64,000 bases of DNA. Origin: an uncultured Saprospiraceae bacterium (GTDB taxonomy: Bacteria; Bacteroidota; Bacteroidia; Chitinophagales; Saprospiraceae). The stretch lies in the NCBI GenBank assembly GCA_937974625.1, contig CALJVJ010000017.1:1-64000 (forward strand), written 5' to 3'. Of this stretch, positions 1-64,000 are shown in pieces. The notes beneath the pieces were generated by a model that ran no database searches, was not told the origin of the DNA, and worked only from the letters and a program-made list of their open reading frames with translations. Position 1 is the first letter of the stretch; every line of letters starts with the position of its first letter. Position numbers and translations under genes: made by a program.

Positions 1-219
1 TTTGTTTAAATCGCTCCGCGTAAACAAACGGCAACCGCCACCAAATTAAACGTGTTCCTAGACGTTGAGCCTAAGTGCTAAAGGTATAATTCTAATTTTT
101 AATAAATTACATATTACCATTTTACATTGTCCAGTAGAATAGTGTTTCCTCTAGTTAAGCAATAAAAATATATTTAGATTCTCTTCAAAGAAGCTGAATT
201 TATTTTTAATTTACTCCTA

Positions 220-400
220 AGAAATGAAAATTAAATAAGTTAGACCATGATACGCAGTTATTTTGTTTTCTAATGAGGCAAAAAACGCAGACATAGCACC
301 GCTATGGCGAGCCTGCCTGCCGGCAGAGGCAGGTATTTTTAACGAAATTAGAAGACTAAAGAACAAGTAGCTTGGCTAAAGTTATTTATTTTTCATTTCT
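220..400. repeat. Long imperfect palindrome, CATAGC family copy 1
   Basis: This gene-free left end (1-437) holds a palindrome about 180 bp long. Its centre is CATAGC (292-297), ACC, GCTATG (301-306). The arms pair with mismatches over their length, out to AGAAATGAAAA at 220-230 and its complement ending at 400. A short GC-rich palindrome, CCTGCC...GGCAGG (312-333), lies only in the right arm and looks like a nested insertion. Related elements occur at 20083-20250 and 36324-36441. I see no other gene in 1-437. A small inverted repeat, TTTGTTTA (1-8) with TAAACAAA (21-28), is at the very edge. Confidence 0.7.
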
Positions 401-437
401 AATACAGTCGCTAAGTTAACCATTAACAAGATTTATC

Positions 438-2483
438 CTAATATTTTACCTTAGAATTTGTGTTGTAAAAGAAAAACGCCCACTGGTCTGCTTGCTCTTC
501 AATAATTTTTGAGGTAGGTTTTCCTGCACCATGTCCTGCATTTGTCGCAATTCTAATTAACACAGGATTTTCCCCAGCGTGCGTATGTTGCAATTCGGCT
601 GCAAACTTAAAAGAATGTGCTGGCACTACCCTATCATCGTGGTCTCCTGTTGTTACCATAGTAGAAGGATAATTTATTCCTTTTTTCAAATTATGTAATG
701 GAGAATAGCTCAGCAGATTCTCAAAATGTGCAGCTTCATCACTCGACCCATACTCTACTGCCCAAGCATACCCTATGGTAAATTTATGATAACGAAGCAT
801 ATCCAAAACACCTACTGCGGGAAATGCTACGGCAAATAAACTGGGACGTTGTGTCATACAAGCACCTACTAACAATCCACCATTAGAACCTCCAGCGATC
901 GCTAATTTTGAAGATTGCGTATATTTTTCCCCAATTAGAAATTCCGCTGCAGCGATAAAATCATCGAAAACATTCTGCTTATTGTGTAGCATTCCTCCTT
1001 GGTGCCAATCTTCCCCATACTCTCCGCCGCCTCTTAAATTGGGCATAGCAAACACACCTCCGTTTTCCAATAAAACAAATCTTGAGGCACTAAAACTAGG
1101 CGTCAGATTTACATTAAATCCTCCATAGCCATAAAGAAAAGTAGGATTATTTCTATCCAATACTAAATCTTTCTTGTGGACTAAAAACATAGACACTTCA
1201 GTGCCATCCTTACTTTTATAAAATACTTGTTTTTCTACAAACTGCGTTGGGTCAACCGTTAAATCCGTTTCGAAAAATGGTTTTGATTCCCCTGTTTCGA
1301 CCTCATACAAGAATATACTTCCAGGGTAAACGAAGGAAGTAAAAGAGTAGAATATTTCCTTATCTTTTGCTTTACCAGAAAATCCAATTACGGACCCAAG
1401 ACCGGGTAAGCTTATTTCTTTTTCTAGCGTTCCTTTTGTATCATATTGAAAAATTCTACTGGTTGCATTTTGTAAGTATTCTGCAAATAACTTTCCGCCA
1501 CCTTTGGTTATACTTTGTAATAAATGGGCTGTTTCTGGAATGATTTCTTTCCAATTTTCAGGTGATGGATTGGCTAAATCTATCTCTACCAAACGGTATT
1601 TTGGCGCAAAAACATCCGTATGTACCAAAAACTTCCCATCCGCATGAAACACTACATTATTTTTATGGTCATATCCCGCAAATAATTTAATGAAGTTGCT
1701 ATTCGACTTGCTTAAATCTTTGTAAAATAATTCATATCCGTGGGTGCCTAGGGCTGCATACATGACCAGGTATTTATCATCTTCGGTCACATAGCAATAA
1801 TGATTAGGTTCTGGTTGTGCTTCGTTTTTATAAACTAAGGTATCCTTAGCTTGGTCCTCCCCTAGTTGATGATAGTAAACCGAATGGTAAACGTTCTTGC
1901 CACTTAATTCCTCCCCATCTTTGGCAGGAGGAAATCGGCTATAAAAAAAGCCATTTTTATACCACGCAGCGCTAGAAAATTTCACCCATTCTATTACGTC
2001 AGGCAACTTTTTGCCTGTTTCTATTTCCATTATATGAATTTCTTGCCAATCTGACCCCGCTTTAGATTGCGCATACGCTAAATACTTATGGTCCTTGGAG
2101 CAACCTAAAATCGTAATGGCGACTGTTCCTTGTGCCGACAGTTTATTTGGGTCAATAAATACCTTTTCAGCCCCTTTTTTTCCTTTTTTCTGGTAAATAA
2201 TCGCTTGGTTTTGAAGCCCTTCATTTTTATAATAAAAGTAATATTCCCCTGCCTTTAAAGGACTGTGCATCTTTGTGAAATTGAATAATGCGCTATACCT
2301 ATCAGCAATCTTTTTACGATATGGAATTTCCTTTAGATAGGCCTGCGTCACGGCATTCTGTTCTTTTACCCAGGCTTCTACTTCAGGAGCGCGGTCATCC
2401 TCTAACCATCTATATGGGTCCGTTATTTTTGTACCATGATAATTATCTACAATGGCTTCTCTTTTTGTTAAGGGATATTTCAT
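438..2483 (-). CDS. Prolyl oligopeptidase (S9A family)
   Basis: Serine peptidase of the prolyl oligopeptidase family, which cleaves short peptides after proline. At 681 residues it has the usual family length. It has no signal peptide, so it is probably cytosolic. The N-terminal segment 'DPYRWLED' (about residue 22) is typical of S9A. Residues about 70-420 form the seven-bladed propeller region and the rest is the alpha/beta-hydrolase domain. The nucleophile is Ser533 in GGSNGG. The acid is in DHDDRVVP (Asp616 by comparison with the family) and the histidine is His651 in NAGHGAG. The start is the ATG at 2483. The gene stands alone; the next minus-strand gene is more than 500 bp upstream. A second S9 peptidase, secreted and of another subfamily, is at 61598-63625. 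Confidence 0.95.
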   Translation of the reverse strand: MKYPLTKREAIVDNYHGTKITDPYRWLEDDRAPEVEAWVKEQNAVTQAYLKEIPYRKKIADRYSALFNFTKMHSPLKAGEYYFYYKNEGLQNQAIIYQKKGKKGAEKVFIDPNKLSAQGTVAITILGCSKDHKYLAYAQSKAGSDWQEIHIMEIETGKKLPDVIEWVKFSSAAWYKNGFFYSRFPPAKDGEELSGKNVYHSVYYHQLGEDQAKDTLVYKNEAQPEPNHYCYVTEDDKYLVMYAALGTHGYELFYKDLSKSNSNFIKLFAGYDHKNNVVFHADGKFLVHTDVFAPKYRLVEIDLANPSPENWKEIIPETAHLLQSITKGGGKLFAEYLQNATSRIFQYDTKGTLEKEISLPGLGSVIGFSGKAKDKEIFYSFTSFVYPGSIFLYEVETGESKPFFETDLTVDPTQFVEKQVFYKSKDGTEVSMFLVHKKDLVLDRNNPTFLYGYGGFNVNLTPSFSASRFVLLENGGVFAMPNLRGGGEYGEDWHQGGMLHNKQNVFDDFIAAAEFLIGEKYTQSSKLAIAGGSNGGLLVGACMTQRPSLFAVAFPAVGVLDMLRYHKFTIGYAWAVEYGSSDEAAHFENLLSYSPLHNLKKGINYPSTMVTTGDHDDRVVPAHSFKFAAELQHTHAGENPVLIRIATNAGHGAGKPTSKIIEEQADQWAFFFYNTNSKVKY

Positions 2484-2881
2484 TTATTGTATTTGCAGAG
2501 TTTATAAGGATTTGAAGTTCATATAGTTACAAGATAAATGTCATTTAGTAGACATCAAATTAAACATCAATTCATATTTTAAAATAATATGCCACAATTT
2601 ATCAATATTTTACGGTGAAATAATTTGGAAATCCAAGATATACTCCTAGTTTTGGGCCAAAGGTACTAATCTCAAAAAGATTTACTTTTTCATCTTATAC
2701 ACAAAACCTTGGGGCATCTTTCAGTTGGTATTTGTTTAAATTCCTACTGAGTTTAAAAATCACAATGCAAGCTGCTCCCTCACACAACCCCCGATTAAAG
2801 GTAATCATGTGTTTAGGTTAAAAGTGAAGAAGGCGCGGCTATGCATAAACCCTCCATGCATGGTCGCATTTTTAATTTAAC

Positions 2882-2960
2882 ATGATGAACGAGCGAACCC
2901 GAAGGGTAAATGTCCTGTGGACATTTAAGCGAGAAAACCGCGAAGCGGATGGGCAAGCAG
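2882..2960 (+). repeat. REP-like hairpin repeat, copy B1
   Basis: About 80 bp with two hairpins. AAATGTCC (2908-2915), TGT, GGACATTT (2919-2926) is followed by CCGC, GAA, GCGG (938-948 of this kilobase). It matches two tandem copies near 63.7-63.8 kb in inverted orientation; the paired bases differ but remain complementary. It lies in the 540-bp gap 2484-3026, where I see no convincing gene. A 65-codon open frame across the gap is made of the repeat itself. Confidence 0.75.
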
Positions 2961-3026
2961 GTTTTTTGGAGGTATAACTTTTGCTCGGCTTCTATTTTAT
3001 ACATGTCCAAGAAGATTATTAACTTT

Positions 3027-3674
3027 TCAAACTTCCAATAATCTATCAGCAGTCAGTATAATCGCACCTGCTTTCTCTAAATCTTTCCATATTTTCTTTG
3101 CTTCCGCTATTTTCCATGCTTTGCAACCATCTTGGATAACAAAGGTTTTAAACTCCAACTTTATTGCATCAAATACAGTGTTTTTAATGACCTTTTCTAG
3201 TGGTAACCCCATGATAAAAACTTGCTCAATATTTTTGGATTGTAAGTAGTCGAATAATTGGGTGTCTTTATTTTCGCCAGCATCATAAAAGGCACTATAG
3301 TCATCTACATTATGAGCGGTGCCCAACTCCACTTTATGCGTGAATTTTTCTTTATTTAAAGTAGGGTGAAATAGTGCCCCAAAGGAATCTGCGACACAAT
3401 GGAAAGGTAATAATTCTTGTTCTCGTCCATCAATAGGAATCGTTTGGCCGATATGTCGCCAAGGATGATTTCCTGCAAAACTAATATGATTGGCTGGGTG
3501 CCAATCTACGGTAGCAATCACCTCTGAGAATTGAGGCATTAGTTGATTGGCTAGCGGAATTAATAAATCGCCATCTGGTACTTCCATTGCACCACCGGGT
3601 AGATAATCTATTTGTAAATTTTGGAGAATTAAAGCGCTGTTTTTCAATACTGTAATAATTTTTGATTGTGTCAT
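3027..3674 (-). CDS. Nicotinamidase/isochorismatase-fold protein, probably catalytically inactive
   Basis: Clear similarity to nicotinamidase (PncA) along its whole 215 residues: LPGGA-EVPDGD near the N terminus, DWHP..H, a second metal histidine, and DDYSAFYD. The metal ligands appear kept (Asp57, His59, His63, His92), as does the lysine of the triad (Lys114). The catalytic aspartate of the DVQNDF motif is Asn19 here, and the catalytic cysteine (GLAADYC in the family) is Val162. It therefore probably cannot hydrolyse nicotinamide and may be a metal-binding or ligand-binding pseudoenzyme. I chose the ATG at 3674 because it overlaps the stop of the upstream gene as TAATG, which suggests translational coupling. 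A GTG three codons earlier is the alternative. The fold is sure; the inactivity is inferred from family alignment. Confidence 0.85.
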   Translation of the reverse strand: MTQSKIITVLKNSALILQNLQIDYLPGGAMEVPDGDLLIPLANQLMPQFSEVIATVDWHPANHISFAGNHPWRHIGQTIPIDGREQELLPFHCVADSFGALFHPTLNKEKFTHKVELGTAHNVDDYSAFYDAGENKDTQLFDYLQSKNIEQVFIMGLPLEKVIKNTVFDAIKLEFKTFVIQDGCKAWKIAEAKKIWKDLEKAGAIILTADRLLEV

Positions 3675-4831
3675 TAAAACCACTTTCTCAATTGCACACG
3701 AGCCAATCCTTCAGAAAAATCACGTACATCCAAAAATTCTGGTGCAATGGCTAAGTTGCCCTTTTTGTCAATAAACCCAATACCTTCCCTAAAAGCGGCT
3801 CTAGACATACCTTCTTGAAAACTCCAAATTAATCCATATTGTGCTGGGGTTAATTCTTTTCCTTTATCATCTAAAAAACCATATAAATAGCCAATCCTAT
3901 AGCCTGCAATGCCTTCTGAATAGGTATCAATTTGGTCGTAGGTTCTTGTGGTTAATATTTTTCCTTCGGTAGTAATTAAACTAAATTTGTCCGCTAATGC
4001 TGCAATCCATTTATCCTCATTGGCTGAAAATAATTGGTGATAAGTTGGGGCAATTACAAAATCTCCTTTTGTATTTATCAAACCATATTTCCCTTTTACT
4101 TTGGCAGCTGCAAATCCACCAACGAAATCCGTACAATTTTGAAATAGATTGGTAATTTTTGGCTGGCCTTTTTCATCCATGTATTGAAATCCTTGCTCCG
4201 TTTTTACCCGAACTAAATTTTCCGAAAGGTCTCCTACCCTTTTATATTCGATAGGAATAATGATTGCTCCTACTGAATTTATCAGCCCATACTTGTTGTC
4301 TAACTTTACTTTTGCTAGTCCTTTTTTAAATGGATAGGTTCTTTGGTATTTGGCTGGAATAATGGGCTTACCTTGTTTATCAATAAAACCATAATTGACA
4401 TCATTTCTAAAAACTGCTCTGCCTTCCGAAAATTCGGCTACCTCATCAAAATTTGGTTCAATCACCCATTCACCTTTTGTATCGATGAAGCCCATTTTAT
4501 TATCAAACGTTTGCACTTTTGCTAGGCCCTCTTTAAACCCCCAAACACTTTTATAAGACAAGGGTATTTTGAGGTCCCCTTCCTTATCTATATATCCCCA
4601 CTTAGTTTCTTTTCTAACCGCAGCTAGGCCCTCGTGAAAATTTCTATTGTCATCAAAGGTTGGATGTATGGCTACTTTGCCAGCTTGATTGATATATCCC
4701 CATTTATCATCTGTAGGAAAATAATCTGCCTTGGAATGAGCAGAAAGACCTGAGTTATTAGCATTTTCGTGCTGACAGGAAAGGCATAAAAAAAGTGCCA
4801 AAGCATAAATGAAAAGAAATCGGCAGTTCAT
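3674..4831 (-). CDS. WG-repeat lipoprotein
   Basis: Predicted lipoprotein of 385 residues. It has a hydrophobic leader ending in a lipobox (LCLSC, Cys19), followed by a run of WG (KWG) beta-repeats of roughly 45-50 residues. Examples are KWGYINQAGK, KWGYIDKEGD, KMGFIDTKGE, NYGFIDKQGK, KYGLINSVGA, KYGLINTKGD and GFIDKKGN near the C terminus. Such repeats usually form a binding surface; no enzymatic motif is visible. It is the first gene of a two-gene unit with the nicotinamidase-fold protein, sharing one base (TAATG). The pairing suggests the two act together, but the role is not known. Confidence 0.88.
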   Translation of the reverse strand: MNCRFLFIYALALFLCLSCQHENANNSGLSAHSKADYFPTDDKWGYINQAGKVAIHPTFDDNRNFHEGLAAVRKETKWGYIDKEGDLKIPLSYKSVWGFKEGLAKVQTFDNKMGFIDTKGEWVIEPNFDEVAEFSEGRAVFRNDVNYGFIDKQGKPIIPAKYQRTYPFKKGLAKVKLDNKYGLINSVGAIIIPIEYKRVGDLSENLVRVKTEQGFQYMDEKGQPKITNLFQNCTDFVGGFAAAKVKGKYGLINTKGDFVIAPTYHQLFSANEDKWIAALADKFSLITTEGKILTTRTYDQIDTYSEGIAGYRIGYLYGFLDDKGKELTPAQYGLIWSFQEGMSRAAFREGIGFIDKKGNLAIAPEFLDVRDFSEGLARVQLRKWF

Positions 4832-4986
4832 AGCGGCTAAATTAAGTTTAAATTTCGATTTTCACCATATCAACTAAACTAAAAATTAAACTTCTCTTTC
4901 TAGTTTCCTAATTGATTTTTCATCAGATAAGTATTCAACTCCTTTAAAAAACATAGAAGTTATTTTTTCGTTGGCTATAAAGATAT

Positions 4987-4994
4987 TATATTTG
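4987..4994 (+). promoter_or_regulatory. Possible -7 promoter element
   Basis: TATATTTG matches the Bacteroidota TAnnTTTG element about 100 bp before the acyl-CoA synthetase start. No exact TTTG box lies at the right distance upstream, so this is weak. Confidence 0.35.
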
Positions 4995-5097
4995 GATTTT
5001 TTAAAACTATCCCTAATTTATTACGGACATTTTAAAAAATACTTCGTAAGATAAGTTCTGACTCAAAATAATAACTTTTATAAAACTCAATCAACGT

Positions 5098-6921
5098 ATG
5101 TTAAATCTTTCTGTAATCTTAGAGAATAGCGCTCGCCAACACCCTACGAAGGCTGCTTTTACTTTTATGGATACTACTTTAAATTTTGCACAAATAAATG
5201 GTGCAGCCAATCAAGTCGCAAATGGCTTGAAAGCAAAAGGTATTCAACCCGGTGATAAGGTAGCTTTGAGTTCTTTTAATTTACCCTATTTTCCAATTAT
5301 CTATTTTGGTATTTTAAAAGCTGGAGCAACAGTTGTCCCCTTAAGTGTTTTATTAAAAAAAGATGAAATTGCTTACCATTTATCAGATAGTGATGCCAAA
5401 GCCTATTTCTGTTTTGTAGGTAATGCTGATTTGCCCATGGGACAAATGGGCCATGCAGGATTTAAGGAAGCGCCTGATTGTGAGCATTTCTTTATGATTA
5501 TGCCTACCCCCGAAATGCCTTCGCCTATTGCAGGAACTGAGACTTTAGGTGCTTTAATGGCAGGTCAATCACCTGTAGCAGAATCTGCTCAAACAGACCC
5601 AAATGATACAGCAGTTATTATTTATACGTCTGGTACGACTGGCCGGCCAAAAGGAGCAGAATTATCGCATTCTAATTTGATGCTTAATTGTATTGGGTCC
5701 GCTGATTTAGGACACATTAGCAAGGAGGACAATATTCTCATTGTTTTACCACTCTTCCATATTTTTGCCATGACTTGTTGTATGAATGCAGGTATTTATA
5801 GAGGTGCCTCTTCTGTATTATTACCTCGATTTGATGCAGAAGCAGTCTTTGGTTTAATGCAAAAACATGACATCAGTATCTTCGCAGGTGTGCCAACGAT
5901 GTACTGGGGCTTAGTAAATTATAAAGAAGATAAATTTGACTACGACAAAATATCTAAGAATCTTAGAGTCTGTATGGCTGGCGGTGCGTCTTTGCCTGTT
6001 CAGGTTTTACATGATTTTGAAAATAGGTTTAAAGTAGAAATTTTAGAAGGATATGGAATGTCGGAAGGTTCTCCGATTGTAACCTTCAATCACATGGGCG
6101 AAGAACGAGTGCCTGGAAGTATCGGTCGACCTGTTTGGGGAGTGGAGGTAAAGTTAGTAGATGATGCTGGAAATGAAGTTCCTGTAGGAGAAAAAGGTGA
6201 ATTGTGGTATCGAGGTCATAACGTCATGAAAGGATATTATAAAAGACCTGAGGCAAATGCTAAAACCTTGACTGATGGCTGGTTACATTCAGGTGATGTG
6301 GCAGTAAAGGATGATAAAGGGCGGTATTATATCGTCGATAGAACCAAGGACATGATTATTAGGGGTGGATTGAATGTATATCCAAGAGAAGTAGAGGAAG
6401 TGATGATTAAGCATGAAGCAGTTTCTTTAGTAGCGGTAACCGGTATTCCTGACCCAAAGATGGGAGAAGAAATTAAAGCTTATGTCGTACTGGCAGACGG
6501 TGCGTCCGCTACGCCAGCAGAATTAATTGCTTATACAAAAGGAAACCTAGCAGCTTATAAATATCCTCGTCAGGTAGAAATCATTGATGCATTGCCAATG
6601 AGTGCTACAGGAAAGATATTGAAAAAAGAATTGCGAAAAATGGAGGCTGAAAAGTCTAAAGACCCTCAAGATTTGACTAAAATCGAAGGTATTGGACCAA
6701 AGATTGCGGAAATTTTAAATAAAGCAGGTATTGCTAACTATTCTCAATTGGCAGGTACGGATAAAGAAAGAGTAAAAGAAATATTGAGTGAAGCGGGTGC
6801 TAGATTTGCTTCGCATGACCCGACAACTTGGGGCGACCAAGCTCAATTGGCTGCCGAAGGAAAATGGGAGCAATTGCAAAAATGGCAAGATATTTTGGAC
6901 GGCGGAAAGCCTGTCACTTAA
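5098..6921 (+). CDS. Long-chain acyl-CoA synthetase fused to a helix-hairpin-helix tail
   Basis: AMP-forming acyl-CoA ligase that activates fatty acids with ATP and CoA. Adenylation motifs occur in order: YTSGTTGRPKG (residues about 176-186), YGMSEGSP (319-326), GWLHSGD (394-400), DRTKDMIIRGG (414-424) and SATGK with the catalytic Lys506. These finish a normal ligase at about residue 515. An extra segment of about 90 residues follows. It begins DLTKIEGIGPKIAEIL (525-540), a helix-hairpin-helix motif of the DUF4332-like type, and ends WEQLQKWQDIL. Such a tail is usually a DNA- or protein-binding module and is not needed for ligation. The gene stands alone on the plus strand. Substrate chain length cannot be read from the sequence. 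Confidence 0.93.
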   Translation: MLNLSVILENSARQHPTKAAFTFMDTTLNFAQINGAANQVANGLKAKGIQPGDKVALSSFNLPYFPIIYFGILKAGATVVPLSVLLKKDEIAYHLSDSDAKAYFCFVGNADLPMGQMGHAGFKEAPDCEHFFMIMPTPEMPSPIAGTETLGALMAGQSPVAESAQTDPNDTAVIIYTSGTTGRPKGAELSHSNLMLNCIGSADLGHISKEDNILIVLPLFHIFAMTCCMNAGIYRGASSVLLPRFDAEAVFGLMQKHDISIFAGVPTMYWGLVNYKEDKFDYDKISKNLRVCMAGGASLPVQVLHDFENRFKVEILEGYGMSEGSPIVTFNHMGEERVPGSIGRPVWGVEVKLVDDAGNEVPVGEKGELWYRGHNVMKGYYKRPEANAKTLTDGWLHSGDVAVKDDKGRYYIVDRTKDMIIRGGLNVYPREVEEVMIKHEAVSLVAVTGIPDPKMGEEIKAYVVLADGASATPAELIAYTKGNLAAYKYPRQVEIIDALPMSATGKILKKELRKMEAEKSKDPQDLTKIEGIGPKIAEILNKAGIANYSQLAGTDKERVKEILSEAGARFASHDPTTWGDQAQLAAEGKWEQLQKWQDILDGGKPVT

Positions 6922-7033
6922 AATTTAACTTTGAAAGGATTGTATGATTGTTTATACTTTAAATGCAATCAATTAGATCATCAGTTAAAACACTAATTTT
7001 ACTAAATACTAAAAGGGTATTTTGTGTAGTATT

Positions 7034-7083
7034 ATCCGTTGGCAATCAATCCATTGGCATTTTTTATTTTGTTGCCAACGGAT
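7034..7083 (+). terminator. Stem-loop after the acyl-CoA synthetase
   Basis: Perfect 12-bp inverted repeat: ATCCGTTGGCAA (7034-7045) with TTGCCAACGGAT (7072-7083). The loop is T-rich. It is about 110 bp after the stop and has no long T tract behind it, so termination is plausible rather than certain. Confidence 0.45.
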
Positions 7084-7153
7084 TATTGCCAGCGGATATT
7101 TATTAGGTTTTAACCAAATGCGCTATTCAATCATCAACAATTTAGTAATTAGC

Positions 7154-8110
7154 CTATATTAATAACCTCCACCATAAAAATTTCCCTTTCTTAATTTTCT
7201 TCCGAATCTTTTTATCCGCAGCAATAAACTTGGGCGCTTCCTTGGTTTTTACAAACCCAAATTTCTTAGGCAATTTAGCATATAGACTTTTTGGTGGGCT
7301 ACAATCCTTTAAAGTTTTGCCTGATTCATAGGTATGGTAATAGATGTTTCGAATACCTAATTCCGTCAAACAGAAATCGAAAGTAGCTGACATAATAGCT
7401 TCTGCCCAAATTTTCTTGTACACTGCCAAGTAACTTTGATAAGCTTTTAAATTGTGTAAAGAAGTATCTGCATAGTGCGTTAACCAACAATCCCTGATTT
7501 TCTCTTTCTCTCTCTTCTTATGAGAATCTTTGAACCGATTAACCATCCTGTCCACCTCTCTAATCCAATCCGTTTGGATTTCTTCAATCAATACTTCTCC
7601 TGTGGCTAAATCAAAATCTAAGCGTGCCCATGCTAAAGTTAAGCGCATTTTTTTCTTAGCCACTGGATGACCATTGGTTTTAAATAATGGGGTCACACTT
7701 TGTACTGGGGCAATTAATTTGTGATAAATAGCATCATGGGCTGCTTCAAAATTTAATTGAATAACGAAGCTAAAACCTGGTCTAGTTGTTTGATACCAGC
7801 TATGTTTATGGTATTTTTCGTATCCTCCCCACCTATGAAAAGTAAGGTTGAAATTTTGCCATTCTTTTGGCAAATAATTAATCAAGTCTGATTTACTCAG
7901 TTGGTTGTCAACCAAACAAGCAGTAATTTCTTTAAGAGGTGCTTTTTGTAATAAAAATTGTTTGTTGCTAGCCTTTAATGTACTGATTTTTACAGGGTCC
8001 TCGATGGCATAGGTCAATAATTGAACCGCATATTTATCTCTATAATACCAAAATGGAACTACCTTATTTTTGTAAATACTCCTAAGGAAGTTTATTTCCT
8101 CAATGTTCAT
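7154..8110 (-). CDS. Conserved hypothetical protein with an EEIQTDW motif
   Basis: I do not recognise this 318-residue protein. It has no signal peptide or membrane segment and is rich in Lys, Trp and Tyr. The centre carries WARLDFDLATGEVLIEEIQTDW. Toward the end come a helical segment (KIWAEAIMSATFDFCLTELG), then YYHTYESG and SLYAKLPKKFGF. This order resembles, at a distance, the '(L/I)EEIQSDWH ... Y..LPK' segment seen in large phage polyvalent proteins; that likeness is from memory and only suggestive. I chose the ATG at 8110 because the upstream extension can only start at a TTG. The very basic C terminus (KKIRKKIKKGK) could bind nucleic acid. It has no operon partner. Confidence 0.7.
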   Translation of the reverse strand: MNIEEINFLRSIYKNKVVPFWYYRDKYAVQLLTYAIEDPVKISTLKASNKQFLLQKAPLKEITACLVDNQLSKSDLINYLPKEWQNFNLTFHRWGGYEKYHKHSWYQTTRPGFSFVIQLNFEAAHDAIYHKLIAPVQSVTPLFKTNGHPVAKKKMRLTLAWARLDFDLATGEVLIEEIQTDWIREVDRMVNRFKDSHKKREKEKIRDCWLTHYADTSLHNLKAYQSYLAVYKKIWAEAIMSATFDFCLTELGIRNIYYHTYESGKTLKDCSPPKSLYAKLPKKFGFVKTKEAPKFIAADKKIRKKIKKGKFLWWRLLI

Positions 8111-8921
8111 AACATTTAGATTAATAATGAAAAATAGATGACCGTTTTGTGCAAGAACAATAGCTTTGCACAATTGAAATGACGTTCACATATCAACCCT
8201 AAATGTCTACGAATGAATTACTTAGGTAAGAAATGCTTCAAGCCATTCCATGAAAGACAGAGAAATGTAGGAAACAATGCATTTTGATAAATTTTCGCTT
8301 ATAAAATATGAGAATCAGTTAATAAAATTTATTTTTGGTGTAAAACCAACTCTAAAACTAGAATTGAGTTAAAATAGTTCCTTTTTCAAATGAGACTTAT
8401 AAAATTGGATTGGTAAGGTTGGTCGACTCCATATTAAATAGGAAGAACAAATATGCCCCTATGTTGCTAAAAAAGAGACATTTTTGGCTATTGTTCGTTA
8501 AAAAGAGAATTTGTAAATTTGCCGTCCGATTGAAAATCGGAGGATTGATTATACTGAAGAAGAATATTTTTTGAAAAAATTCAGCTTTTTATTTTTTGGG
8601 ATTTTCAAATATTATTGTATTTTTAATTTAAGGGATTTTGTAAATAAGTAACTACACATTTTATTTCTGGAATCTAAAAAGTGATAAAAAAATATATTTA
8701 CCCTTTGATTTTTTCAAAGTTCCTTAACATCGGGCTAAAACCCTCCAGTTATTGTTTTGACTTCTATTTTTCATAAATTTTGAATCATTCAAATTCAAAT
8801 GGAGTAAAAACAAATAAATATTTTTAGTATTTAAAAAAGTTTTATATTTGCCATCTTTTTCGTCAGCCTTGGGTTAGATGTATCGTTTTAATGGAGGCAA
8901 AATAGACAATCAAGAGATTTT
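8111..8921 (+). other. Long intergenic region with two possible promoter elements
   Basis: About 810 bp without a convincing gene. TAAATTTG (8514-8521) matches the -7 consensus, with TTG at 8491-8493 about 20 bp before it. It is followed by the small hairpin CCGATT, GAA, AATCGG. No open frame follows, so any transcript would be a long leader or a small RNA. A second -7 match (8843-8850) lies closer to the next gene. Confidence 0.45.
8843..8850 (+). promoter_or_regulatory. Probable -7 element for the nuclease/UVR gene
   Basis: TATATTTG fits TAnnTTTG exactly, 71 bp before the ATG at 8922. The -33 box is not a clean TTTG, since the upstream DNA is almost all A and T. Confidence 0.5.
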
Positions 8922-9512
8922 ATGAAAAAAATTGAACTGGATATAGTAGCCCTTTCCCATAGCGTAACCCACTCACATAATTATGCAGTGGTTTTGGGTG
9001 AGCAGGATGGAGTTAGAAGACTACCTATTGTGATTGGTGGCTTTGAGGCACAAGCAATTGCAGTGGCAATGGAAAGAATGACACCAAGTCGACCACTGAC
9101 CCATGATTTGTTCAGAAACTCGATGGATACATTTAATATCAACTTAAAGGAAATTGTCATTAACAATCTTTTAGATGGTATTTTCTATGCACGACTGGTT
9201 TGTGAGAAGGATGGAGAAGTTTTAGAAATAGATTCCCGAACGTCAGATGCTTTAGCTATGGCTGTTCGCTTTGAATGCCCTATTTATACTTACGAATTTA
9301 TTTTAGATGCGGCAGGTGTTATTTTAGAAGATGCTGATGAAACTGGCGAACCTGCTCCTACTAAAAAGAAAAGAAAAAGAGCTGCTAAAATAGTCGACTT
9401 GACAGATAGAAGCACCGAAGATTTAGAAGAATTATTAAAAACAGTATTAGATAAAGAAGATTATCGAGAAGCCGCTAAGATTAGAGATGAAATTCAGCGC
9501 AGAACACAATAG
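8922..9512 (+). CDS. Bifunctional nuclease (DUF151) domain protein with C-terminal UVR motif
   Basis: Residues about 1-130 match the bifunctional nuclease (DNase/RNase, DUF151) family: VVLGEQDGVRRLPIVIGGFEAQAIA near the start, then SRTSDALAMAVRF. After a Lys/Arg-rich linker (KKKRKRAAK), residues about 162-193 form a UvrB/UvrC-type helical hairpin (LEELLKTVLDKEDYREAAKIRDEI). This two-part arrangement, 196 residues long, is common in Bacteroidota. The family is linked to nucleic-acid cleavage in plants and some bacteria, but the role here is not shown. The gene is monocistronic, ended by a strong terminator at 9591-9626. Confidence 0.9.
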   Translation: MKKIELDIVALSHSVTHSHNYAVVLGEQDGVRRLPIVIGGFEAQAIAVAMERMTPSRPLTHDLFRNSMDTFNINLKEIVINNLLDGIFYARLVCEKDGEVLEIDSRTSDALAMAVRFECPIYTYEFILDAAGVILEDADETGEPAPTKKKRKRAAKIVDLTDRSTEDLEELLKTVLDKEDYREAAKIRDEIQRRTQ

Positions 9513-9590
9513 TCAATTTTAAATGTAAAACCCGTCGCCTTCCGACTAGTCAGATAGGTTATAAATGTAAAGTTTAAATACTTACCAAAA

Positions 9591-9626
9591 ATCCCTTCAA
9601 ACATGTTAGTTTGAAGGGATTTTTTA
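9591..9626 (+). terminator. Rho-independent terminator
   Basis: Perfect 12-bp stem ATCCCTTCAAAC (9591-9602) with GTTTGAAGGGAT (9609-9620), six-base loop, then a T tract. Confidence 0.9.
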
Positions 9627-9635
9627 TTTAGTAGC

Positions 9636-10445
9636 TTACCCATCCACTTTCCCCCAGTTTAATAAATTCAGTTCTATAAACACAAAGGCTATAATCCATA
9701 GAAAAGCATCCCAAAATTCTAAAAAATCACCATAAACGCCCCAATATACTGCGCAAAAAAGTAAAATCAGATACAGGATATTTTTTAAAATCAAGGTCAA
9801 TTTTTTATAGGCCAAGCTAAGTTTAATTTTTTGCCTCAACAACACGTCTAACTCAAGTAAAAAAACAATCAATAACCAAGTCAAAGAATTTGCCACATCA
9901 ATTCCTGCTAACCAATTGGTTTCCTTTAAAAAATGGTCATCTGTGTAAACTGATTTAGTTTTATGCTTAAAAAATACAGTTCCTTTGGCTAATTTATCAC
10001 AAGTTTTCTGCTCGATGATTTTAAAATCACGTAGCTCGACCATCCAAGATTGTCCTGCGACTTCACAAATATTATTAATTGATGTCTTTTCATATCCATT
10101 CAACCACTTTACCCCTTCCACATAACCTAAAAAAGAACTGAATATAACCAAAAAACATCCAATCATTATCGTTCTAAAAAACAAGGATAGTTCCCGCGTC
10201 ATTTTATCTTTCGGAATCACGTAAGTCTCTAATTCAAAAAGTATCAAAAGTATTACCCACGCTGCTGTATCTATAGTATTTGTGTAAGCTTCAAATATTT
10301 GAGACATTGAAAAATCACCACCAAACCTATGAGTAGCCGCAGCAATATCTTTCCGAAGGAATAAAAAAACATTGGTAAAAACAGATAGGTAAACGGCGTA
10401 TTTAAAGATTTGAAAACCGTTTTTCTTAAAAAAATTGGAAGTCAT
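9636..10445 (-). CDS. Integral membrane protein of unknown function
   Basis: About 269 residues with roughly six hydrophobic segments: near residues 15-30, 58-72, 90-108, 190-204, 220-238 and 245-262. A hydrophilic, Cys-containing loop lies between segments three and four (ICEVAGQSW...CDKLAKG). I recognise no family. The start is the ATG at 10445; the longer frame would need a TTG at 10496. A heptamer repeat (10574-10650) lies just upstream and could influence its expression. The 3' end abuts the convergent terminator of the plus-strand gene before it. Confidence 0.72.
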   Translation of the reverse strand: MTSNFFKKNGFQIFKYAVYLSVFTNVFLFLRKDIAAATHRFGGDFSMSQIFEAYTNTIDTAAWVILLILFELETYVIPKDKMTRELSLFFRTIMIGCFLVIFSSFLGYVEGVKWLNGYEKTSINNICEVAGQSWMVELRDFKIIEQKTCDKLAKGTVFFKHKTKSVYTDDHFLKETNWLAGIDVANSLTWLLIVFLLELDVLLRQKIKLSLAYKKLTLILKNILYLILLFCAVYWGVYGDFLEFWDAFLWIIAFVFIELNLLNWGKVDG

Positions 10446-10573
10446 TGGTCTTCTAATATAAAAATTTATTGAACTATAAACTATAATATTCAACAATCAA
10501 GTTCAAACTCAAATGATTCTGATAATCAGTAAATTACATTATCCCTAACTAACAATAAAGAACATATATTAAA

Positions 10574-10650
10574 TTCACCATTCACCATTCACCATTCACC
10601 ATTCACCATTCACCATTCACCATTCACCATTCACCATTCACCATTCATCA
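10574..10650. repeat. Heptanucleotide tandem repeat (TTCACCA)n
   Basis: Ten exact copies of TTCACCA from 10574 to 10643 and one variant copy (TTCATCA). The end of the array supplies the stop codon of the DUF1684 gene (10648-10650, minus strand). The array lies between that gene and the membrane protein downstream of it. Such arrays change length by slippage. Confidence 0.97.
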
Positions 10651-11556
10651 TTCCTTATAGTTCTTCTCCCCTGCTAATATACTCACCTCCAGGGTATTTT
10701 TAGCCGAAGGTAATGGGCAGGTAGCAAAATCAGTAAAGGCACAGGGTGGATTATGCGCTTTGTTAAAATCAATTAAAGTATTGCCTGCATCATCTGTTCT
10801 TGGCACATATAAATATCTTCCTGCACCGTAGGTTTCTACTCCAGTTGTTTCATCTGCAAAAATAATAAAATAACTTTCGGCTCCTCCATCTAAAGCCTCC
10901 AATTCATAGGTGATACCGCCTAACTCAAAGACTAAGTACCCTTCTAATTTCATCTGTACATCCATATCTACTACATTTCTAAGGGTAATACTTTTTTGGT
11001 TTTTAGATAACCTCAAAGTAGCAGGAACTTGCCAATCTTGAGAAATAGGAAAATGGTCCATTCCTTTAAACTTCCTGATAGCTGAATTTTTTGCATCTCT
11101 TAATCGGATACCAAATCGATTTTCTCGCTGCAATAAATACCAACTTAGATTACCCAAACTAGCAATCGTTGGTGCGCCCATTTTATCCGCCTGCAAGTAA
11201 ATCATTTTTGGAAAGGTTTCCCCTACTTTCACCTTCGCTAATTCATCTATTTTCATATGTACACTATCATTTTCCAGGATAAACCTACCTATATAATTAG
11301 GTGTTCCTTTTGGGAAAGGAATTGTGTTTAATTTACTTTTACCAAAAGTACTTTCTCCTTCTTTTAACCAATAAAGTCCAATCAAAGACAACCACCCATC
11401 TGGAGCAGTTATTTCTTGAAACCTTTTGGCTTGCCATTGTTTGATTTGTTCTTGATAAAAATTGGAAGTTGGTGGAATAATATTACTAGTTTTAGGAGTA
11501 CAACTAAACCAAAAAAATAGGGAGAAAAAAATTGAGAGATAAAAAAAATACTTCAT
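10648..11556 (-). CDS. DUF1684 lipoprotein
   Basis: Predicted lipoprotein (302 residues from the ATG at 11556) with leader MKYFFYLSIFFSLFFWFSC, acylated at Cys19. The rest matches DUF1684. Near the start it has RFQEITAPDGWLSLIGLYWL and a glycine-rich region. Near the end come GAGRYLYVPRTDDAGNTLID, FNKAHNPPCAFTDFATCPLP and AGEKNY, the family's most conserved stretch. The biochemical function of DUF1684 is not established. The longer frame up to 11628 would put 24 residues ahead of the leader and is less likely. The last codon and stop run into the heptamer array. Confidence 0.88.
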   Translation of the reverse strand: MKYFFYLSIFFSLFFWFSCTPKTSNIIPPTSNFYQEQIKQWQAKRFQEITAPDGWLSLIGLYWLKEGESTFGKSKLNTIPFPKGTPNYIGRFILENDSVHMKIDELAKVKVGETFPKMIYLQADKMGAPTIASLGNLSWYLLQRENRFGIRLRDAKNSAIRKFKGMDHFPISQDWQVPATLRLSKNQKSITLRNVVDMDVQMKLEGYLVFELGGITYELEALDGGAESYFIIFADETTGVETYGAGRYLYVPRTDDAGNTLIDFNKAHNPPCAFTDFATCPLPSAKNTLEVSILAGEKNYKE

Positions 11557-11826
11557 TATTATTAAGAATGATAATGGGACAAAAAAATTCCTGCAACTTA
11601 TGAGGGACAAAGATGCAGGAATCAACAACTAAAATAAACAAACATACTATGAGAAAACTTACGCAAATATATATAAAATTAATTACATATTATAATTTTA
11701 TTTAATTTTAGCTAATAAATATATTTAAGCGGAAGTAGAGATTGAGTAAACGGAGGAAAACTTTTAGTATATGCAGAAAACTTGGAAAATAGCCAAGATA
11801 AATTGATAATATTCTATTTTTCTAGC

Positions 11827-11855
11827 TTTGATTTATGGCTTTCTGCCTATATTTG
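11827..11855 (+). promoter_or_regulatory. Bacteroidota promoter for lpdA
   Basis: TTTG (11827-11830), 17 bp, TATATTTG (11848-11855): an exact match to the TTTG / TAnnTTTG pattern. Transcription would begin near 11862, giving a leader of about 155 bases before lpdA. The rest of the 460-bp gap 11557-12019 is AT-rich and shows nothing else. Confidence 0.8.
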
Positions 11856-12019
11856 CGATCTTTTAAGGTACTACTTATTTTATAGGAAGTAAGGAAGCGT
11901 AAAATTACATTTTTAAAACAGTACCTTCTTAGAAATTGGTATTTTTAATTTTACATTTTACATTTTAATTTCCCTTAAAAAAGTATTTCACCCTTTTGTA
12001 TAAATAAATGCTATAAAAA

Positions 12020-13417
12020 ATGAATTTTGATTTAATTGTAATCGGTACAGGTCCAGGAGGTTATCCAGCAGCAATCCGAGCTTCTCAGTTAGGAATGAAA
12101 GTAGCTGTAGTTGAAAAAGAATCTTTAGGTGGTATTTGTCTAAATTGGGGATGTATCCCTACGAAAGCCCTTTTAAAAAGTGCTCAAGTTTTCGAATACA
12201 TCAATCATGCAGAAGATTATGGCATTAAAGTATCCAAACCAAAAGCTGACTTTACTGGAATGGTTAAAAGAAGTCGAAACGTTGCAGATGGTATGAGTAA
12301 AGGCGTTACTTTCTTATTAAAAAAGAATAAAGTAACCGTTTTAGAAGGATTTGGTAAATTGAGTAGAGGTAAAAAAGTAGAAGTAACGGATGCCAAAGGC
12401 AAGGCTACTACCTATGAAGCTAAACACATTATATTAGCAACTGGAGGAAGAGCTAAAGAATTGCCAAACTTACCAATTGATGGCAAAAAAATCATTGAAT
12501 ACCGAAAGGCAATGAGTTTGGAAAAACAGCCTAAAAGTATGGTGATTGTTGGTGCTGGAGCTATAGGTGTTGAATTTGCTTATTTCTACCACTCTATCGG
12601 CACAGAAGTTACTATCGTAGAGTTTATGGAACAGGGATTAGTGCCAAGAGAAGATAAAGATATTTCCAAAGCTTTAGGAAGAATTTATAAGAAAAAAGGT
12701 ATTAAAGTTCTTGGAAATACAGCTGTAGAAACAGTTGATACAAAAGGTGCAGGATGTGTTGTTACGGCAAAAAACCGAAAGACTGGAAAAGTTGAGACTA
12801 TTAAGTGTGATGTGGTACTTTCAGCTGCTGGTGTAAGTCCTAATACAGAAAATATTGGTTTAGAAGCAATGGGTATCGCTACAGAAAGAGGACTAGTGAA
12901 AGTCGATGAATTTTATAGAACTAATGTAGCAGGTATTTATGCTATCGGTGATATTGTAGCTGGCCCAGCTTTGGCGCACGTTGCTACAGCCGAAGCCATC
13001 ACATGTGTTGAAAAAATTGCGGGCGAACATGTGGAGCCTATCGATTATGGTAATATTCCTGGATGTACTTATTGTTCCCCAGAAATTGCTTCTGTTGGTT
13101 ATACTGAAGCTGCGGCTAAAGAAGCTGGTTATGATATCAAAGTAGGTAAATTTCCTTTCTCTGCTTCCGGTAAGGCAAGTGCAGCAGGTGCTAAAGATGG
13201 TTTTGTAAAAGTAATCTTTGATGCAAAATACGGTGAATTCTTAGGTGCCCATATGTTAGGTGCCAATGTTACTGAAATGATTGCCGAAGTAGTAGCGGCC
13301 AGAAAATTGGAAACAACAGGACATGAGATAATTAAGACCATACACCCCCACCCGACTATGAGTGAGGCGGTAATGGAAGCAGCGGCAGAGGCTTACGGGG
13401 AGGTTATTCATTTGTAA
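12020..13417 (+). CDS. lpdA: Dihydrolipoyl dehydrogenase (E3)
   Basis: Flavoprotein that reoxidises dihydrolipoamide with NAD+ in the 2-oxoacid dehydrogenase and glycine cleavage complexes. It is 465 residues, the normal length. The N-terminal FAD motif is GTGPGGYPAA. The redox-active disulfide is GGICLNWGCIPTKA (Cys40, Cys45) and the NAD-binding motif is VGAGAIGVEFA. The second FAD motif is YAIGDIV, and the C-terminal catalytic HPHPTMSEA includes His444. No E1 or E2 genes are adjacent, so it may serve several complexes. A 12-bp stem with one mismatch (13439-13475) follows the stop. The promoter is described at 11827-11855. Confidence 0.97.
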   Translation: MNFDLIVIGTGPGGYPAAIRASQLGMKVAVVEKESLGGICLNWGCIPTKALLKSAQVFEYINHAEDYGIKVSKPKADFTGMVKRSRNVADGMSKGVTFLLKKNKVTVLEGFGKLSRGKKVEVTDAKGKATTYEAKHIILATGGRAKELPNLPIDGKKIIEYRKAMSLEKQPKSMVIVGAGAIGVEFAYFYHSIGTEVTIVEFMEQGLVPREDKDISKALGRIYKKKGIKVLGNTAVETVDTKGAGCVVTAKNRKTGKVETIKCDVVLSAAGVSPNTENIGLEAMGIATERGLVKVDEFYRTNVAGIYAIGDIVAGPALAHVATAEAITCVEKIAGEHVEPIDYGNIPGCTYCSPEIASVGYTEAAAKEAGYDIKVGKFPFSASGKASAAGAKDGFVKVIFDAKYGEFLGAHMLGANVTEMIAEVVAARKLETTGHEIIKTIHPHPTMSEAVMEAAAEAYGEVIHL

Positions 13418-13438
13418 AATAGCTTAGGGAAAAGGGTG

Positions 13439-13475
13439 AAGGGCACCGGGCTATCTATCAGGTCCCTGTGCCCTT
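13439..13475 (+). other. GC-rich hairpin between lpdA and the asparaginase gene
   Basis: AAGGGCACCGGG (13439-13450) pairs with CCCTGTGCCCTT (13464-13475) with one mismatch. There is no T tract. It could slow or separate transcription; its function is not shown. Confidence 0.5.
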
Positions 13476-13504
13476 TGCCATATGCCCCCACTTATATAAA
13501 AATA

Positions 13505-13996
13505 ATGGTTCAAATTTATATCACTGGTGGTACTTTTGACAAGGATTATAATTTCATTACAGGGGAGCTTTATTTTAAAGATACCCATCTTAAGGAAATG
13601 TTAGTCAGAGGTCGGTGTAACATTCCAACGGATGTCAAGACATTGATGATGGTGGATAGTTTGGAAATGACAGAAACAGACAGAGAAATTATTGCGCATA
13701 ATTGTCGAAGATGTGAAGCGGATGAAATTGTTATTACGCACGGAACAGATACGATGGCAAAAACTGCTGAATTTCTTGCTAAACAAGCTATTGCAGATAA
13801 AACCATCGTCATCACAGGTGCAATGGTACCTTATGCTTTTGGAAACTCCTCAGATGGGTTTTTTAATTTGGGTAGTGCCATTGCTTTTGCCCAAGCATTA
13901 CCATCAGGCGTTTATGTGGTCATGAATGGTAGATATTATCTTTGGCATAATGTCAAAAAGAATCGAGAAACGGGATTTTTTGAAGAATTAGACTAG
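13505..13996 (+). CDS. Small single-domain asparaginase-like protein
   Basis: 163 residues corresponding only to the N-terminal domain of L-asparaginase I/II (usually about 330 residues). ITGGTFDK carries the first catalytic threonine, and ITHGTDTM carries the Thr-Asp pair. VITGAMVPYAFGNSSDGFFN and GVYVVMNGR follow. Short stand-alone proteins of this kind, ending NVKKNRETGFFEEL, are a recurring family, so this is not a truncated gene. Substrate and activity are unknown. The start is the ATG at 13505; an in-frame extension to 13436 would translate the hairpin region and is unlikely. Confidence 0.85.
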   Translation: MVQIYITGGTFDKDYNFITGELYFKDTHLKEMLVRGRCNIPTDVKTLMMVDSLEMTETDREIIAHNCRRCEADEIVITHGTDTMAKTAEFLAKQAIADKTIVITGAMVPYAFGNSSDGFFNLGSAIAFAQALPSGVYVVMNGRYYLWHNVKKNRETGFFEELD

Positions 13997-14063
13997 TAAA
14001 ATAAAAGTCAGCAATCAGACCGAAAACCAGCCCGACTGCTCGGGCGGGTTAAAATTTTCTATC

Positions 14064-14107
14064 AGAAGTCAGACGTAGTAGAGCATCAAATCTAACTTCT
14101 GACTTCT
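14064..14107 (+). terminator. Stem-loop after the asparaginase gene
   Basis: Perfect 10-bp inverted repeat AGAAGTCAGA (14064-14073) with TCTGACTTCT (14098-14107). A shorter GC hairpin (CCCGA, CTGC, TCGGG) lies just upstream near 14032-14045. There is no clear T tract. Confidence 0.4.
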
Positions 14108-14222
14108 TGAATATCAATCTTATAAAGTGAATTCTTGCCAATTTTACGCAGAAAATAGCTTGTATGAGAACTAAAGATTTTCTTTCGTCCCCTAAAGTGT
14201 GACTATTATCTAAAATATTATT

Positions 14223-14516
14223 ATGCAAGTAGATAAAACCTTAATTTTAAAGCTAGAAAAGCTAGCTCGTTTAAAACTGTCTGATTCCGAGCGAAATAAA
14301 ATTCAAGGTGACTTGAATAATATTTTACAAATGGTCAGCAAGTTAGAAGAGTTAGATTTAGAGGGGGTAGCACCTTTGGTTTATATCAATGAGGAAGTAA
14401 ATGTTCTCAGAGAAGATGAAATCAAACATCAAGTTGATAGAACTGCTGCCTTGTCTAATGCACCCGATAAGAATGAAGAACACTTTAAAGTTCCTAAAGT
14501 GATAGATTTAAAATAA
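14223..14516 (+). CDS. gatC: Asp-tRNA(Asn)/Glu-tRNA(Gln) amidotransferase subunit C
   Basis: Small subunit of the GatCAB complex, which makes Gln-tRNA(Gln) and/or Asn-tRNA(Asn) by transamidation. At 97 residues it has the usual size. The helical N terminus (LEKLARLKLSDSE) and DLNNILQMVSKLEELDLEGVAPL are typical, and the C terminus DKNEEHFKVPKVID matches the family. gatA and gatB are not nearby, as is usual when the subunits are scattered. It is followed 27 bp later by the ABC ATPase gene, with which it may be cotranscribed. Confidence 0.95.
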   Translation: MQVDKTLILKLEKLARLKLSDSERNKIQGDLNNILQMVSKLEELDLEGVAPLVYINEEVNVLREDEIKHQVDRTAALSNAPDKNEEHFKVPKVIDLK

Positions 14517-14543
14517 TTTATATTTAACACCAAACGACTGAAA

Positions 14544-15290
14544 ATGGACCCGATAATTTCAATCAAAGACCTGAAGAAAACCTATATAATGGGTGCAGAA
14601 AAAGTGCATGCCCTTAAATCTATCACTTTAGACATTAAAAAAAATGAATACGTTGCTTTGATGGGGCCTTCTGGTTCTGGAAAATCAACATTGATGAACC
14701 TTTTAGGTTGTTTGGATACCCCTACCGCAGGTGAATATGTCTTAAACAATGAAAATGTTAGTACGCTGGATGATGGCGAATTAGCTGAAGTAAGAAACAA
14801 AGAAATAGGATTTGTTTTTCAAACCTTTAACCTCCTTCCTAGACTTTCTTCTCTTGAAAATGTGGCATTACCACTAGTGTATGCAGGTGTGAGTAAGTCT
14901 GCTCGTTTAGACAAAGCAGAAGAGACCCTAACTAATGTTGGCCTCGGAGACCGAGTAGAACATAAGCCAAATGAACTTTCTGGTGGGCAAAGACAAAGAG
15001 TTGCCATTGCTAGGGCTTTGGTAAATGACCCTGCCATTATTTTGGCAGATGAACCAACAGGAAACTTGGATACCAAAACCTCTATAGAAATTATGGAGAT
15101 TTTTGAAAAACTGCATAATGCAGGGAATACTATTATTGTCGTAACCCACGAGCCAGACATCGCAGCTCATGCCCATAGAATTATTCGACTGAGAGATGGT
15201 TTGATTGAAAAAGATGAGTTGAATGAAAATATCATAAGTGCCTTCGATGCAGAACACAGATATTTAAGTGGGGACCACGTCGTAGAATAA
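14544..15290 (+). CDS. ABC transporter ATP-binding protein (LolD/MacB type)
   Basis: 248-residue ATPase with every motif intact: Walker [10 protein letters not shown] (41-49), Q-loop Gln93, signature LSGGQ (145-149), Walker B IILADE (165-170) and H-loop His202. The segment [15 protein letters not shown] and the '[11 protein letters not shown]' region place it in the MacB/LolD/FtsE-like class, which drives lipoprotein release or macrolide/peptide export with an FtsX-type permease. No permease is adjacent, so its partner must lie elsewhere. A C-terminal extension of about 25 residues ([21 protein letters not shown]) follows the ATPase core. It is probably cotranscribed with gatC. Confidence 0.93.
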
Positions 15291-15337
15291 TCCATCTTGG
15301 GCTTGTGAAAATAGTAAAAATCATAATTCAGAATTCC

Positions 15338-15478
15338 TACATCATAAATCCATCTGGTAGACGAGGCAGTATCTAGATGACAGTAGGAGTAGGTTTATCT
15401 CTTTGATAATCAATCTAATAAATTAGACAAAGTCTTCTGTTCTATAAAACTATAAAAACGTTATGGATTTATGATGTA
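15338..15478. repeat. 141-bp element with 16-bp perfect terminal inverted repeats
   Basis: TACATCATAAATCCAT (15338-15353) and its exact complement (15463-15478) enclose about 110 bp with no coding capacity. Just outside, AAAATCA and TGATTTT could extend the pairing across a bulge. No target-site duplication is evident. It could be a MITE-like remnant or a long-range hairpin between the convergent ABC and amine oxidase genes. Confidence 0.65.
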
Positions 15479-15550
15479 TGATTTTTGTACGCTAAAGCAA
15501 TACAGAAGCACCTTTCTTCTCCTACTAATAATCTCTACCTTACGCTAATC

Positions 15551-16618
15551 TTAAAGACTCCCCTTCAATTCCTCAAACACAAAATTAGCACTTGAAATAG
15601 CTCCATCCATATACCCGGGATGGCTTTTTGCAGTCTCAGAACCCGCTGCAAAAAATTGTCCGCTAAAACAAGCCTTTCTAAATGCTGGATGTCCATTGTT
15701 TTGATGCGGCAATAAATGAGTGTCGTAAGCCATAAAAGTATAGGGTTCATTACGCCAAACCGTTTCTTCGTAAGTCAAATAATCTCTTACTTGTGGTCCA
15801 TAATACTTTTCTAATTGTTTGAGTACCAAAGCCAAGCGTTCTTCCTTGGTGATGGAAAAATAAGACCCATTAAAAAATCCTTTTAAACCAAAGGCCGTTT
15901 CTTCAACATTGGAATGGTCGTACATCTCTGGGATGGGTCCAACATTACTGACAATTGTTCCACTAGTGTTATCCGCTCTCCAAAAAGGCGTTTTATAAGT
16001 TAATCCTACTTTTATAGATTCACCCATCCAGGTATGCGTTTTTGCAGCTGTTGCATTAATGGAACTAGGTAAAGAAGGGTTAAATTCTATAGTTTTGGTT
16101 AATAAATAAGGAGGCAAGGTAGAAACGACTATTTTCGACCGATAAAGCTGGTCTCTTGATTTTGCGTAAAACGCCCCTTTTTCTTTAGTAATAGATTGAA
16201 TCGGTTGTCCTGTTATAATCTGGCCCTCTGATAAATGACTAGCCAATGTATTGATAAGATTGGAGGTTCCCCCTTTAATCCGAAAACTTGGGTCTGAATT
16301 TGGTGGTAACGAAACTACCTGTGGAGGACTAGTTGAAATTGGTTCAAATACAGCCTTATCTCCTAATATTTGAATAAAGGTTTCTAGCTTTAGTTCTTTC
16401 AACAAGCTGAATAGAGAAATATGTTTTCGGCCCAACCACGTTGCCCCCATTTCTTGTGACCCTCCATTTGCATCATAAATGGTTTTAATTCGGCCACCAA
16501 TTCGGTCTCTCGCTTCTACAATTTTAACAGTTATAGGCAAATTTCGCAAACGATAAGCTAATGTTAATCCTGTTAACCCTGCGCCAAGAATGAGTACATC
16601 TGTTTTTACTATCGTCAT
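15551..16618 (-). CDS. Flavin-containing amine oxidase family protein
   Basis: FAD-dependent oxidoreductase of the monoamine oxidase/phytoene desaturase superfamily. The N-terminal dinucleotide-binding motif is ILGAGLTGLTLAYRL, followed by VEARDRIGGRI and a GGSQEMGATWLG segment. The C terminus has AAGSETAKSHPGYMDGAISSA, the typical FAD-contacting GYMDGAI motif. At 355 residues it is shorter than most amine oxidases (about 450), mainly in the substrate domain, so the substrate cannot be predicted. No signal peptide is seen. A promoter match lies at 16773-16805. Confidence 0.88.
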   Translation of the reverse strand: MTIVKTDVLILGAGLTGLTLAYRLRNLPITVKIVEARDRIGGRIKTIYDANGGSQEMGATWLGRKHISLFSLLKELKLETFIQILGDKAVFEPISTSPPQVVSLPPNSDPSFRIKGGTSNLINTLASHLSEGQIITGQPIQSITKEKGAFYAKSRDQLYRSKIVVSTLPPYLLTKTIEFNPSLPSSINATAAKTHTWMGESIKVGLTYKTPFWRADNTSGTIVSNVGPIPEMYDHSNVEETAFGLKGFFNGSYFSITKEERLALVLKQLEKYYGPQVRDYLTYEETVWRNEPYTFMAYDTHLLPHQNNGHPAFRKACFSGQFFAAGSETAKSHPGYMDGAISSANFVFEELKGSL

Positions 16619-16772
16619 CTATCAATTTTGTTTTATTAAGGGAGTTGGAAACCAATAAGTATTGGACTATGACTTTTCGAAAAATTTAAGAAAGCACAAC
16701 TAAATGCTAATTTATTCAAACCAGTGAATCTACATTTAGTTTAAGTCAAAAAAAAGTATCTTTTGATTGACA

Positions 16773-16805
16773 CAAATATAATTTTATATAATACAATATG
16801 TCAAA
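16773..16805 (-). promoter_or_regulatory. Probable promoter of the amine oxidase gene
   Basis: On the minus strand TTTG (16805-16802), 21 bp, TATATTTG (16780-16773). This puts the transcript start near 16766, about 150 bases before the ATG. Confidence 0.55.
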
Positions 16806-17064
16806 TTATAGGCATTTTGAGTTTTTAGCAATCAGTTGTACAACATAAGATTAAAAAAGCGGTTAAATTGAAGAAAATAAAAACATATATAACTTTTACT
16901 CTGTAATCAAGATACATTTTTTGTATCGCTCATAACATTCACTTCCCCTTTCTTTATCCATCATTTTGATACTGGTCTTGCCAGTTACAACAAATTTTTG
17001 ATTAGCAAAACTTTTGTTTTGTTATCTTATAAGTATTGACAAAAAAATAGAAACTACTTGTTAG

Positions 17065-17107
17065 TTTTTCAACCTGCCTGCATGATGCAGTTTTACTGGT
17101 TGAAAAA
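17065..17107. other. Nested stem-loop in the 600-bp gap before the metalloprotease
   Basis: TTTTTCAACC (17065-17074) pairs with GGTTGAAAAA (17098-17107). Inside is CTGCAT, G, ATGCAG. The gap 16619-17226 otherwise holds only the minus-strand promoter above. It may be an old terminator or a leader structure of the metalloprotease mRNA. Confidence 0.45.
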
Positions 17108-17226
17108 TGTAGCGTATATTTTTTTGCCGTTCCTGAACCGATTGGTCATTAAATCAAATTCACCCTTTTCTTTAATCGAAATTAAGAATTGGAGAGAATA
17201 GATTTGTGTCCAGCTAATCTCAAAAC

Positions 17227-19977
17227 ATGATTAAGTACATCCCGTTACTTAGCCTTTTTTTCGTTTTCCTATTGGTCAAAAACGAAGCCTACACACAAGA
17301 TTTAATTGAAAGAACACAACTCGGAATTAAGCAACCTCCTACCACTGCAAAAAACCAATTAGCCAAATTGGTAGCTCAAAACAAACAAAGTGCCGCTAGA
17401 TTCAACGAATTTGCCCCTTTTGAAGTAAGTAAAACGGCGAATTCTCTTTTAGAAGGTTATGCCTTAGGAAGTATTAATTTGACCGTTAAAGCTGAACAAT
17501 TAGCTCATTTTATTAGGACCCAACCAGACGTTACTACCTTAAAAATTCCAGTAAACGAAAAATCTTTTATTGAATTAGACATTTACAAGGTCGATATTTT
17601 TTCTCAAGATTTTATTTTCCGTTCGAGTGAAGGGGAAGACTTGACAACAATGAACAATGGTGTTTTTTATAGAGGTATTGTCAAAGGAGATAACAACTCT
17701 ATAGTTTCCGTCAGTATTTTTGGTACAGAAATAAGAATAATGATTAGTGATGATGATGGTAATTACGTGATAGGTAAACTCAAAAATGAAAATGCCCATG
17801 TCCTATATAATGACAGGAACCTAACGTTGGACCAACCAGAAACTTGTGTGGTTGGAGATAATCAAAAATTAATTAAGGATGGTTTTAGACAACAAGTCGA
17901 AACTAAAGCTAGAAATAACATGGCTAAATGTATTCCGATTTATGTAGAATGTGATTTTGATATGTATCAGAAGCATAATAATTCGGAAGCCAGTGTGATT
18001 GCTTTCGTTAGTGCTTTAATAAATGAAGTCGCCACCATTTATGCCAACGAACAAATTGAAATTTCGCTTTCCGATTTAAAAGTTTGGACTACCACCGACC
18101 CTTATGCTAGCTTAAATAACACCAATGCGGTTTTGCAAAAATTCGGAGAATTGACTAAAAATAATTACAATGGAAGATTGGCTCACTTTATTTCTACGAG
18201 AGCATTAGGCGGAGGTATTGCGTGGATTGATGTGCTTTGTTCCAGTTATTTTACTTTTAGTGGTCAACATGCTGGGCCATATGCGGTTAGCGCAAACATG
18301 GGCACCTCCATTACTACTTTTCCAACTTACTCCTGGAACATTCAAGTTTTCGCTCACGAAATGGGACATAATATGGGTTCACAACATACCCAAAATTGTA
18401 GTTGGAATGGTAATAATACCGCTATTGATGCTTGTTCTCCTACCGAAGGGGGTTGTGCAAGTACTTATGGGGACTGCCCTCCAGGAGGAGGAACGATTAT
18501 GAGTTATTGTAATGCTACGAATTGTGGAATTGACTTTAATAACGGCTTTGGACAACAACCAGGAGAATTAATCAGAAATCGATACAATAATGCTACTTGT
18601 ACTTTATCTTGTGCTGCACCAACTTGTGATGATGGCGTTCAAAATGGAGATGAAACAGGAATAGATTGTGGAGGTAGCAACTGCAACACTTGTCCATGTT
18701 ATGCCAATGATATCAATCTCTCTCTAACCTTTGATAATTACCCTCAGGAAACCAGTTGGACGATTACCAATTCAACTGGTAATATCCTTTATTCTGGCAG
18801 CGGTTATACACAGGCAGGGGTAACCATAACCCCTTCTTTCACTTTGCCTCCAGCAGCAGGTTATACCTTCACCATTAATGACGCTTATAGTGATGGTATT
18901 TGCTGTGGATATGGTAATGGCGTATTTTCGTTAACAGATAATAATGGCGTTATCATTGCCACAGGTGGCGCATTTGATGCATTATATTCCGTAACCTTTT
19001 GTACAGAAAATAATGGAGGTCCATTAGACAATTGCCCAAATGACCCAAATAAAATAACCCCTGGTCTTTGTGGATGCGGAACACCTGACACAGACAGCGA
19101 TAATGACGGGACTCCCAATTGTAATGACGCTTGTCCTAATGACGCCAACAAAATTGCAGCGGGTGATTGTGGGTGCGGAATACCTGACACAGACAGCGAT
19201 AATGACGGGACTCCCAATTGTAATGATGCTTGTCCTAATGACGCCAACAAAATTGCAGCGGGTGATTGTGGATGTGGAACACCTGACACAGACAGCGATA
19301 ATGACGGAACCCCCAACTGTAATGATGCTTGTCCTAATGATGCCAATAAAATTGCAGCGGGTGATTGTGGATGTGGAATGGTGGATGAAGATTTAAATAA
19401 TAATGGAACTAGTGATTGCTTAGAAGCTTCCCTCTGCCCAGAAGACAGAAGTGTCAGCACTAATTTAATGGAAGGTACAGAGATGAATGCTCAGAAAACA
19501 ATTACTACCTCGGGAACCCTTACTATAACGGGAAATATGGTTTTCAAAGCAGGAAATACCATTCTTTTAAATCCTGGTTTTCATGCAAAAGCAGGTAGTA
19601 ATTTTAGTGCTATTATTCAAACCTGTTCGCCTACTAGTGGAAGTTTCCAAGATGAAGCTACGAGCCAAAGTCTTGAAAGAGTTGAAGGACATTCGTCCCT
19701 AAAATCTATTCAGCTCAAAACTTCTTTAACCGTTATGCCAAATCCATTCAGAAGTGAAACAACCATTCAATATCAATTAGCACAAACGGAACAAGTACTG
19801 ATTCAAGTAATGGATGTGAATGGCAGACTTGTCAAAGTTTTGGAAAACCAGACCACTAAAACTGCGGGGATGAATGAAGTAACGTTTTCAGGTACGACAT
19901 TGGATGGAGGCATGTATTTTGTTTTTCTAATAACGCCGACAAAAGTTTTGTCTCAGAAGATTATTTTGATAAAGTAG
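17227..19977 (+). CDS. Secreted reprolysin-like (M12B/M43 type) metalloprotease with T9SS sorting domain
   Basis: 916 residues with an N-terminal signal peptide (about 1-23). The propeptide region extends to about 230. The zinc site is HEMGHNMGSQH (His377, Glu378, His381, His387) and the Met-turn is IMSYCN. A Cys-rich segment (CDDGVQNGDETGIDCGG) and a beta-sandwich domain follow. Residues 601-732 are four 33-residue thrombospondin-3-like calcium repeats (DTDSDNDGTPNCNDACPND type). Then come a beta-strand domain (LMEGTEMNAQKTITTSGTL) and a type A sorting domain starting VMPNPFRSETTIQYQL and ending KIILIK. It should pass the outer membrane by T9SS and act on the surface or outside. The catalytic domain is secure; the substrate is unknown. 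No operon partner is visible. Confidence 0.93.
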   Translation: MIKYIPLLSLFFVFLLVKNEAYTQDLIERTQLGIKQPPTTAKNQLAKLVAQNKQSAARFNEFAPFEVSKTANSLLEGYALGSINLTVKAEQLAHFIRTQPDVTTLKIPVNEKSFIELDIYKVDIFSQDFIFRSSEGEDLTTMNNGVFYRGIVKGDNNSIVSVSIFGTEIRIMISDDDGNYVIGKLKNENAHVLYNDRNLTLDQPETCVVGDNQKLIKDGFRQQVETKARNNMAKCIPIYVECDFDMYQKHNNSEASVIAFVSALINEVATIYANEQIEISLSDLKVWTTTDPYASLNNTNAVLQKFGELTKNNYNGRLAHFISTRALGGGIAWIDVLCSSYFTFSGQHAGPYAVSANMGTSITTFPTYSWNIQVFAHEMGHNMGSQHTQNCSWNGNNTAIDACSPTEGGCASTYGDCPPGGGTIMSYCNATNCGIDFNNGFGQQPGELIRNRYNNATCTLSCAAPTCDDGVQNGDETGIDCGGSNCNTCPCYANDINLSLTFDNYPQETSWTITNSTGNILYSGSGYTQAGVTITPSFTLPPAAGYTFTINDAYSDGICCGYGNGVFSLTDNNGVIIATGGAFDALYSVTFCTENNGGPLDNCPNDPNKITPGLCGCGTPDTDSDNDGTPNCNDACPNDANKIAAGDCGCGIPDTDSDNDGTPNCNDACPNDANKIAAGDCGCGTPDTDSDNDGTPNCNDACPNDANKIAAGDCGCGMVDEDLNNNGTSDCLEASLCPEDRSVSTNLMEGTEMNAQKTITTSGTLTITGNMVFKAGNTILLNPGFHAKAGSNFSAIIQTCSPTSGSFQDEATSQSLERVEGHSSLKSIQLKTSLTVMPNPFRSETTIQYQLAQTEQVLIQVMDVNGRLVKVLENQTTKTAGMNEVTFSGTTLDGGMYFVFLITPTKVLSQKIILIK
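19027..19422 (+). repeat. 99-bp intragenic tandem repeat (calcium repeats)
   Basis: Four in-frame 99-bp units in the metalloprotease gene. The second and third are nearly identical in DNA as well as protein, which points to recent duplication and possible copy-number change. Each unit carries a DxDxDNDG calcium loop and paired cysteines. Confidence 0.93.
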
Positions 19978-20082
19978 GATTGTTGTTTAGTATGCTTTGA
20001 TTTTTATAAAACGCTTTATTTAGAAAAATCGAGTATCTCCTAGTCTTTGAGGGTTTTAGGTGAAAAATGATAAACTAATTGA

Positions 20083-20250
20083 TTAAGGGAGTAGGAAAAA
20101 TATAACCTACCCATTTTACTCGTTCTTTTTCCTTTATATTGCGTTGAAAATACTCGCCATAGCTACGGCTATGTCTGCGTTTTTCGCCTTATCTAAAGAA
20201 AAAATAACTTCTTAAAATTTGGGTACATTATTTATTTCCTACTCCCTAAA
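20083..20250. repeat. Long imperfect palindrome, CATAGC family copy 2
   Basis: About 168 bp. The centre is CATAGC (20158-20163), TACG, GCTATG (20168-20173). The arms pair out to GGGAGTAGGAAA (20087-20098) and TTTCCTACTCCC (20235-20246). The inner sequence GGCGAAAAACGCAGACATAGC matches copy 1 (220-400) in inverted orientation. The outer arms differ between copies but are self-complementary in each. It lies in the gap 19978-20410 with the terminator at 20258-20308. Confidence 0.78.
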
Positions 20251-20257
20251 ATAACTA

Positions 20258-20308
20258 TCCGAGTTATAAAAAATCCGTGTTATTTAATTTATAACTCGGA
20301 TTTTTTTT
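20258..20308 (+). terminator. Rho-independent terminator
   Basis: TCCGAGTTATAA (20258-20269) pairs with TTATAACTCGGA (20289-20300), followed by eight T residues. It lies 280 bp after the metalloprotease stop, beyond the palindromic element. Confidence 0.82.
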
Positions 20309-20410
20309 AACTCGGATTAGGCTTGTTTGACATTATAAATTTCCAATATTCAATAAAATAGTCATAAAGCATCGATTTCCTTTTTCTTAATGATCTATTT
20401 ATTACGATTT

Positions 20411-21760
20411 TTACTTACTATCCTTCCGAATCCATACATCTCTCTGTGGAAACGGAATTTCAATACTTCCTTCTCTAAATTTACGGTCTATCTCAAACCG
20501 AATATCACTTTTGATGTCTTCAATAATTGTAAAGTTTTTAGAATAAAAAAGTAATTCAAAATCTAAAGAAGAGTTGCCAAAATCAGTGAACCTAACAGTA
20601 GGAGATGGAAATTTTAATACAAAAGAATGTTCCTTAGCTGTTTCTAATAAAATCTTCTTTACAACTGCGGTGTCTGTTCCATAAGCTACTCCAACCTTGA
20701 CTGTAAATCGAACTTTATCGTCATAATGACTCCAATTAATTACATTATTGACAACTAGTTTTGAGTTTGGAACTATAATCGTCACATTATCTCTTGATTC
20801 GATTACCGATGTTCTTAAACCAATTTTTTTAAGACTCCCGATTTTACCATCAATTTCTAATACTTCTCCTACTTCTATCCCTCTTTCGAATAATAATAAT
20901 AGTCCTGAAAAAAGGTCATTAAATGTTTGCTGTAAGCCTAATCCTACCCCAACTAATAGGGCCGCTAAACCACCCCAAAATACGGTCATGTTTATTTGCA
21001 AAAAATGTAGAGCCGTTAGTATAGCAAATACATAAATGAAATAACTAATCAACTGATTAATTGCAAACTGAGTCCCTAAATTTATTTTGTTCCTTTGGTA
21101 ATAGGTCAATAAAATAAGCTGCGTCAATACCCAAATAAAGACTCTTCCTAAAGTAAGAATTAAGCCAACAATTAAGACGGTACTTAACTTTAAAGGAAAT
21201 GGCTTGTCTGTATCTTGATGTAGGGTTATCAGCTCAGGGTTGAACTGAAAATTTTGAAAAAACAAAAATAGGGCAAATAAAATAACCGCTACTTTTATCG
21301 AACTATTGGCTATTTTATTAGGATTTTCCTTAGTAAGGTCTTGCAACCTATTGGACACTCCTTCTTCACTTATTATTCGTCTTTGATAATACCCATTGAT
21401 TAATCGAGTGAAAAACAAATGAATTAAGCGAGCTATTTGAATTATGAATATTCCTTTCAGAATAACCTCTCCTTTTAACACAAAAAATCTATTGGGAAAT
21501 AAATCTTGGTTTAAGCCAAAAATATTAATCGCAATGATTAAAAAAATAAGCAACAGGCAACTGAACACCAATAGTTCAATTCTTCTACTACTCCCGCTTT
21601 CTAAACTACCTTTGTGGTGATAATAGGCCAAACTTCTTTTAACCACAAAGGATTGAAAAAGGAAAGCCAATATCCCAATACCACAAACTGCTATCACCTT
21701 TCCTATGGTAATAGCAGTTCCGTTTATGGTAAATAATAATTGATTTAAAAAATCTTCCAT
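20411..21760 (-). CDS. Mechanosensitive ion channel, MscS family
   Basis: 449 residues. Four to five hydrophobic segments lie in the first 270 residues. The pore helix and beta domain follow, at GVGLGLQQTFNDLFSGLLLLFERGIEVGE and LEIDGKIGSLKKIGLRTSVIESRDNVTIIVPNSKLV, which is the MscS core. The C-terminal alpha/beta cage region ends in FREGSIEIPFPQRDVWI. It should release solutes on osmotic downshift at the inner membrane. The long N terminus before the pore makes it a larger MscS variant. It starts 17 bp after the stop of the LysM-CAP gene 21778-23115, so the two are probably cotranscribed. Confidence 0.93.
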   Translation of the reverse strand: MEDFLNQLLFTINGTAITIGKVIAVCGIGILAFLFQSFVVKRSLAYYHHKGSLESGSSRRIELLVFSCLLLIFLIIAINIFGLNQDLFPNRFFVLKGEVILKGIFIIQIARLIHLFFTRLINGYYQRRIISEEGVSNRLQDLTKENPNKIANSSIKVAVILFALFLFFQNFQFNPELITLHQDTDKPFPLKLSTVLIVGLILTLGRVFIWVLTQLILLTYYQRNKINLGTQFAINQLISYFIYVFAILTALHFLQINMTVFWGGLAALLVGVGLGLQQTFNDLFSGLLLLFERGIEVGEVLEIDGKIGSLKKIGLRTSVIESRDNVTIIVPNSKLVVNNVINWSHYDDKVRFTVKVGVAYGTDTAVVKKILLETAKEHSFVLKFPSPTVRFTDFGNSSLDFELLFYSKNFTIIEDIKSDIRFEIDRKFREGSIEIPFPQRDVWIRKDSK

Positions 21761-21777
21761 TTATTGTTAAAGCAATT

Positions 21778-23115
21778 TTAAGAACCAAATTTCTGTACCC
21801 AGCAATTTGGCATGTGCCCAACTTTACCAATTTTGTAAGTTGCACCATACCTCCATTTGGGTTCTAACAAGGTCTTTCTATGTCCTCTTGAAGCAATGCC
21901 ATCATCTACTAAAAGTAAAATAACAGATTCTCTTACGTCGGCCAATCCTCCTACTAAATTTTCATTGCCATCCGTCATTTGAGAACACTCTCTTTTCACT
22001 CTATCCCAAGGCCATGCACCATCTGAACCAGCATGGTCTGTATAACCTCTAGCTTTTTGGTCTAATCCGTGCTTTCTAGCAGCCTCATAAATACATGGAG
22101 CAGGTTCTAAGGTGGATAAAGCTGGTGTTCTCCTCAATTCAGCTATCAATTCATCAATCACGGGAAGTGAACTACCAAAAGTTCTTCCACTTTGAATATC
22201 TCTTCGGTATTGTTCAACGTAAGTAATGTACCCTGATGGATTGGAGCGCATCAGATTTATTTCATCCAACATGGCTAATTCATCCGCAGACATATAGGTA
22301 GCTCTTGCAGGTGCTGGAGCTCTATTATTGGATGTATTAATTCTATTGTTGGAAGCGCCTTGGCTATCAAAATTATTCGGAGTAGTTCCTGCACTTCTTA
22401 TTCTATTCGCATTATTATCAATCGGCTCTGCTGCTGGAGGAAAATTCCCGCTTATACTTCCGTTGTCATTATCATAAAATGAGTCATAGTCTGACCTTCC
22501 TCTATCTTGAAAACCATTGTTATTGGTAGAAGTATTATTACCAGAATTATTAGAATAGTTATTAGTGTAAGGTTGGGTATAACCACCATTCATTTCATCG
22601 TAGGACACTACTCTATCGCAGGTACAATCAGTTGATAAAATAGTAGAACCCACACTTAGTTCTTCTCCTGGTTGCAACAAATTTATTTTTCGGAACCGTT
22701 CTTCTGTATAACCATATAAATTAGCCAAACCGTTTATCGTTTCACCATCCCTAATCGTATGCTTTGGACCTGATTGCTTGGCAAATGATGGCCCCTCATA
22801 GGTACGACTATTATCATAGTTACTATTTCCTCTAGAGGTAAAATCCCCAGAAGAATTGTAAGCGGGGTCAGTGTTTTGATAGGTATTGCTTTGAGTTAAG
22901 GATAACTCCTGACAAGCATATAAAATCCTATCTGTTGGGATATTATTCCATTGTGCTAAATCTATGGTTGATAGGTTATACCGTTTAGCAATTCTGTAAA
23001 GATTTTCTCCACTTTGGACCACATGAACCCCAGGTCTGCTATAATTAGGACATTGGGCAGAAAGGTCTAATAAAAACAAAGTAAAGAATATTAAAAATCC
23101 TGTCGTTTTTTTCAT
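21778..23115 (-). CDS. Secreted LysM-CAP domain protein (paralog 1)
   Basis: About 445 residues from the ATG at 23115, chosen because the signal peptide then matches that of the neighbouring paralog (FLLDLSAQC). Two LysM peptidoglycan-binding motifs follow: HVVQSGENLYRIAKRY and HTIRDGETINGLANLYGY. A low-complexity Asn/Ser-rich linker comes next. The C-terminal CAP/SCP domain begins MLDEINLMRSNPSGYI and has the typical cavity residues in TDHAG, GNENLV and RGHRK. CAP proteins of bacteria are secreted and of largely unknown activity. LysM repeats suggest binding at the cell wall. It sits between its paralog and the MscS channel gene in a likely operon. Confidence 0.9.
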   Translation of the reverse strand: MKKTTGFLIFFTLFLLDLSAQCPNYSRPGVHVVQSGENLYRIAKRYNLSTIDLAQWNNIPTDRILYACQELSLTQSNTYQNTDPAYNSSGDFTSRGNSNYDNSRTYEGPSFAKQSGPKHTIRDGETINGLANLYGYTEERFRKINLLQPGEELSVGSTILSTDCTCDRVVSYDEMNGGYTQPYTNNYSNNSGNNTSTNNNGFQDRGRSDYDSFYDNDNGSISGNFPPAAEPIDNNANRIRSAGTTPNNFDSQGASNNRINTSNNRAPAPARATYMSADELAMLDEINLMRSNPSGYITYVEQYRRDIQSGRTFGSSLPVIDELIAELRRTPALSTLEPAPCIYEAARKHGLDQKARGYTDHAGSDGAWPWDRVKRECSQMTDGNENLVGGLADVRESVILLLVDDGIASRGHRKTLLEPKWRYGATYKIGKVGHMPNCWVQKFGS

Positions 23116-23239
23116 AGTAGCTAAATTATTATAAAAATTTAATGAGGTAAATCTAATCATTTTTTTGCTAACCTACTCATAGCGTTTTATTCTGATAGGT
23201 ATAGGCTTTGATTACAAATTTATATTGTTTACAAATTAA

Positions 23240-24616
23240 TTAATTAAAGCCGAATTTCTGCACCCAACTATGTGGAGATTGGCCAATATTTCCAACTTTA
23301 TACGTTACACCATATTTCCATCTTGGATTCAATAAGTTCTTTCTGTGTCCTCTTTTTGAGACACCATGATCTACTAAAAGTTCTATCACAGAACCTCTGA
23401 TACTTGGAACTCCTGTTACCAAATTTTCATTACCTAAAATCATCCCTATCTCTTTACACGATTCTATTATTCTTTCAAATGGCTGAATGAACCCTGGGCC
23501 ATCATGGGTTAAAGTTTCTATAGATTGTTGATATTTGCCATGTTTTTTTGCGACATCATAAAGACAAGGTGTTGGCTCTAATAATGGTAAAGCTGGGGTT
23601 CTTTTCAACTCCGCTATTAATTCATCAATGGTAGGATAAGGACTTCCTGCACTACTCTTGATGTCATAGCGTTGAAGTTCTCTTCTGTATTGTTCAACAT
23701 ATTGAATATAGCCTGCTGGATTAGAACGCAATAGATTAATTTCATCTAACATTACTAACTCGTCAGCTGTCATATAAGTTGCCCGTGCAGCGGCAGGTGC
23801 AACATTACTATTTCTAGAAGTAATACTATTCGATGAGGATGTTCTGTATTCATCGGTGGCTGTTTGGTTCGGAGCGCTTGTAATTATAGGTTCGGAATTA
23901 CCCTGAGCAACTTTAGAAGAGGCATCATAACTAGCCTCTACCTTATTTGGAGAGCTATCCTCAGCACTAGCTATAAAAGCACTGGTATTGCTATAAATTC
24001 TATTCCTGTTTGGCGTATTTGAAGCATACTTTGACTGCTTGTTGGTTTTTATTTTATCCGAAGAATTTGTATAACCATTTGGAGCATCCATTTCATCATA
24101 GGACACCACTCTATCACAAATACAATCTGAAGACAAAATACTAGAACCAACACTTAATTCTTCTCCAGGTCTCAAAACATTTATTTTTCGGAAACGTTCT
24201 TCGGTATAGCCATATAAATTAGCCAAACCATTTATGGTTTCCCCTTCTCGGATAATATGCTTATTTCCAGTTTGTTTAACAAATGTGGTCTCTGTATAAT
24301 TATTGCTATTGCTGGTGTTATTCCTATTACCTCTCTCTGTAAATTCATCCGTTGAGTTATAAGTAGGTAATGCGTTAGAATGAGTATTGTTGTAGGTTAA
24401 TGATAATTCTTGACAAGCAAAAAGGGTTATGCTTGCTGAAATGTTATTCCATTGAGCTAGGTCTTGAGTAGAAACTTTATATCGTTTTGCAATTCTGTAT
24501 AAATTTTCTCCGGTTTGAACTACGTGTACTCCTGGTCTACTAGAATTAGGACATTGAGCAGGAAGGTCTAATAAAAATAAAGGAAAAAGCAATAAAATTG
24601 CTATAGATTTCATCAT
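23240..24616 (-). CDS. Secreted LysM-CAP domain protein (paralog 2)
   Basis: 458 residues with the same layout as the downstream gene. It has signal peptide MMKSIAILLLFPLFLLDLPAQ, two LysM motifs (VVQTGENLYRIAKRY, IIREGETINGLANLYGY), a Ser/Asn/Thr-rich linker and a C-terminal CAP domain (MLDEINLLRSNPAGYI, LTHDGPG, GNENLV, RGHRKNLL). The two paralogs are close in the LysM and CAP domains but differ almost wholly in the linker. This points to tandem duplication followed by free drift of the spacer. It is first in the minus-strand run CAP, CAP, MscS. No clear promoter match is seen in 24617-24874. Confidence 0.9.
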   Translation of the reverse strand: MMKSIAILLLFPLFLLDLPAQCPNSSRPGVHVVQTGENLYRIAKRYKVSTQDLAQWNNISASITLFACQELSLTYNNTHSNALPTYNSTDEFTERGNRNNTSNSNNYTETTFVKQTGNKHIIREGETINGLANLYGYTEERFRKINVLRPGEELSVGSSILSSDCICDRVVSYDEMDAPNGYTNSSDKIKTNKQSKYASNTPNRNRIYSNTSAFIASAEDSSPNKVEASYDASSKVAQGNSEPIITSAPNQTATDEYRTSSSNSITSRNSNVAPAAARATYMTADELVMLDEINLLRSNPAGYIQYVEQYRRELQRYDIKSSAGSPYPTIDELIAELKRTPALPLLEPTPCLYDVAKKHGKYQQSIETLTHDGPGFIQPFERIIESCKEIGMILGNENLVTGVPSIRGSVIELLVDHGVSKRGHRKNLLNPRWKYGVTYKVGNIGQSPHSWVQKFGFN

Positions 24617-24777
24617 AGTCGCTAAAATATTTTAGATTTTTAATGGGGTTTCGAAAGTCGTTTTTTTTCTTAACGCATTATTTCTACTTAAAATATGTAG
24701 AGATAATAAATTTTTAATTATTTAAACGACTGGTTAAAAGTACTTTTTTTTATACTTAAATGAAAGTTTAATTAGAT

Positions 24778-24808
24778 TTTGGTGTTCAATTTTTTTTCCT
24801 CACTTTTG
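24778..24808 (+). promoter_or_regulatory. Probable promoter of fabD
   Basis: TTTG (24778-24781), 19 bp, CACTTTTG (24801-24808): seven of eight bases match TAnnTTTG. The leader would be about 60 bases. Confidence 0.5.
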
Positions 24809-24874
24809 CACTCAAATTTATTTAAATCGAACAAAATTAACTTTACATAATTTATATTAACAATAATTAAATTT

Positions 24875-25756
24875 ATGAAAGCATATGTTTTTCCAGGTCA
24901 AGGTGCTCAATTTGAAGGGATGGGTAAAGATTTATACGAAGCTTCTGAACAAGCTCACTCCCTTTTCGAACAAGCAAATAGTATTTTAGGGTATAGATTA
25001 AGTGATGTCATGTTTGAAGGAAGTTCGGAAGCCTTAAAACAAACCAAGATTACTCAACCTGCTATCTTTTTACATTCTGTTGTGAAAGCAATTTTGGCAG
25101 GAGATGACTTCAAACCAGATGTGGTTGCTGGACATTCTTTGGGCGAATTCTCTGCTCTAGTTGCCAATGGGGTCTTGACAATGGAAGATGGCTTAAAATT
25201 GGTCCAACAGAGAGCTTTAGCCATGCAAAAGGCTTGTGAGGCTGTCGAAGGTACCATGGCTGCTATTGTGGGATTGGAGGACGATAAAGTGGAAGCAGTT
25301 TGTAATAACCTATCAAAAGAAATTGTAGTCGCAGCAAATTATAATTGCCCTGGACAATTAGTTATTTCTGGTTCTATCTCTGGAGTTGAATTAGCAGTAG
25401 AAAAATTAAAGGAAGCTGGGGCCAGACGTGCTATTATTTTAAATGTTGGCGGTGCATTTCACTCTCCTTTAATGGCACCCGCAGAAGCAGAACTTAAGTC
25501 GGCCATAGAAGCAACTACTTTTCATTCCCCTAAATGTCCTATTTACCAAAACGTAAATGCTCAAAAAGCAACGGACCCAAAAATTATTCAGGAAAATTTA
25601 ATTGCCCAACTAACCTCCCCTGTAAAGTGGACGCAAACCATGTTAAATATGATTGAAGATGGAGTGGAAGAATTTGTTGAAGTTGGAGGAACAGGGAAAG
25701 TGATTAGAGGAATGATTTTGAGAGTCAATCGTCGGATGCCTGTTAGTGCTTTGTAG
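24875..25756 (+). CDS. fabD: Malonyl-CoA:ACP transacylase
   Basis: Moves malonyl from CoA to acyl carrier protein for fatty-acid elongation in the cytosol. 293 residues, normal for FabD. Motifs are FPGQGAQ near the N terminus, GHSLGEFSAL with the nucleophile Ser88, QQRALAMQKA with Arg113, and GGAFHSPLM with His196. The C terminus EVGGTGKVIRGMI is typical. It stands alone, ended by a strong bidirectional terminator shared with the convergent CDGSH gene. Confidence 0.97.
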   Translation: MKAYVFPGQGAQFEGMGKDLYEASEQAHSLFEQANSILGYRLSDVMFEGSSEALKQTKITQPAIFLHSVVKAILAGDDFKPDVVAGHSLGEFSALVANGVLTMEDGLKLVQQRALAMQKACEAVEGTMAAIVGLEDDKVEAVCNNLSKEIVVAANYNCPGQLVISGSISGVELAVEKLKEAGARRAIILNVGGAFHSPLMAPAEAELKSAIEATTFHSPKCPIYQNVNAQKATDPKIIQENLIAQLTSPVKWTQTMLNMIEDGVEEFVEVGGTGKVIRGMILRVNRRMPVSAL

Positions 25757-25785
25757 AGGTAGAAAGGTTAAGTGGTAGAAAGGTG

Positions 25786-25824
25786 TAGAGGTCTGCTAAA
25801 TGTTTTCCATTTAGCAGACCTCTA
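25786..25824. terminator. Bidirectional terminator between fabD and the CDGSH gene
   Basis: Perfect 17-bp stem: TAGAGGTCTGCTAAATG (25786-25802) with its complement (25808-25824), five-base loop. A/T-rich flanks lie on the plus side. Confidence 0.88.
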
Positions 25825-25847
25825 AAATTTAATTTTACCTTTTAAAG

Positions 25848-26090
25848 CTACAAGCTTTTATGTGAGCCATCACAAAATCCGTTTGGATTTTTGCTTTGTT
25901 TGCATTGACAAAAATGTACTGTTTTTGATTGTTCTGGTGTACAAACGATTGGTCTAAATTCTGAACCTTTGTGTGCTCCATTACAAAATGGTTGCTTGTC
26001 TGATAAGCCACAAGTACAATACGCATATTTCTTTCCTTCAGTAATGTCTACTTTGACAGGTACTTTAGCAGCAATTTTTGGTAACTCCAT
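25848..26090 (-). CDS. CDGSH iron-sulfur domain protein (two motifs)
   Basis: 80 residues with two CDGSH-type [2Fe-2S] sites: CTCGLSDKQPFCNGAH and CQCKQSKNPNGFCDGSH. Each supplies three cysteines and one histidine. The first has Asn in place of the Asp of CDGSH, a common variation. This two-site arrangement resembles the mitochondrial MiNT/CISD3 class and its bacterial relatives. It is likely a soluble redox or cluster-transfer protein; its partners are unknown. Single gene, convergent with fabD. Confidence 0.93.
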   Translation of the reverse strand: MELPKIAAKVPVKVDITEGKKYAYCTCGLSDKQPFCNGAHKGSEFRPIVCTPEQSKTVHFCQCKQSKNPNGFCDGSHKSL

Positions 26091-26289
26091 TTTCTTTTTT
26101 CTTAGTGTTATTTAAATGTTTATTTATCTAACTCCTAAAAACGAAATATAGTTTAGACATCAATCCAATTCAGAATTAATCTAAATATATATTAGAAAAC
26201 ATTCTGATTATTCAAAACTTTAAGTTCTCCCGATAGCTTTCTGGACAAGAACCAAGTTCAAATTCAATATATTTCCAAACTTATGTTTT

Positions 26290-27075
26290 CTATTCAATAG
26301 GGTCAGCTTTCAAAGTGAAAGTTCGAGTAACGGGATTTATTGGGCTATCTACTGCTTTCCCCTCTTTATCTAATAAAGTCAAGGTAATGGTGTTTTCACC
26401 CATTGGTAAGCCTTCGATATAATATGGTTGCCATTTTGTAAATGTATGGTCCTCTCCATTAATAGCCGCTTTTACACTATAATCTGGGCCTAATTCAGCA
26501 TTCAATACATAAAAATCAAGCATTACTTTATCGGTATTCGCTTTTCCAATGTATGTACCTTTTGGTCTACTATAAAATAAGGTTGGCGTTGTTATCGGTG
26601 TACTTTCTGTCATGGAACTATCTTTCACCGTAGCATTTAAACCAACGTAAGCAGTAGGCGACTTGATACTTTCGTGATAAGAGCGAGATAAAAAAGCTAA
26701 TAATTGATGACTGCCATCTGCTACTTTGTGGGTAAATTCTGAGACGTATTTAGCCGCGTAAGGTGCTGTTCCCACAATCAAATGAATATGTTGTCCTTTT
26801 CCAGAATTTGCACACATTTTAGCAGCAGCATCAGGGGTTTGTTCCCCAAGTGTATATCCTTCCCCTCCTACTTCAAAATTAAAAATACCATCTTTATAAA
26901 ACATGGATTCTATCTCCGCTTTGGAATAATCTTGGGAAGTCTGAAAAGGGGTAACTGTATATTTAGCTGCAGGGGCTACCATTTCTTTTTTGACAGCAGT
27001 TGCAGCCTTTTTCGCCTCATTTTTACAGCCTATTGATAAAAAAAGTACGAAACATAGAAAAATTGCAAATCTCAT
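26290..27075 (-). CDS. Conserved lipoprotein of unknown function
   Basis: 261 residues with a lipobox leader (MRFAIFLCFVLFLSIGC, Cys17) and an Ala/Lys-rich linker. A globular part follows with a conserved-looking centre: CANSGKGQHIHLIVGTAPY, then LLAFLSRSYHESIK and FYSRPKGTYIG. The final 70 residues (AAINGEDHTFTKWQPYYIEGL..GENTITLTLLDKEGK) look like an Ig-like or chitinase-A-type beta domain. I recall similar proteins in marine Bacteroidota but no established function. The His-X-His in QHIHL could bind metal. A -7 match on the minus strand (27113-27106, TAGCTTTG) lies just upstream. Confidence 0.75.
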   Translation of the reverse strand: MRFAIFLCFVLFLSIGCKNEAKKAATAVKKEMVAPAAKYTVTPFQTSQDYSKAEIESMFYKDGIFNFEVGGEGYTLGEQTPDAAAKMCANSGKGQHIHLIVGTAPYAAKYVSEFTHKVADGSHQLLAFLSRSYHESIKSPTAYVGLNATVKDSSMTESTPITTPTLFYSRPKGTYIGKANTDKVMLDFYVLNAELGPDYSVKAAINGEDHTFTKWQPYYIEGLPMGENTITLTLLDKEGKAVDSPINPVTRTFTLKADPIE

Positions 27076-27210
27076 TTTTGTTGATTTTGATTAAAATTGA
27101 ATTTACAAAGCTAAGCGGTATTTCTATATTTTTTACTAAATTATACATCTAAATAAAATTATATGCAGGAAAGGTCGGCTACTTTCAATTTGTCTTTAAT
27201 TAAAATAAAA

Positions 27211-27239
27211 ATCCCTTCTACTTTTCAAATAGAAGGGAT
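27211..27239. terminator. Terminator after the small T9SS protein gene
   Basis: ATCCCTTCTA (27211-27220) pairs with TAGAAGGGAT (27230-27239). On the minus strand it is followed by TTTTTATTTT, and on the plus strand by TTTTTG, so it can work both ways. Confidence 0.85.
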
Positions 27240-27278
27240 TTTTGTTTAGTATGCGTAGTTTAATTTCTTGTCGATTAT

Positions 27279-28121
27279 TTACTGACCTAATTTCACAAAT
27301 TGGTCAGCTGAAATTTTCCAATTATCTCCAATTAATTCTATAAAATAATTACCTTGAGCTAAAGATTGGATATCCATTTTAGTCTGATTGTTTCCTTTAA
27401 TTATTTCTATTGTCTTTTCTTGTATCAATTTTCCATTTACATCCATTAATTTTAATTTTATGGGTGCTGCTTTTCGGTCCCATGAGAAGGCTACAAAAAC
27501 ATAATCGGTAGCTGGATTAGGAAATAAACTCAAATTGACCTTGGTTGGGTCAATGTTTTCGATTGCTGTCAAATTATCACCACATAACACTTCACTTTCC
27601 GTAGCGTTTCCTATATAAGCATCTCCTTGAGCACCTAAAACAGTAATTTGATTTCCTATATTTACTTGCCGAGAATTAGGTATAGCGAATGGGTCATTGC
27701 TATTGTCCATTAAAGCTATTTTGCCTTGACATTCCAAAAAATTGGTAAAAGCAAAAAGTGGCACCTCTACCCCAGCCTCGTAGACAATCTTATCGGTTCC
27801 TTGAGTAACCAAGCCAAAAGACAAATAATCTGATTCTGGAGCTTCTATTGGCCGTTCTGTCATGCTATTCGGTTCCCACTCCACACCATCTTGCAAATTG
27901 AATATTTGGTCAACTTCTAAACCTCTGGTTGGAGCTTTTAAAGTTACTTGAGCTGTACTGGTTACATTCAATGGACTTTGAAAAGTTACTTCAGGAATCA
28001 TTGACACCTGATAAGTTTTACCATCTGAAAGTAAGCTCAGTTTAAATTTTACTTGACCTAATAATAGATTCGTCCCTAATAGCATTAGGCATAAAGGGAA
28101 TAGAATTTTATATATTTTCAT
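27279..28121 (-). CDS. Secreted protein with T9SS type A sorting domain
   Basis: 280 residues. The signal peptide ends near LLLGQ (residue about 23). Residues 24-190 form one beta-rich domain (FKLSLLSDGKTYQVSMIPEV) resembling cohesin-like or adhesive beta-sandwich modules of Bacteroidota. A typical C-terminal sorting domain follows: NLSLFPNPATDYVFVAF ... LKLMDVNGKLIQEKTIE ... LAQGNYFIELI. No enzymatic motif is seen. It lies 70 bp downstream of the giant repeat-protein gene on the same strand, and the two may be cotranscribed. They would both be surface proteins. Confidence 0.85.
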   Translation of the reverse strand: MKIYKILFPLCLMLLGTNLLLGQVKFKLSLLSDGKTYQVSMIPEVTFQSPLNVTSTAQVTLKAPTRGLEVDQIFNLQDGVEWEPNSMTERPIEAPESDYLSFGLVTQGTDKIVYEAGVEVPLFAFTNFLECQGKIALMDNSNDPFAIPNSRQVNIGNQITVLGAQGDAYIGNATESEVLCGDNLTAIENIDPTKVNLSLFPNPATDYVFVAFSWDRKAAPIKLKLMDVNGKLIQEKTIEIIKGNNQTKMDIQSLAQGNYFIELIGDNWKISADQFVKLGQ

Positions 28122-28191
28122 AAATACTTTGATTCAATAATTTGATAATAAATAATGGTTTATCATACCGACTTACCCAATTAATCACTCA

Positions 28192-31100
28192 TTATTTTCT
28201 AGGGATTTGCTCCCGAATAATATGAATGACTGTTGGTGTATTTCCAGGTAAATTATTTTTCGGATGTAAGAAAACATTAAAGAAAATCACATCGGGGTCG
28301 TTTGCACTTCCTAAATAAATAGCTGACCCTTTCATGTCATAATCTCCTTGGAGGTAACCAAAACTTACATGATTATAATTGGATTCTGTATTTAAAGGCT
28401 CTGTAATTACGTCAAAGAAAACAGGATTTCTATCGTTGGCGATTCCGGCATAGATAATTTTCCTATCTGAATTACCATCTCCTGCCCAAAGTACTAATCT
28501 CGAAGAGATGGTATCTACTGGATGTTCTCCATAAATTGCAGCACCTCCTGCACTTTGTGTTTGACTAAAGTCAATCGTCGTAAAGGCATTCGCAGAGAAA
28601 GTGTATGCAGTATCTGTCATAACTCCTAAGTGGTTTCTATGTCTTACGGATAAGAAATACGCTCCATTAGGTAATAAATCAAAGCTGACAGGTGAACTAC
28701 CATCAACATCCACGATGTCTCCATCTCTTTGTAATAATGCAGACCTAGAGGCTATTGGAATTGTATCCGCAACGCCTAATAATTCTAAGTAAACCCAATC
28801 AACAATCGCATTTGCACCTGTTGTGTCCAAAAGAGCTGGATTAATCGTCTCATTTCCACCGCCACCTTTGTGAACAAATTGATAACCATTTGTTATACTA
28901 GGATAAGTACTGTATGGCTCCGTTGTTGGGATAAATCCTAAAGTTCTTAAACTATCATGCATCCAGGTCGTAGCTGGGTCATAGGGTCCTTCTAAAATTA
29001 CTCTTGCAGAAACAGATAAGGTATTTTCAACTAAAATAAATACGGTATCCGTAGCACAAGTTAAGGACGGGTCACAAACCTTGTAAATAATTGTATCTGG
29101 CCCTGCAAAGGTCATCGCAGGGGTATATTGTATACTGTCATTGTTTAAAACAACTGCTACATTACTAGCATTTGGTCCACTAACAATGGTCGTTATCAAT
29201 GAATCTCCATCTGGTTCAACATCATTGGCTTGTACATCAATAGTTATAACATTTCCTGGAGTTGTGGTTCCAAAGTCCGTATTAGCCGTTGGTGGTATAT
29301 TATTAGGGTCGATAATAACAATGGTTAGTGTTGTTGTATCCATTAAACCTCCCGTATCTGTTACTTTATAAGTAATTTCATCTACTCCCACATAACCTGC
29401 TGGAGCGGAATATAAGATGGAATCGTTGACAACTGAAGGTGTTATGCCTTGGGTAGAATTACCAATGGTCATCACTGTTAAATTATCTCCATCAGCATCT
29501 GTATCATTCATTTTAACTAGTACCAAAACATTCGAGGTGTCTCTGTTTATATAGACGGTATCTTTATTGGCAACTGGTTTATCATTCACGGAAGTAACCG
29601 TGAAGAAAACCCATGCATTGGCACATGCTGCTGCGGTATCACATACTGTGTATGCTAAGGAGTCCATTCCGTTAAAGTTTGCAGGAGGGGTATATAATAT
29701 CAAACTATCTCCTGAAATAGTAGCAGTTCCTCCACTTGCTGGCGGAGTCGCTATCATGGTCACTTTAAGGGAATCTCCTGCACCGTTAATGTCGGAATCA
29801 TTAAGAATTACATTGATAGACGCATTGACTGCATCTTCTGCAATTCCTGTTAGGTTGTCATCAACTGCCACAGGAGGAGTATTGATAAACCCTACCGTTA
29901 CTATGACCATGCCCATGTCACAGGCATTGGAGGTATCACAAACCGTATAATGAATAGTATCTAGTCCACTAAATCCTACTAAAGGAGTATAAAGGATGGA
30001 ATCTAGCCCTAAAATAGAGGCAGTACCATTGGCAGCAGTTGGACTAGTCACGATAGTAATTTGTAAACTGTCATCATCAATATCCATATCATTTGCTGCC
30101 GCAGCAATTCCAACATTACTGGTATCCTGATTAATCGCAATATTATCTGTAACTGCTATTGGTGCATCATTTACAGGTGTTATCGTTATTGTTACGACCC
30201 CGGTATCACAAAGACCGGTAGGGTCACATATTTCATAAGCAATTAATTGCACATTTACTGAATCCGGTGTTGGAGAGAATATTATAGAATCTCCATTCAA
30301 GGTATCGGCTACCATGAAAGTACTGATTATCCGAGTGGTTAAAAGGTCTCCATCTCCATCCATATCATTCAGTTGGACATCAATTACCACATTTGTTGTG
30401 TCTTCTGGCACTGTATAAGCATCATCCACCGCAATTGGCCTATCTGATACTGATTGTACTGTAATTATAACTTGTTCTATATCACAAACGGCAGAGGTAT
30501 CACATACTTGATATACAATCGTATCGATTCCATTAAAATTAGCTGGTGGTGAATAGACTATTGTGGTATCGTTGATGATGGTAGCAATACCTGTACTCGT
30601 TGGTCCAGTTACTATGGTGGCAATTAAACTATCGCCTAAATCTACATCACTATCATTAATTGTCACTGCAATCAGGACGTTTGTGGTATCTTCAGGTATA
30701 GTAATAGAATCTACCACCGCTACAGGCGCATCATTTTTAGGGTCAATCTTAATGTATACCCAAGCTTGGTCGGTCAAAGTACCATCAGACAATTGATATT
30801 GGACACTGTCTAAACCATTAAAATTTAAAGCAGGTTGGTAAACAATGGTATCATTTCTAACACTATCTATTAAACTCTGTGTTGCTCCAGTCATAATAGA
30901 AATGGTCAAAGGGTCTCCATCTACATCCGTATCATTCATTTCTACTGCAATCAAAATCGCCGCAGTATCTTCTACTATACAAACCGTATCGTTTTGTGCA
31001 ATTGGTGCATCGTTTATTCCAATTATTGTTATGAAAATCGTAGCAGTATCACACAAACTAGGTACCTCCGTGTCACAAATACTATAGGTAATGGTATCCA

Positions 31101-34100
31101 TTCCATTAAAGGACATCGCAGGCGAATAATTAACATTTCCACCAGCTACTACAGCGTTTCCGTTGGAAGGGCCTGTTATTATGGTAGTACCAAATAGGTT
31201 TCCATCTGGGTCACTATCATTTGCTTGTACGGCAATAATAGCAGGATTTATGTCTTCAGGAATGGTGATGGTATCATTCACCGCAATTGGTGCATCATTG
31301 ATAGGTAAGACGTTGATAATAATAAAAGTAGAATCTTTAAAAGTACCATCGGTGATAATGTATTTGATACTATCCAAGCCATTAAAATTGGCAGAAGGAC
31401 TATAGCAAAGCGTATCATTTGAAAGTATTCCAAGCCCTATACTTGCATATAAAGAGTCAATTACGATTATATCTCCATCAACATCATAGTCATTGGCTAA
31501 TAAAGCAATTTTTATAGTGCTTGTGTCCTCTGGTATGGTCACTGAATCTTTAACCGCGACTGGTGCTTCATTGATTGGTAATACATTGATAATTAAATAC
31601 GTCGTATCACATAATGCGGTATCGCAAATCGTGTATTGAATAGAATCCAAGCCGCTAAAATTAGCAGGTGGGTTATAAAGAATAGTATCGTTAGTTACCA
31701 CTGCAGTTCCTCCACTTGTCGGAGCATAAACAGAATCAATTAATATAGCATCGCCATCAGGTTCCATATCATTTGATAAAATGGCAACGCTTACATTCAT
31801 GCTATCTTCATTAATCACTATTGAATCCTTATTAGCAACAGGGGCATCATTTACTGATGTAATAAATATTCGTAAAATTCCAACATCACAAGCATTGGAG
31901 GTATCACAAACTTGATAAACCACAAAGTCTACACCGTTAGAATCAGGAAATGGAATGTAAGAAATGCTTGTATCCATTACAATTAATGCAGTTCCTAATC
32001 CTAAGCTAGTAGGAGTTGAAATAGTTAGGGTGTCTCCAGCATCAGGGTCTGAATCGTTTAACAGTACATCCAAAATACTAATTGCAGCATCTTCTAAGAT
32101 GTATAATGTATCTTCTTGCGTAACTGGTGGGTCATTTATTGGCGTTACAGTGATAAAAAGGGTTGCGGTGTCACAATTGGAAAATCCATCACAAACTTGG
32201 TAAACAATCGTATCTAACCCATTAAAATCCATGTTTGGGATATACTGAATGGTATCATTACTTAAGGTATTATCCAAACCATTTGTAGCACTTGTTATAA
32301 TGGACGTCATCAAGCCATCTCCTTCTGGGTCTGTATCATTATCCTGAACAGCGATTAAAACATCTGGGGTATCCTCTACAATTACAATGGTATCATTTAT
32401 TGCGGTTGGTGGTCCATTGACCATCATCACTAATGCAGCTGTATCCAAACAACTATTTCCATCAATCACTCGAACCATAATAGTATCTAAATGCGCAATG
32501 GTATTGATAGCAAAGGTGTCAAAAGTTGCTGGTCCTTGAACGGTACCATTATTAACAAAAAATTCAAAACTATTTCCGCCGCTTGCAGTAAAGATGACGT
32601 TTTGTCCTGTACCTATTATATTGTCCGCATCATCGGATACTAAGGTAGCTGCTGGTATAGTATCTACATTCATGATAATCATACCAGAAGTATCCACACA
32701 TCCATTCATATTTGTAACCACTACCCTAACTTGGTCATTATCATTTAAGGTACTTGTTATGTAGGTATTTACGGCACTTGCTGCACCAGTGGAAGCTGAA
32801 TTTAATAAAAATTCATACATTACCCCTCCACTAGCTGCAAAGGTAACAGCGTCACCTGCACAAATGGTACTATCGGCATCTGAAACTGTAAAACCTATAG
32901 TTGGGAAAGTATCTACTCTGACCATAAATTGATTAGAAACGGCACTACATGATTTTGAATCAGTAACAGTATATTGTATTGCGGTTATACCAGGACTTAC
33001 TGCCGTTACTACTCCGGCAGCATTAATGGTAGCTACGGTATCATATGAACTAAACCAATTTATAGTATAAGCCCCTGTACCGCTTGAAGGATTTGCCGTT
33101 AAATTGGTCGTCGTCCCTAAACAAAGAGAAGTATCCCCTGTAATGTTTCCTGCTATAGGAATTGGATACACAATTATTGGATGAATATTTGAAGTATCCT
33201 GACATCCGTTTGAATCTTCTATAACATACCTTATACTAGCAAAATTTGCAGCCAATCCTGTAACCACCCCATCCGTTATACTTGCAACTGTTGGGCTACC
33301 TGACAACCATATAGTATCTGTATAACTACTTGTTCCACCTGAAGGTGATATAGCTAAGGTATCCATTTCACCTATGCAAATTTCATTGTCGCCAATGATA
33401 CTTCCTGCATTTGGTGAAGCTAAGATATGAATCGTTATTTTTGCTGTATCCAAACAACCACTGACTTTGTTTGAATCTCTTAAATAATAATTTGTGCCAG
33501 TGGTTGGATTGACCATACTACCTATCCCATAATTGCCAAAGGTAGTTCCATATTCCAAACTATCTAAAGAACCATTTGTGATAATTCTAGTTGCTAAATC
33601 CACTGGTTGGCCTGCACAAATAAAAGTATCTCTTCCTGTAATTAGCGGTTGTGGACTCACATTAACGGTAACCATAGCGGTATCAGCACAACCAATTCCA
33701 CCAATACTATCTCTTATAAAATAAGTGGTGGTGGTATTTGGGGTTACTAAACTATCAGCTTGTGGACCATAAGTTCCAAACACGGTCCCAAATGCTAAAC
33801 TATCTCCTGTTGAAGTCCTCGTTAATAAGGTATTTAAATCTACTGTTGTACCATCACAAATTGAAATAACTGAACCTACCAATTCTGGAGTCGGAATCAC
33901 GGTTACGATTATTCTTGTGGTATCCGAACAAGTCAAGGTATTTACACTATCTCTTACATAAAAGGTATCCGTCATTGTTAAGGTGACCAAACTATCACTT
34001 TGTGGACCAAATGTCCCATAGATGGTCCCAAATTCTAAACTATCTCCTGCTACAATTCGATTTAATAAAGTACTCAAGTCAACCGTTTCTCCAGAACAAA

Positions 34101-35892
34101 TAGTCGTATCTCTACCTTGAATTTCAGGCTGAGGATGGACGGTAATCACAATTTTTGCCGTATCACTACACATATTCCCGCCTCCTAAGCTATCCCGTGC
34201 AAAATAGGTATGTACACCAACTCCTAAGGTCACTAAACTATCATTAGCCGCTCCATAATTACCAAGGGTAGTCCCATAAACAATACTGTCACCTGCCACT
34301 GTCCTTGTAATTAAATTACTTAAATCTACCACTTGACCAGCACAAACAGCGGTATCACGTCCTGTTATTTCTGGTTGTGCAGTTATCGTCAAAACAATCT
34401 CTGCGGTGTCCAAACAGCCTGCAACATCCGAACTGTCTCTTACATAATAAAAATAAGTACCAGGCATTCCAGGATTGACCGTTCCACTAGGTAAATTATA
34501 AGTACCAAAAGTTCCTAAGCCATATTCTAGTACATCTACACTATCCCCTGTAAGTAAATGACGCAAATCAAAAGTTCCTGAATTACAAATAGAAGAATCT
34601 CTACCTTCAATATTTGGAGTAGGATATACCGTTAATGCTATTATTGTGGTATCAAAACATCCCGTTGTCGTATTACTATCTCTTACATAATAAGAGGTAG
34701 TGCCAATTATTAAAGGGGTAACCATTGAATTTGTTGACCTATTATAATTGCCTAAAGCATCTCCGTATTCAGTAGTGCCGCCTGTTGTTATCGTATTTAA
34801 CAATAGGGATAAATCAAAATTTCCTTGGTCACAGATAGTTGTATCTCTACCTTGAATTTCAGGTTGAGCATTAACCGTTAAAGTTTCACTTTCAAATATA
34901 GTTGTGTTATCACAAGATGGTGTAACTGTAGTATCAGATACCCCAACAACTGTCAAGGTTACACCATTATCTAGGGTTGTTAAAAGTCTAGTGGTGAATG
35001 TTCCTGTTCCGCCAGTACTTGTTAAAGGAACGGCTGTTTCTACTACTCCTCCTATTACATAAGAAATTAAGTAATTTTTATTATCTAAGCCATTCACCGT
35101 TACAATTGCTGAATTTCCGTCACAAACGTTAGCTATTGGGCTAATTCCTGTAACAGTTGGTAATGCAGTGACGGTCAAAGTTACTTTTGAAGTTGAATCT
35201 GGGCACGTAGGCATACCTGCAACTGTATAGAAAAAATCAGTCGTGCCAGTAGGTAGAGCAGCTATTTGCGTATCATTTAGGGTGCCTAAATAACCTGTTG
35301 GCGTTACTCCCCCAGCAGTAGCCCAAGTGCCAGTAGTCATCGGAGTACCACTCAATCCTGTAAATAGGTCTATGGTCGCCCCTGTTTCTTGACATACATA
35401 AGCAACGCCATCAATTCCAGCATTTGCAATTGGTGATACGGTAATAGAAAGCGTCGCAACTTCACCTGAGTTACATCCGCTACCGCCAACTTGAACAACA
35501 TAATTAATATCAAAAGTACCTACACCTGCGGTTGAAGGATTAAACATCGCTGCATGGTCAGTATTGTTTATATCCGTTACGCCATTTCCGAAAAATGTAT
35601 CTTGAGCTGGTGTTTCTATAACTGATAAGCCAAAATTAACATTTTCGCTTACACAGTAAGAAGTTCTTCCGCCAGATATTACAATACTTGGATTACACTG
35701 AGCATAAGCATCCTGAAATCCACCGATTATACTTACGAAAAAGACAAGAAAAATAGGAAAGGTCGATTGGAAACTTTTTCTTTCCTTCCAATCCTTAGCT
35801 AAATTTGAAGTTGAGTGAGCTCTTTCTTGCTCTTTCTTGAGTGTACTAAAGGAGTTATTAAATCCAATAATCTTTTGTAAATGTCTAATCAT
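28192..35892 (-). CDS. Giant adhesin-like protein (2,566 residues) with PKD-like, Ig-like and tandem-95 cadherin-like repeats
   Basis: Signal peptide is unusually far in: a 45-residue charged N region precedes the hydrophobic FPIFLVFFVSIIGGF and cleavage at DAYAQ. Next come six PKD-like repeats (motif GRDTxICxGxxVDL), two GDxxLCxGxTTxL Ig-like units and two 'CAGDAVTFAASGG' units. About twelve tandem-95/cadherin-like repeats of about 95 residues follow. Each begins NDAPVAxxDxxxIxEDT, with an NDxDxDGD calcium loop and a YxPxxNFNGxDxIxYxVCD end. The last 300 residues are a different module (VILEGPYDPATTWMHD ... GNSDRKIIYAGIANDRN ... HPKNNLPG) ending IREQIPRK. No standard T9SS domain is visible. 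It is probably a calcium-stabilised surface adhesin. The ATG at 35892 is the only methionine before the leader. Confidence 0.9.
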   Translation of the reverse strand: MIRHLQKIIGFNNSFSTLKKEQERAHSTSNLAKDWKERKSFQSTFPIFLVFFVSIIGGFQDAYAQCNPSIVISGGRTSYCVSENVNFGLSVIETPAQDTFFGNGVTDINNTDHAAMFNPSTAGVGTFDINYVVQVGGSGCNSGEVATLSITVSPIANAGIDGVAYVCQETGATIDLFTGLSGTPMTTGTWATAGGVTPTGYLGTLNDTQIAALPTGTTDFFYTVAGMPTCPDSTSKVTLTVTALPTVTGISPIANVCDGNSAIVTVNGLDNKNYLISYVIGGVVETAVPLTSTGGTGTFTTRLLTTLDNGVTLTVVGVSDTTVTPSCDNTTIFESETLTVNAQPEIQGRDTTICDQGNFDLSLLLNTITTGGTTEYGDALGNYNRSTNSMVTPLIIGTTSYYVRDSNTTTGCFDTTIIALTVYPTPNIEGRDSSICNSGTFDLRHLLTGDSVDVLEYGLGTFGTYNLPSGTVNPGMPGTYFYYVRDSSDVAGCLDTAEIVLTITAQPEITGRDTAVCAGQVVDLSNLITRTVAGDSIVYGTTLGNYGAANDSLVTLGVGVHTYFARDSLGGGNMCSDTAKIVITVHPQPEIQGRDTTICSGETVDLSTLLNRIVAGDSLEFGTIYGTFGPQSDSLVTLTMTDTFYVRDSVNTLTCSDTTRIIVTVIPTPELVGSVISICDGTTVDLNTLLTRTSTGDSLAFGTVFGTYGPQADSLVTPNTTTTYFIRDSIGGIGCADTAMVTVNVSPQPLITGRDTFICAGQPVDLATRIITNGSLDSLEYGTTFGNYGIGSMVNPTTGTNYYLRDSNKVSGCLDTAKITIHILASPNAGSIIGDNEICIGEMDTLAISPSGGTSSYTDTIWLSGSPTVASITDGVVTGLAANFASIRYVIEDSNGCQDTSNIHPIIVYPIPIAGNITGDTSLCLGTTTNLTANPSSGTGAYTINWFSSYDTVATINAAGVVTAVSPGITAIQYTVTDSKSCSAVSNQFMVRVDTFPTIGFTVSDADSTICAGDAVTFAASGGVMYEFLLNSASTGAASAVNTYITSTLNDNDQVRVVVTNMNGCVDTSGMIIMNVDTIPAATLVSDDADNIIGTGQNVIFTASGGNSFEFFVNNGTVQGPATFDTFAINTIAHLDTIMVRVIDGNSCLDTAALVMMVNGPPTAINDTIVIVEDTPDVLIAVQDNDTDPEGDGLMTSIITSATNGLDNTLSNDTIQYIPNMDFNGLDTIVYQVCDGFSNCDTATLFITVTPINDPPVTQEDTLYILEDAAISILDVLLNDSDPDAGDTLTISTPTSLGLGTALIVMDTSISYIPFPDSNGVDFVVYQVCDTSNACDVGILRIFITSVNDAPVANKDSIVINEDSMNVSVAILSNDMEPDGDAILIDSVYAPTSGGTAVVTNDTILYNPPANFSGLDSIQYTICDTALCDTTYLIINVLPINEAPVAVKDSVTIPEDTSTIKIALLANDYDVDGDIIVIDSLYASIGLGILSNDTLCYSPSANFNGLDSIKYIITDGTFKDSTFIIINVLPINDAPIAVNDTITIPEDINPAIIAVQANDSDPDGNLFGTTIITGPSNGNAVVAGGNVNYSPAMSFNGMDTITYSICDTEVPSLCDTATIFITIIGINDAPIAQNDTVCIVEDTAAILIAVEMNDTDVDGDPLTISIMTGATQSLIDSVRNDTIVYQPALNFNGLDSVQYQLSDGTLTDQAWVYIKIDPKNDAPVAVVDSITIPEDTTNVLIAVTINDSDVDLGDSLIATIVTGPTSTGIATIINDTTIVYSPPANFNGIDTIVYQVCDTSAVCDIEQVIITVQSVSDRPIAVDDAYTVPEDTTNVVIDVQLNDMDGDGDLLTTRIISTFMVADTLNGDSIIFSPTPDSVNVQLIAYEICDPTGLCDTGVVTITITPVNDAPIAVTDNIAINQDTSNVGIAAAANDMDIDDDSLQITIVTSPTAANGTASILGLDSILYTPLVGFSGLDTIHYTVCDTSNACDMGMVIVTVGFINTPPVAVDDNLTGIAEDAVNASINVILNDSDINGAGDSLKVTMIATPPASGGTATISGDSLILYTPPANFNGMDSLAYTVCDTAAACANAWVFFTVTSVNDKPVANKDTVYINRDTSNVLVLVKMNDTDADGDNLTVMTIGNSTQGITPSVVNDSILYSAPAGYVGVDEITYKVTDTGGLMDTTTLTIVIIDPNNIPPTANTDFGTTTPGNVITIDVQANDVEPDGDSLITTIVSGPNASNVAVVLNNDSIQYTPAMTFAGPDTIIYKVCDPSLTCATDTVFILVENTLSVSARVILEGPYDPATTWMHDSLRTLGFIPTTEPYSTYPSITNGYQFVHKGGGGNETINPALLDTTGANAIVDWVYLELLGVADTIPIASRSALLQRDGDIVDVDGSSPVSFDLLPNGAYFLSVRHRNHLGVMTDTAYTFSANAFTTIDFSQTQSAGGAAIYGEHPVDTISSRLVLWAGDGNSDRKIIYAGIANDRNPVFFDVITEPLNTESNYNHVSFGYLQGDYDMKGSAIYLGSANDPDVIFFNVFLHPKNNLPGNTPTVIHIIREQIPRK

Positions 35893-36323
35893 TTTAAGAG
35901 GGTAATTTTGATTCTTATAACTGCTTGCAATTCAATTCTATATAAAGAATATTAAACTTGTATTTAAATTTTATCCAATTGCTTAGTATTGCCTAAATTG
36001 TATTTTCCGTTAGGAAGGAATAGATGTATAGTTTTTTTATTGTAGTATAGAGTAGAAGTGCTTATTTGGATTATGATTGGTTACATATTGTTTTATTTGA
36101 ATATATTCAAAAGCAAAACATAGTATTTTAATATATATTAACAAACCAAGTTTATGCCAAAAATAGATTTTCGAATAAATGTGACCTTTTAAATTATTTT
36201 TTTCGTCAAATAATGGAAAGTAGGAGTCGATTCTAAAACTTTCTCCAGCTAAATCGTAAAAATTCTCTTGCGAATCGTTTTAAAATATTTATTTTAGCAT
36301 AGTAGACATTATTCAAAAATTAT

Positions 36324-36441
36324 TACTCTGCTAAAAAATGACCTTATTCGTCAGCTTTTCACCTTTTTTAAGGTCCATTGCTAGGCTATGCACCTTAAAA
36401 AGAAGCTCAATCTGACAAATAATTTCTATTTTTTACTTACA
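36324..36441. repeat. Long imperfect palindrome, CATAGC family copy 3 (diverged)
   Basis: Centre CATTGC (36376-36381), TAG, GCTATG (36385-36390). The arms pair through ACCTTTTTTAAGGTC / CACCTTAAAAAG and GTCAG / CTGAC, out to CTG..AAAAAATG. It has the same centre and size class as copies 1 and 2, but the arm sequence is different. It lies in the 595-bp gap 35893-36487, which shows nothing else I can support. Confidence 0.6.
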
Positions 36442-36487
36442 GTATAATCTTCGAATAATGTCTAGTCATTTACTACAATTACCTCAT

Positions 36488-36913
36488 ATGAGAATCACAT
36501 TTTGTGTTTTATTTTTATTCCAATTTATACTTCATTCCTCTTGTCAGAAATATAGTATAGATAATATGCCTACCGACCAAATTCACTTTGGAGAAGGAGG
36601 TGGTATTACAGGTGCAATTACCCAATATTGTTTGTTAAAAAATGGCCAGTTATTTGATAAAAAACACTTTACCGAAGATTTTAAGCCCCTAAAAAAAGTA
36701 AAAAGACGGAAAGCTAAAAAATGCTTTAAGACAAGTAAAAAAATGGAGCTTGAAAAAATTGACTTAGATAATCCAGGTGATAAATACTACTTTATCGCTT
36801 ATGAAACGAAAGATTTTAAACATAAAATTACCTGGGGCGGCAGTAAAGGTGATGCTTCTCCAGAAATCCTGGCTTTATATAAATCCCTGAAAGCATTTAC
36901 AAAGGACAATTAA
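36488..36913 (+). CDS. Small lipoprotein of unknown function
   Basis: 141 residues from the ATG at 36488, chosen because it gives a compact lipoprotein leader (RITFCVLFLFQFILHSSC). An upstream ATG at 36458 adds ten residues. The mature part begins with IHFGEGGGITGAITQYCLLKNGQLF, a Gly-rich motif I have seen in small Bacteroidota lipoproteins. It continues with a Lys-rich strand region and ends in an ITWGGSKGDASPEILALYKSLK segment. No known function. It lies 46 bp before the M4 protease and could be cotranscribed, perhaps as an inhibitor or anchor; that is guesswork. Confidence 0.72.
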   Translation: MRITFCVLFLFQFILHSSCQKYSIDNMPTDQIHFGEGGGITGAITQYCLLKNGQLFDKKHFTEDFKPLKKVKRRKAKKCFKTSKKMELEKIDLDNPGDKYYFIAYETKDFKHKITWGGSKGDASPEILALYKSLKAFTKDN

Positions 36914-36959
36914 GGAACGACACAACAACTATAAATACCATTTTCAAATTAATTTAAAT

Positions 36960-39900
36960 ATGAAATATTTTTACGCTTTTTTATTAATAGTTCTAACCTC
37001 AATTATTGGGTTTGGACAAACTGGCAAACCACTTTATAAACCAGTCCCAAACAATTCCAATCGCGCAACTACTAAAAAAACAATCAATCCAATTAGTGCT
37101 ACTTTTTCGGGTATACCAACAGCTAGGACTTCTATAATCCATTCTGTGAAGCCTACTACCCTACCCGCTTTGCAAAGACAACCAAAAAATAGTTATTTGA
37201 AGGTAGTCGAACGCTCCAAAAATGGGACGCCCATTATGATTAAAGGGTCGCTAGAACAAATTTCAAGTGGTCGAGCTATCAACCAACAAGCATATGATTA
37301 TTTAGAGGCAATCAAAAACCCTATTTTAATCAAAAATCCAGGTGAGGAGTTTTCTGTTTTGGAAAAAAATACGGATAAACTGGGACATACGCATATCAAA
37401 ATGCAACAGACATTTGAAGGTGTTGAAGTATATGGTGGGGAAGTTTGGTTACATGCTCAAAAAGGTCAAGTAAACCTATTTAACGGTCGAACTTATCCAA
37501 CTCCAACCCTAGAAAATGTATCGCCTACTATTTCTGCTAAAGCAGCACAAGAAATTGCTAATCAAGATGTTAGCTTAAAAACAAGTATCACTAAAGTGAC
37601 TGGATTGGCTGCAAAATTTATGGCGCAACCAACAGCCCCTAAATTAATTATTTACCACCAAGAAAATCAAAAAGCAGCTCAATTAGCTTGGCATTATAGA
37701 TTTCACCCCAACTTATCTAATGAGTGGGAATACTTTATTGATGCAAAATCTGGCGAAATCATTGACGCCTATAAAACATTGTGTCAATTGCATTATGATG
37801 GTCATTCACACACGCAAGTAAAAGAAACCTCAAAGCAGAAAAACAAGGTTGAAAAAAATACAATTTCACCTTCTGAAACAACTATTTCCGCTGAAAATAT
37901 TCGTCCAGAAGTAGGCCCAGTTTCCTCTATAGGAATCGACTTGAACAACGAACAAAGAACGATTCATTCTTATGAAATAAGTGATAATAGCTTTTTCTTG
38001 ATTGATGCCTCTAGACCGATGTTTAGTGACAGTCGTTCTAATTTGCCTAATGACCCTATTGGAGCTATTTGGACGATTGACGCAAAAAATACTTATCCTG
38101 AAAATAATAATTTTGAGACCGTCCATTTAACTACAGATAATTCTGGTTGGACCGATAGAACTTCTGTTTCCGCACATTTTAATGCTGGAGTTGCCTATGA
38201 ATATTTCCGGAATACTTTTGGGAGAAATTCTATTAATGGGTCTGGCGGAACTATTGTCTCTATTATCAATGTATCTGATGAAGATGGTTCTGGATTTGAT
38301 AATGCTTTTTGGAGTGGTTCTGCTATGTTTTATGGAAATGGTAAAACTGCTTTTCAACCTTTAGCAAAATCATTAGATGTAGCTGGTCACGAGATTGCTC
38401 ACGGTGTAGTCCAAGGAACTGCCAATTTAATTTACCAAGGAGAATCAGGTGCAATTAATGAATCTTTTGCAGATGTCTTTGGTGTTTTGATTGATAGAGA
38501 TGATTATTTATTAGGAGAAGATGTCGTGAATACCAATGTATTTAGGTCTGGAGCATTAAGAAATATGGCAGACCCCAATAATGGTGGAAATAGATTAGGA
38601 GATACGGGTTGGCAACCAGCAAGTGTTTCCCAACAGTTTTTTGGCAAAGAAGATAATGGAGGTGTCCATATTAATAGTGGCATTACCAACAGAGCTTTTT
38701 TCTTAATTGCTAATACGATTGGAAAAGACAAAACGGAACAAATATATTATCGAGCTTTAACAACCTATTTAGTAAGGTCTTCTCAATTTGTGGATTTAAG
38801 AGCTTCTTTATTACAATCGGCTGCCGATATTCATGGAAATAATAGCCAAGAACAATCCATCGTAGCCCAAGCATTCGATGCAGTCGGTATCCAAGGACAG
38901 AATGTAGGTAGTGGACAAGATTCTGGTGGAGCAGAAGAAATAGAAATAGAAGCGAATCCAGGAGATGATTTTATTGTTTATACCGATAATGATAACAGAA
39001 GACTGTATTTATCTGATGGTAATGGTAACGTACAAGGATTTTTAACAGAATTTGGGGTAATTAGTAGACCAAGTGTTACAGATGATGGGTCCATTATCGT
39101 ATATGTAGGAGGTGATAAAAAAATCTACGCGGTAATAATTGATTGGGAACAAGGAGGTACAACAGAATCTGTAGTAGTTGGAAGTGAACCGATTTGGAGA
39201 AATGCAGCTATTTCTAGAGATGGCAGACTATTAGCAGCCCTTGATGCAGAAAGAGTTAATACCATAGATGTCTTTGATTTACAAACTAATGATGCTAAAA
39301 CTTTCGAATTATATAATCCAACTACTGCTCAAGGTATTTCCACTGGTGAGGTTCAATATGCTGATGTTATTGAATTTGATTTTTCTGGAGAATATTTAAT
39401 GTATGATGCTGAGAATCAGATTCAAGGAAACTTTGGAGAACAAGGCTTGACTTATTTCGATATAGGTTTTGTCAAAGTTTTTGATAATTCGATTAATAGT
39501 TTCGAACAAGATATTGATAATAATATCATTAAGTTATTTACTGGTTTGCCAGATAATGTGAGTATTGGAAATCCTACTTTTTCTAAGAATACACCTAACA
39601 TTATTGCCTATGAATATATAGACCCTTTTAACAAAACGACTCAAGACGAGCAGATTTATGAAATTAGGGGACTAAACTATATTACAGGAGACCAAGGAAC
39701 TATATTTGCCAATGATGTCTTGAATGTACCGAACTACTCCAGATTAGATGATAGAATAATTTTTAATGTGAAATCAGATAATGGCTTGAGCATTGCGGAA
39801 ATTGGCTTGCAAGCAGATAAAATCAACCCAGATTCAGAAGGTGCTTTTTTCTTTATAGACCAAGATGAGGGTGCTCAATTGGGTGTTTGGTTCTCTGATG

Positions 39901-40190
39901 GTAGCCGTCAATTAACCGCTGTTAATGAATTAGCATTAGCAATTGGTGATTTACAAATAGCGCCGAATCCTTTCAACGAATCACTTAGCATTCAATTTAC
40001 CTTAGAAGAAAGAAAAGAGTTGACTATAGAATTGTATAATACACTTGGACAACGACAATTAACTACTTCATTCACGGCTCAAATAGGTAATAATACTCAA
40101 TTTTTAGATACCAATGTATTACCTGATGGGGCCTATTTTGTAGCAATTAAATCTACGGAAGGGGTGGTGACTAGAAAAGTGGTAAAGTAA
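36960..40190 (+). CDS. M4 (thermolysin-like) metalloprotease with propeller-like region and T9SS sorting domain
   Basis: 1,076 residues: signal peptide, FTP/PepSY propeptide (through about 290) and an M4 catalytic domain. The zinc site is HEIAH (His477, Glu478, His481) with the third ligand Glu501 in ESFAD (Asp505), plus VHINSGITNRAFF toward the domain end. About 340 extra residues (660-1000) of short beta repeats follow (FIVYTDNDNRRLYLSDGNG, PSVTDDGSIIVYVGGDKK, IWRNAAISRDGRLLAAL). They look like WD40/TolB-type propeller blades. The C-terminal type A sorting domain is LQIAPNPFNESLSIQF ... LYNTLGQRQL ... DGAYFVAI. It is a secreted zymogen protease. The propeller between catalysis and sorting is unusual for M4 and may bind substrate. 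Confidence 0.93.
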   Translation: MKYFYAFLLIVLTSIIGFGQTGKPLYKPVPNNSNRATTKKTINPISATFSGIPTARTSIIHSVKPTTLPALQRQPKNSYLKVVERSKNGTPIMIKGSLEQISSGRAINQQAYDYLEAIKNPILIKNPGEEFSVLEKNTDKLGHTHIKMQQTFEGVEVYGGEVWLHAQKGQVNLFNGRTYPTPTLENVSPTISAKAAQEIANQDVSLKTSITKVTGLAAKFMAQPTAPKLIIYHQENQKAAQLAWHYRFHPNLSNEWEYFIDAKSGEIIDAYKTLCQLHYDGHSHTQVKETSKQKNKVEKNTISPSETTISAENIRPEVGPVSSIGIDLNNEQRTIHSYEISDNSFFLIDASRPMFSDSRSNLPNDPIGAIWTIDAKNTYPENNNFETVHLTTDNSGWTDRTSVSAHFNAGVAYEYFRNTFGRNSINGSGGTIVSIINVSDEDGSGFDNAFWSGSAMFYGNGKTAFQPLAKSLDVAGHEIAHGVVQGTANLIYQGESGAINESFADVFGVLIDRDDYLLGEDVVNTNVFRSGALRNMADPNNGGNRLGDTGWQPASVSQQFFGKEDNGGVHINSGITNRAFFLIANTIGKDKTEQIYYRALTTYLVRSSQFVDLRASLLQSAADIHGNNSQEQSIVAQAFDAVGIQGQNVGSGQDSGGAEEIEIEANPGDDFIVYTDNDNRRLYLSDGNGNVQGFLTEFGVISRPSVTDDGSIIVYVGGDKKIYAVIIDWEQGGTTESVVVGSEPIWRNAAISRDGRLLAALDAERVNTIDVFDLQTNDAKTFELYNPTTAQGISTGEVQYADVIEFDFSGEYLMYDAENQIQGNFGEQGLTYFDIGFVKVFDNSINSFEQDIDNNIIKLFTGLPDNVSIGNPTFSKNTPNIIAYEYIDPFNKTTQDEQIYEIRGLNYITGDQGTIFANDVLNVPNYSRLDDRIIFNVKSDNGLSIAEIGLQADKINPDSEGAFFFIDQDEGAQLGVWFSDGSRQLTAVNELALAIGDLQIAPNPFNESLSIQFTLEERKELTIELYNTLGQRQLTTSFTAQIGNNTQFLDTNVLPDGAYFVAIKSTEGVVTRKVVK

Positions 40191-40203
40191 TCAGTAAATA
40201 GCA

Positions 40204-40246
40204 GCAGTAGCAGTTAGTAATTTTATATACCTCAAACTGCTACTGC
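40204..40246. terminator. Stem-loop between convergent genes
   Basis: GCAGTAGCAGTT (40204-40215) pairs exactly with AACTGCTACTGC (40235-40246), in the 66-bp gap between the M4 protease and esterase stops. Confidence 0.65.
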
Positions 40247-40256
40247 TACTACCCTT

Positions 40257-41120
40257 CTACTCCATAAAACCTTCAATAGCCAACCACTCCCCAAATCGTT
40301 CAATCCATTGGTCGGAAGGCAAATTCTGTTTTCGCATCCCAAATCCATGACCTCCTTTAGAATACATGTGTAAGGCAGCACTTTTTCCTTCCTTTAACCA
40401 GGAGTTATATAAATTGACACTTGCTGGTGCTAAATTCAAAGGGTCATCAGTGGCACAAACCACAAAAATGGGGCCCGCATCTTTTGGGGCTGGACTCATT
40501 GGCAAAATATCCATCCAAGCATAGACGGGAACTATAAAATTGGGTTTGTTCTTTTCTTCATAATTATAGGTAACACCCATCGTCACTGAACCTCCTGCTG
40601 AAAACCCCATAATTCCTATTTTCTCTCGGTCAATTCCATAATTGTCTGCATTTTCTCTAACGTATTCGATTGCATTCAATCCATCACTGATAGAAAGCGG
40701 CAATAAATTTCCTGCTTTAATAATAACCCTAGCACCATCTGTATTTAAATCTGCTGTTCCATCTGCTCCTGTCGGCACTAAACGATATTTTAAAACAAAA
40801 GCCGTCACTCCTTTTTCCGCCAACCATTTTGCCACATCATTCCCTTCGCTATTGATAGATAATGCGTACAAACCACCACCGGGACAAATGACCACCGCAG
40901 CACCTGTATTATTTTCTGGCTCAGGTTTATAAACTTTCATAGTGGGTTTAGATACATTGGTAACCACCTCGGTTTGCCAAATTTCAGAGAAATACTGTTT
41001 ATCTTTTTTCGCCCAATCTATCGTTTCATCTTTTTCAGTTATTGGTAATTTTATCGTCTTTTGAGCCATATTTGGAAGAATAACGAGGAAAGAAAAAAGT
41101 AATATTAAGGCGCTACGCAT
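40257..41120 (-). CDS. Secreted alpha/beta-hydrolase (acetyl xylan esterase-like)
   Basis: 287 residues with a signal peptide (RSALILLFSFLVILPNMAQ). The hydrolase fold is clear. The oxyanion region is VVICPGGGLYALS, the nucleophile elbow is GFSAGGSV, the acid is in VVCATDDPL, and the histidine is in KGGHGFGM near the C terminus. The PGGGY/L plus SEG..A.WL pattern matches the BD-FAE/acetyl-xylan-esterase-like group of Bacteroidota, so a sugar-ester substrate is likely but not certain. Stand-alone gene; no polysaccharide-utilisation genes are next to it. Confidence 0.87.
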   Translation of the reverse strand: MRSALILLFSFLVILPNMAQKTIKLPITEKDETIDWAKKDKQYFSEIWQTEVVTNVSKPTMKVYKPEPENNTGAAVVICPGGGLYALSINSEGNDVAKWLAEKGVTAFVLKYRLVPTGADGTADLNTDGARVIIKAGNLLPLSISDGLNAIEYVRENADNYGIDREKIGIMGFSAGGSVTMGVTYNYEEKNKPNFIVPVYAWMDILPMSPAPKDAGPIFVVCATDDPLNLAPASVNLYNSWLKEGKSAALHMYSKGGHGFGMRKQNLPSDQWIERFGEWLAIEGFME

Positions 41121-41371
41121 AAGTTTGTTTTTAGGAAGTTGTTTAAATAAAGTAAATGTAAAAATTTACGACCATAAAAGAAATAGCCTACAAATATTTT
41201 TCAAAATTCCTTTAACCTAAATGAAGCAAAATCAATTAACATCCGATAGTTTTTAATTTATTTTGAAAATCAAAGAGTTTTAACGATTTTACGCTTCTTT
41301 TTTTAACTCATGGAAAAGTTAGTAACAATTTGGAAAATAAATTCCAATAGTTTCAAATAAAAACAGATACA

Positions 41372-42442
41372 ATGCTAAATTCAAAAATTGCAGGAATCGG
41401 CCATTACGTCCCTGAAAAAGTGGTAACCAATAATGATTTAACTAGCGTGATGGACACCTCAGATGAATGGATTCAAGAGCGAACAGGAATCAAGCAGAGA
41501 AGGTATGCTGATAAGCATAAAGAAACAACGACAACCTTGGGTGCTGCTGCAGCTAGAATTGCTATTGAAAGAGCTGGTATCACCGCAGAAGATGTGGATT
41601 TTATCATTTTTGCTACCCTTAGTCCGGATTATTACTTCCCTGGTTGTGGTGTTTTACTACAAAGAGAATTAGGCATTACCAAAACTGAAATTGGCGCATT
41701 AGATATAAGAAACCAATGTTCTGGTTTCATTTATGGTTTATCTATTGCAGACCAATTTGTGAAAACTGGGATGTATAAAAATATATTACTAGTTGGTGCG
41801 GAGATGCACTCGATGGGATTGGATTTTTCTACAAAAGGTAGAAATGTAACCGTTATATTTGGCGACGGCGCTGGAGCAGCAGTTATTCAGCCGACAGAAG
41901 AAAAGGATAAAGGAGTTTTAACAACCAAACTTCACTCTGATGGTACTTATGCGGAGAAATTAGCATTTATTAGTCCGGGCTCTCATGGTGGATATCATGC
42001 AGAAAAATTAGGATTAGAAGATAGATTTGGTTTTGATAAAGATATTGAGTTTGGGGAGATTTTCGCGACTCAAAAAATGATGGACGACCGACAATTATAT
42101 CCTGAAATGGAAGGGCAATTTGTTTTTAAATTAGCCGTGACTAAATTTCCGGAAGTAATCAATGAAGCATTGACGGAAGTCAACCTTAAATCTGATGCGA
42201 TAGATATGTTGATTCCCCACCAAGCGAATCTGCGAATTAGCCAGTTTGTCGCCAAAAGAATGGGCCTAAGTCAAGACAAAGTTTTTAATAACATCCAAAA
42301 ATATGGCAATACGACGGCTGCCTCTATTCCTATTGCCCTTTGTGAAGCATGGGAAGCTGGAAAAATAAAAGAAGGGGATTTGGTGTGCTTAGCTGCGTTT
42401 GGTAGTGGTTTTACTTGGGGAAGTGCATTGATTAGATGGTAA
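41372..42442 (+). CDS. 3-oxoacyl-ACP synthase III (FabH-like)
   Basis: Ketosynthase III, which condenses an acyl-CoA starter with malonyl-ACP. 356 residues with the full triad: Cys116 in RNQCSGFIYGL, His283 in IPHQANLRIS and Asn313 in YGNTTAASIP. TSDEWIQERTGI near the N terminus is diagnostic. It has about 25 extra residues around 200-240 compared with E. coli FabH. This and the isolated position suggest a second, paralogous enzyme, perhaps with a different starter preference. A weak terminator (42541-42561) follows. Confidence 0.93.
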   Translation: MLNSKIAGIGHYVPEKVVTNNDLTSVMDTSDEWIQERTGIKQRRYADKHKETTTTLGAAAARIAIERAGITAEDVDFIIFATLSPDYYFPGCGVLLQRELGITKTEIGALDIRNQCSGFIYGLSIADQFVKTGMYKNILLVGAEMHSMGLDFSTKGRNVTVIFGDGAGAAVIQPTEEKDKGVLTTKLHSDGTYAEKLAFISPGSHGGYHAEKLGLEDRFGFDKDIEFGEIFATQKMMDDRQLYPEMEGQFVFKLAVTKFPEVINEALTEVNLKSDAIDMLIPHQANLRISQFVAKRMGLSQDKVFNNIQKYGNTTAASIPIALCEAWEAGKIKEGDLVCLAAFGSGFTWGSALIRW

Positions 42443-42540
42443 AGAAATTAGGTCGGTTACCAAATGTCAAATAGTAACCTCCTACATATCACTTTTAAAC
42501 GCATTAGTATAATTTTAAATGTGATTTTTTTAGTCAAAAG

Positions 42541-42561
42541 TTAGCAAAAGCTAATTTTTTT
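42541..42561 (+). terminator. Short terminator after the FabH-like gene
   Basis: TTAGC, AAAA, GCTAA followed by seven T residues. The stem is short, but its position 100 bp after the stop and before the next promoter supports it. Confidence 0.55.
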
Positions 42562-42592
42562 ATAAAATATTTAAAAAAAATAAGTTTTGAGG

Positions 42593-42622
42593 TTTGATAT
42601 TTATTAAATATTCGTAACTTTA
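42593..42622 (+). promoter_or_regulatory. Promoter of the GG-leader peptide gene
   Basis: TTTG (42593-42596), 18 bp, TAACTTTA (42615-42622): seven of eight bases of TAnnTTTG. It gives a leader of about 63 bases before the peptide ATG. Confidence 0.65.
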
Positions 42623-42691
42623 TGCTAAGAATATGGTTTACTACTATGAGTAAACGGCTTTTTTTCAGTTAAACTTAAAATAGTTTATACT

Positions 42692-42844
42692 ATGGGAAAC
42701 AATAAAAACGAAGGCAACAAGAGTTTGGATGACTTAAAAAAGGAATTCCAAATCATGAGTGATGACGACTTGAACCGCTACAAAGGAGGAAAAAAATCTT
42801 CCAACAAGTGGAACATGAGTCTTGGTGGACCAACTCCACAATAA
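42692..42844 (+). CDS. GG-leader peptide precursor (bacteriocin/RiPP- or pheromone-like), 50 residues
   Basis: Small gene with its own promoter (42593-42622) and a strong terminator (42871-42906), so it is a separate transcript. The product is very hydrophilic at the start (MGNNKNEGNKSLDDLKKEF). It continues MSDDDLNRYKGG, which fits the double-glycine leader pattern (LsxeELxxIkGG) of Bacteroidota secreted peptides. Cutting after Gly33 would leave a 17-residue core starting KKSSNKW and ending GGPTPQ. That core is cationic, has one Trp and has no Cys. No C39-type transporter or modification enzyme is in the window. The next gene downstream is a TPR histidine kinase. Coding is supported by the clean frame, signals and motif. 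Function as a toxin, pheromone or other peptide is inference. Confidence 0.75.
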   Translation: MGNNKNEGNKSLDDLKKEFQIMSDDDLNRYKGGKKSSNKWNMSLGGPTPQ

Positions 42845-42870
42845 TCGAGTACACTCTTACATTACAATTA

Positions 42871-42906
42871 GAAACGGGCTGCATTTTTTTTAATGCAGCC
42901 CGTTTC
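42871..42906 (+). terminator. Strong terminator after the peptide gene
   Basis: Perfect 15-bp stem GAAACGGGCTGCATT (42871-42885) with AATGCAGCCCGTTTC (42892-42906); the loop is six T residues. Confidence 0.9.
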
Positions 42907-43075
42907 TGCGTTTTTACCTTCTTTTAATGTAATTTTGTGTAAGGGAACGTATAAAAAATAACTTATTACAGTTTGAGTATTCTTCATATGTTTCTAAATA
43001 ACGATTTACTTTTAAAACTGAAAATTTATTTTCCGTCTTTCCCTATAATTCCTATAACGAATTGACATTCTTTAA

Positions 43076-45028
43076 ATGGCTGCATTAAATTCACTTTTTG
43101 ATTACTTCTCCCCTATTTTAGATATTGAAGAATTGGAGAAAGATTTGGTTTCCGCCAGGAGACCAGACTTAAAAGCTAAAATCATTGATGATTTAACGAG
43201 TGTCTATACTTATACGAATATACAACGTGCCAAAGTTTTATTAAAAGACCAAAGAGCGTTCTTAAAACGTCAACCCAACCCTGACCTTGAGCTCAACTTT
43301 CATTTAAATTCTGCTTTCATAGAAAATCAGTTTTATAATTACCCACTTGCGGAACATCACCTAAAAAAGGCGATGGTCATCATAGAAGAAATGGGGGATT
43401 TGAAAAAGCAAACAGAAATTTATATCGATTATGCGGGTATCTGTATTAATCTTGAAAAATTTGAGGACACTTTATATTTTTTAGAAAAGGCAGAAAAACA
43501 CCTAGAAGCTTATCCTGACCCAATTCTGAGTGGTCGTATTATTGCCAGAAAAGGCTCTATCAATCTTTATTATGGTGAATATGATGAGTATACCAAAGCA
43601 ATAGAACTCCTGCTAAAAGCTGAACAAGAAATTAATAATGCCTCTCAAAATTTAACCTTAAAAGACTATTATTTTTTAACCTTGGTGCATAGTGGTTTAG
43701 GACATATCTACACCCGATTAAATGATTTAGAAAAATCCATTAAAAATTATAATAGAGTTTTAGAAATCTGTGAAATTACAGGTATGAAAACTCGACTCTC
43801 TTATCACTATGTCAATATTGGAAAATGCTATATTGGCATGGACGAAATTGACAACGCTGAAAAATCTTTCCGTCAAGCTATCCAAATTAAGGATATGATT
43901 AGCAACGAATCCAAAGCAAGTGCTTATGGAAATTTGGGCTATTGTCATTATCTACGTGACGACTTTGACGAGGCTTTAAAAATGTACGAAAGAGCGGAGC
44001 ACATCTACAAAACAAAAGTAGAACGAAATGCTAAAAACTTCTCGGTCATTGAAGTCTGGAAAGCTAAACTATACATGGCAAAAAATGAGCGCGCTTTAGC
44101 AGAAACCCATTTTATTTCTGCTTATGAATTTGCTCAAATTGCTAAAGATTATCAGCAATTGTCAGAAATTGCCATGAGTATCGCTCAACTCTATTATAAA
44201 AATGGAGATTATAAAAATGCTTATGAATATCAAGTTTTCTATTCTCAAGTGAAAGAACGGGACAATGAAAATATCTTAAATAAACGTGCGCTGGAATTGG
44301 AAGTAAAGTATGAAGCAGAAAAAAGAGCCCAAGAGGCTAAAATGCTGCGATTACAAGCAACTAGCCTACAACTAAAAGCTTTGAGGGCACAAATGAATCC
44401 TCATTTCATGTATAATGCCCTTAACTCTATTCAAAATTATATTACCTCCAAAGAAGTAAAAGATGCGGCTAAATATTTGGCTAAGTTTGCCAAATTAATG
44501 CGACAAAGTTTGGATTATTCCGATTTAGAAATCATTTCTTTAGAAAAAGAAAAAGAATTTTTAGAAGATTATTTATTCATCAATCAAAAACTACGATTCC
44601 GAGATAAATTACGCTATAAAATTACGATGGCTGATGAAATCGAGGAAGATATAATTGGTGTTCCTACTATGATTGTCCAACCTTATGTAGAAAATGCGAT
44701 TGAGCATGGACTCCGAACAAAAGAAGGTGGAATGGTACAAGTTGATTTCAAGCTAAAAGATGATTATACCATTTTATGTACGGTACAGGATAACGGAATT
44801 GGCAGAAAAAAAGCCAAAGAAATCAAAGAAAAAGAGAAAACATACCTCAATCATCGGTCGAAGGGTACCACCATCACAGAAGACCGATTAAGATTGCTTC
44901 ATAATTCCAGATTTGTAGAAAAAGTATTCGTCTTTACCTCTGATGTAATGAATGCAAATGATGAAGTCAAAGGCACAAAGGTTGAAATTCTTATTCCAAT
45001 CAAAGAAATTCCATTAAAACAATCCTAA
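43076..45028 (+). CDS. TPR-containing LytS/YehU-type sensor histidine kinase, soluble
   Basis: 650 residues. Residues about 60-395 are TPR-like helical repeats (YFLTLVHSGLGHIYTRLNDLEKSIKNYNRVL, then HYVNIGKCYIGMDEIDNAEKSF and others). A coiled coil (NKRALELEVKYEAEKRAQEAK) follows. The His_kinase domain has the phospho-acceptor His443 in QMNPHFMYNALNSIQNYI, and the ATPase part has VQPYVENAIEHGL and VQDNGIGR. Unlike most Bacteroidota relatives it has neither signal peptide nor membrane helix, so it is predicted cytosolic and would sense an internal ligand through the TPRs. The usual partner, a LytTR response regulator, is not adjacent. It follows the GG-leader peptide gene by 231 bp, across a terminator. 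Confidence 0.9.
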   Translation: MAALNSLFDYFSPILDIEELEKDLVSARRPDLKAKIIDDLTSVYTYTNIQRAKVLLKDQRAFLKRQPNPDLELNFHLNSAFIENQFYNYPLAEHHLKKAMVIIEEMGDLKKQTEIYIDYAGICINLEKFEDTLYFLEKAEKHLEAYPDPILSGRIIARKGSINLYYGEYDEYTKAIELLLKAEQEINNASQNLTLKDYYFLTLVHSGLGHIYTRLNDLEKSIKNYNRVLEICEITGMKTRLSYHYVNIGKCYIGMDEIDNAEKSFRQAIQIKDMISNESKASAYGNLGYCHYLRDDFDEALKMYERAEHIYKTKVERNAKNFSVIEVWKAKLYMAKNERALAETHFISAYEFAQIAKDYQQLSEIAMSIAQLYYKNGDYKNAYEYQVFYSQVKERDNENILNKRALELEVKYEAEKRAQEAKMLRLQATSLQLKALRAQMNPHFMYNALNSIQNYITSKEVKDAAKYLAKFAKLMRQSLDYSDLEIISLEKEKEFLEDYLFINQKLRFRDKLRYKITMADEIEEDIIGVPTMIVQPYVENAIEHGLRTKEGGMVQVDFKLKDDYTILCTVQDNGIGRKKAKEIKEKEKTYLNHRSKGTTITEDRLRLLHNSRFVEKVFVFTSDVMNANDEVKGTKVEILIPIKEIPLKQS

Positions 45029-45522
45029 CCTAAACTTGTACTTAACTGGTCAATGAATGAACAAATTAGTAGGGATTCTAAATAAAACTATTACCCGTCA
45101 TCCTCATTGATTTTTTGAAAAGAACCTATTTATTTAGAAAAGTATTCATTTGAAAAATGATAAATCCATTTTTTCAAAGTTCCTATGCAACTCTTTCTCC
45201 CAAACTTTCACTATTATTAGTGTGTTTAAGACAAAATTTACTTTAATTCCTTAAAAAACACTTTAGTTTTTTGAATATTTTTACCTTTGCAAAATATTCT
45301 TAACAAAATGCTAGGCAAATCGCTTTTGACAAGAATATTAATAACTGATTACGAGTCTTGTTTACAAAGACGACTATTGTTTTGGAAAAATAAAATTTAA
45401 TTTATACCAAATTTTTCTATTTCAAACTTTAAACTAGATTTAAAGTCTGATAGAAAAGATAACTCACTTTAGGAGCGACTATAATCAGCATTGATACATT
45501 GCCCCTGAGAATCACTAGATTT
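45029..45522 (+). promoter_or_regulatory. Leader region of the TonB receptor operon, with a -7 element at 45282-45289
   Basis: TACCTTTG (45282-45289) matches TAnnTTTG. The upstream box is only TTTA (45262-45265) at 16 bp. The transcript would have a leader of over 200 bases. A 30-codon frame (45308-45400, starting ATG CTA GGC) lies in it; whether it is translated cannot be judged. Nothing else is seen in this 490-bp gap. Confidence 0.45.
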
Positions 45523-48249
45523 ATGAAGAAGAACTTGACGCTCTTAATTGCGCTTGTCGCATTGCTTGTATTGCCATGCGTTGTCCACGGCCAGACCAAT
45601 CCAGCCGATTCCATCCAAATTACAGCAACCTACAACCAGACACCACTTCCTACTGTTTTGGGTCAGTTAGAAAAGGAATTAGATTTAAAATTCTATTACC
45701 AACCTGATGAGTTGCCTAAACGAAACATTTCTCGCGAATTTCAAAAAACGCCATTAAGTGAAGTTTTAAGGGACCTGTTTCGGGAAACTAGCTTAGGTTA
45801 TATGTTCTATCGAGATTATGCCATTATTGTGGCTCCTCAAGGAATAATCGATGAAAGCTTTTCTTCTAATTATTATCAAGCACTGGATGAAAATCTAAAT
45901 GATGATGAAAATAGAAGTGCAAAAAAACGAAAGATAATTATTGGAAATGTTGGACAAATGAACCCTTCTGGTAAAGCAACCATAAAGGGACTCATTAAAG
46001 ATGCACAATCAGAAGAACCAATTATTGGAGCGACGGTCTTTTTTGCAGAGCTTAATTCAGGCTCCGCTTCCGATTTTGATGGAAATTTTGAAGCAGAAGT
46101 TCCTGTTGGTGAATATGAGGTTACGGTTCAATACATCGGTTACGAAGATGTTCGTAAGAAAATAGAAGTATACAGTGATGGCGAAATGTCTTTTGACCTT
46201 TTCAAAGCTGCTATTAACTTAGAAGAGGTCGTTGTCCGGGCTCAAGCAGCCGATGCCAATGTCGAAAATGTACAAATTGGGGTCACCCGATTGGAAGTGA
46301 AAGATATTAAAAAATTGCCTGCTCTATTTGGTGAAGCTGATGTTGTTAGAACCCTTCTTTTGAATCCTGGTGTTAGTACAGTGGGAGAAGGTGCTACAGG
46401 ATTTAATGTTCGTGGTGGTTCTGTAGACCAGAACTTAGTTATGCAAGATGAAGGTTTTATCTTCAACTCTTCTCACGCAATGGGTTTCTTTAGTACTTTC
46501 AATCCTGATTTAATTAGAGGAGTTGATTTATATAAAGGAAATATTCCAGCACAATATGGAGGGCGTTTGGCTTCTGTTTTGGATGTGGAAATGCGGGATG
46601 GGAATTTTGAAGAGTTTAAAATAAAAGGTGGTGCAGGCCCCGTTTCCAGTAGAATCAGTTTGGAAGGACCTGTAATCAATGGAACTAGTTCTTTTTTAAC
46701 TGGATTCCGTTCTACTTATGCCAATTGGTTATTAAATATGATTGATGTAGAAGAAGTTAAGAAAAGTTCTGCTTTTTTCTATGATGCCAACTTAAGGTAT
46801 ACCCACCGAGCAAATGATAAAAATACATTTATTGTTTCTGCTTATGCTTCTTCAGATGATTTTGTTTATAATGAGGAATTTGGTTTTGATTACCAAACCT
46901 ATATGGGGCAATTCCTCTACAATAGAACGATTAGTGATAGAGCCTATAATAAATTTTCCTTGGTCGCTAGTACTTATGAAAATAGACAAACTGATTTAGG
47001 AGAATTAACTGGGGCATCTTTAGATAATAAGTTTTCCTACCTAAAAGCTAAAGAACATTTAACATTCAATCCATCAAACGAATTAAAGCTTGATGCTGGA
47101 CTGTCTGCGATTTATTATATCACAGATCCTGGTGATAGAAACCCCCTTGGCAGTTTATCTCAAGTCGTTTCAAAGAAATTAGAACAAGAAAAAGCACTCG
47201 AATCTGCGGTATTTTTAAATGCTACTTATGAAGTCAGCTCCGCTTTAGAAGTTTCAGGTGGACTTCGTTTTGCCTATTATAATTTTTTAGGACCAAAAAC
47301 GGTTAATCAATATACCAATGACGACTTTAGCTCCGTAGAAAACTTAGCAAGTTCTGAACGACTTTCTGGCTCCATAGCCAATTATAATAGCTTAGAACCA
47401 AGAATTTCTTTACGATATCGGTTAGGCGTTGGCAGCTCTGTGAAAGCTGGTTATAGCCGTACCGCACAGTTTATCAACCAGATTTTTAATACAGATACCC
47501 CTACTCCAACGAGTCAATATCAATTGAGTACTAAATACATCAAACCACAACGGTCTCATAATGTCTCTGTTGGGTTCTTTAAAAACTTTAATGACAATAT
47601 GTGGGAAACTTCAGCAGAAGTTTTTGCTAGAGATATCGACCAAACATTTGACTATAAAGATTTTGCAGAGTTAAACGTTAATGAATTTTTGGAAACAGAA
47701 ATCATTTCTGGTATTGGTAGAGCAGCGGGACTAGAATTAAGTGTCAAAAAGAGTAGAGGTACGTTGAGTGGTTTTATTAGTTATACGCTATCTAGAACTG
47801 AATTACAAATTGAAGGAATAAATAAAGGGGATTGGTATCCAAGTAATTTTGATAAACCACATGATTTATCCATTGTTTTAAATTATAACCCTAATCAAAG
47901 ACATACCATCACGGCTAACTTTAATTATGGGTCTGGACGTCCAGCTACACCACCTTTAGGTAACTATGAAACAGAAAGAGGTCTTATTGTGCCAATCTAC
48001 GCTGAACGAAATCAGGTTAGAATTCCTGATTATCATCGATTAGACTTAGCTTATACAATTGGACGAAGTTATAAGAAAACCAATAAATTTAAGACAAGTT
48101 GGACGATTTCTATATATAATGTTTATGGTCGAAGAAATGCTTTCTCGGTCTTCTATACCCAAGGAGCCTTCCAAAGACCACAGGCTAACAAATTAGCAAT
48201 TTTAGGCTCTGCATTCCCTGCATTGACCTTTAATTTAGAGTTTTTATAA
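45523..48249 (+). CDS. TonB-dependent outer-membrane receptor with STN and carboxypeptidase-like domains
   Basis: 908 residues from the ATG at 45523; the longer frame needs a TTG. The signal peptide ends near VVHGQ. An STN (secretin/TonB short N-terminal) domain covers about residues 35-105 (LPTVLGQLEKELDLKFYY). Next is a CarboxypepD_reg-like beta domain (KGLIKDAQSEEPIIGATVFF...VQYIGYED). The plug follows (GFNVRGGSVDQNLVMQDEGFIFN, PAQYGGRLASVLDVEMRDG), then a 22-strand barrel ending in an aromatic residue (LTFNLEFL). STN domains often signal to an anti-sigma factor, but none is present here. No SusD partner is adjacent. DUF4249 and MG2-like genes follow on the same strand 43 and 34 bp apart, so this is one operon. 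Confidence 0.92.
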   Translation: MKKNLTLLIALVALLVLPCVVHGQTNPADSIQITATYNQTPLPTVLGQLEKELDLKFYYQPDELPKRNISREFQKTPLSEVLRDLFRETSLGYMFYRDYAIIVAPQGIIDESFSSNYYQALDENLNDDENRSAKKRKIIIGNVGQMNPSGKATIKGLIKDAQSEEPIIGATVFFAELNSGSASDFDGNFEAEVPVGEYEVTVQYIGYEDVRKKIEVYSDGEMSFDLFKAAINLEEVVVRAQAADANVENVQIGVTRLEVKDIKKLPALFGEADVVRTLLLNPGVSTVGEGATGFNVRGGSVDQNLVMQDEGFIFNSSHAMGFFSTFNPDLIRGVDLYKGNIPAQYGGRLASVLDVEMRDGNFEEFKIKGGAGPVSSRISLEGPVINGTSSFLTGFRSTYANWLLNMIDVEEVKKSSAFFYDANLRYTHRANDKNTFIVSAYASSDDFVYNEEFGFDYQTYMGQFLYNRTISDRAYNKFSLVASTYENRQTDLGELTGASLDNKFSYLKAKEHLTFNPSNELKLDAGLSAIYYITDPGDRNPLGSLSQVVSKKLEQEKALESAVFLNATYEVSSALEVSGGLRFAYYNFLGPKTVNQYTNDDFSSVENLASSERLSGSIANYNSLEPRISLRYRLGVGSSVKAGYSRTAQFINQIFNTDTPTPTSQYQLSTKYIKPQRSHNVSVGFFKNFNDNMWETSAEVFARDIDQTFDYKDFAELNVNEFLETEIISGIGRAAGLELSVKKSRGTLSGFISYTLSRTELQIEGINKGDWYPSNFDKPHDLSIVLNYNPNQRHTITANFNYGSGRPATPPLGNYETERGLIVPIYAERNQVRIPDYHRLDLAYTIGRSYKKTNKFKTSWTISIYNVYGRRNAFSVFYTQGAFQRPQANKLAILGSAFPALTFNLEFL

Positions 48250-48292
48250 AATTCCCCATTAACCTAATTTAAAATAATCGAAAAGAGATAAA

Positions 48293-49414
48293 ATGAAATT
48301 AACAAATATAATAGGTCGTTTTTTTATGGCAATTACCTTAATCGGTGGTCTTGTCTTCCTTTCAGGTTGTTTAGATGAAATTGATTTTGCCAAAGCTGAT
48401 GCTATTGACCAGTCAATTGCTATCCAAGGTAAAGTGGTAAAAAGCAATCCATCCTTTATTTCAATTACTATAAGAGGCGTTTTTAATTTTGAAGATGTTC
48501 CTAGGCTTTTAAATGCTCAAGATGTAACTGTTGAGGACGAAAGTGGTAATAAAGTAGAAATCCCTACCAATGCTGATGGAATCTTTTTTCTAGAAATTCC
48601 TGATGACCATCCTTTCAAAATAGAATATGGTAAATCTTACAAAGTAAACGTTTCTACTTTTGATGGTAGAAGTTACTCTTCTTCATTAGAGGAACTTTTC
48701 CCGGCTCCTACTCCTGAGAATTTAAGTGTGGAAAGAACACAAATTGAAGTACAAGATGTGAATGGCAATAATAAATTGTTTGACCAATTAACATATGGTA
48801 TTTCAACTCCTTTAAAAGCACCAAGTTCTTCTGAAAATGCTCGTTTACTTTGGGAACTGATTAGCACTTTTAAATTTACGGATTCTCCTGAGTCATACGG
48901 TAGTAGAGCTTGTTGGCCAACTAGAATTGAACAGGCTAATAAAACTTGTTATATCACTTCCTCTCCAGTCACCAATTACATCACCTTAAATGGCCCTGAT
49001 TTATCGGTAGACCGAGTAGATAATATAGAGCTTTTGAGTGCTGATTTAAACTCTAACTATGCAGAAGGTTTTTATTTAAGTGTTTTACAACAATCACTTA
49101 GTCCTACTGCCTTTGCTTATTGGGAGCAAGTGGGGAACGTAGTTTCTAGAACTGGTAGCCTATTCCAGGCACCCGCAGGGAAAGTAATTACGAATTTGGT
49201 AAATACTGCTGACCCGAAAGAAGATATTTTCGGTTACTTCTATGCTACTGAACAAACTACTCGAAGAATATTTGTAAGTCCAGAATTGGCAGATAATCCA
49301 CCATTGCCTTGCCCTTCTCCACCAAGTGAATCTGGACAGGCTGCTAATGATTGTTGTAATTGTACTACTGCGGGGGTATCTACAACTGTTAGACCAGCGT
49401 GGTGGATAAATTAA
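48293..49414 (+). CDS. DUF4249 lipoprotein
   Basis: 373 residues with lipobox leader (...LIGGLVFLSGC, Cys26). The beta-rich DUF4249 pattern follows: QSIAIQGKVVKSNPSFISITI, ADGIFFLEIPDDHPFKIEYGKSYKV and a conserved 'YWEQVGNVVSRTGSLFQAPAGKV' segment. It ends Cys-rich (NDCCNCTTAG) before RPAWWIN. DUF4249 lipoproteins accompany TonB receptors throughout Bacteroidota and probably sit on the receptor at the cell surface as SusD-like or accessory factors; the substrate is unknown. It lies 43 bp after the receptor and 34 bp before the MG2-like gene. Confidence 0.92.
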   Translation: MKLTNIIGRFFMAITLIGGLVFLSGCLDEIDFAKADAIDQSIAIQGKVVKSNPSFISITIRGVFNFEDVPRLLNAQDVTVEDESGNKVEIPTNADGIFFLEIPDDHPFKIEYGKSYKVNVSTFDGRSYSSSLEELFPAPTPENLSVERTQIEVQDVNGNNKLFDQLTYGISTPLKAPSSSENARLLWELISTFKFTDSPESYGSRACWPTRIEQANKTCYITSSPVTNYITLNGPDLSVDRVDNIELLSADLNSNYAEGFYLSVLQQSLSPTAFAYWEQVGNVVSRTGSLFQAPAGKVITNLVNTADPKEDIFGYFYATEQTTRRIFVSPELADNPPLPCPSPPSESGQAANDCCNCTTAGVSTTVRPAWWIN

Positions 49415-49448
49415 TTAGTTCTAATAAAATAGGTCTTAAAATTAAAAT

Positions 49449-51137
49449 ATGAAAATTCCTTTTCAAGTGCTTAAAAATATACTTTGCTTATTTATTTTCG
49501 TCAGTTTTTCTTTGTCTGCTATGGCAAATACAACTGCAGATAAATGCGTCGTTCACCTTGATAAATCGTTTTATGTAACAGGAGAAATCGTTTGGTACCA
49601 ATTGTATTTACCTCAGACGTTCAAAGCTAAACCTGTTGCTATTAAAGCCAACGTATTAGATGGCACTGGAAATATCCAACACAGCTCTTTTATTCGAACA
49701 GAAGGAAAAACAGCAGTTGATGGATATTATAAAATTCCATTTAATCTAAAGTCAGGAATGTATATCCTGCAATTTACTAGTATCAATAAAGCGAGTAAAT
49801 CTACTGTGAGTATGGTAGAAACGCAACTTCCAATTTATAATGATTTAGAAGGCGTTGCCAAAACAGTAAGTGATAAAGCTAGCAAAGGTCTGGCTGGGTC
49901 CTCTACCATCAATGAATTGGATATTGCCATTCAATTACCTAAAACCGCTTTTTCTGCGCGTGAAAAGATTCAACCGACGATTACCGTCAAGGATAAATCA
50001 GGTAATTCGGTAGCCGCCAATTTATCTGTATCTGTGGTAGATTGGGAGGTCGTGGGAGACGATTTAATGAAAGCTGGTAATTTAAGAACAGGAGAAAATA
50101 TTGAAGCTAATGTTGTAAATATCATCAGTGACGACTTATATTTAAAGGGTATAGTAAAGGAGGATAAAGGAAATCCTCATAGCAAAAAAGTTTTGGGAGC
50201 TTATTCTAGAACAGAGGATAAAATGCTCTATACACGGTCTAATGAAGTGGGTGAATTTTACATTGCCATTCCTTCTTTTCACGGTCAAAGAGGGTTTCAA
50301 ATCCTTGGACAACAAACGGACTATGAAAATATTAGAGTAGCGGGTGAAGCTCAGATTGCAGTAAATGCTACTCAATCCCTTCCTTTGAATGATAAAATAT
50401 CTAACTACTTATTGTTGAGTCGACAAAGAAAGAAAATTTTTCAACGATATGGTTCTGTAGAAAGTAACTTAACCACTGAAAAATATACGACGTCTAGAAA
50501 AACTATAAAACCTGATGCTTCTTTTATTATTAAAGAATATGAGGATTTTGAATTTATGTCCATCTTCTTTAAGGAAAATTTGACCCCACTTCGTTTCGAA
50601 TTTCAAGAAGACAGCACCTATTTAGCTAAAATGTATAACCCTAAAAATCAATCTGCTTATGATAAATTTTTCAGTGGTAAACCATTAGTCATTGTTGATG
50701 ATATTGTTACTAGAAATGGGGACTTCTTAGCAAGGATGAGAATGACCGATGTGGAAAAAGTAGAACTTTATTATGACCTTAAAAAGTTGAATAAACAATA
50801 CAAGTTATTTGGTTCTAACGGGGTAACTAAAATTACCACTTATGATAAAATTGAAAGCTTACCTGTTTTTGAAGCCAATAATGTAGTAACGATAAACGGT
50901 GTTCAAAAAGAAGCTACTTTTCCTATATTTGACCCTGCTCAAATCAATAATAATCGATTGCAACCATTTTTCAGACCTCAGTTATATTGGAATCCTAATT
51001 TAACGACCAAGAAGGATGGAAAAACTAATTTCAACTACTTCCAAAGTGATGATAGAAGTACTTTCCAAATTAGAGTAGTCGCACAAAGTGAAGATGGAAA
51101 AATAGGCTATAAAACCATAAATTATACGGTAAAATAA
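49449..51137 (+). CDS. Secreted MG2-like (alpha-2-macroglobulin-type) protein
   Basis: 562 residues with a signal peptide (about 1-26, ending SAMAN). The mature N terminus CVVHLDKSFYVTGEIVWYQLYLP is the typical opening of MG2-like domains in Bacteroidota. A second beta domain follows at ARE KIQPTITVKDKSGNSVAANLSVSVVD. The C terminus has PQLYWNPNLTTKKDGKTNFN and FQSDDRSTFQIRVVAQSEDG. It lacks a thioester motif and the full macroglobulin length. It is the last gene of the TonB-DUF4249 operon and is closed by a strong terminator. It is probably an envelope partner of the receptor; its function is unknown. Confidence 0.85.
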   Translation: MKIPFQVLKNILCLFIFVSFSLSAMANTTADKCVVHLDKSFYVTGEIVWYQLYLPQTFKAKPVAIKANVLDGTGNIQHSSFIRTEGKTAVDGYYKIPFNLKSGMYILQFTSINKASKSTVSMVETQLPIYNDLEGVAKTVSDKASKGLAGSSTINELDIAIQLPKTAFSAREKIQPTITVKDKSGNSVAANLSVSVVDWEVVGDDLMKAGNLRTGENIEANVVNIISDDLYLKGIVKEDKGNPHSKKVLGAYSRTEDKMLYTRSNEVGEFYIAIPSFHGQRGFQILGQQTDYENIRVAGEAQIAVNATQSLPLNDKISNYLLLSRQRKKIFQRYGSVESNLTTEKYTTSRKTIKPDASFIIKEYEDFEFMSIFFKENLTPLRFEFQEDSTYLAKMYNPKNQSAYDKFFSGKPLVIVDDIVTRNGDFLARMRMTDVEKVELYYDLKKLNKQYKLFGSNGVTKITTYDKIESLPVFEANNVVTINGVQKEATFPIFDPAQINNNRLQPFFRPQLYWNPNLTTKKDGKTNFNYFQSDDRSTFQIRVVAQSEDGKIGYKTINYTVK

Positions 51138-51153
51138 CCATAATATATTTTGC

Positions 51154-51193
51154 AAAAAAGGCTAATAAGTTTGATTACTTATTAGCCTTTTTT
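51154..51193 (+). terminator. Terminator of the TonB-DUF4249-MG2 operon
   Basis: 17-bp perfect stem: AAAAAAGGCTAATAAGT (51154-51170) with its complement (51177-51193), six-base loop, T-rich end. The symmetrical A and T tracts let it act on both strands. Confidence 0.92.
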
Positions 51194-51234
51194 TGTTTAA
51201 TGTCTCCTCGTTTTTATTCCGCTATTTATACCTA

Positions 51235-53799
51235 TTAGATTTTCACAAATTGCTCAGAAAAACTAAAATAATCCCCATCTAATTTTACTAAGTAATTCCC
51301 ACTAGGTAAATCCGATATATTCACTTTCCAAGCCACTTCCTTTTTTGTTCTTTTACTAACCTGCTTCATTAATTTTCCATCAATAGTATAAATCGAAATC
51401 CTCACTGGTTCATTGGGGCGATTATTGACGAAAGACAAATTCAAATCATTGCCAACTGGATTTGGAAAGAGGGTTAATGCTACCTTTTCTTGAGTTTTAA
51501 AATCTACAGAAGATAAATTATCCCCTTCCACAATGCCTTCTAATGGATAAGACATCACTGCACGGGCAAAAGTACCCGCTACTAAAGTATTCTCTCCCCT
51601 ATTCCACTCTAAGTCATAGACAGCAATAATTGGCATATTAGTACCGACTCTTTCCCATATTTGTCCACCATTCATCGTACCATAAACCCCTCCGTCAGTT
51701 CCTACAAATAGAATTTTATCGTCATACCCTGGAATTACTTGCATTGCATTAATCGCCAAAGGAGGTAAATTGCCAGCTATAGATTCCCACGTCATTCCAT
51801 TATCATTAGATTGATAGACATGAGGTGTATTTTCATTGTCTTTGTAGCCTGATATGGTAGCAAAAACTCTTTCTCTTACATCCGCAGAGGCTATCACTTC
51901 TGTAAAATAGCGTTTGGGTAAACCCGCTAAGGGGTCCCAGTTGGTTCCTCCATTCACCGTTCGCCACATATTGCCATCCGTTGTGCCTACATATAAAAGG
52001 CTTTCATCCAAAGGAGATTGATGTAAGGTAGAAATAGTTTGACTTAGTTCGTCTGTTTCTCCATTGGTTAAATCAGGGCTAATTGGCTCCCATTGGGGAA
52101 TGGGTCCAACATCACTCTTATAGACTCTCTGTGTGCCTGTAAATAGCACATTAGGGTCTTGTTTGCTCATGATATAGGGCATATCCCAATTTTTCCTATC
52201 ACTCCCTTCTATCCCTTCTCTGCCAGACTCGAAAGTTGCCCCACCGTCTACCGTAACACCAATGTTACCTCTTTGTGATTCGGCGTAAAAAATGTTTTCA
52301 TCCGTTGGGTGAAAAACCATTTGAAAACCATCGCCTCCATATATTTTTTCCCAATCGGTTAAACCTTGATAATTACCTGAGGAGGTGCCATTATCCTGAG
52401 CCCCAGCATAGTAATTTTGGGGTTCATGAGGATTATAGGCAACTCTATATATCTGAGTGGTGGGAATATTTTCAATATCTTCCCACTCACTTTCATCAAG
52501 GTTAAATCGATACATCCCTCCATCAGTGCCCATTAACATTTTACCTCCTCCTGTAAAAACTAAATCATGAACATCGGAATGCACATTCACATTAGCCGTC
52601 TTGTTAATTAAGGACCAGTTTTGACCTCCATCTCTAGTACGATAGGTTAAAACACCCAAAATAGAAATATCTTGGTCGTCTAACGGATTGACCCGTACTT
52701 TTGCAAAGTACCAACCAAATCCTCCAAATAGACCATTATAAAACCCGTTCAATTCATTATCTGTGGGTAGGGCTATCCAACTCTCTCCTTTATCCTTTGT
52801 TTGATATAAGCCTTGAAAATCATGGTCAACATCCACGTATACCGCTACTACACCATCCGAAGTGGCTGCTAAACCTATTCTTGATTGGTCATCTTGCGGT
52901 AGGCCACCTGCTAATTGTTCCCAAGTTTGACCACCGTTGAGACTTCGATGAATTTTTGCCCCTTGACCTTTGGTTTCAGAAATCTGGTTATTCCGCAACC
53001 TATCCCATCCTGCTGCATATACTATTTCAGGGTCCTGTCGGTCAAAAACAACATCAATAACCCCCGTTATTCCTCCAAGAAATAGGACTTGCTCCCAATT
53101 TTCGCCTCCATCTGTCGTTTTATATAGCCCTTTATTCATATTGGGTTCAAAAGGTAAACCCATGGCAGCAACATAAATGGTTTGATTATCTGTTGGGTGA
53201 ATGATTATTTTAGAAATAATGCGTAGTTCTTCTAAACCTATATATTGCCAACTTTCTCCTAAATCTGTACTCTTATAAAGCCCGTCTCCCAAAAAAGGGA
53301 AACCTGAAACATTTGGGTCACCTGTACCCGCATAAATCGTATTGCCGTCTTGAGGGTCAAATACCAAATCACCAATAGCCAAAAATAATTGGTCATCAAA
53401 CACAGGTTTCCAGGTCGAACCTCCATCCATTGTTCTGAAAACCCCTCCGCCTGAATAACCAGCAAAAATAATATCATCATCTGTTGGATGAACCGCAATA
53501 GTGTTGACTCTAGCTCCTAAATTCCCTGGTCCCTCGGATTGCCAATCTTCTGAAAAATTATTAAAACTATTCCTTGAATTAGCACTCAATTTAGCAGTGG
53601 TCAATGCTTCAGTGTAAGCAGCGATGTCAACCTTGGCATCCGGAAAAGCTCTTTGTAAAAAAAACTGCTCGCTTGGAATGTATTTGGTATCTAACTTAGA
53701 TAAAGGTATAGGTTCGTCTTCCACCTTTCCCAAAGAAAAAGTAAAAAAAATTCCTGCACTAAGTAAAACCAATATGGAAAGTAGTTGTGTTGCCTTCAT
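51235..53799 (-). CDS. Secreted Asp-box (BNR/sortilin-type) propeller protein with T9SS domain
   Basis: 854 residues from the ATG at 53799 (the frame upstream begins at a TTG). It has a signal peptide. Many Asp-box motifs follow: TMDGGSTW, STDLGESW, TTDGGENW, SLNGGQTW, TKDKGESW, TRDGGQNW, TVNGGTNW, SNDNGMTW and TMNGGQIW. These make one or two large beta-propellers of the VPS10/sialidase-like type, as in glycosyl-hydrolase-like exo-proteins. No sialidase catalytic set is recognisable. The C-terminal type A sorting domain (LTLFPNPVGNDLNLSF...GNYLVKL) exports it by T9SS. Likely a surface carbohydrate- or protein-binding propeller; enzymatic activity is uncertain. Stand-alone. Confidence 0.88.
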   Translation of the reverse strand: MKATQLLSILVLLSAGIFFTFSLGKVEDEPIPLSKLDTKYIPSEQFFLQRAFPDAKVDIAAYTEALTTAKLSANSRNSFNNFSEDWQSEGPGNLGARVNTIAVHPTDDDIIFAGYSGGGVFRTMDGGSTWKPVFDDQLFLAIGDLVFDPQDGNTIYAGTGDPNVSGFPFLGDGLYKSTDLGESWQYIGLEELRIISKIIIHPTDNQTIYVAAMGLPFEPNMNKGLYKTTDGGENWEQVLFLGGITGVIDVVFDRQDPEIVYAAGWDRLRNNQISETKGQGAKIHRSLNGGQTWEQLAGGLPQDDQSRIGLAATSDGVVAVYVDVDHDFQGLYQTKDKGESWIALPTDNELNGFYNGLFGGFGWYFAKVRVNPLDDQDISILGVLTYRTRDGGQNWSLINKTANVNVHSDVHDLVFTGGGKMLMGTDGGMYRFNLDESEWEDIENIPTTQIYRVAYNPHEPQNYYAGAQDNGTSSGNYQGLTDWEKIYGGDGFQMVFHPTDENIFYAESQRGNIGVTVDGGATFESGREGIEGSDRKNWDMPYIMSKQDPNVLFTGTQRVYKSDVGPIPQWEPISPDLTNGETDELSQTISTLHQSPLDESLLYVGTTDGNMWRTVNGGTNWDPLAGLPKRYFTEVIASADVRERVFATISGYKDNENTPHVYQSNDNGMTWESIAGNLPPLAINAMQVIPGYDDKILFVGTDGGVYGTMNGGQIWERVGTNMPIIAVYDLEWNRGENTLVAGTFARAVMSYPLEGIVEGDNLSSVDFKTQEKVALTLFPNPVGNDLNLSFVNNRPNEPVRISIYTIDGKLMKQVSKRTKKEVAWKVNISDLPSGNYLVKLDGDYFSFSEQFVKI

Positions 53800-53808
53800 A
53801 CAATTCAA

Positions 53809-54206
53809 AGTAGATTTATTTCAATAACTGAGTATTTTACTAGCTAAGTTAGCTAAAACTACTGAATTGCTTATAATATCAAATCGAAATTATTGAAAAT
53901 TGTCTGCTGTTGAGTCTTTTAACAAGCTTAATTAATCAGCTATTAAAATGTTGGTAGAAAATAGAATGGTGAAGTAATTAAAACAAGGTTGGATTAAAAT
54001 GTGACTTTGTTTTAGGTATTACCACATAGCCCATATAGTTTTTTAGTGCTAAATGTTGACAGGAGTAGGAATTTTAATGGCTAAGTATTTTTTTTAAAAA
54101 ATTTATAACAAATATATAGGCACTCGGCCTACCAGAAAATCCATTTAAATCCGTTCAATCCGTGATTCAATCCTACCAATTAAGCATTAATAACAATTTT
54201 AACGCT
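53809..54206. other. Intergenic, nothing recognised
   Basis: About 400 bp, strongly A/T. No open frame longer than a few codons, no promoter match or stable hairpin that I can support. Confidence 0.6.
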
Positions 54207-55088
54207 CTACCCATAAATCTCCTTCCGAGAAGACTTCAACGTATTCATCAACAAAGAAGTAATGGTCATTGGTCCTACTCCACCTGGAACAGGCGTGATA
54301 AAGCTACTTTTAGGAGCCACGCCTTCAAAATTAGCATCTCCTACCAATCTATATCCTCTTTTTCTTGAAGCATCATCGACTCTATTGATACCTACATCAA
54401 TGATTACCACTCCTTCTTTCACCATGTCTGCTGTCAAATAATCTGGTCGTCCAATCGCTGCAATAATAATATCTGCTCGAAGGGTTTCTGCTTTCAAATC
54501 TTTTGTTCGACTATGGGTTAAAGTAACCGTACAATTCCCAACTTTAGCTTTTCTTGATAATAAAATACTCATGGGGGTTCCCACTATATTACTTCTTCCA
54601 ATAACCACACAATGTTTTCCTGAAGTTTCAATATCGTAGCGGTCAAGCATTTGCATAATCCCAAAAGGTGTAGCAGGCAAATAACTAGGTAACCCTAATG
54701 CCATCCGTCCAACATTCATTGGATGAAAACCATCTACATCCTTTTTAGGGTCAATTGCTAAGTTGACTTTTTCTTCATCAATATGCTTTGGTAAAGGCAG
54801 TTGCACGATGAACCCATCAATATCAGGGTCCTCATTGAGATTTTTCACAATTTCCAAAACCTCGGCTTCCGTTGTCTCCGCACCTCTTCTTACTAAAGTG
54901 GATTTAAAGCCAACCTTTTCGCAAGCCTTCACTTTATTACGTACATAAACCGCACTTGCAGGGTCATCTCCTATCAAAACGGCTGCTAAATGAGGCGTTT
55001 TACCACCTGCTTTTTTTAAGGCGGTCACTTCAACTGCAATTTCCTCCTTTATGGTATTGGCTAATGCTTTTCCGTCTATTAATTTCAT
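54207..55088 (-). CDS. folD: Methylenetetrahydrofolate dehydrogenase/cyclohydrolase
   Basis: Bifunctional one-carbon enzyme interconverting methylene-, methenyl- and formyl-tetrahydrofolate in the cytosol. 293 residues, normal length. Conserved stretches are [13 protein letters not shown] (with the catalytic Lys), [53 protein letters not shown] (NADP site) and [15 protein letters not shown]. It is the last gene of the minus-strand run endonuclease V, mnmH, selD, folD, 61 bp after selD. Confidence 0.97.
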
Positions 55089-55149
55089 ATTTTATCTTTT
55101 TGAAGGTTGAAAGGTTAAGTGGCTGAAAGACCTGCCTTTCCTGTTAGTT

Positions 55150-56190
55150 TTAAGCAACCTCAATTAAATGTTTACCTGTTTTTTCAAATTGTCCTAAGGC
55201 TTCTAATTTTAAGCCTTCTGATTTTGTAATGTTTAAAAACTCTTTGATATTTGCTGATTCTACTGCTACTAGTAACCCTCCACTTGTCTGTGGGTCACAC
55301 AATATATTTCTTTGATAATCAGATAATTGGCTAATTTTATGACCATAACTCGCCCAGTTTCTATTAGTTCCTCCGGGAACGCAGCCTTCTGCCAAATAAT
55401 AATCAATTACTGACTTGCCCAACAAAGGTACTTTATCAAAATTAATTTTGACGGATAAATTACTGGCTTCGCACATTTCCGATAAATGGCCTAATAATCC
55501 AAAACCTGTTACATCGGTCATTGCTTTGACATAGGGTAATTTAGCAAAAACTTCTCCTATTTTATTTAATTGAATCATGCTATCTCTAGCAATAAATTTA
55601 TCTGCTGCTCTTAATTTATTTTTCTTTTGGGAAGTGGATAAGATACCTACGCCTAAGGGTTTGGTTAAAAATAATTGACAAGAGGCAGTCGCCCCACCAT
55701 TTTTTTTAAGATGTTTTAAAGGAACTCTACCAGTTACTGCTAGTCCAAAAATGGGTTCTGGACTGTCGATACTATGTCCTCCAGCCAAGGCGATACCTGC
55801 ATCTAAACAAGCTTTTCTGCTACCTTCAATAACTTGATTGGCTACTTCTGCTGGAATTTCATTAATCGGCCAGCCCAATATGGCAATGGCAACCAATGGT
55901 TTGCCCCCCATTGCATAGATATCACTTATTGCGTTTACAGAAGCTATTCTGCCAAAATCTGCTGCATCATCTACGATGGGCATAAAAAAATCGGTGGTGC
56001 TTACTATTCCCGTACCATCTCCTAAATCTACTACTGCGGCATCATCTCTTTCTTCATTGCCAACAATTAGATTTGGAAAAGAAGGAAAGGTGTTATGTTT
56101 TTTTAAAATGGTGTCCAATACTTTAGGTGCAATCTTACAACCACAACCTGCACCGTGCGAATATTGAGTTAATTTATAGTCTTTAGTCAC
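55150..56190 (-). CDS. selD: Selenide, water dikinase
   Basis: Makes selenophosphate from selenide and ATP. 346 residues. The N-terminal active site [12 protein letters not shown] has Cys16 (not selenocysteine) and Lys19. [32 protein letters not shown] supplies the ATP-Mg aspartates. [16 protein letters not shown] and [14 protein letters not shown] are typical, and the C-terminal [12 protein letters not shown] is the family signature. It lies 34 bp after mnmH on the same strand. That pairing points to use of selenophosphate for tRNA 2-selenouridine rather than, or besides, selenoproteins; no selA or selB is in the window. Confidence 0.97.
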
Positions 56191-56224
56191 TATCGTTTAT
56201 TTTTCCTTTTTAAAAGTAGAAATG

Positions 56225-57256
56225 CTACAATTGGTGATTCGCAAAATCAATCAAATAGGCTGCTGTTTTTATTGGCTCATCCCGTTCAAACTCCAAGTAT
56301 TTAATGCTCGGAGATTCATTTTTTTCTAGCATGTATTGATATTGCTTATCATAATATTTTAAAGCAATGCTAGCTGCTTCTTTTATGTTACCTTCGGCTA
56401 GATAAGCCAAAGCATCTTGCAAATTTTTCCCTCCTAAGCGTTTTCTAATATTATGAAAAGCCATCTGCAATTCCTTTGTCTCTTTAGTCGAATAATTTTC
56501 TAGAGAAACAGCTAATCGAACGTCAAAAGGCAATTCAATATTTATTAAAGTAGATTGCCGCATTTGGTCCCAGAATCCTTGGGGAATCAGCACTTTTCCA
56601 ATTCTTCTACTTTCATTTTCCACCCAGATTCGCTTGGTTAAATCTAATTGGGTTAAGGCTTCATAAAGGTTGTTTTCAAATTGCTCAACACTCGGTGAAG
56701 GCCGCTCCCCGATGAAACCAAAGGCAGAACCTTTATGGTGTGCTAAGTCCTCTAAATCAATAACTTGCTCTCCTTTTTCCGCTAATGCTTTTAATATTTT
56801 TGTCTTGCCTGCCCCCGTTTTACCACCAAGTATAATCAGCTTCAATTGGAGGTCTTGAAACTGTTGTAGAATATGATTTCTATAGGCTTTGTAGCCTCCA
56901 TCTAAGGTGTGTACCTCAAATCCTCCCATCCCTAATAACCAGCCTACACTTCCACTTCGCTTCCCTCCCCTCCAACAATGGACTGCTATGGAATTGCTAG
57001 TCGTTGCAGCTTCAACTTGTTCAATTAACGGACGCATTTTGGGCCCTACAAATTCCAATCCTTTTAGCATAGCCGCCTTTGGACTCTCTTGTTTATAGAT
57101 AGTGCCAACCACCACCCTTTCTTCATTAGTAAATAAGGCTAAATTTTGAGCTTTGGGAATATGACCCTGAATAAATTCCGCAGGCGTCCGTACATCAAAG
57201 AGAGGAATCTCTTTTGGTAATTCAAAAAATGATTTTATTGCTATCTTTTTGACCAA
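56225..57256 (-). CDS. mnmH: tRNA 2-selenouridine synthase
   Basis: Replaces sulfur with selenium in 2-thiouridine at the tRNA wobble position, using selenophosphate from SelD. 343 residues. The rhodanese domain (about 1-125) has DVRTPAEFIQGHIP and the catalytic cysteine in VHCWRGGKRSGS. The P-loop domain has GGKTGAGKT (about 146-154) and later LEDLAHHKGSAFG. The start appears to be TTG at 57256: no ATG lies between it and an in-frame stop five codons upstream. Transcribed with selD. Probably in one unit with the endonuclease V gene upstream. Confidence 0.95.
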   Translation of the reverse strand: MVKKIAIKSFFELPKEIPLFDVRTPAEFIQGHIPKAQNLALFTNEERVVVGTIYKQESPKAAMLKGLEFVGPKMRPLIEQVEAATTSNSIAVHCWRGGKRSGSVGWLLGMGGFEVHTLDGGYKAYRNHILQQFQDLQLKLIILGGKTGAGKTKILKALAEKGEQVIDLEDLAHHKGSAFGFIGERPSPSVEQFENNLYEALTQLDLTKRIWVENESRRIGKVLIPQGFWDQMRQSTLINIELPFDVRLAVSLENYSTKETKELQMAFHNIRKRLGGKNLQDALAYLAEGNIKEAASIALKYYDKQYQYMLEKNESPSIKYLEFERDEPIKTAAYLIDFANHQL

Positions 57257-57337
57257 ATGTGTGTTTTCTTAAAGAATGCTGCAATATTACATAACTGTAA
57301 ATGGAAAAAGGTGCTTTTATGTTTATTATTTAAATAA

Positions 57338-57841
57338 TTACCGCTTCTTGGTTTCAACATCTAATATCTTCAGTAAAGTGGGCATTCTAAAATTCCCGTC
57401 CATTTCAACTACCTTTTTAGCATACTCTGCTAAATCACCGCCTGATGCCGTCACATATAAAGGATTTTTACTTTCTCCTCTTTTTATGGGAATAACCTTT
57501 TCTTTTAAAGCGTAAAAGGCACGCTTTGCCACACCAACAATAGGAATTTTTTGATTTAACGCTTCATATAAATACCCACCTAATCCTTTTTTCCCATCAT
57601 CATCCAGCACCACATAGCCATCAACAATGATGGCAGTTACTTTGGATAAATCGCTGCATTTTAAAATTTCCAAAATACAAGGTAATTCCCTTTTATAAAA
57701 TTGCCCTGGAACATACGCAGCTGCTACTGGAATTTCCGTAACATGAATATAAGATGGCGTATCATCCTTCCAATCCTCAAACTCAATGCTCACAGTTCTG
57801 GCTATTTTCTCTCGGTAATGCACATCAATTGCAATAATCAT
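57338..57841 (-). CDS. Short endonuclease V family protein
   Basis: 167 residues, shorter than E. coli Nfi (223), but with the core of the fold. It has the first aspartate in IIAIDVHYRE, the wedge motif and glutamate in YVPGQFYKRELP, the second aspartate in AIIVDGYVVLDDDGKKGLGG, and IVGVAK. The family DGHG is DGYV here. Endonuclease V cuts beside deoxyinosine in DNA or inosine in RNA. Short versions of this type recur in Bacteroidota as I recall, so it is probably a genuine subfamily, not a truncated gene. It lies 81 bp upstream of mnmH on the same strand. Confidence 0.82.
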   Translation of the reverse strand: MIIAIDVHYREKIARTVSIEFEDWKDDTPSYIHVTEIPVAAAYVPGQFYKRELPCILEILKCSDLSKVTAIIVDGYVVLDDDGKKGLGGYLYEALNQKIPIVGVAKRAFYALKEKVIPIKRGESKNPLYVTASGGDLAEYAKKVVEMDGNFRMPTLLKILDVETKKR

Positions 57842-57934
57842 ATTGGATAAATACTAATTTTTATTGAATATCTACTTATTCTCCCAAAAGAATTTCTAAT
57901 TTAGCGTATTGTTTGAATTTTCAAGCATTATTGT

Positions 57935-57955
57935 ATGAAACTAAATAAATCTTGA
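57935..57955 (+). CDS. Six-codon minicistron overlapping the kinase start
   Basis: ATG AAA CTA AAT AAA TCT TGA. Its TGA overlaps the TTG start of the next frame (57952-57954). It could couple translation. Alternatively it may be the true N terminus of the kinase, split by a one-base error or frameshift. Confidence 0.35.
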   Translation: MKLNKS

Positions 57956-58887
57956 CCAGAAACAGACCTTTCGATATTTTATCGGTTGGCGAATTGCTTA
58001 TTGACTTAATGAGCACTGAATTTGCCGATTCCTTAACGGATATTTCTACGTTCCAAAGACACCCCGGCGGGAGTCCTGCGAATCTCTGTATGAATATGGC
58101 TCGCCTAGGTAATCAAACTAAATTAGTGGCTTCTATAGGAAAAGACGCAATGGGACAATTTTTATTGGATTATGTAAAAGCCTTACCTATTGATTGTACC
58201 GATTTGAAGCAAGTGCCCTTTCCCACTACCCTAATTTTAGTAACTCGCTCTAAATCCATTGCCAACTTCGAAGCTTATCGCGGTGCTGATTGCCAAATTT
58301 CTTCTATTCAAATCAAAACAGAAACACTCAAAAAAGTTTCCATCTTTCATACGACTTGTTTTGCACTGAGTCAACAACCTGCACAATCTGTGATTTTAGA
58401 AGGGGCCAAGAAGGCTGCTAGATTAGGTTGTCAATTAAGCATTGACGCCAATTATGCTGCTAAGATATGGCCCAATAGAGTAGAAGCCCAAAAAGTAGTG
58501 GCACAATATTGTAGTATGGGTGCAATTATTAAAATGAGTGAAGTAGATTGGGAAAGATTGTATGAAAGCCCTTTAGAAAAGCCTAAAACCGCAATCGATT
58601 TTCTCTTAGGCTTAGGTGCGAAGGAAGTTTGTTTGACCCTCGGTGGAAATGGTTGTTGGGTCGCTAATAAGCAGGAAACTAAATTCTTACCAGCTAGGAC
58701 AGTAAAAGTCAAAGATACTACAGGGGCGGGAGATGCTTTTTGGTCAGGCTATTTAACCGCTTTATTAGATGGACAATCCTTGATAAATAGAGCAAAAGCT
58801 GGTCGAAGTATGGCTGAACTTAAAATAGGTCAATTAGGTAGCTTACCTCCAATAGTTGAACGAACTTTAATTTATCAGGATTTATAA
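57952..58887 (+). CDS. PfkB-family carbohydrate kinase (fructokinase-like)
   Basis: Ribokinase/PfkB kinase that phosphorylates a sugar with ATP. 311 residues. The N-terminal signature is FQRHPGGSPANLCMNMARLG and the C-terminal signature is DTTGAGDAFWSGYL with the catalytic Asp of the GAGD motif. Overall pattern (DILSVGELLIDLM at the start) is closest to fructokinases, but the substrate is not settled. The frame opens at TTG (57952). No in-frame ATG lies ahead of the first conserved residues, while a six-codon ATG minicistron ends in the TTG. Either a real TTG start or a one-base shift in the sequence explains this. Confidence 0.9.
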   Translation: MTRNRPFDILSVGELLIDLMSTEFADSLTDISTFQRHPGGSPANLCMNMARLGNQTKLVASIGKDAMGQFLLDYVKALPIDCTDLKQVPFPTTLILVTRSKSIANFEAYRGADCQISSIQIKTETLKKVSIFHTTCFALSQQPAQSVILEGAKKAARLGCQLSIDANYAAKIWPNRVEAQKVVAQYCSMGAIIKMSEVDWERLYESPLEKPKTAIDFLLGLGAKEVCLTLGGNGCWVANKQETKFLPARTVKVKDTTGAGDAFWSGYLTALLDGQSLINRAKAGRSMAELKIGQLGSLPPIVERTLIYQDL

Positions 58888-58920
58888 TAGAAAAAAAAAT
58901 TCATTTCTCTCCTTTAGTTA

Positions 58921-58953
58921 TTTGTGATTTTTAATGCACATTTTTTAAATTTG
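58921..58953 (+). promoter_or_regulatory. Promoter of the GldG-like/DUF4340 pair
   Basis: TTTG (58921-58924), 21 bp, TAAATTTG (58946-58953), an exact -7 match. The leader would be about 30 bases. Confidence 0.65.
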
Positions 58954-58989
58954 CCCAATTTTTAAAATAATTCTACAATCGATTTTCTA

Positions 58990-60489
58990 ATGAAAAATAC
59001 CATTTCCGTGCTACTTGTTATTGGGATTTTGGTGTTAATCAACCTACTTTCCAAACGGTTTTTCTTACGCTTTGACTTAACGGAAGACCAAGAATTCACT
59101 TTGAGTCAAGCTACTGAGGACATTCTGGGTGAATTAACTGAACCTATTACTATTTCTGCTTATTTTTCAAGCAATATGCCTCAGCAGATTGATAAGATTA
59201 AAACGGATTTTGAAAATATGCTTTTCGAATATTCCGCTCTTTCTAATGGGATGATTGACTTTGAAATTATAGACCCAGAAACAGAGGAAATTCAGCAAGA
59301 AGCTATCCAAAATGGCATCCAACCGCTAATGATTAATGTCAGAGAAAAAGACCAGTCCAAACAGCAGAAAGTCTTTTCTGGGGCTGTACTGCAAGCTGGC
59401 GAGGTAAAAGAAATATTACCAGTTCTTGTTTCTGGTGCAGGTATGGAATACGCATTAACAACGGCTGTAAAAAAACTGGCAGTTTTAGAAAAACCATCTA
59501 TTGGATTAGTCCAAGGTCATGGAGAACCTTCTTTGTCTGATTTGCAACAAGTTTATCAATCTCTATCCATTTTATATACGGTAGAAAATGTGAATCTAGA
59601 AACAGAAGTCGAAATACCAAGTAGATTTAGAGCCATAGCCATTGTTGCTCCTAAAGACTCTATTCCACCTAGCCATATTGCCAAGTTGGACGATTATTAT
59701 TCAAAAGGTGGAAAAATAATGCTCAGCCTGAATCGAGTAAATGGTGATTTACAAACCGCACAAGGAACGGAAATAGTCACAGGTTTAGAAAGTTGGCTAC
59801 AAAGCAAAGGTATTGAGGTGGAAGGTAGTTTTTTAATTGATGCTACTTGTGGGAGTGTTACTGTGCAGCAACGTCAAGGGCCGTTTATGATGAACACCCC
59901 AGTAAACTTTCCTTTTTTACCTTTAATCTCTAAATTTGCCGACCATCCAATTACCAAAGGATTAGAGCAAATTATCATGCCTTTTGCCAGCCCTATTCGT
60001 TTTATTGGGGATAGTTCAAGCACGTTTACACCAATCGCTTTTTCGTCCGCCCAATCAGGTACGATTAAACCGCCTACCTATTTTGATGTACAAAGAAAAT
60101 GGACAGCTGCGGATTTACCCTCTGCCAATTTAGTCGTTGGAGGCGTACTAGAAAACAACACAACTGGAGGAAAATTGGTCGTTTTTGGAGACGGAGATTA
60201 TGCCACAGCAGGACAGCAAGGAGGTCAACGGTCTGATAATTCCAGCTTGATGGTCAATAGTATTGATTGGTTATCCGATGATACTGGATTGATTGCGCTT
60301 CGGACTAAAGGAGTTGCTTCTCGTCCGATTGATAGTGAATACTTAGGAGACGAAAATGCAGGAAAACGAGATATGATTAAATACTTAAATTTTGGCTTAC
60401 CTATTGTACTAGTGCTGCTATACGCATTATTCCGTTCTAATCGTCAACGGAATCTTCGCATGAAACGTATGCAAGAAAGATATATTTAA
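58990..60489 (+). CDS. GldG-family ABC auxiliary protein
   Basis: 499 residues with an N-terminal membrane anchor (ISVLLVIGILVLINLLS) and a C-terminal membrane helix (LPIVLVLLYALF) followed by a basic tail. Between them lies a periplasmic part with FDLTEDQEFTLS, VTISAYFSS-type strands and GLVQGHGEPSLSDL. This is the GldG/uncharacterised ABC auxiliary family. In gliding Flavobacteria GldG works with the GldA ATPase and GldF permease, but relatives occur in non-gliders. Neither partner is adjacent here. It is followed 84 bp later by DUF4340, a usual companion. Confidence 0.87.
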   Translation: MKNTISVLLVIGILVLINLLSKRFFLRFDLTEDQEFTLSQATEDILGELTEPITISAYFSSNMPQQIDKIKTDFENMLFEYSALSNGMIDFEIIDPETEEIQQEAIQNGIQPLMINVREKDQSKQQKVFSGAVLQAGEVKEILPVLVSGAGMEYALTTAVKKLAVLEKPSIGLVQGHGEPSLSDLQQVYQSLSILYTVENVNLETEVEIPSRFRAIAIVAPKDSIPPSHIAKLDDYYSKGGKIMLSLNRVNGDLQTAQGTEIVTGLESWLQSKGIEVEGSFLIDATCGSVTVQQRQGPFMMNTPVNFPFLPLISKFADHPITKGLEQIIMPFASPIRFIGDSSSTFTPIAFSSAQSGTIKPPTYFDVQRKWTAADLPSANLVVGGVLENNTTGGKLVVFGDGDYATAGQQGGQRSDNSSLMVNSIDWLSDDTGLIALRTKGVASRPIDSEYLGDENAGKRDMIKYLNFGLPIVLVLLYALFRSNRQRNLRMKRMQERYI

Positions 60490-60542
60490 GTCATTGGTTA
60501 TTAAGTCATTGGTCATAAGCATTAAGTGCACCAATGACTTAA
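60486..60542 (+). other. Direct and inverted repeat between the GldG-like and DUF4340 genes
   Basis: TTAAGTCATTGGT occurs twice (60486-60498, 60501-60513) and its complement once (60530-60542), so either copy can form a 13-bp stem. It overlaps the GldG-like stop. A partial terminator or mRNA-stability element within the operon is possible. Confidence 0.6.
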
Positions 60543-60573
60543 TGACTAATGCCCATTGACTAAATAAATTTAA

Positions 60574-61491
60574 ATGAAAAATAAGACACTCCTATTAATC
60601 TTCCTCTCTTTATTGGTCGTATTTCTAGCTAGCCAGTTTGCTTTTGAAAAGAAAAAACGAACTTTTAAAACAGAATTAATTCAATTAGATACGTCAGCCA
60701 TCACTTCTATTTTACTCTACCCAAAAAGTGATAATCAAGAAGAAATTTTATTAAAAAAGGAAGATAGTTTTTGGGTCATCTCCAAAGGCAATGTCACCAA
60801 CAAAGCCAATCAAGGCGCAGTCACTTCTATTTTACGAAATCTGGCACTTATCAAAACTAAAAGAGTTGCTTCTAAAAGTCCAGATAAATGGGTAGACTAC
60901 GAAGTTGAGGCAACCAGTGGTAGTCGAGTAAAAGCTTATGCTGGCGATAAATTGTTAGAGGATTTTATCGTCGGTCGTTTCAATTTTAACCAACAGACGC
61001 GTCAAGGTGTTTCCTACGTTCGATTGGAAGGCGGTGATGAAGTATATGCAGTAGATGGTTTTTTAAGCATGACCATGAGTCAAGGTTTTGATGCCTATAG
61101 AAACAAGGAAATTTTAAAAGTTAACAAGGCAAATTTAACCCAAGTATCTATCAATACCCTTGGAACAACCACCGTACTAGAAAAAAATGGCAATAGCTGG
61201 ACGCAAGATGGTGGACCAGTTGACTCTACTACCCTATTTAATTACCTCGATGGCTTACAACAAATTATTGGCGGGACATTCGCTGATGACTTTGAAGACC
61301 TGCAATCGAACGATTTATTATACAAAACACTTGCCTTAGAAGGTAATAATCTTTCAACGCCTATCCTTATCAAAGCTTACAGAGATACCACTAGAACAAG
61401 TCCTTTTGTTATTCAATCTTCTTTAAATCCTGATAATTATTTCGAAAGTGGAGAGCATGGTATTTTTGAGCAATTATTTGGAGGGTGGTAG
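60574..61491 (+). CDS. DUF4340 protein
   Basis: 305 residues with a single N-terminal membrane segment (KTLLLIFLSLLVVFLASQF) and a periplasmic DUF4340 region of repeated beta units (ITSILLYPKSDNQEEILLKKE, FWVISKGN...ANQGAVTSILRNL, VIVGRFNFNQQTRQGVSYVRL-like segment). DUF4340 proteins sit beside GldG-type ABC genes in many bacteria and probably form part of the same envelope complex; function is not defined. Probably cotranscribed with the GldG-like gene. Ended by the palindrome at 61548-61589. Confidence 0.88.
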   Translation: MKNKTLLLIFLSLLVVFLASQFAFEKKKRTFKTELIQLDTSAITSILLYPKSDNQEEILLKKEDSFWVISKGNVTNKANQGAVTSILRNLALIKTKRVASKSPDKWVDYEVEATSGSRVKAYAGDKLLEDFIVGRFNFNQQTRQGVSYVRLEGGDEVYAVDGFLSMTMSQGFDAYRNKEILKVNKANLTQVSINTLGTTTVLEKNGNSWTQDGGPVDSTTLFNYLDGLQQIIGGTFADDFEDLQSNDLLYKTLALEGNNLSTPILIKAYRDTTRTSPFVIQSSLNPDNYFESGEHGIFEQLFGGW

Positions 61492-61547
61492 ATAAATTAT
61501 TAGTTGGAGTTGTAACTAAAAAAAGTAGCAAATATGATAAACTTTAG

Positions 61548-61589
61548 ACCTCTCCATTGGAAATATTCGAATATTTCCAATGGAGAGGT
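61548..61589. terminator. 42-bp perfect palindrome between convergent genes
   Basis: ACCTCTCCATTGGAAATATT and its exact complement meet at TTCGAA with no spacer. It lies between the DUF4340 and S9 peptidase stops, so it is probably a bidirectional terminator. Confidence 0.8.
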
Positions 61590-61597
61590 TCAAATCA

Positions 61598-63625
61598 TTA
61601 ATACCGCTTAAACCAAGCCAATATATGCTCAACCTTCGTAATCAACTGGCTAGGGCGATTCGCAATCAAATGATAAGCCCCCGGCACTTCTACTAAAGCC
61701 GTTTCAATTTTTCTCAATTTCAAAGCATGGTATAATTGTTTAGCTTCTGAAAGCGGGGTACGCAAATCTGCGGTCCCGACCATAACTAAAGTAGGCGTCT
61801 CAATATTTCCAACTAAAGACAAAGGCGAAAATTTCCAGTAGGCTTCAGGATTTTCCCAAGGTTGTCCTGGATATCGGGTATTGGCATAGCCGTAATAGTT
61901 ATCTGCAACTAAGGTTTTGCTTATCCAATTCATTACTGGTTTGATAACGGCTGCCGCTTTAAAACGATTATTTTTTCCAATCATCCATGCAGTCATTATA
62001 CCTCCAGCACTACCACCTGTAACAAACAATTCATTTTGATTGATATAGCCTTTTGAAATAACGGCATCTACTCCATCCATCACATCATTATAATCTTCTC
62101 CGGGGTAATTATGGTATAATAAATTGGCAAATTCTTCTCCATAACTGGTACTTCCTCTAGGGTTAGGATAAAAAACAACGTAGCCAGCCGATGCATATAA
62201 TTGAATTTCTGGTGAAAATCGGTCCCCGTAATTGGAAATCGGGCCACCATGATTTTCTACTAGTAAAGGGTACTTTTCTCCTTTTTTATAAAACGGTGGT
62301 TTCACAATCCAGCCTTGGACTTTTCGACCATCAACGGAAGAGTTATACCAGATTTCTTCTACTTCGCCTAATGTCCGATAGTCCAACAAGTCCCTATTTA
62401 AGGACATCACCATTTTAGCAGCAGTGCCATTTTTATCTGTCAGTGCTAATTCTGCTGGATAATTTGGTGTCGTTTGGTTAAAGGCAATTACCCCATTTTT
62501 AGAGACGGTAAATGAACCACCACCATAAGGTCGCCCGATACCTGTTCCTCCCACATTATTGGTGAGGACGTTCACTTTTCCGTTAAGGTCAGTATGGGCA
62601 ATTTTGGTATTGCCATTTTCATCAAACATAAAGTACAAACCATTTCCTGTAGCATCCCAAATAGGATTACTAATACTTTGGTCTAATTCAACTTTAATTT
62701 GACGCTTATTCTCCCCATTATTGTCCATGACGTACAACAAGGTATTTTGATAGGTTTGCTTTTTGTCATTAAACCCTAAAAAGGCTATCTTTTTGCCATC
62801 AGGAGAAATGGAGAGACTTCTATCTGGTCCATCTCTTTCCGTTAGGGCAGTTACTTTACCATCAGCAATCGATACTTTATATATTTCTGAGTTTCTAAAG
62901 TCATATTCCCAATCCTCCTTACGATTCGCCGAGAAATACAAAGACTGCCCATCTTTAGACCATTTTGGGGCGGAGCGATGTTGATAATTACTCTTGGTAA
63001 TTTGTCGAGGTGTTCCCCCTTCAGCAGGCATAACGAATAACTGAGAAAACCCTGGTTTCATATACCCTGAACCATCTGCTTCATGCTTCAAACGGGAAGT
63101 TACTCTTGGCGCATCCGCCCATTTTGCTCCTTTCGGTCTTTTGTGAGGCCTAACCAAGGATAATTCACTTCCTGAGACAAACATGGAGAAAGCAATTTGT
63201 TTACCATCTGGCGACCAATTGATGCCTCTAGGTGAACTAGTGAGTTGGGAAATACGGGCTATTTTTCCTGTTTGTACCCAATAAATATATAGCTCCGAAC
63301 CATTTTTGGTAGAAGCCGTGAAAGCAATGCGCTGTCCATCAGGAGACCATCTTGGGTTCCCCTCATTGACATCCATGCTGCTTAATTTTTGGTGACCAGT
63401 ACCATCGGCATTCACTAACCATAACCGAGATTGGCGTCGGTCTGTCATAATATCCATGCCTCGACGAACATAAACAATCGTTTGTCCATCAGGTGAAATC
63501 TGAGGTTTTTCTACCCACTCTAATTCAAAAACATCCATGCTTGAAAAAGCAGGTTTGTTTTGGCCATATAAAAGGAAACTACCTAATAAAAAGGTGGTGA
63601 ATAATAAGATATTTCTCAATTTCAT
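61598..63625 (-). CDS. Secreted S9 family peptidase (dipeptidyl/acylaminoacyl peptidase type)
   Basis: 675 residues with a signal peptide (RNILLFTTFLLGSFLLYGQ). Residues about 35-380 are TolB-like propeller repeats (PQISPDGQTIVYVRRG, PRWSPDGQRIAFTAS, INWSPDGKQIAFSM, SISPDGKKIAFLG). The C-terminal hydrolase has Ser539 in TGGSAGGIMT, Asp620 in GTADLRTPL and His652 in GAYHLIANRP. It removes short peptides from N termini, probably in the periplasm. It belongs to a different S9 subfamily from the cytosolic enzyme at the window's left end. Single gene, convergent with DUF4340. Confidence 0.94.
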   Translation of the reverse strand: MKLRNILLFTTFLLGSFLLYGQNKPAFSSMDVFELEWVEKPQISPDGQTIVYVRRGMDIMTDRRQSRLWLVNADGTGHQKLSSMDVNEGNPRWSPDGQRIAFTASTKNGSELYIYWVQTGKIARISQLTSSPRGINWSPDGKQIAFSMFVSGSELSLVRPHKRPKGAKWADAPRVTSRLKHEADGSGYMKPGFSQLFVMPAEGGTPRQITKSNYQHRSAPKWSKDGQSLYFSANRKEDWEYDFRNSEIYKVSIADGKVTALTERDGPDRSLSISPDGKKIAFLGFNDKKQTYQNTLLYVMDNNGENKRQIKVELDQSISNPIWDATGNGLYFMFDENGNTKIAHTDLNGKVNVLTNNVGGTGIGRPYGGGSFTVSKNGVIAFNQTTPNYPAELALTDKNGTAAKMVMSLNRDLLDYRTLGEVEEIWYNSSVDGRKVQGWIVKPPFYKKGEKYPLLVENHGGPISNYGDRFSPEIQLYASAGYVVFYPNPRGSTSYGEEFANLLYHNYPGEDYNDVMDGVDAVISKGYINQNELFVTGGSAGGIMTAWMIGKNNRFKAAAVIKPVMNWISKTLVADNYYGYANTRYPGQPWENPEAYWKFSPLSLVGNIETPTLVMVGTADLRTPLSEAKQLYHALKLRKIETALVEVPGAYHLIANRPSQLITKVEHILAWFKRY

Positions 63626-63694
63626 TTTATTATTTTTAAGTATGAATGCTATTTACTAATCAACGAATTCATTGTTTGTCCACACACTCATCGT

Positions 63695-63752
63695 GGTTCT
63701 CTCGCTTGAAAGTCCATTGGACTTTCACCCTGCGGGGTCGCTCGTTCATCAT
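63695..63752 (-). repeat. REP-like hairpin repeat, copy B2
   Basis: Minus-strand copy of the 2882-2960 repeat. Its hairpin is GAAAGTCC (63708-63715), ATT, GGACTTTC (63719-63726). Adjacent to copy B3 in the same orientation. Confidence 0.8.
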
Positions 63753-63831
63753 TTGCCCGCCCACCCGCTTTGCGGTTCATTCGCTTGAAAGTCCACTAGA
63801 CTTTCACCCTGCGGGGGCGCTCATTCATCAT
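63753..63831 (-). repeat. REP-like hairpin repeat, copy B3
   Basis: Second tandem copy. It has hairpin GAAAGTC (63787-63793), CACTA, GACTTTC (63799-63805), plus the CCGC/GCGG hairpin. Its end overlaps the last codons of the gene that runs off the right edge. Confidence 0.8.
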
Positions 63832-64000
63832 TTAACATCAAGGTACCGAAAGAAGATGGAATATGAAAATTAGGTGTTTTTGAATCAGGTTTAATCCAAC
63901 TTATCCATTTTGGACTTGCCTTTCCATTAGGGCCTTTGACGTATTCTGCTCGATATAAACCAGTTCTCAAAATATTATCATCCTGATAAAGTCCCAATTT
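63821..64000 (-). CDS. 3' end of a gene, possibly with a CBM9-like C terminus (partial)
   Basis: An open frame enters from the right edge and stops at TGA (63823-63821); 59 residues are visible. The end reads PKWISWIKPDSKTPNFHIPS followed by SFGTLMLNDE. The W..W.P....FH.P..FG pattern resembles the C terminus of carbohydrate-binding family-9-like proteins of Bacteroidota. That is a weak comparison by eye. The last residues and stop lie inside the REP-like repeat. The rest of the gene lies outside the window. Confidence 0.6.
   Translation of the reverse strand, partial: KLGLYQDDNILRTGLYRAEYVKGPNGKASPKWISWIKPDSKTPNFHIPSSFGTLMLNDE

Follow-up and report, generated by a model that had tools for sequence, protein, structure and literature searches.

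Short intergenic palindromes with a conserved centre and variable paired ends in Saprospiraceae and other bacteria

Long palindromes lie between genes in the DNA of an uncultured Saprospiraceae bacterium. The one studied here raises two questions: is it kept for its hairpin or is it a mobile repeat, and how do arms that differ from copy to copy stay complementary within each copy? A preliminary description had proposed selection for a long hairpin, or a MITE-like mobile palindrome that rebuilds its arms. We examine these proposals for the window, the whole stretch of 64,000 nucleotides of contig CALJVJ010000017.1 that was analysed, and for the copies of the element in its own genome (G000), in relatives and on plasmids.

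Copies in the window and in other genomes

The long palindrome described at 20083-20250 is real; the exact element, copy A, spans 20087-20246 with TAA on each side (Table 1). Its inner motif, GGC(A/G)AAAAACGCAGACATAGC, is common to two copies in inverted orientation, at 277-297 (plus strand) and 20168-20188 (minus strand), and was found 0 times in 100 shuffles. The outer arms of the two copies differ, each pairing with its own partner, as had been stated. Three elements had been claimed: a covariance-model search of the 64 kb recovered two (7.5e-30 and 4.2e-19) and no third, its only other row being a weak one on the opposite strand of the first copy (E 0.72).

Table 1. Coordinates of the two elements and their parts in the 64,000-nucleotide window
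Feature	Position	Strand	Basis or remark
Copy A, entire 160-bp element, a long imperfect hairpin	20087-20246	- (folding strand)	Covariance model 144.6 bits on -, 18.7 on +
Copy A, target-site duplication TAA, left	20084-20086	.	Sequence and family-wide flank statistics
Copy A, target-site duplication TAA, right	20247-20249	.	
Copy A, variable terminal arm, 5' side on folding strand, GGGAGTAGGAAAT	20234-20246	-	
Copy A, variable terminal arm, 3' side	20087-20099	-	Complements 20234-20246 except the innermost base
Copy A, conserved core, 5' half, GGCGAAAAACGCAGACATAGC	20168-20188	-	
Copy A, conserved core, 3' half, minus its first stem	20142-20163	-	
Copy A, core reading: GCTATGGCGAGTATTTTCAACG from 20173, or CATAGC-side repeat	20173 down to 20142	-	
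Copy A, central stem-loop CATAGC-CGTA-GCTATG	20158-20173	-	Stem shows compensatory change in other subfamilies
Copy B, second element; terminal arms differ from copy A, GAAATGAAAATTAAATAA...	221-399	+	
Copy B, target-site duplication TAA, left	218-220	.	
Copy B, target-site duplication TAA, right	400-402	.	
Copy B, conserved core, 5' half	277-297	+	
Copy B, small extra palindrome CCTGCCTGCCGGCAGAGGCAGG in 3' half of core	312-333	+	

The motifs CGCAG and GCGAG lie in a conserved internal loop of the core. Inserts that resemble the small CCTGCCTGCCGGCAGAGGCAGG palindrome of copy B, or are close variants of it, occur at loci L010 and L012, with none at L006 and L020. A palindrome TCCCGA...TCGGGA is seen near the same place of the core at L025, L049 and L193. 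A strong terminator-like hairpin at 20257-20317, with an arm that is partly repeated (CCGAGTTATAA), adjoins copy A; it is separate from the element and sits between genes that are convergent by eye.

A genome-wide search with the inner motif had been proposed as a check; with up to three mismatches allowed it finds 25 cores in the own genome, and 0 with a reversed control. Ten of these 25 lie no more than 160 bp from a contig end, which makes the elements a practical cause of broken assemblies; the real number of copies is probably larger. Copy number reaches 323 places in one relative (G091; slightly looser pattern, control 2). Within the family at most 109 of 199 genomes have at least one match, an upper bound because 8 of 30 loci fetched from relatives were judged by eye to be chance matches or unclear (L026, L029, L038, L045, L046, L047, L054 and L055). 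Among named genomes at least 113 stretches matched, with titles naming Saprospiraceae, Chitinophagales or Bacteroidetes at large, and the matches listed include a few Flavobacteriales, Bacteroidales and Sediminibacterium. A phylum-wide model search found the element in at least 7 of 395 genomes, a lower bound since only seven candidates per genome were scored, under strict filters; three of the seven belong to another family of the same class. In single-contig genomes of another family of that class, two loci (L261 in G391 and L265 in G299) hold diverged elements of similar layout with altered core loops.

Outside this phylum, DNA similarity identified the element on four Proteobacteria plasmids. 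A covariance model built from Bacteroidota loci only scores them at 3.7e-10 (Diaphorobacter), 1.9e-9 (Mitsuaria), 2.4e-7 (Cupriavidus) and 3.9e-16 (Martelella), and in the three plasmid copies that were folded the core strand is the stabler (-102 versus -92, -110 versus -108 and -95 versus -88). On Martelella mediterranea pMM593 two short core-like hairpins stand adjacent in one intergenic region (L332, 1400-1560), the second keeping CGCAG and GCGAG on a different stem, by eye. The Diaphorobacter sequence had no match in E. coli, viral contigs gave no exact match and phages no similarity match.

Rfam returned nothing above gathering score for 19900-20400 of the window. Rows at E <1 there belong to microRNA and small-RNA models and fall well short of the respective cut-offs; most of them cover the neighbouring hairpin, and one (E 0.046) spans copy A. 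One long element of genome G086 gave no Rfam match at E up to 1. A literature search that included the core strings yielded no description that we recognised; most subscription journals were outside its scope, so absence from print is unproven.

Conservation, pairing and strand

Conservation in these elements is the reverse of that usual in MITEs: the centre is conserved across phyla and the ends are not. Pairwise comparison of 44 representatives, each from a different end-cluster, gives a mean identity of 0.92 and 0.83 for the core halves; the terminal tips reach 0.36 and 0.35, and two further variable blocks 0.32-0.34.

The structure covaries. Alignment A1 comprises 44 of 53 references, nine having been left out. 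RNAalifold predicts 28 pairs, 20 of which carry changes on both sides in one or more sequences. A 56-pair structure has 83.3% of its cells paired versus 60.7% when shuffled, double-change cells number 591 versus 230, and the covariation score is 0.544 versus 0.177; none of 500 shuffles was as high on any of five measures. Sliding by 1-3 columns leaves 44-51% paired, a control that favours the unslid version because the outer-arm register in A1 was chosen on that alignment. Outside the terminal repeats, the central stem CATAGC/GCTATG changes in G091 to CATACC/GGTATG, CAGAGC/GCTCTG and GATAGC/GCTATC, and a core purine-pyrimidine pair (alignment pair 71/111) is A-U in 28 sequences, G-C in 13 and G-U in 2. 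At locus L262 (G006) an AAAAA/TTTTT stem has become GCGAA/TTCGC with the loop CGCAG and GCGAG kept. The terminal tips are 91% paired, better than the inner arms, as in classical inverted repeats. Relative to dinucleotide shuffles, a control akin to the one that the preliminary description had asked for, the 60 subfamily representatives fold to far lower energies (20 shuffles apiece; mean z -8.2 under RNA and -7.4 under DNA parameters). Neither outcome that the description had named as refuting it, a genome without further copies or pairing no better than in shuffled sequence, was seen.

Pairing is biased towards one strand. Mismatches and strand folding were scored on one element per end-cluster, for 60 clusters. 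Read on the core strand, arm mismatches are of G.T type in 201 cases versus 66 of A.C type, and G.T outnumbers A.C in 31 of the 34 outer columns that are informative, as it does in 40 of 46 clusters. Part of this excess is base composition, since swapping arms between clusters already yields 0.58 G.T over the outer 25 nt (maximum 0.64 in 200), versus an observed fraction of 0.76. Observed/expected ratios in the outer 34 nt are 0.66 for G.G (by eye partly one fixed position), 0.45 for G.T, 0.25 for G.A, 0.21 for A.A and T.T, 0.19 for A.C, 0.05 for C.T and 0.03 for C.C, so that complements differ in all three comparisons, G.G versus C.C, G.T versus A.C and G.A versus C.T. The order of the ratios resembles the ranking of mismatches by their stability within a folded strand. 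Strand bias is modest in the terminal tips (22 to 8). Of the two strands, the core strand folds the more stably in all 60 clusters under RNA parameters and in 58 under DNA parameters; the ordinary form of G086 folds about equally on both strands.

Selection for a hairpin, one half of the original proposal, thus holds in part, on the strength of the covariation and of the strand-biased wobble pairs. The proposal that the element rebuilds its arms is not supported. Copying from arm to arm, by template switching in the hairpin, would yield arms that differ between subfamilies and match within an element, as seen. Arm mismatches are however kept in common by the copies of a subfamily and are biased by strand, and such copying predicts neither feature; we regard this route as barely credible.

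Neighbouring genes show no preferred orientation relative to the folding strand. Genes were predicted close by on both sides of 111 elements, which divide into four orientation classes of 30, 30, 27 and 24. This evenness means that the folding strand is not set by host transcription, and we infer that it is set by a single-stranded stage or a transcript of the element itself. On contigs of G091 the matches listed, a part of the 323, lie on both strands (on contig C39, for example, six minus and two plus). A replication-strand check in G125 had four places with a looser pattern to work on, with a control of 2.

Movement, interior and the search for an enzyme

The copies are mobile, and insertion comes with a 3-bp duplication. 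In G086, where ends are uniform, identical TWA flanks border 23 of 25 distinct elements (13 TAA, 10 TTA), a sample that is not random, several members having been fetched for widely spaced ends. In the flank test across elements, which dropped 36 of 151 two-armed elements that had no terminal repeat by the criterion used, 36 of the remaining 115 have identical 3-bp flanks at one boundary offset; fifteen other offsets give 0-6, with one at 12. Taking the first matching offset of eight, 45 of 115 have TAA or TTA, 14 another triplet and 56 none, and where both flanks are TWA the middle base is the same in 43 and different in 12. Six copies of one subfamily in the own genome are 88-99% identical, with 40-bp flanks only 23-50% identical.

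The suggested comparison with empty sites was possible within the genus. At the locus of copy A the aligned flanks are 62 bp apart in G593, and by eye neither G593 nor G591 has an element in the sequence between the genes; as the intergenic DNA does not align, this is absence at the locus and not a base-exact empty site. Locus L035 has a duplicated segment with and without the element, its junction not clean. Mobility as first proposed is upheld in part. It is supported by the 3-bp TWA flanks, by the number of copies, by loci of the same genus that lack the element and by copies that resemble one another in unrelated surroundings. The element is short, non-coding and multi-copy, with terminal inverted repeats and a short target-site duplication, features that belong to MITEs in general.

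No coding frame of 100 codons is present in the elements tested: the longest start-to-stop frame is 99 codons among the 25 G086 elements (159-800 bp), and 23 and 35 codons in the two window copies. Half-cores were followed over 228 loci: where the left half had no right half close by, none turned up within 5 kb either, and the cases listed are chance matches, cuts at contig ends and copies whose right half is altered. The G086 end sequence occurs 361 times (control 28), of which 100 were listed and 30 fetched as loci, so an autonomous copy in G086 could be missed.

The core itself is not universal. Eleven of the 25 G086 elements are 159-160 bp long with the core motif; the other 14, of 200-800 bp, lack it by the pattern used, and most of these have duplicated flanks. 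Either the elements can do without an intact core, or their interiors were exchanged once they had inserted. The own genome contains a form with damaged or replaced core, GGCATGAATTC...CAGACATAGC, and in several of its copies the core is interrupted by a short insert, GAACCG...CGGATGGGGTGCC, with a motif similar to the G086 modules. Several of the longer G086 elements are filled with hairpin modules that have motifs such as GGAACCG and CGG(A/G)TGGG in common. Five of them (L298, L300, L301, L303 and L304; 450-710 bp, same ends) consist of modules of variable self-complementary stems with repeated linkers GAAGGAACCG and CGGRTGGGT, and modules appear to be inserted within modules.

What moves the elements? 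The simplest account of variable paired ends, a conserved loop, strand bias and even orientation is an enzyme that reads shape and acts on a folded single strand. We lean towards this account, tentatively and at rather less than an even chance: the copies would be MITE-like elements maintained through a folded single-stranded stage, with an enzyme that reads the fold. Short elements without genes, about 160 bp in the ordinary form, would be moved in trans. In the course of the mobile cycle one specific strand, as single-stranded DNA or as RNA, would fold from end to end into a hairpin, and this folded strand would be the mobile intermediate. The enzyme, of one kind for all subfamilies, would judge the fold by a paired stem base and, in the ordinary form, the internal loop CGCAG/GCGAG, with no fixed terminal sequence, and the element would be joined into a TTA or TAA site with the 3-bp duplication. 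Because pairing is what would matter, stems could drift through G.T intermediates and each subfamily could come to have its own terminal arms. Evidence against this account lies in the core-less and core-damaged copies, which are common, in the tips, which are the best-paired part, and in the search for an enzyme, which found none. The modest strand bias of the tips, the share of base composition in the G.T excess, the fixed position behind part of the G.G ratio, the TWA duplication and the near-equal folding of both strands in the ordinary G086 form count against it too.

The matching transposase that the preliminary description had proposed to look for did not appear: no insertion sequence with ends matching the element was found in what was searched. 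This bears on the main rival, according to which these are conventional MITEs, duplex DNA moved by subfamily-specific DDE transposases (IS5/PIF-like) along with which the ends diverge, the hairpin being selected separately, for example as an RNA that protects element or host. DDE transposases of the IS5/PIF kind leave a 3-bp duplication of TWA; the well-paired tips and the frequency of forms with core absent or damaged fit as well, and of the two families covered by the DDE searches, DDE_Tnp_1 and DDE_Tnp_4, the former has genes in all six genomes tested. Yet by eye no inverted repeat listed around 21 DDE_Tnp_1 loci looks like the ends of the element (loci L250 and L251 were left out of the end comparison), and DDE_Tnp_4 is in only three of eight genomes. 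The ends of subfamily 1 have 54 matches in the own genome; 30 loci were fetched, and in the 12 that were read no pair of ends encloses a gene, these loci holding paired short elements, relics or truncated ends. A centre more conserved than the ends also runs against the course of MITE decay, and the even gene orientation argues against selection on host mRNA. On balance we think the conventional account unlikely. Nor does any gene family recur beside the elements, the largest cluster among 464 neighbouring proteins covering four loci.

Two other routes would also use a folded strand. A Y1 (HUH, IS200/RAYT-like) transposase could move it as in REPINs or IS608; Y1 enzymes read hairpins on one strand, and Y1_Tnp genes are present in 147 of 199 genomes. 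However, there is no Y1_Tnp match in G091, a genome given as 100% complete with 323 copies, or in G049, with 23 copies, and the own genome has two, the best at E 3.8e-4. To our knowledge Y1 enzymes make no target duplication, which 23 of 25 G086 elements have, and we hold this route to be very unlikely. One G086 element has the open frame of a Y1 gene about 80 bp away. The second route is a retroposon, in which a hairpin RNA made from the element would be reverse-transcribed and inserted at TWA. It would explain single-strand folding with wobble pairs, ends constrained in structure only and the lack of an internal gene; against it, RVT_1 has no match in the high-copy genomes G000, G079, G086, G035 and G049 (G086 and G035 given as 100% complete), and it too seems to us most improbable. 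As some high-copy genomes have no match to Y1_Tnp and some none to RVT_1, movement seems to require neither an IS200-like route nor reverse transcription.

Relation to known systems

Transposon ends are normally the most conserved part of the element, because the transposase binds them. Here, across many genera and Proteobacteria plasmids, the sequence of the ends is hardly constrained and their pairing is, mainly on one strand, and addressing by fold rather than by sequence becomes directly testable. The full form of this reading, a structure-addressed mobile element in at least two phyla whose enzyme reads the shape of one folded strand and whose terminal sequences drift freely, we consider doubtful. 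If true, it would describe a distinct kind of transposition that joins hairpin recognition to a 3-bp target duplication, and nested structured modules (to about 800 bp in G086) would be carried without genes.

Several known systems share some of these properties. RIME elements of rhizobia (Alphaproteobacteria) are described as repeated intergenic elements with conservation of sequence and structure (PMC2573895). Our element model had 0 matches in 200 kb of S. meliloti pSymB, stretches in which the presence of RIME is unconfirmed. REP and REPIN sequences are intergenic palindromes thought to be moved in trans by RAYT (Y1) enzymes that read them as hairpins. REPs are given as 20-40 bp long; the elements here differ in their length of about 160-800 bp, their target duplication and their presence at high copy in a genome without a Y1_Tnp match. 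Mitochondrial double-hairpin elements are mobile, with structure conserved and sequence variable, and are alike in keeping structure while sequence varies; they belong to another kind of genome and are shorter, and we know of no core common to them and these elements.

Bacterial MITEs and small mobile repeats such as ERIC, NEMIS/Correia and Nezha have conserved ends that match an insertion sequence. Like ours they are short, intergenic and non-coding, have inverted repeats, a target duplication and many copies, and are thought to be moved in trans; unlike them, the elements described here have diverging ends, a centre conserved across phyla and pairing that is found mainly on one strand. The attC sites of integron cassettes are hairpins of variable sequence and conserved structure that are recognised on one folded strand, and in this structure-conserved, one-strand hairpin the two are alike. 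They differ in that attC has conserved end motifs, whereas the ends are among the least conserved parts of our element, and in that integrons involve a cassette gene and no 3-bp duplication, whereas here a conserved centre without a gene is found in dispersed insertions.
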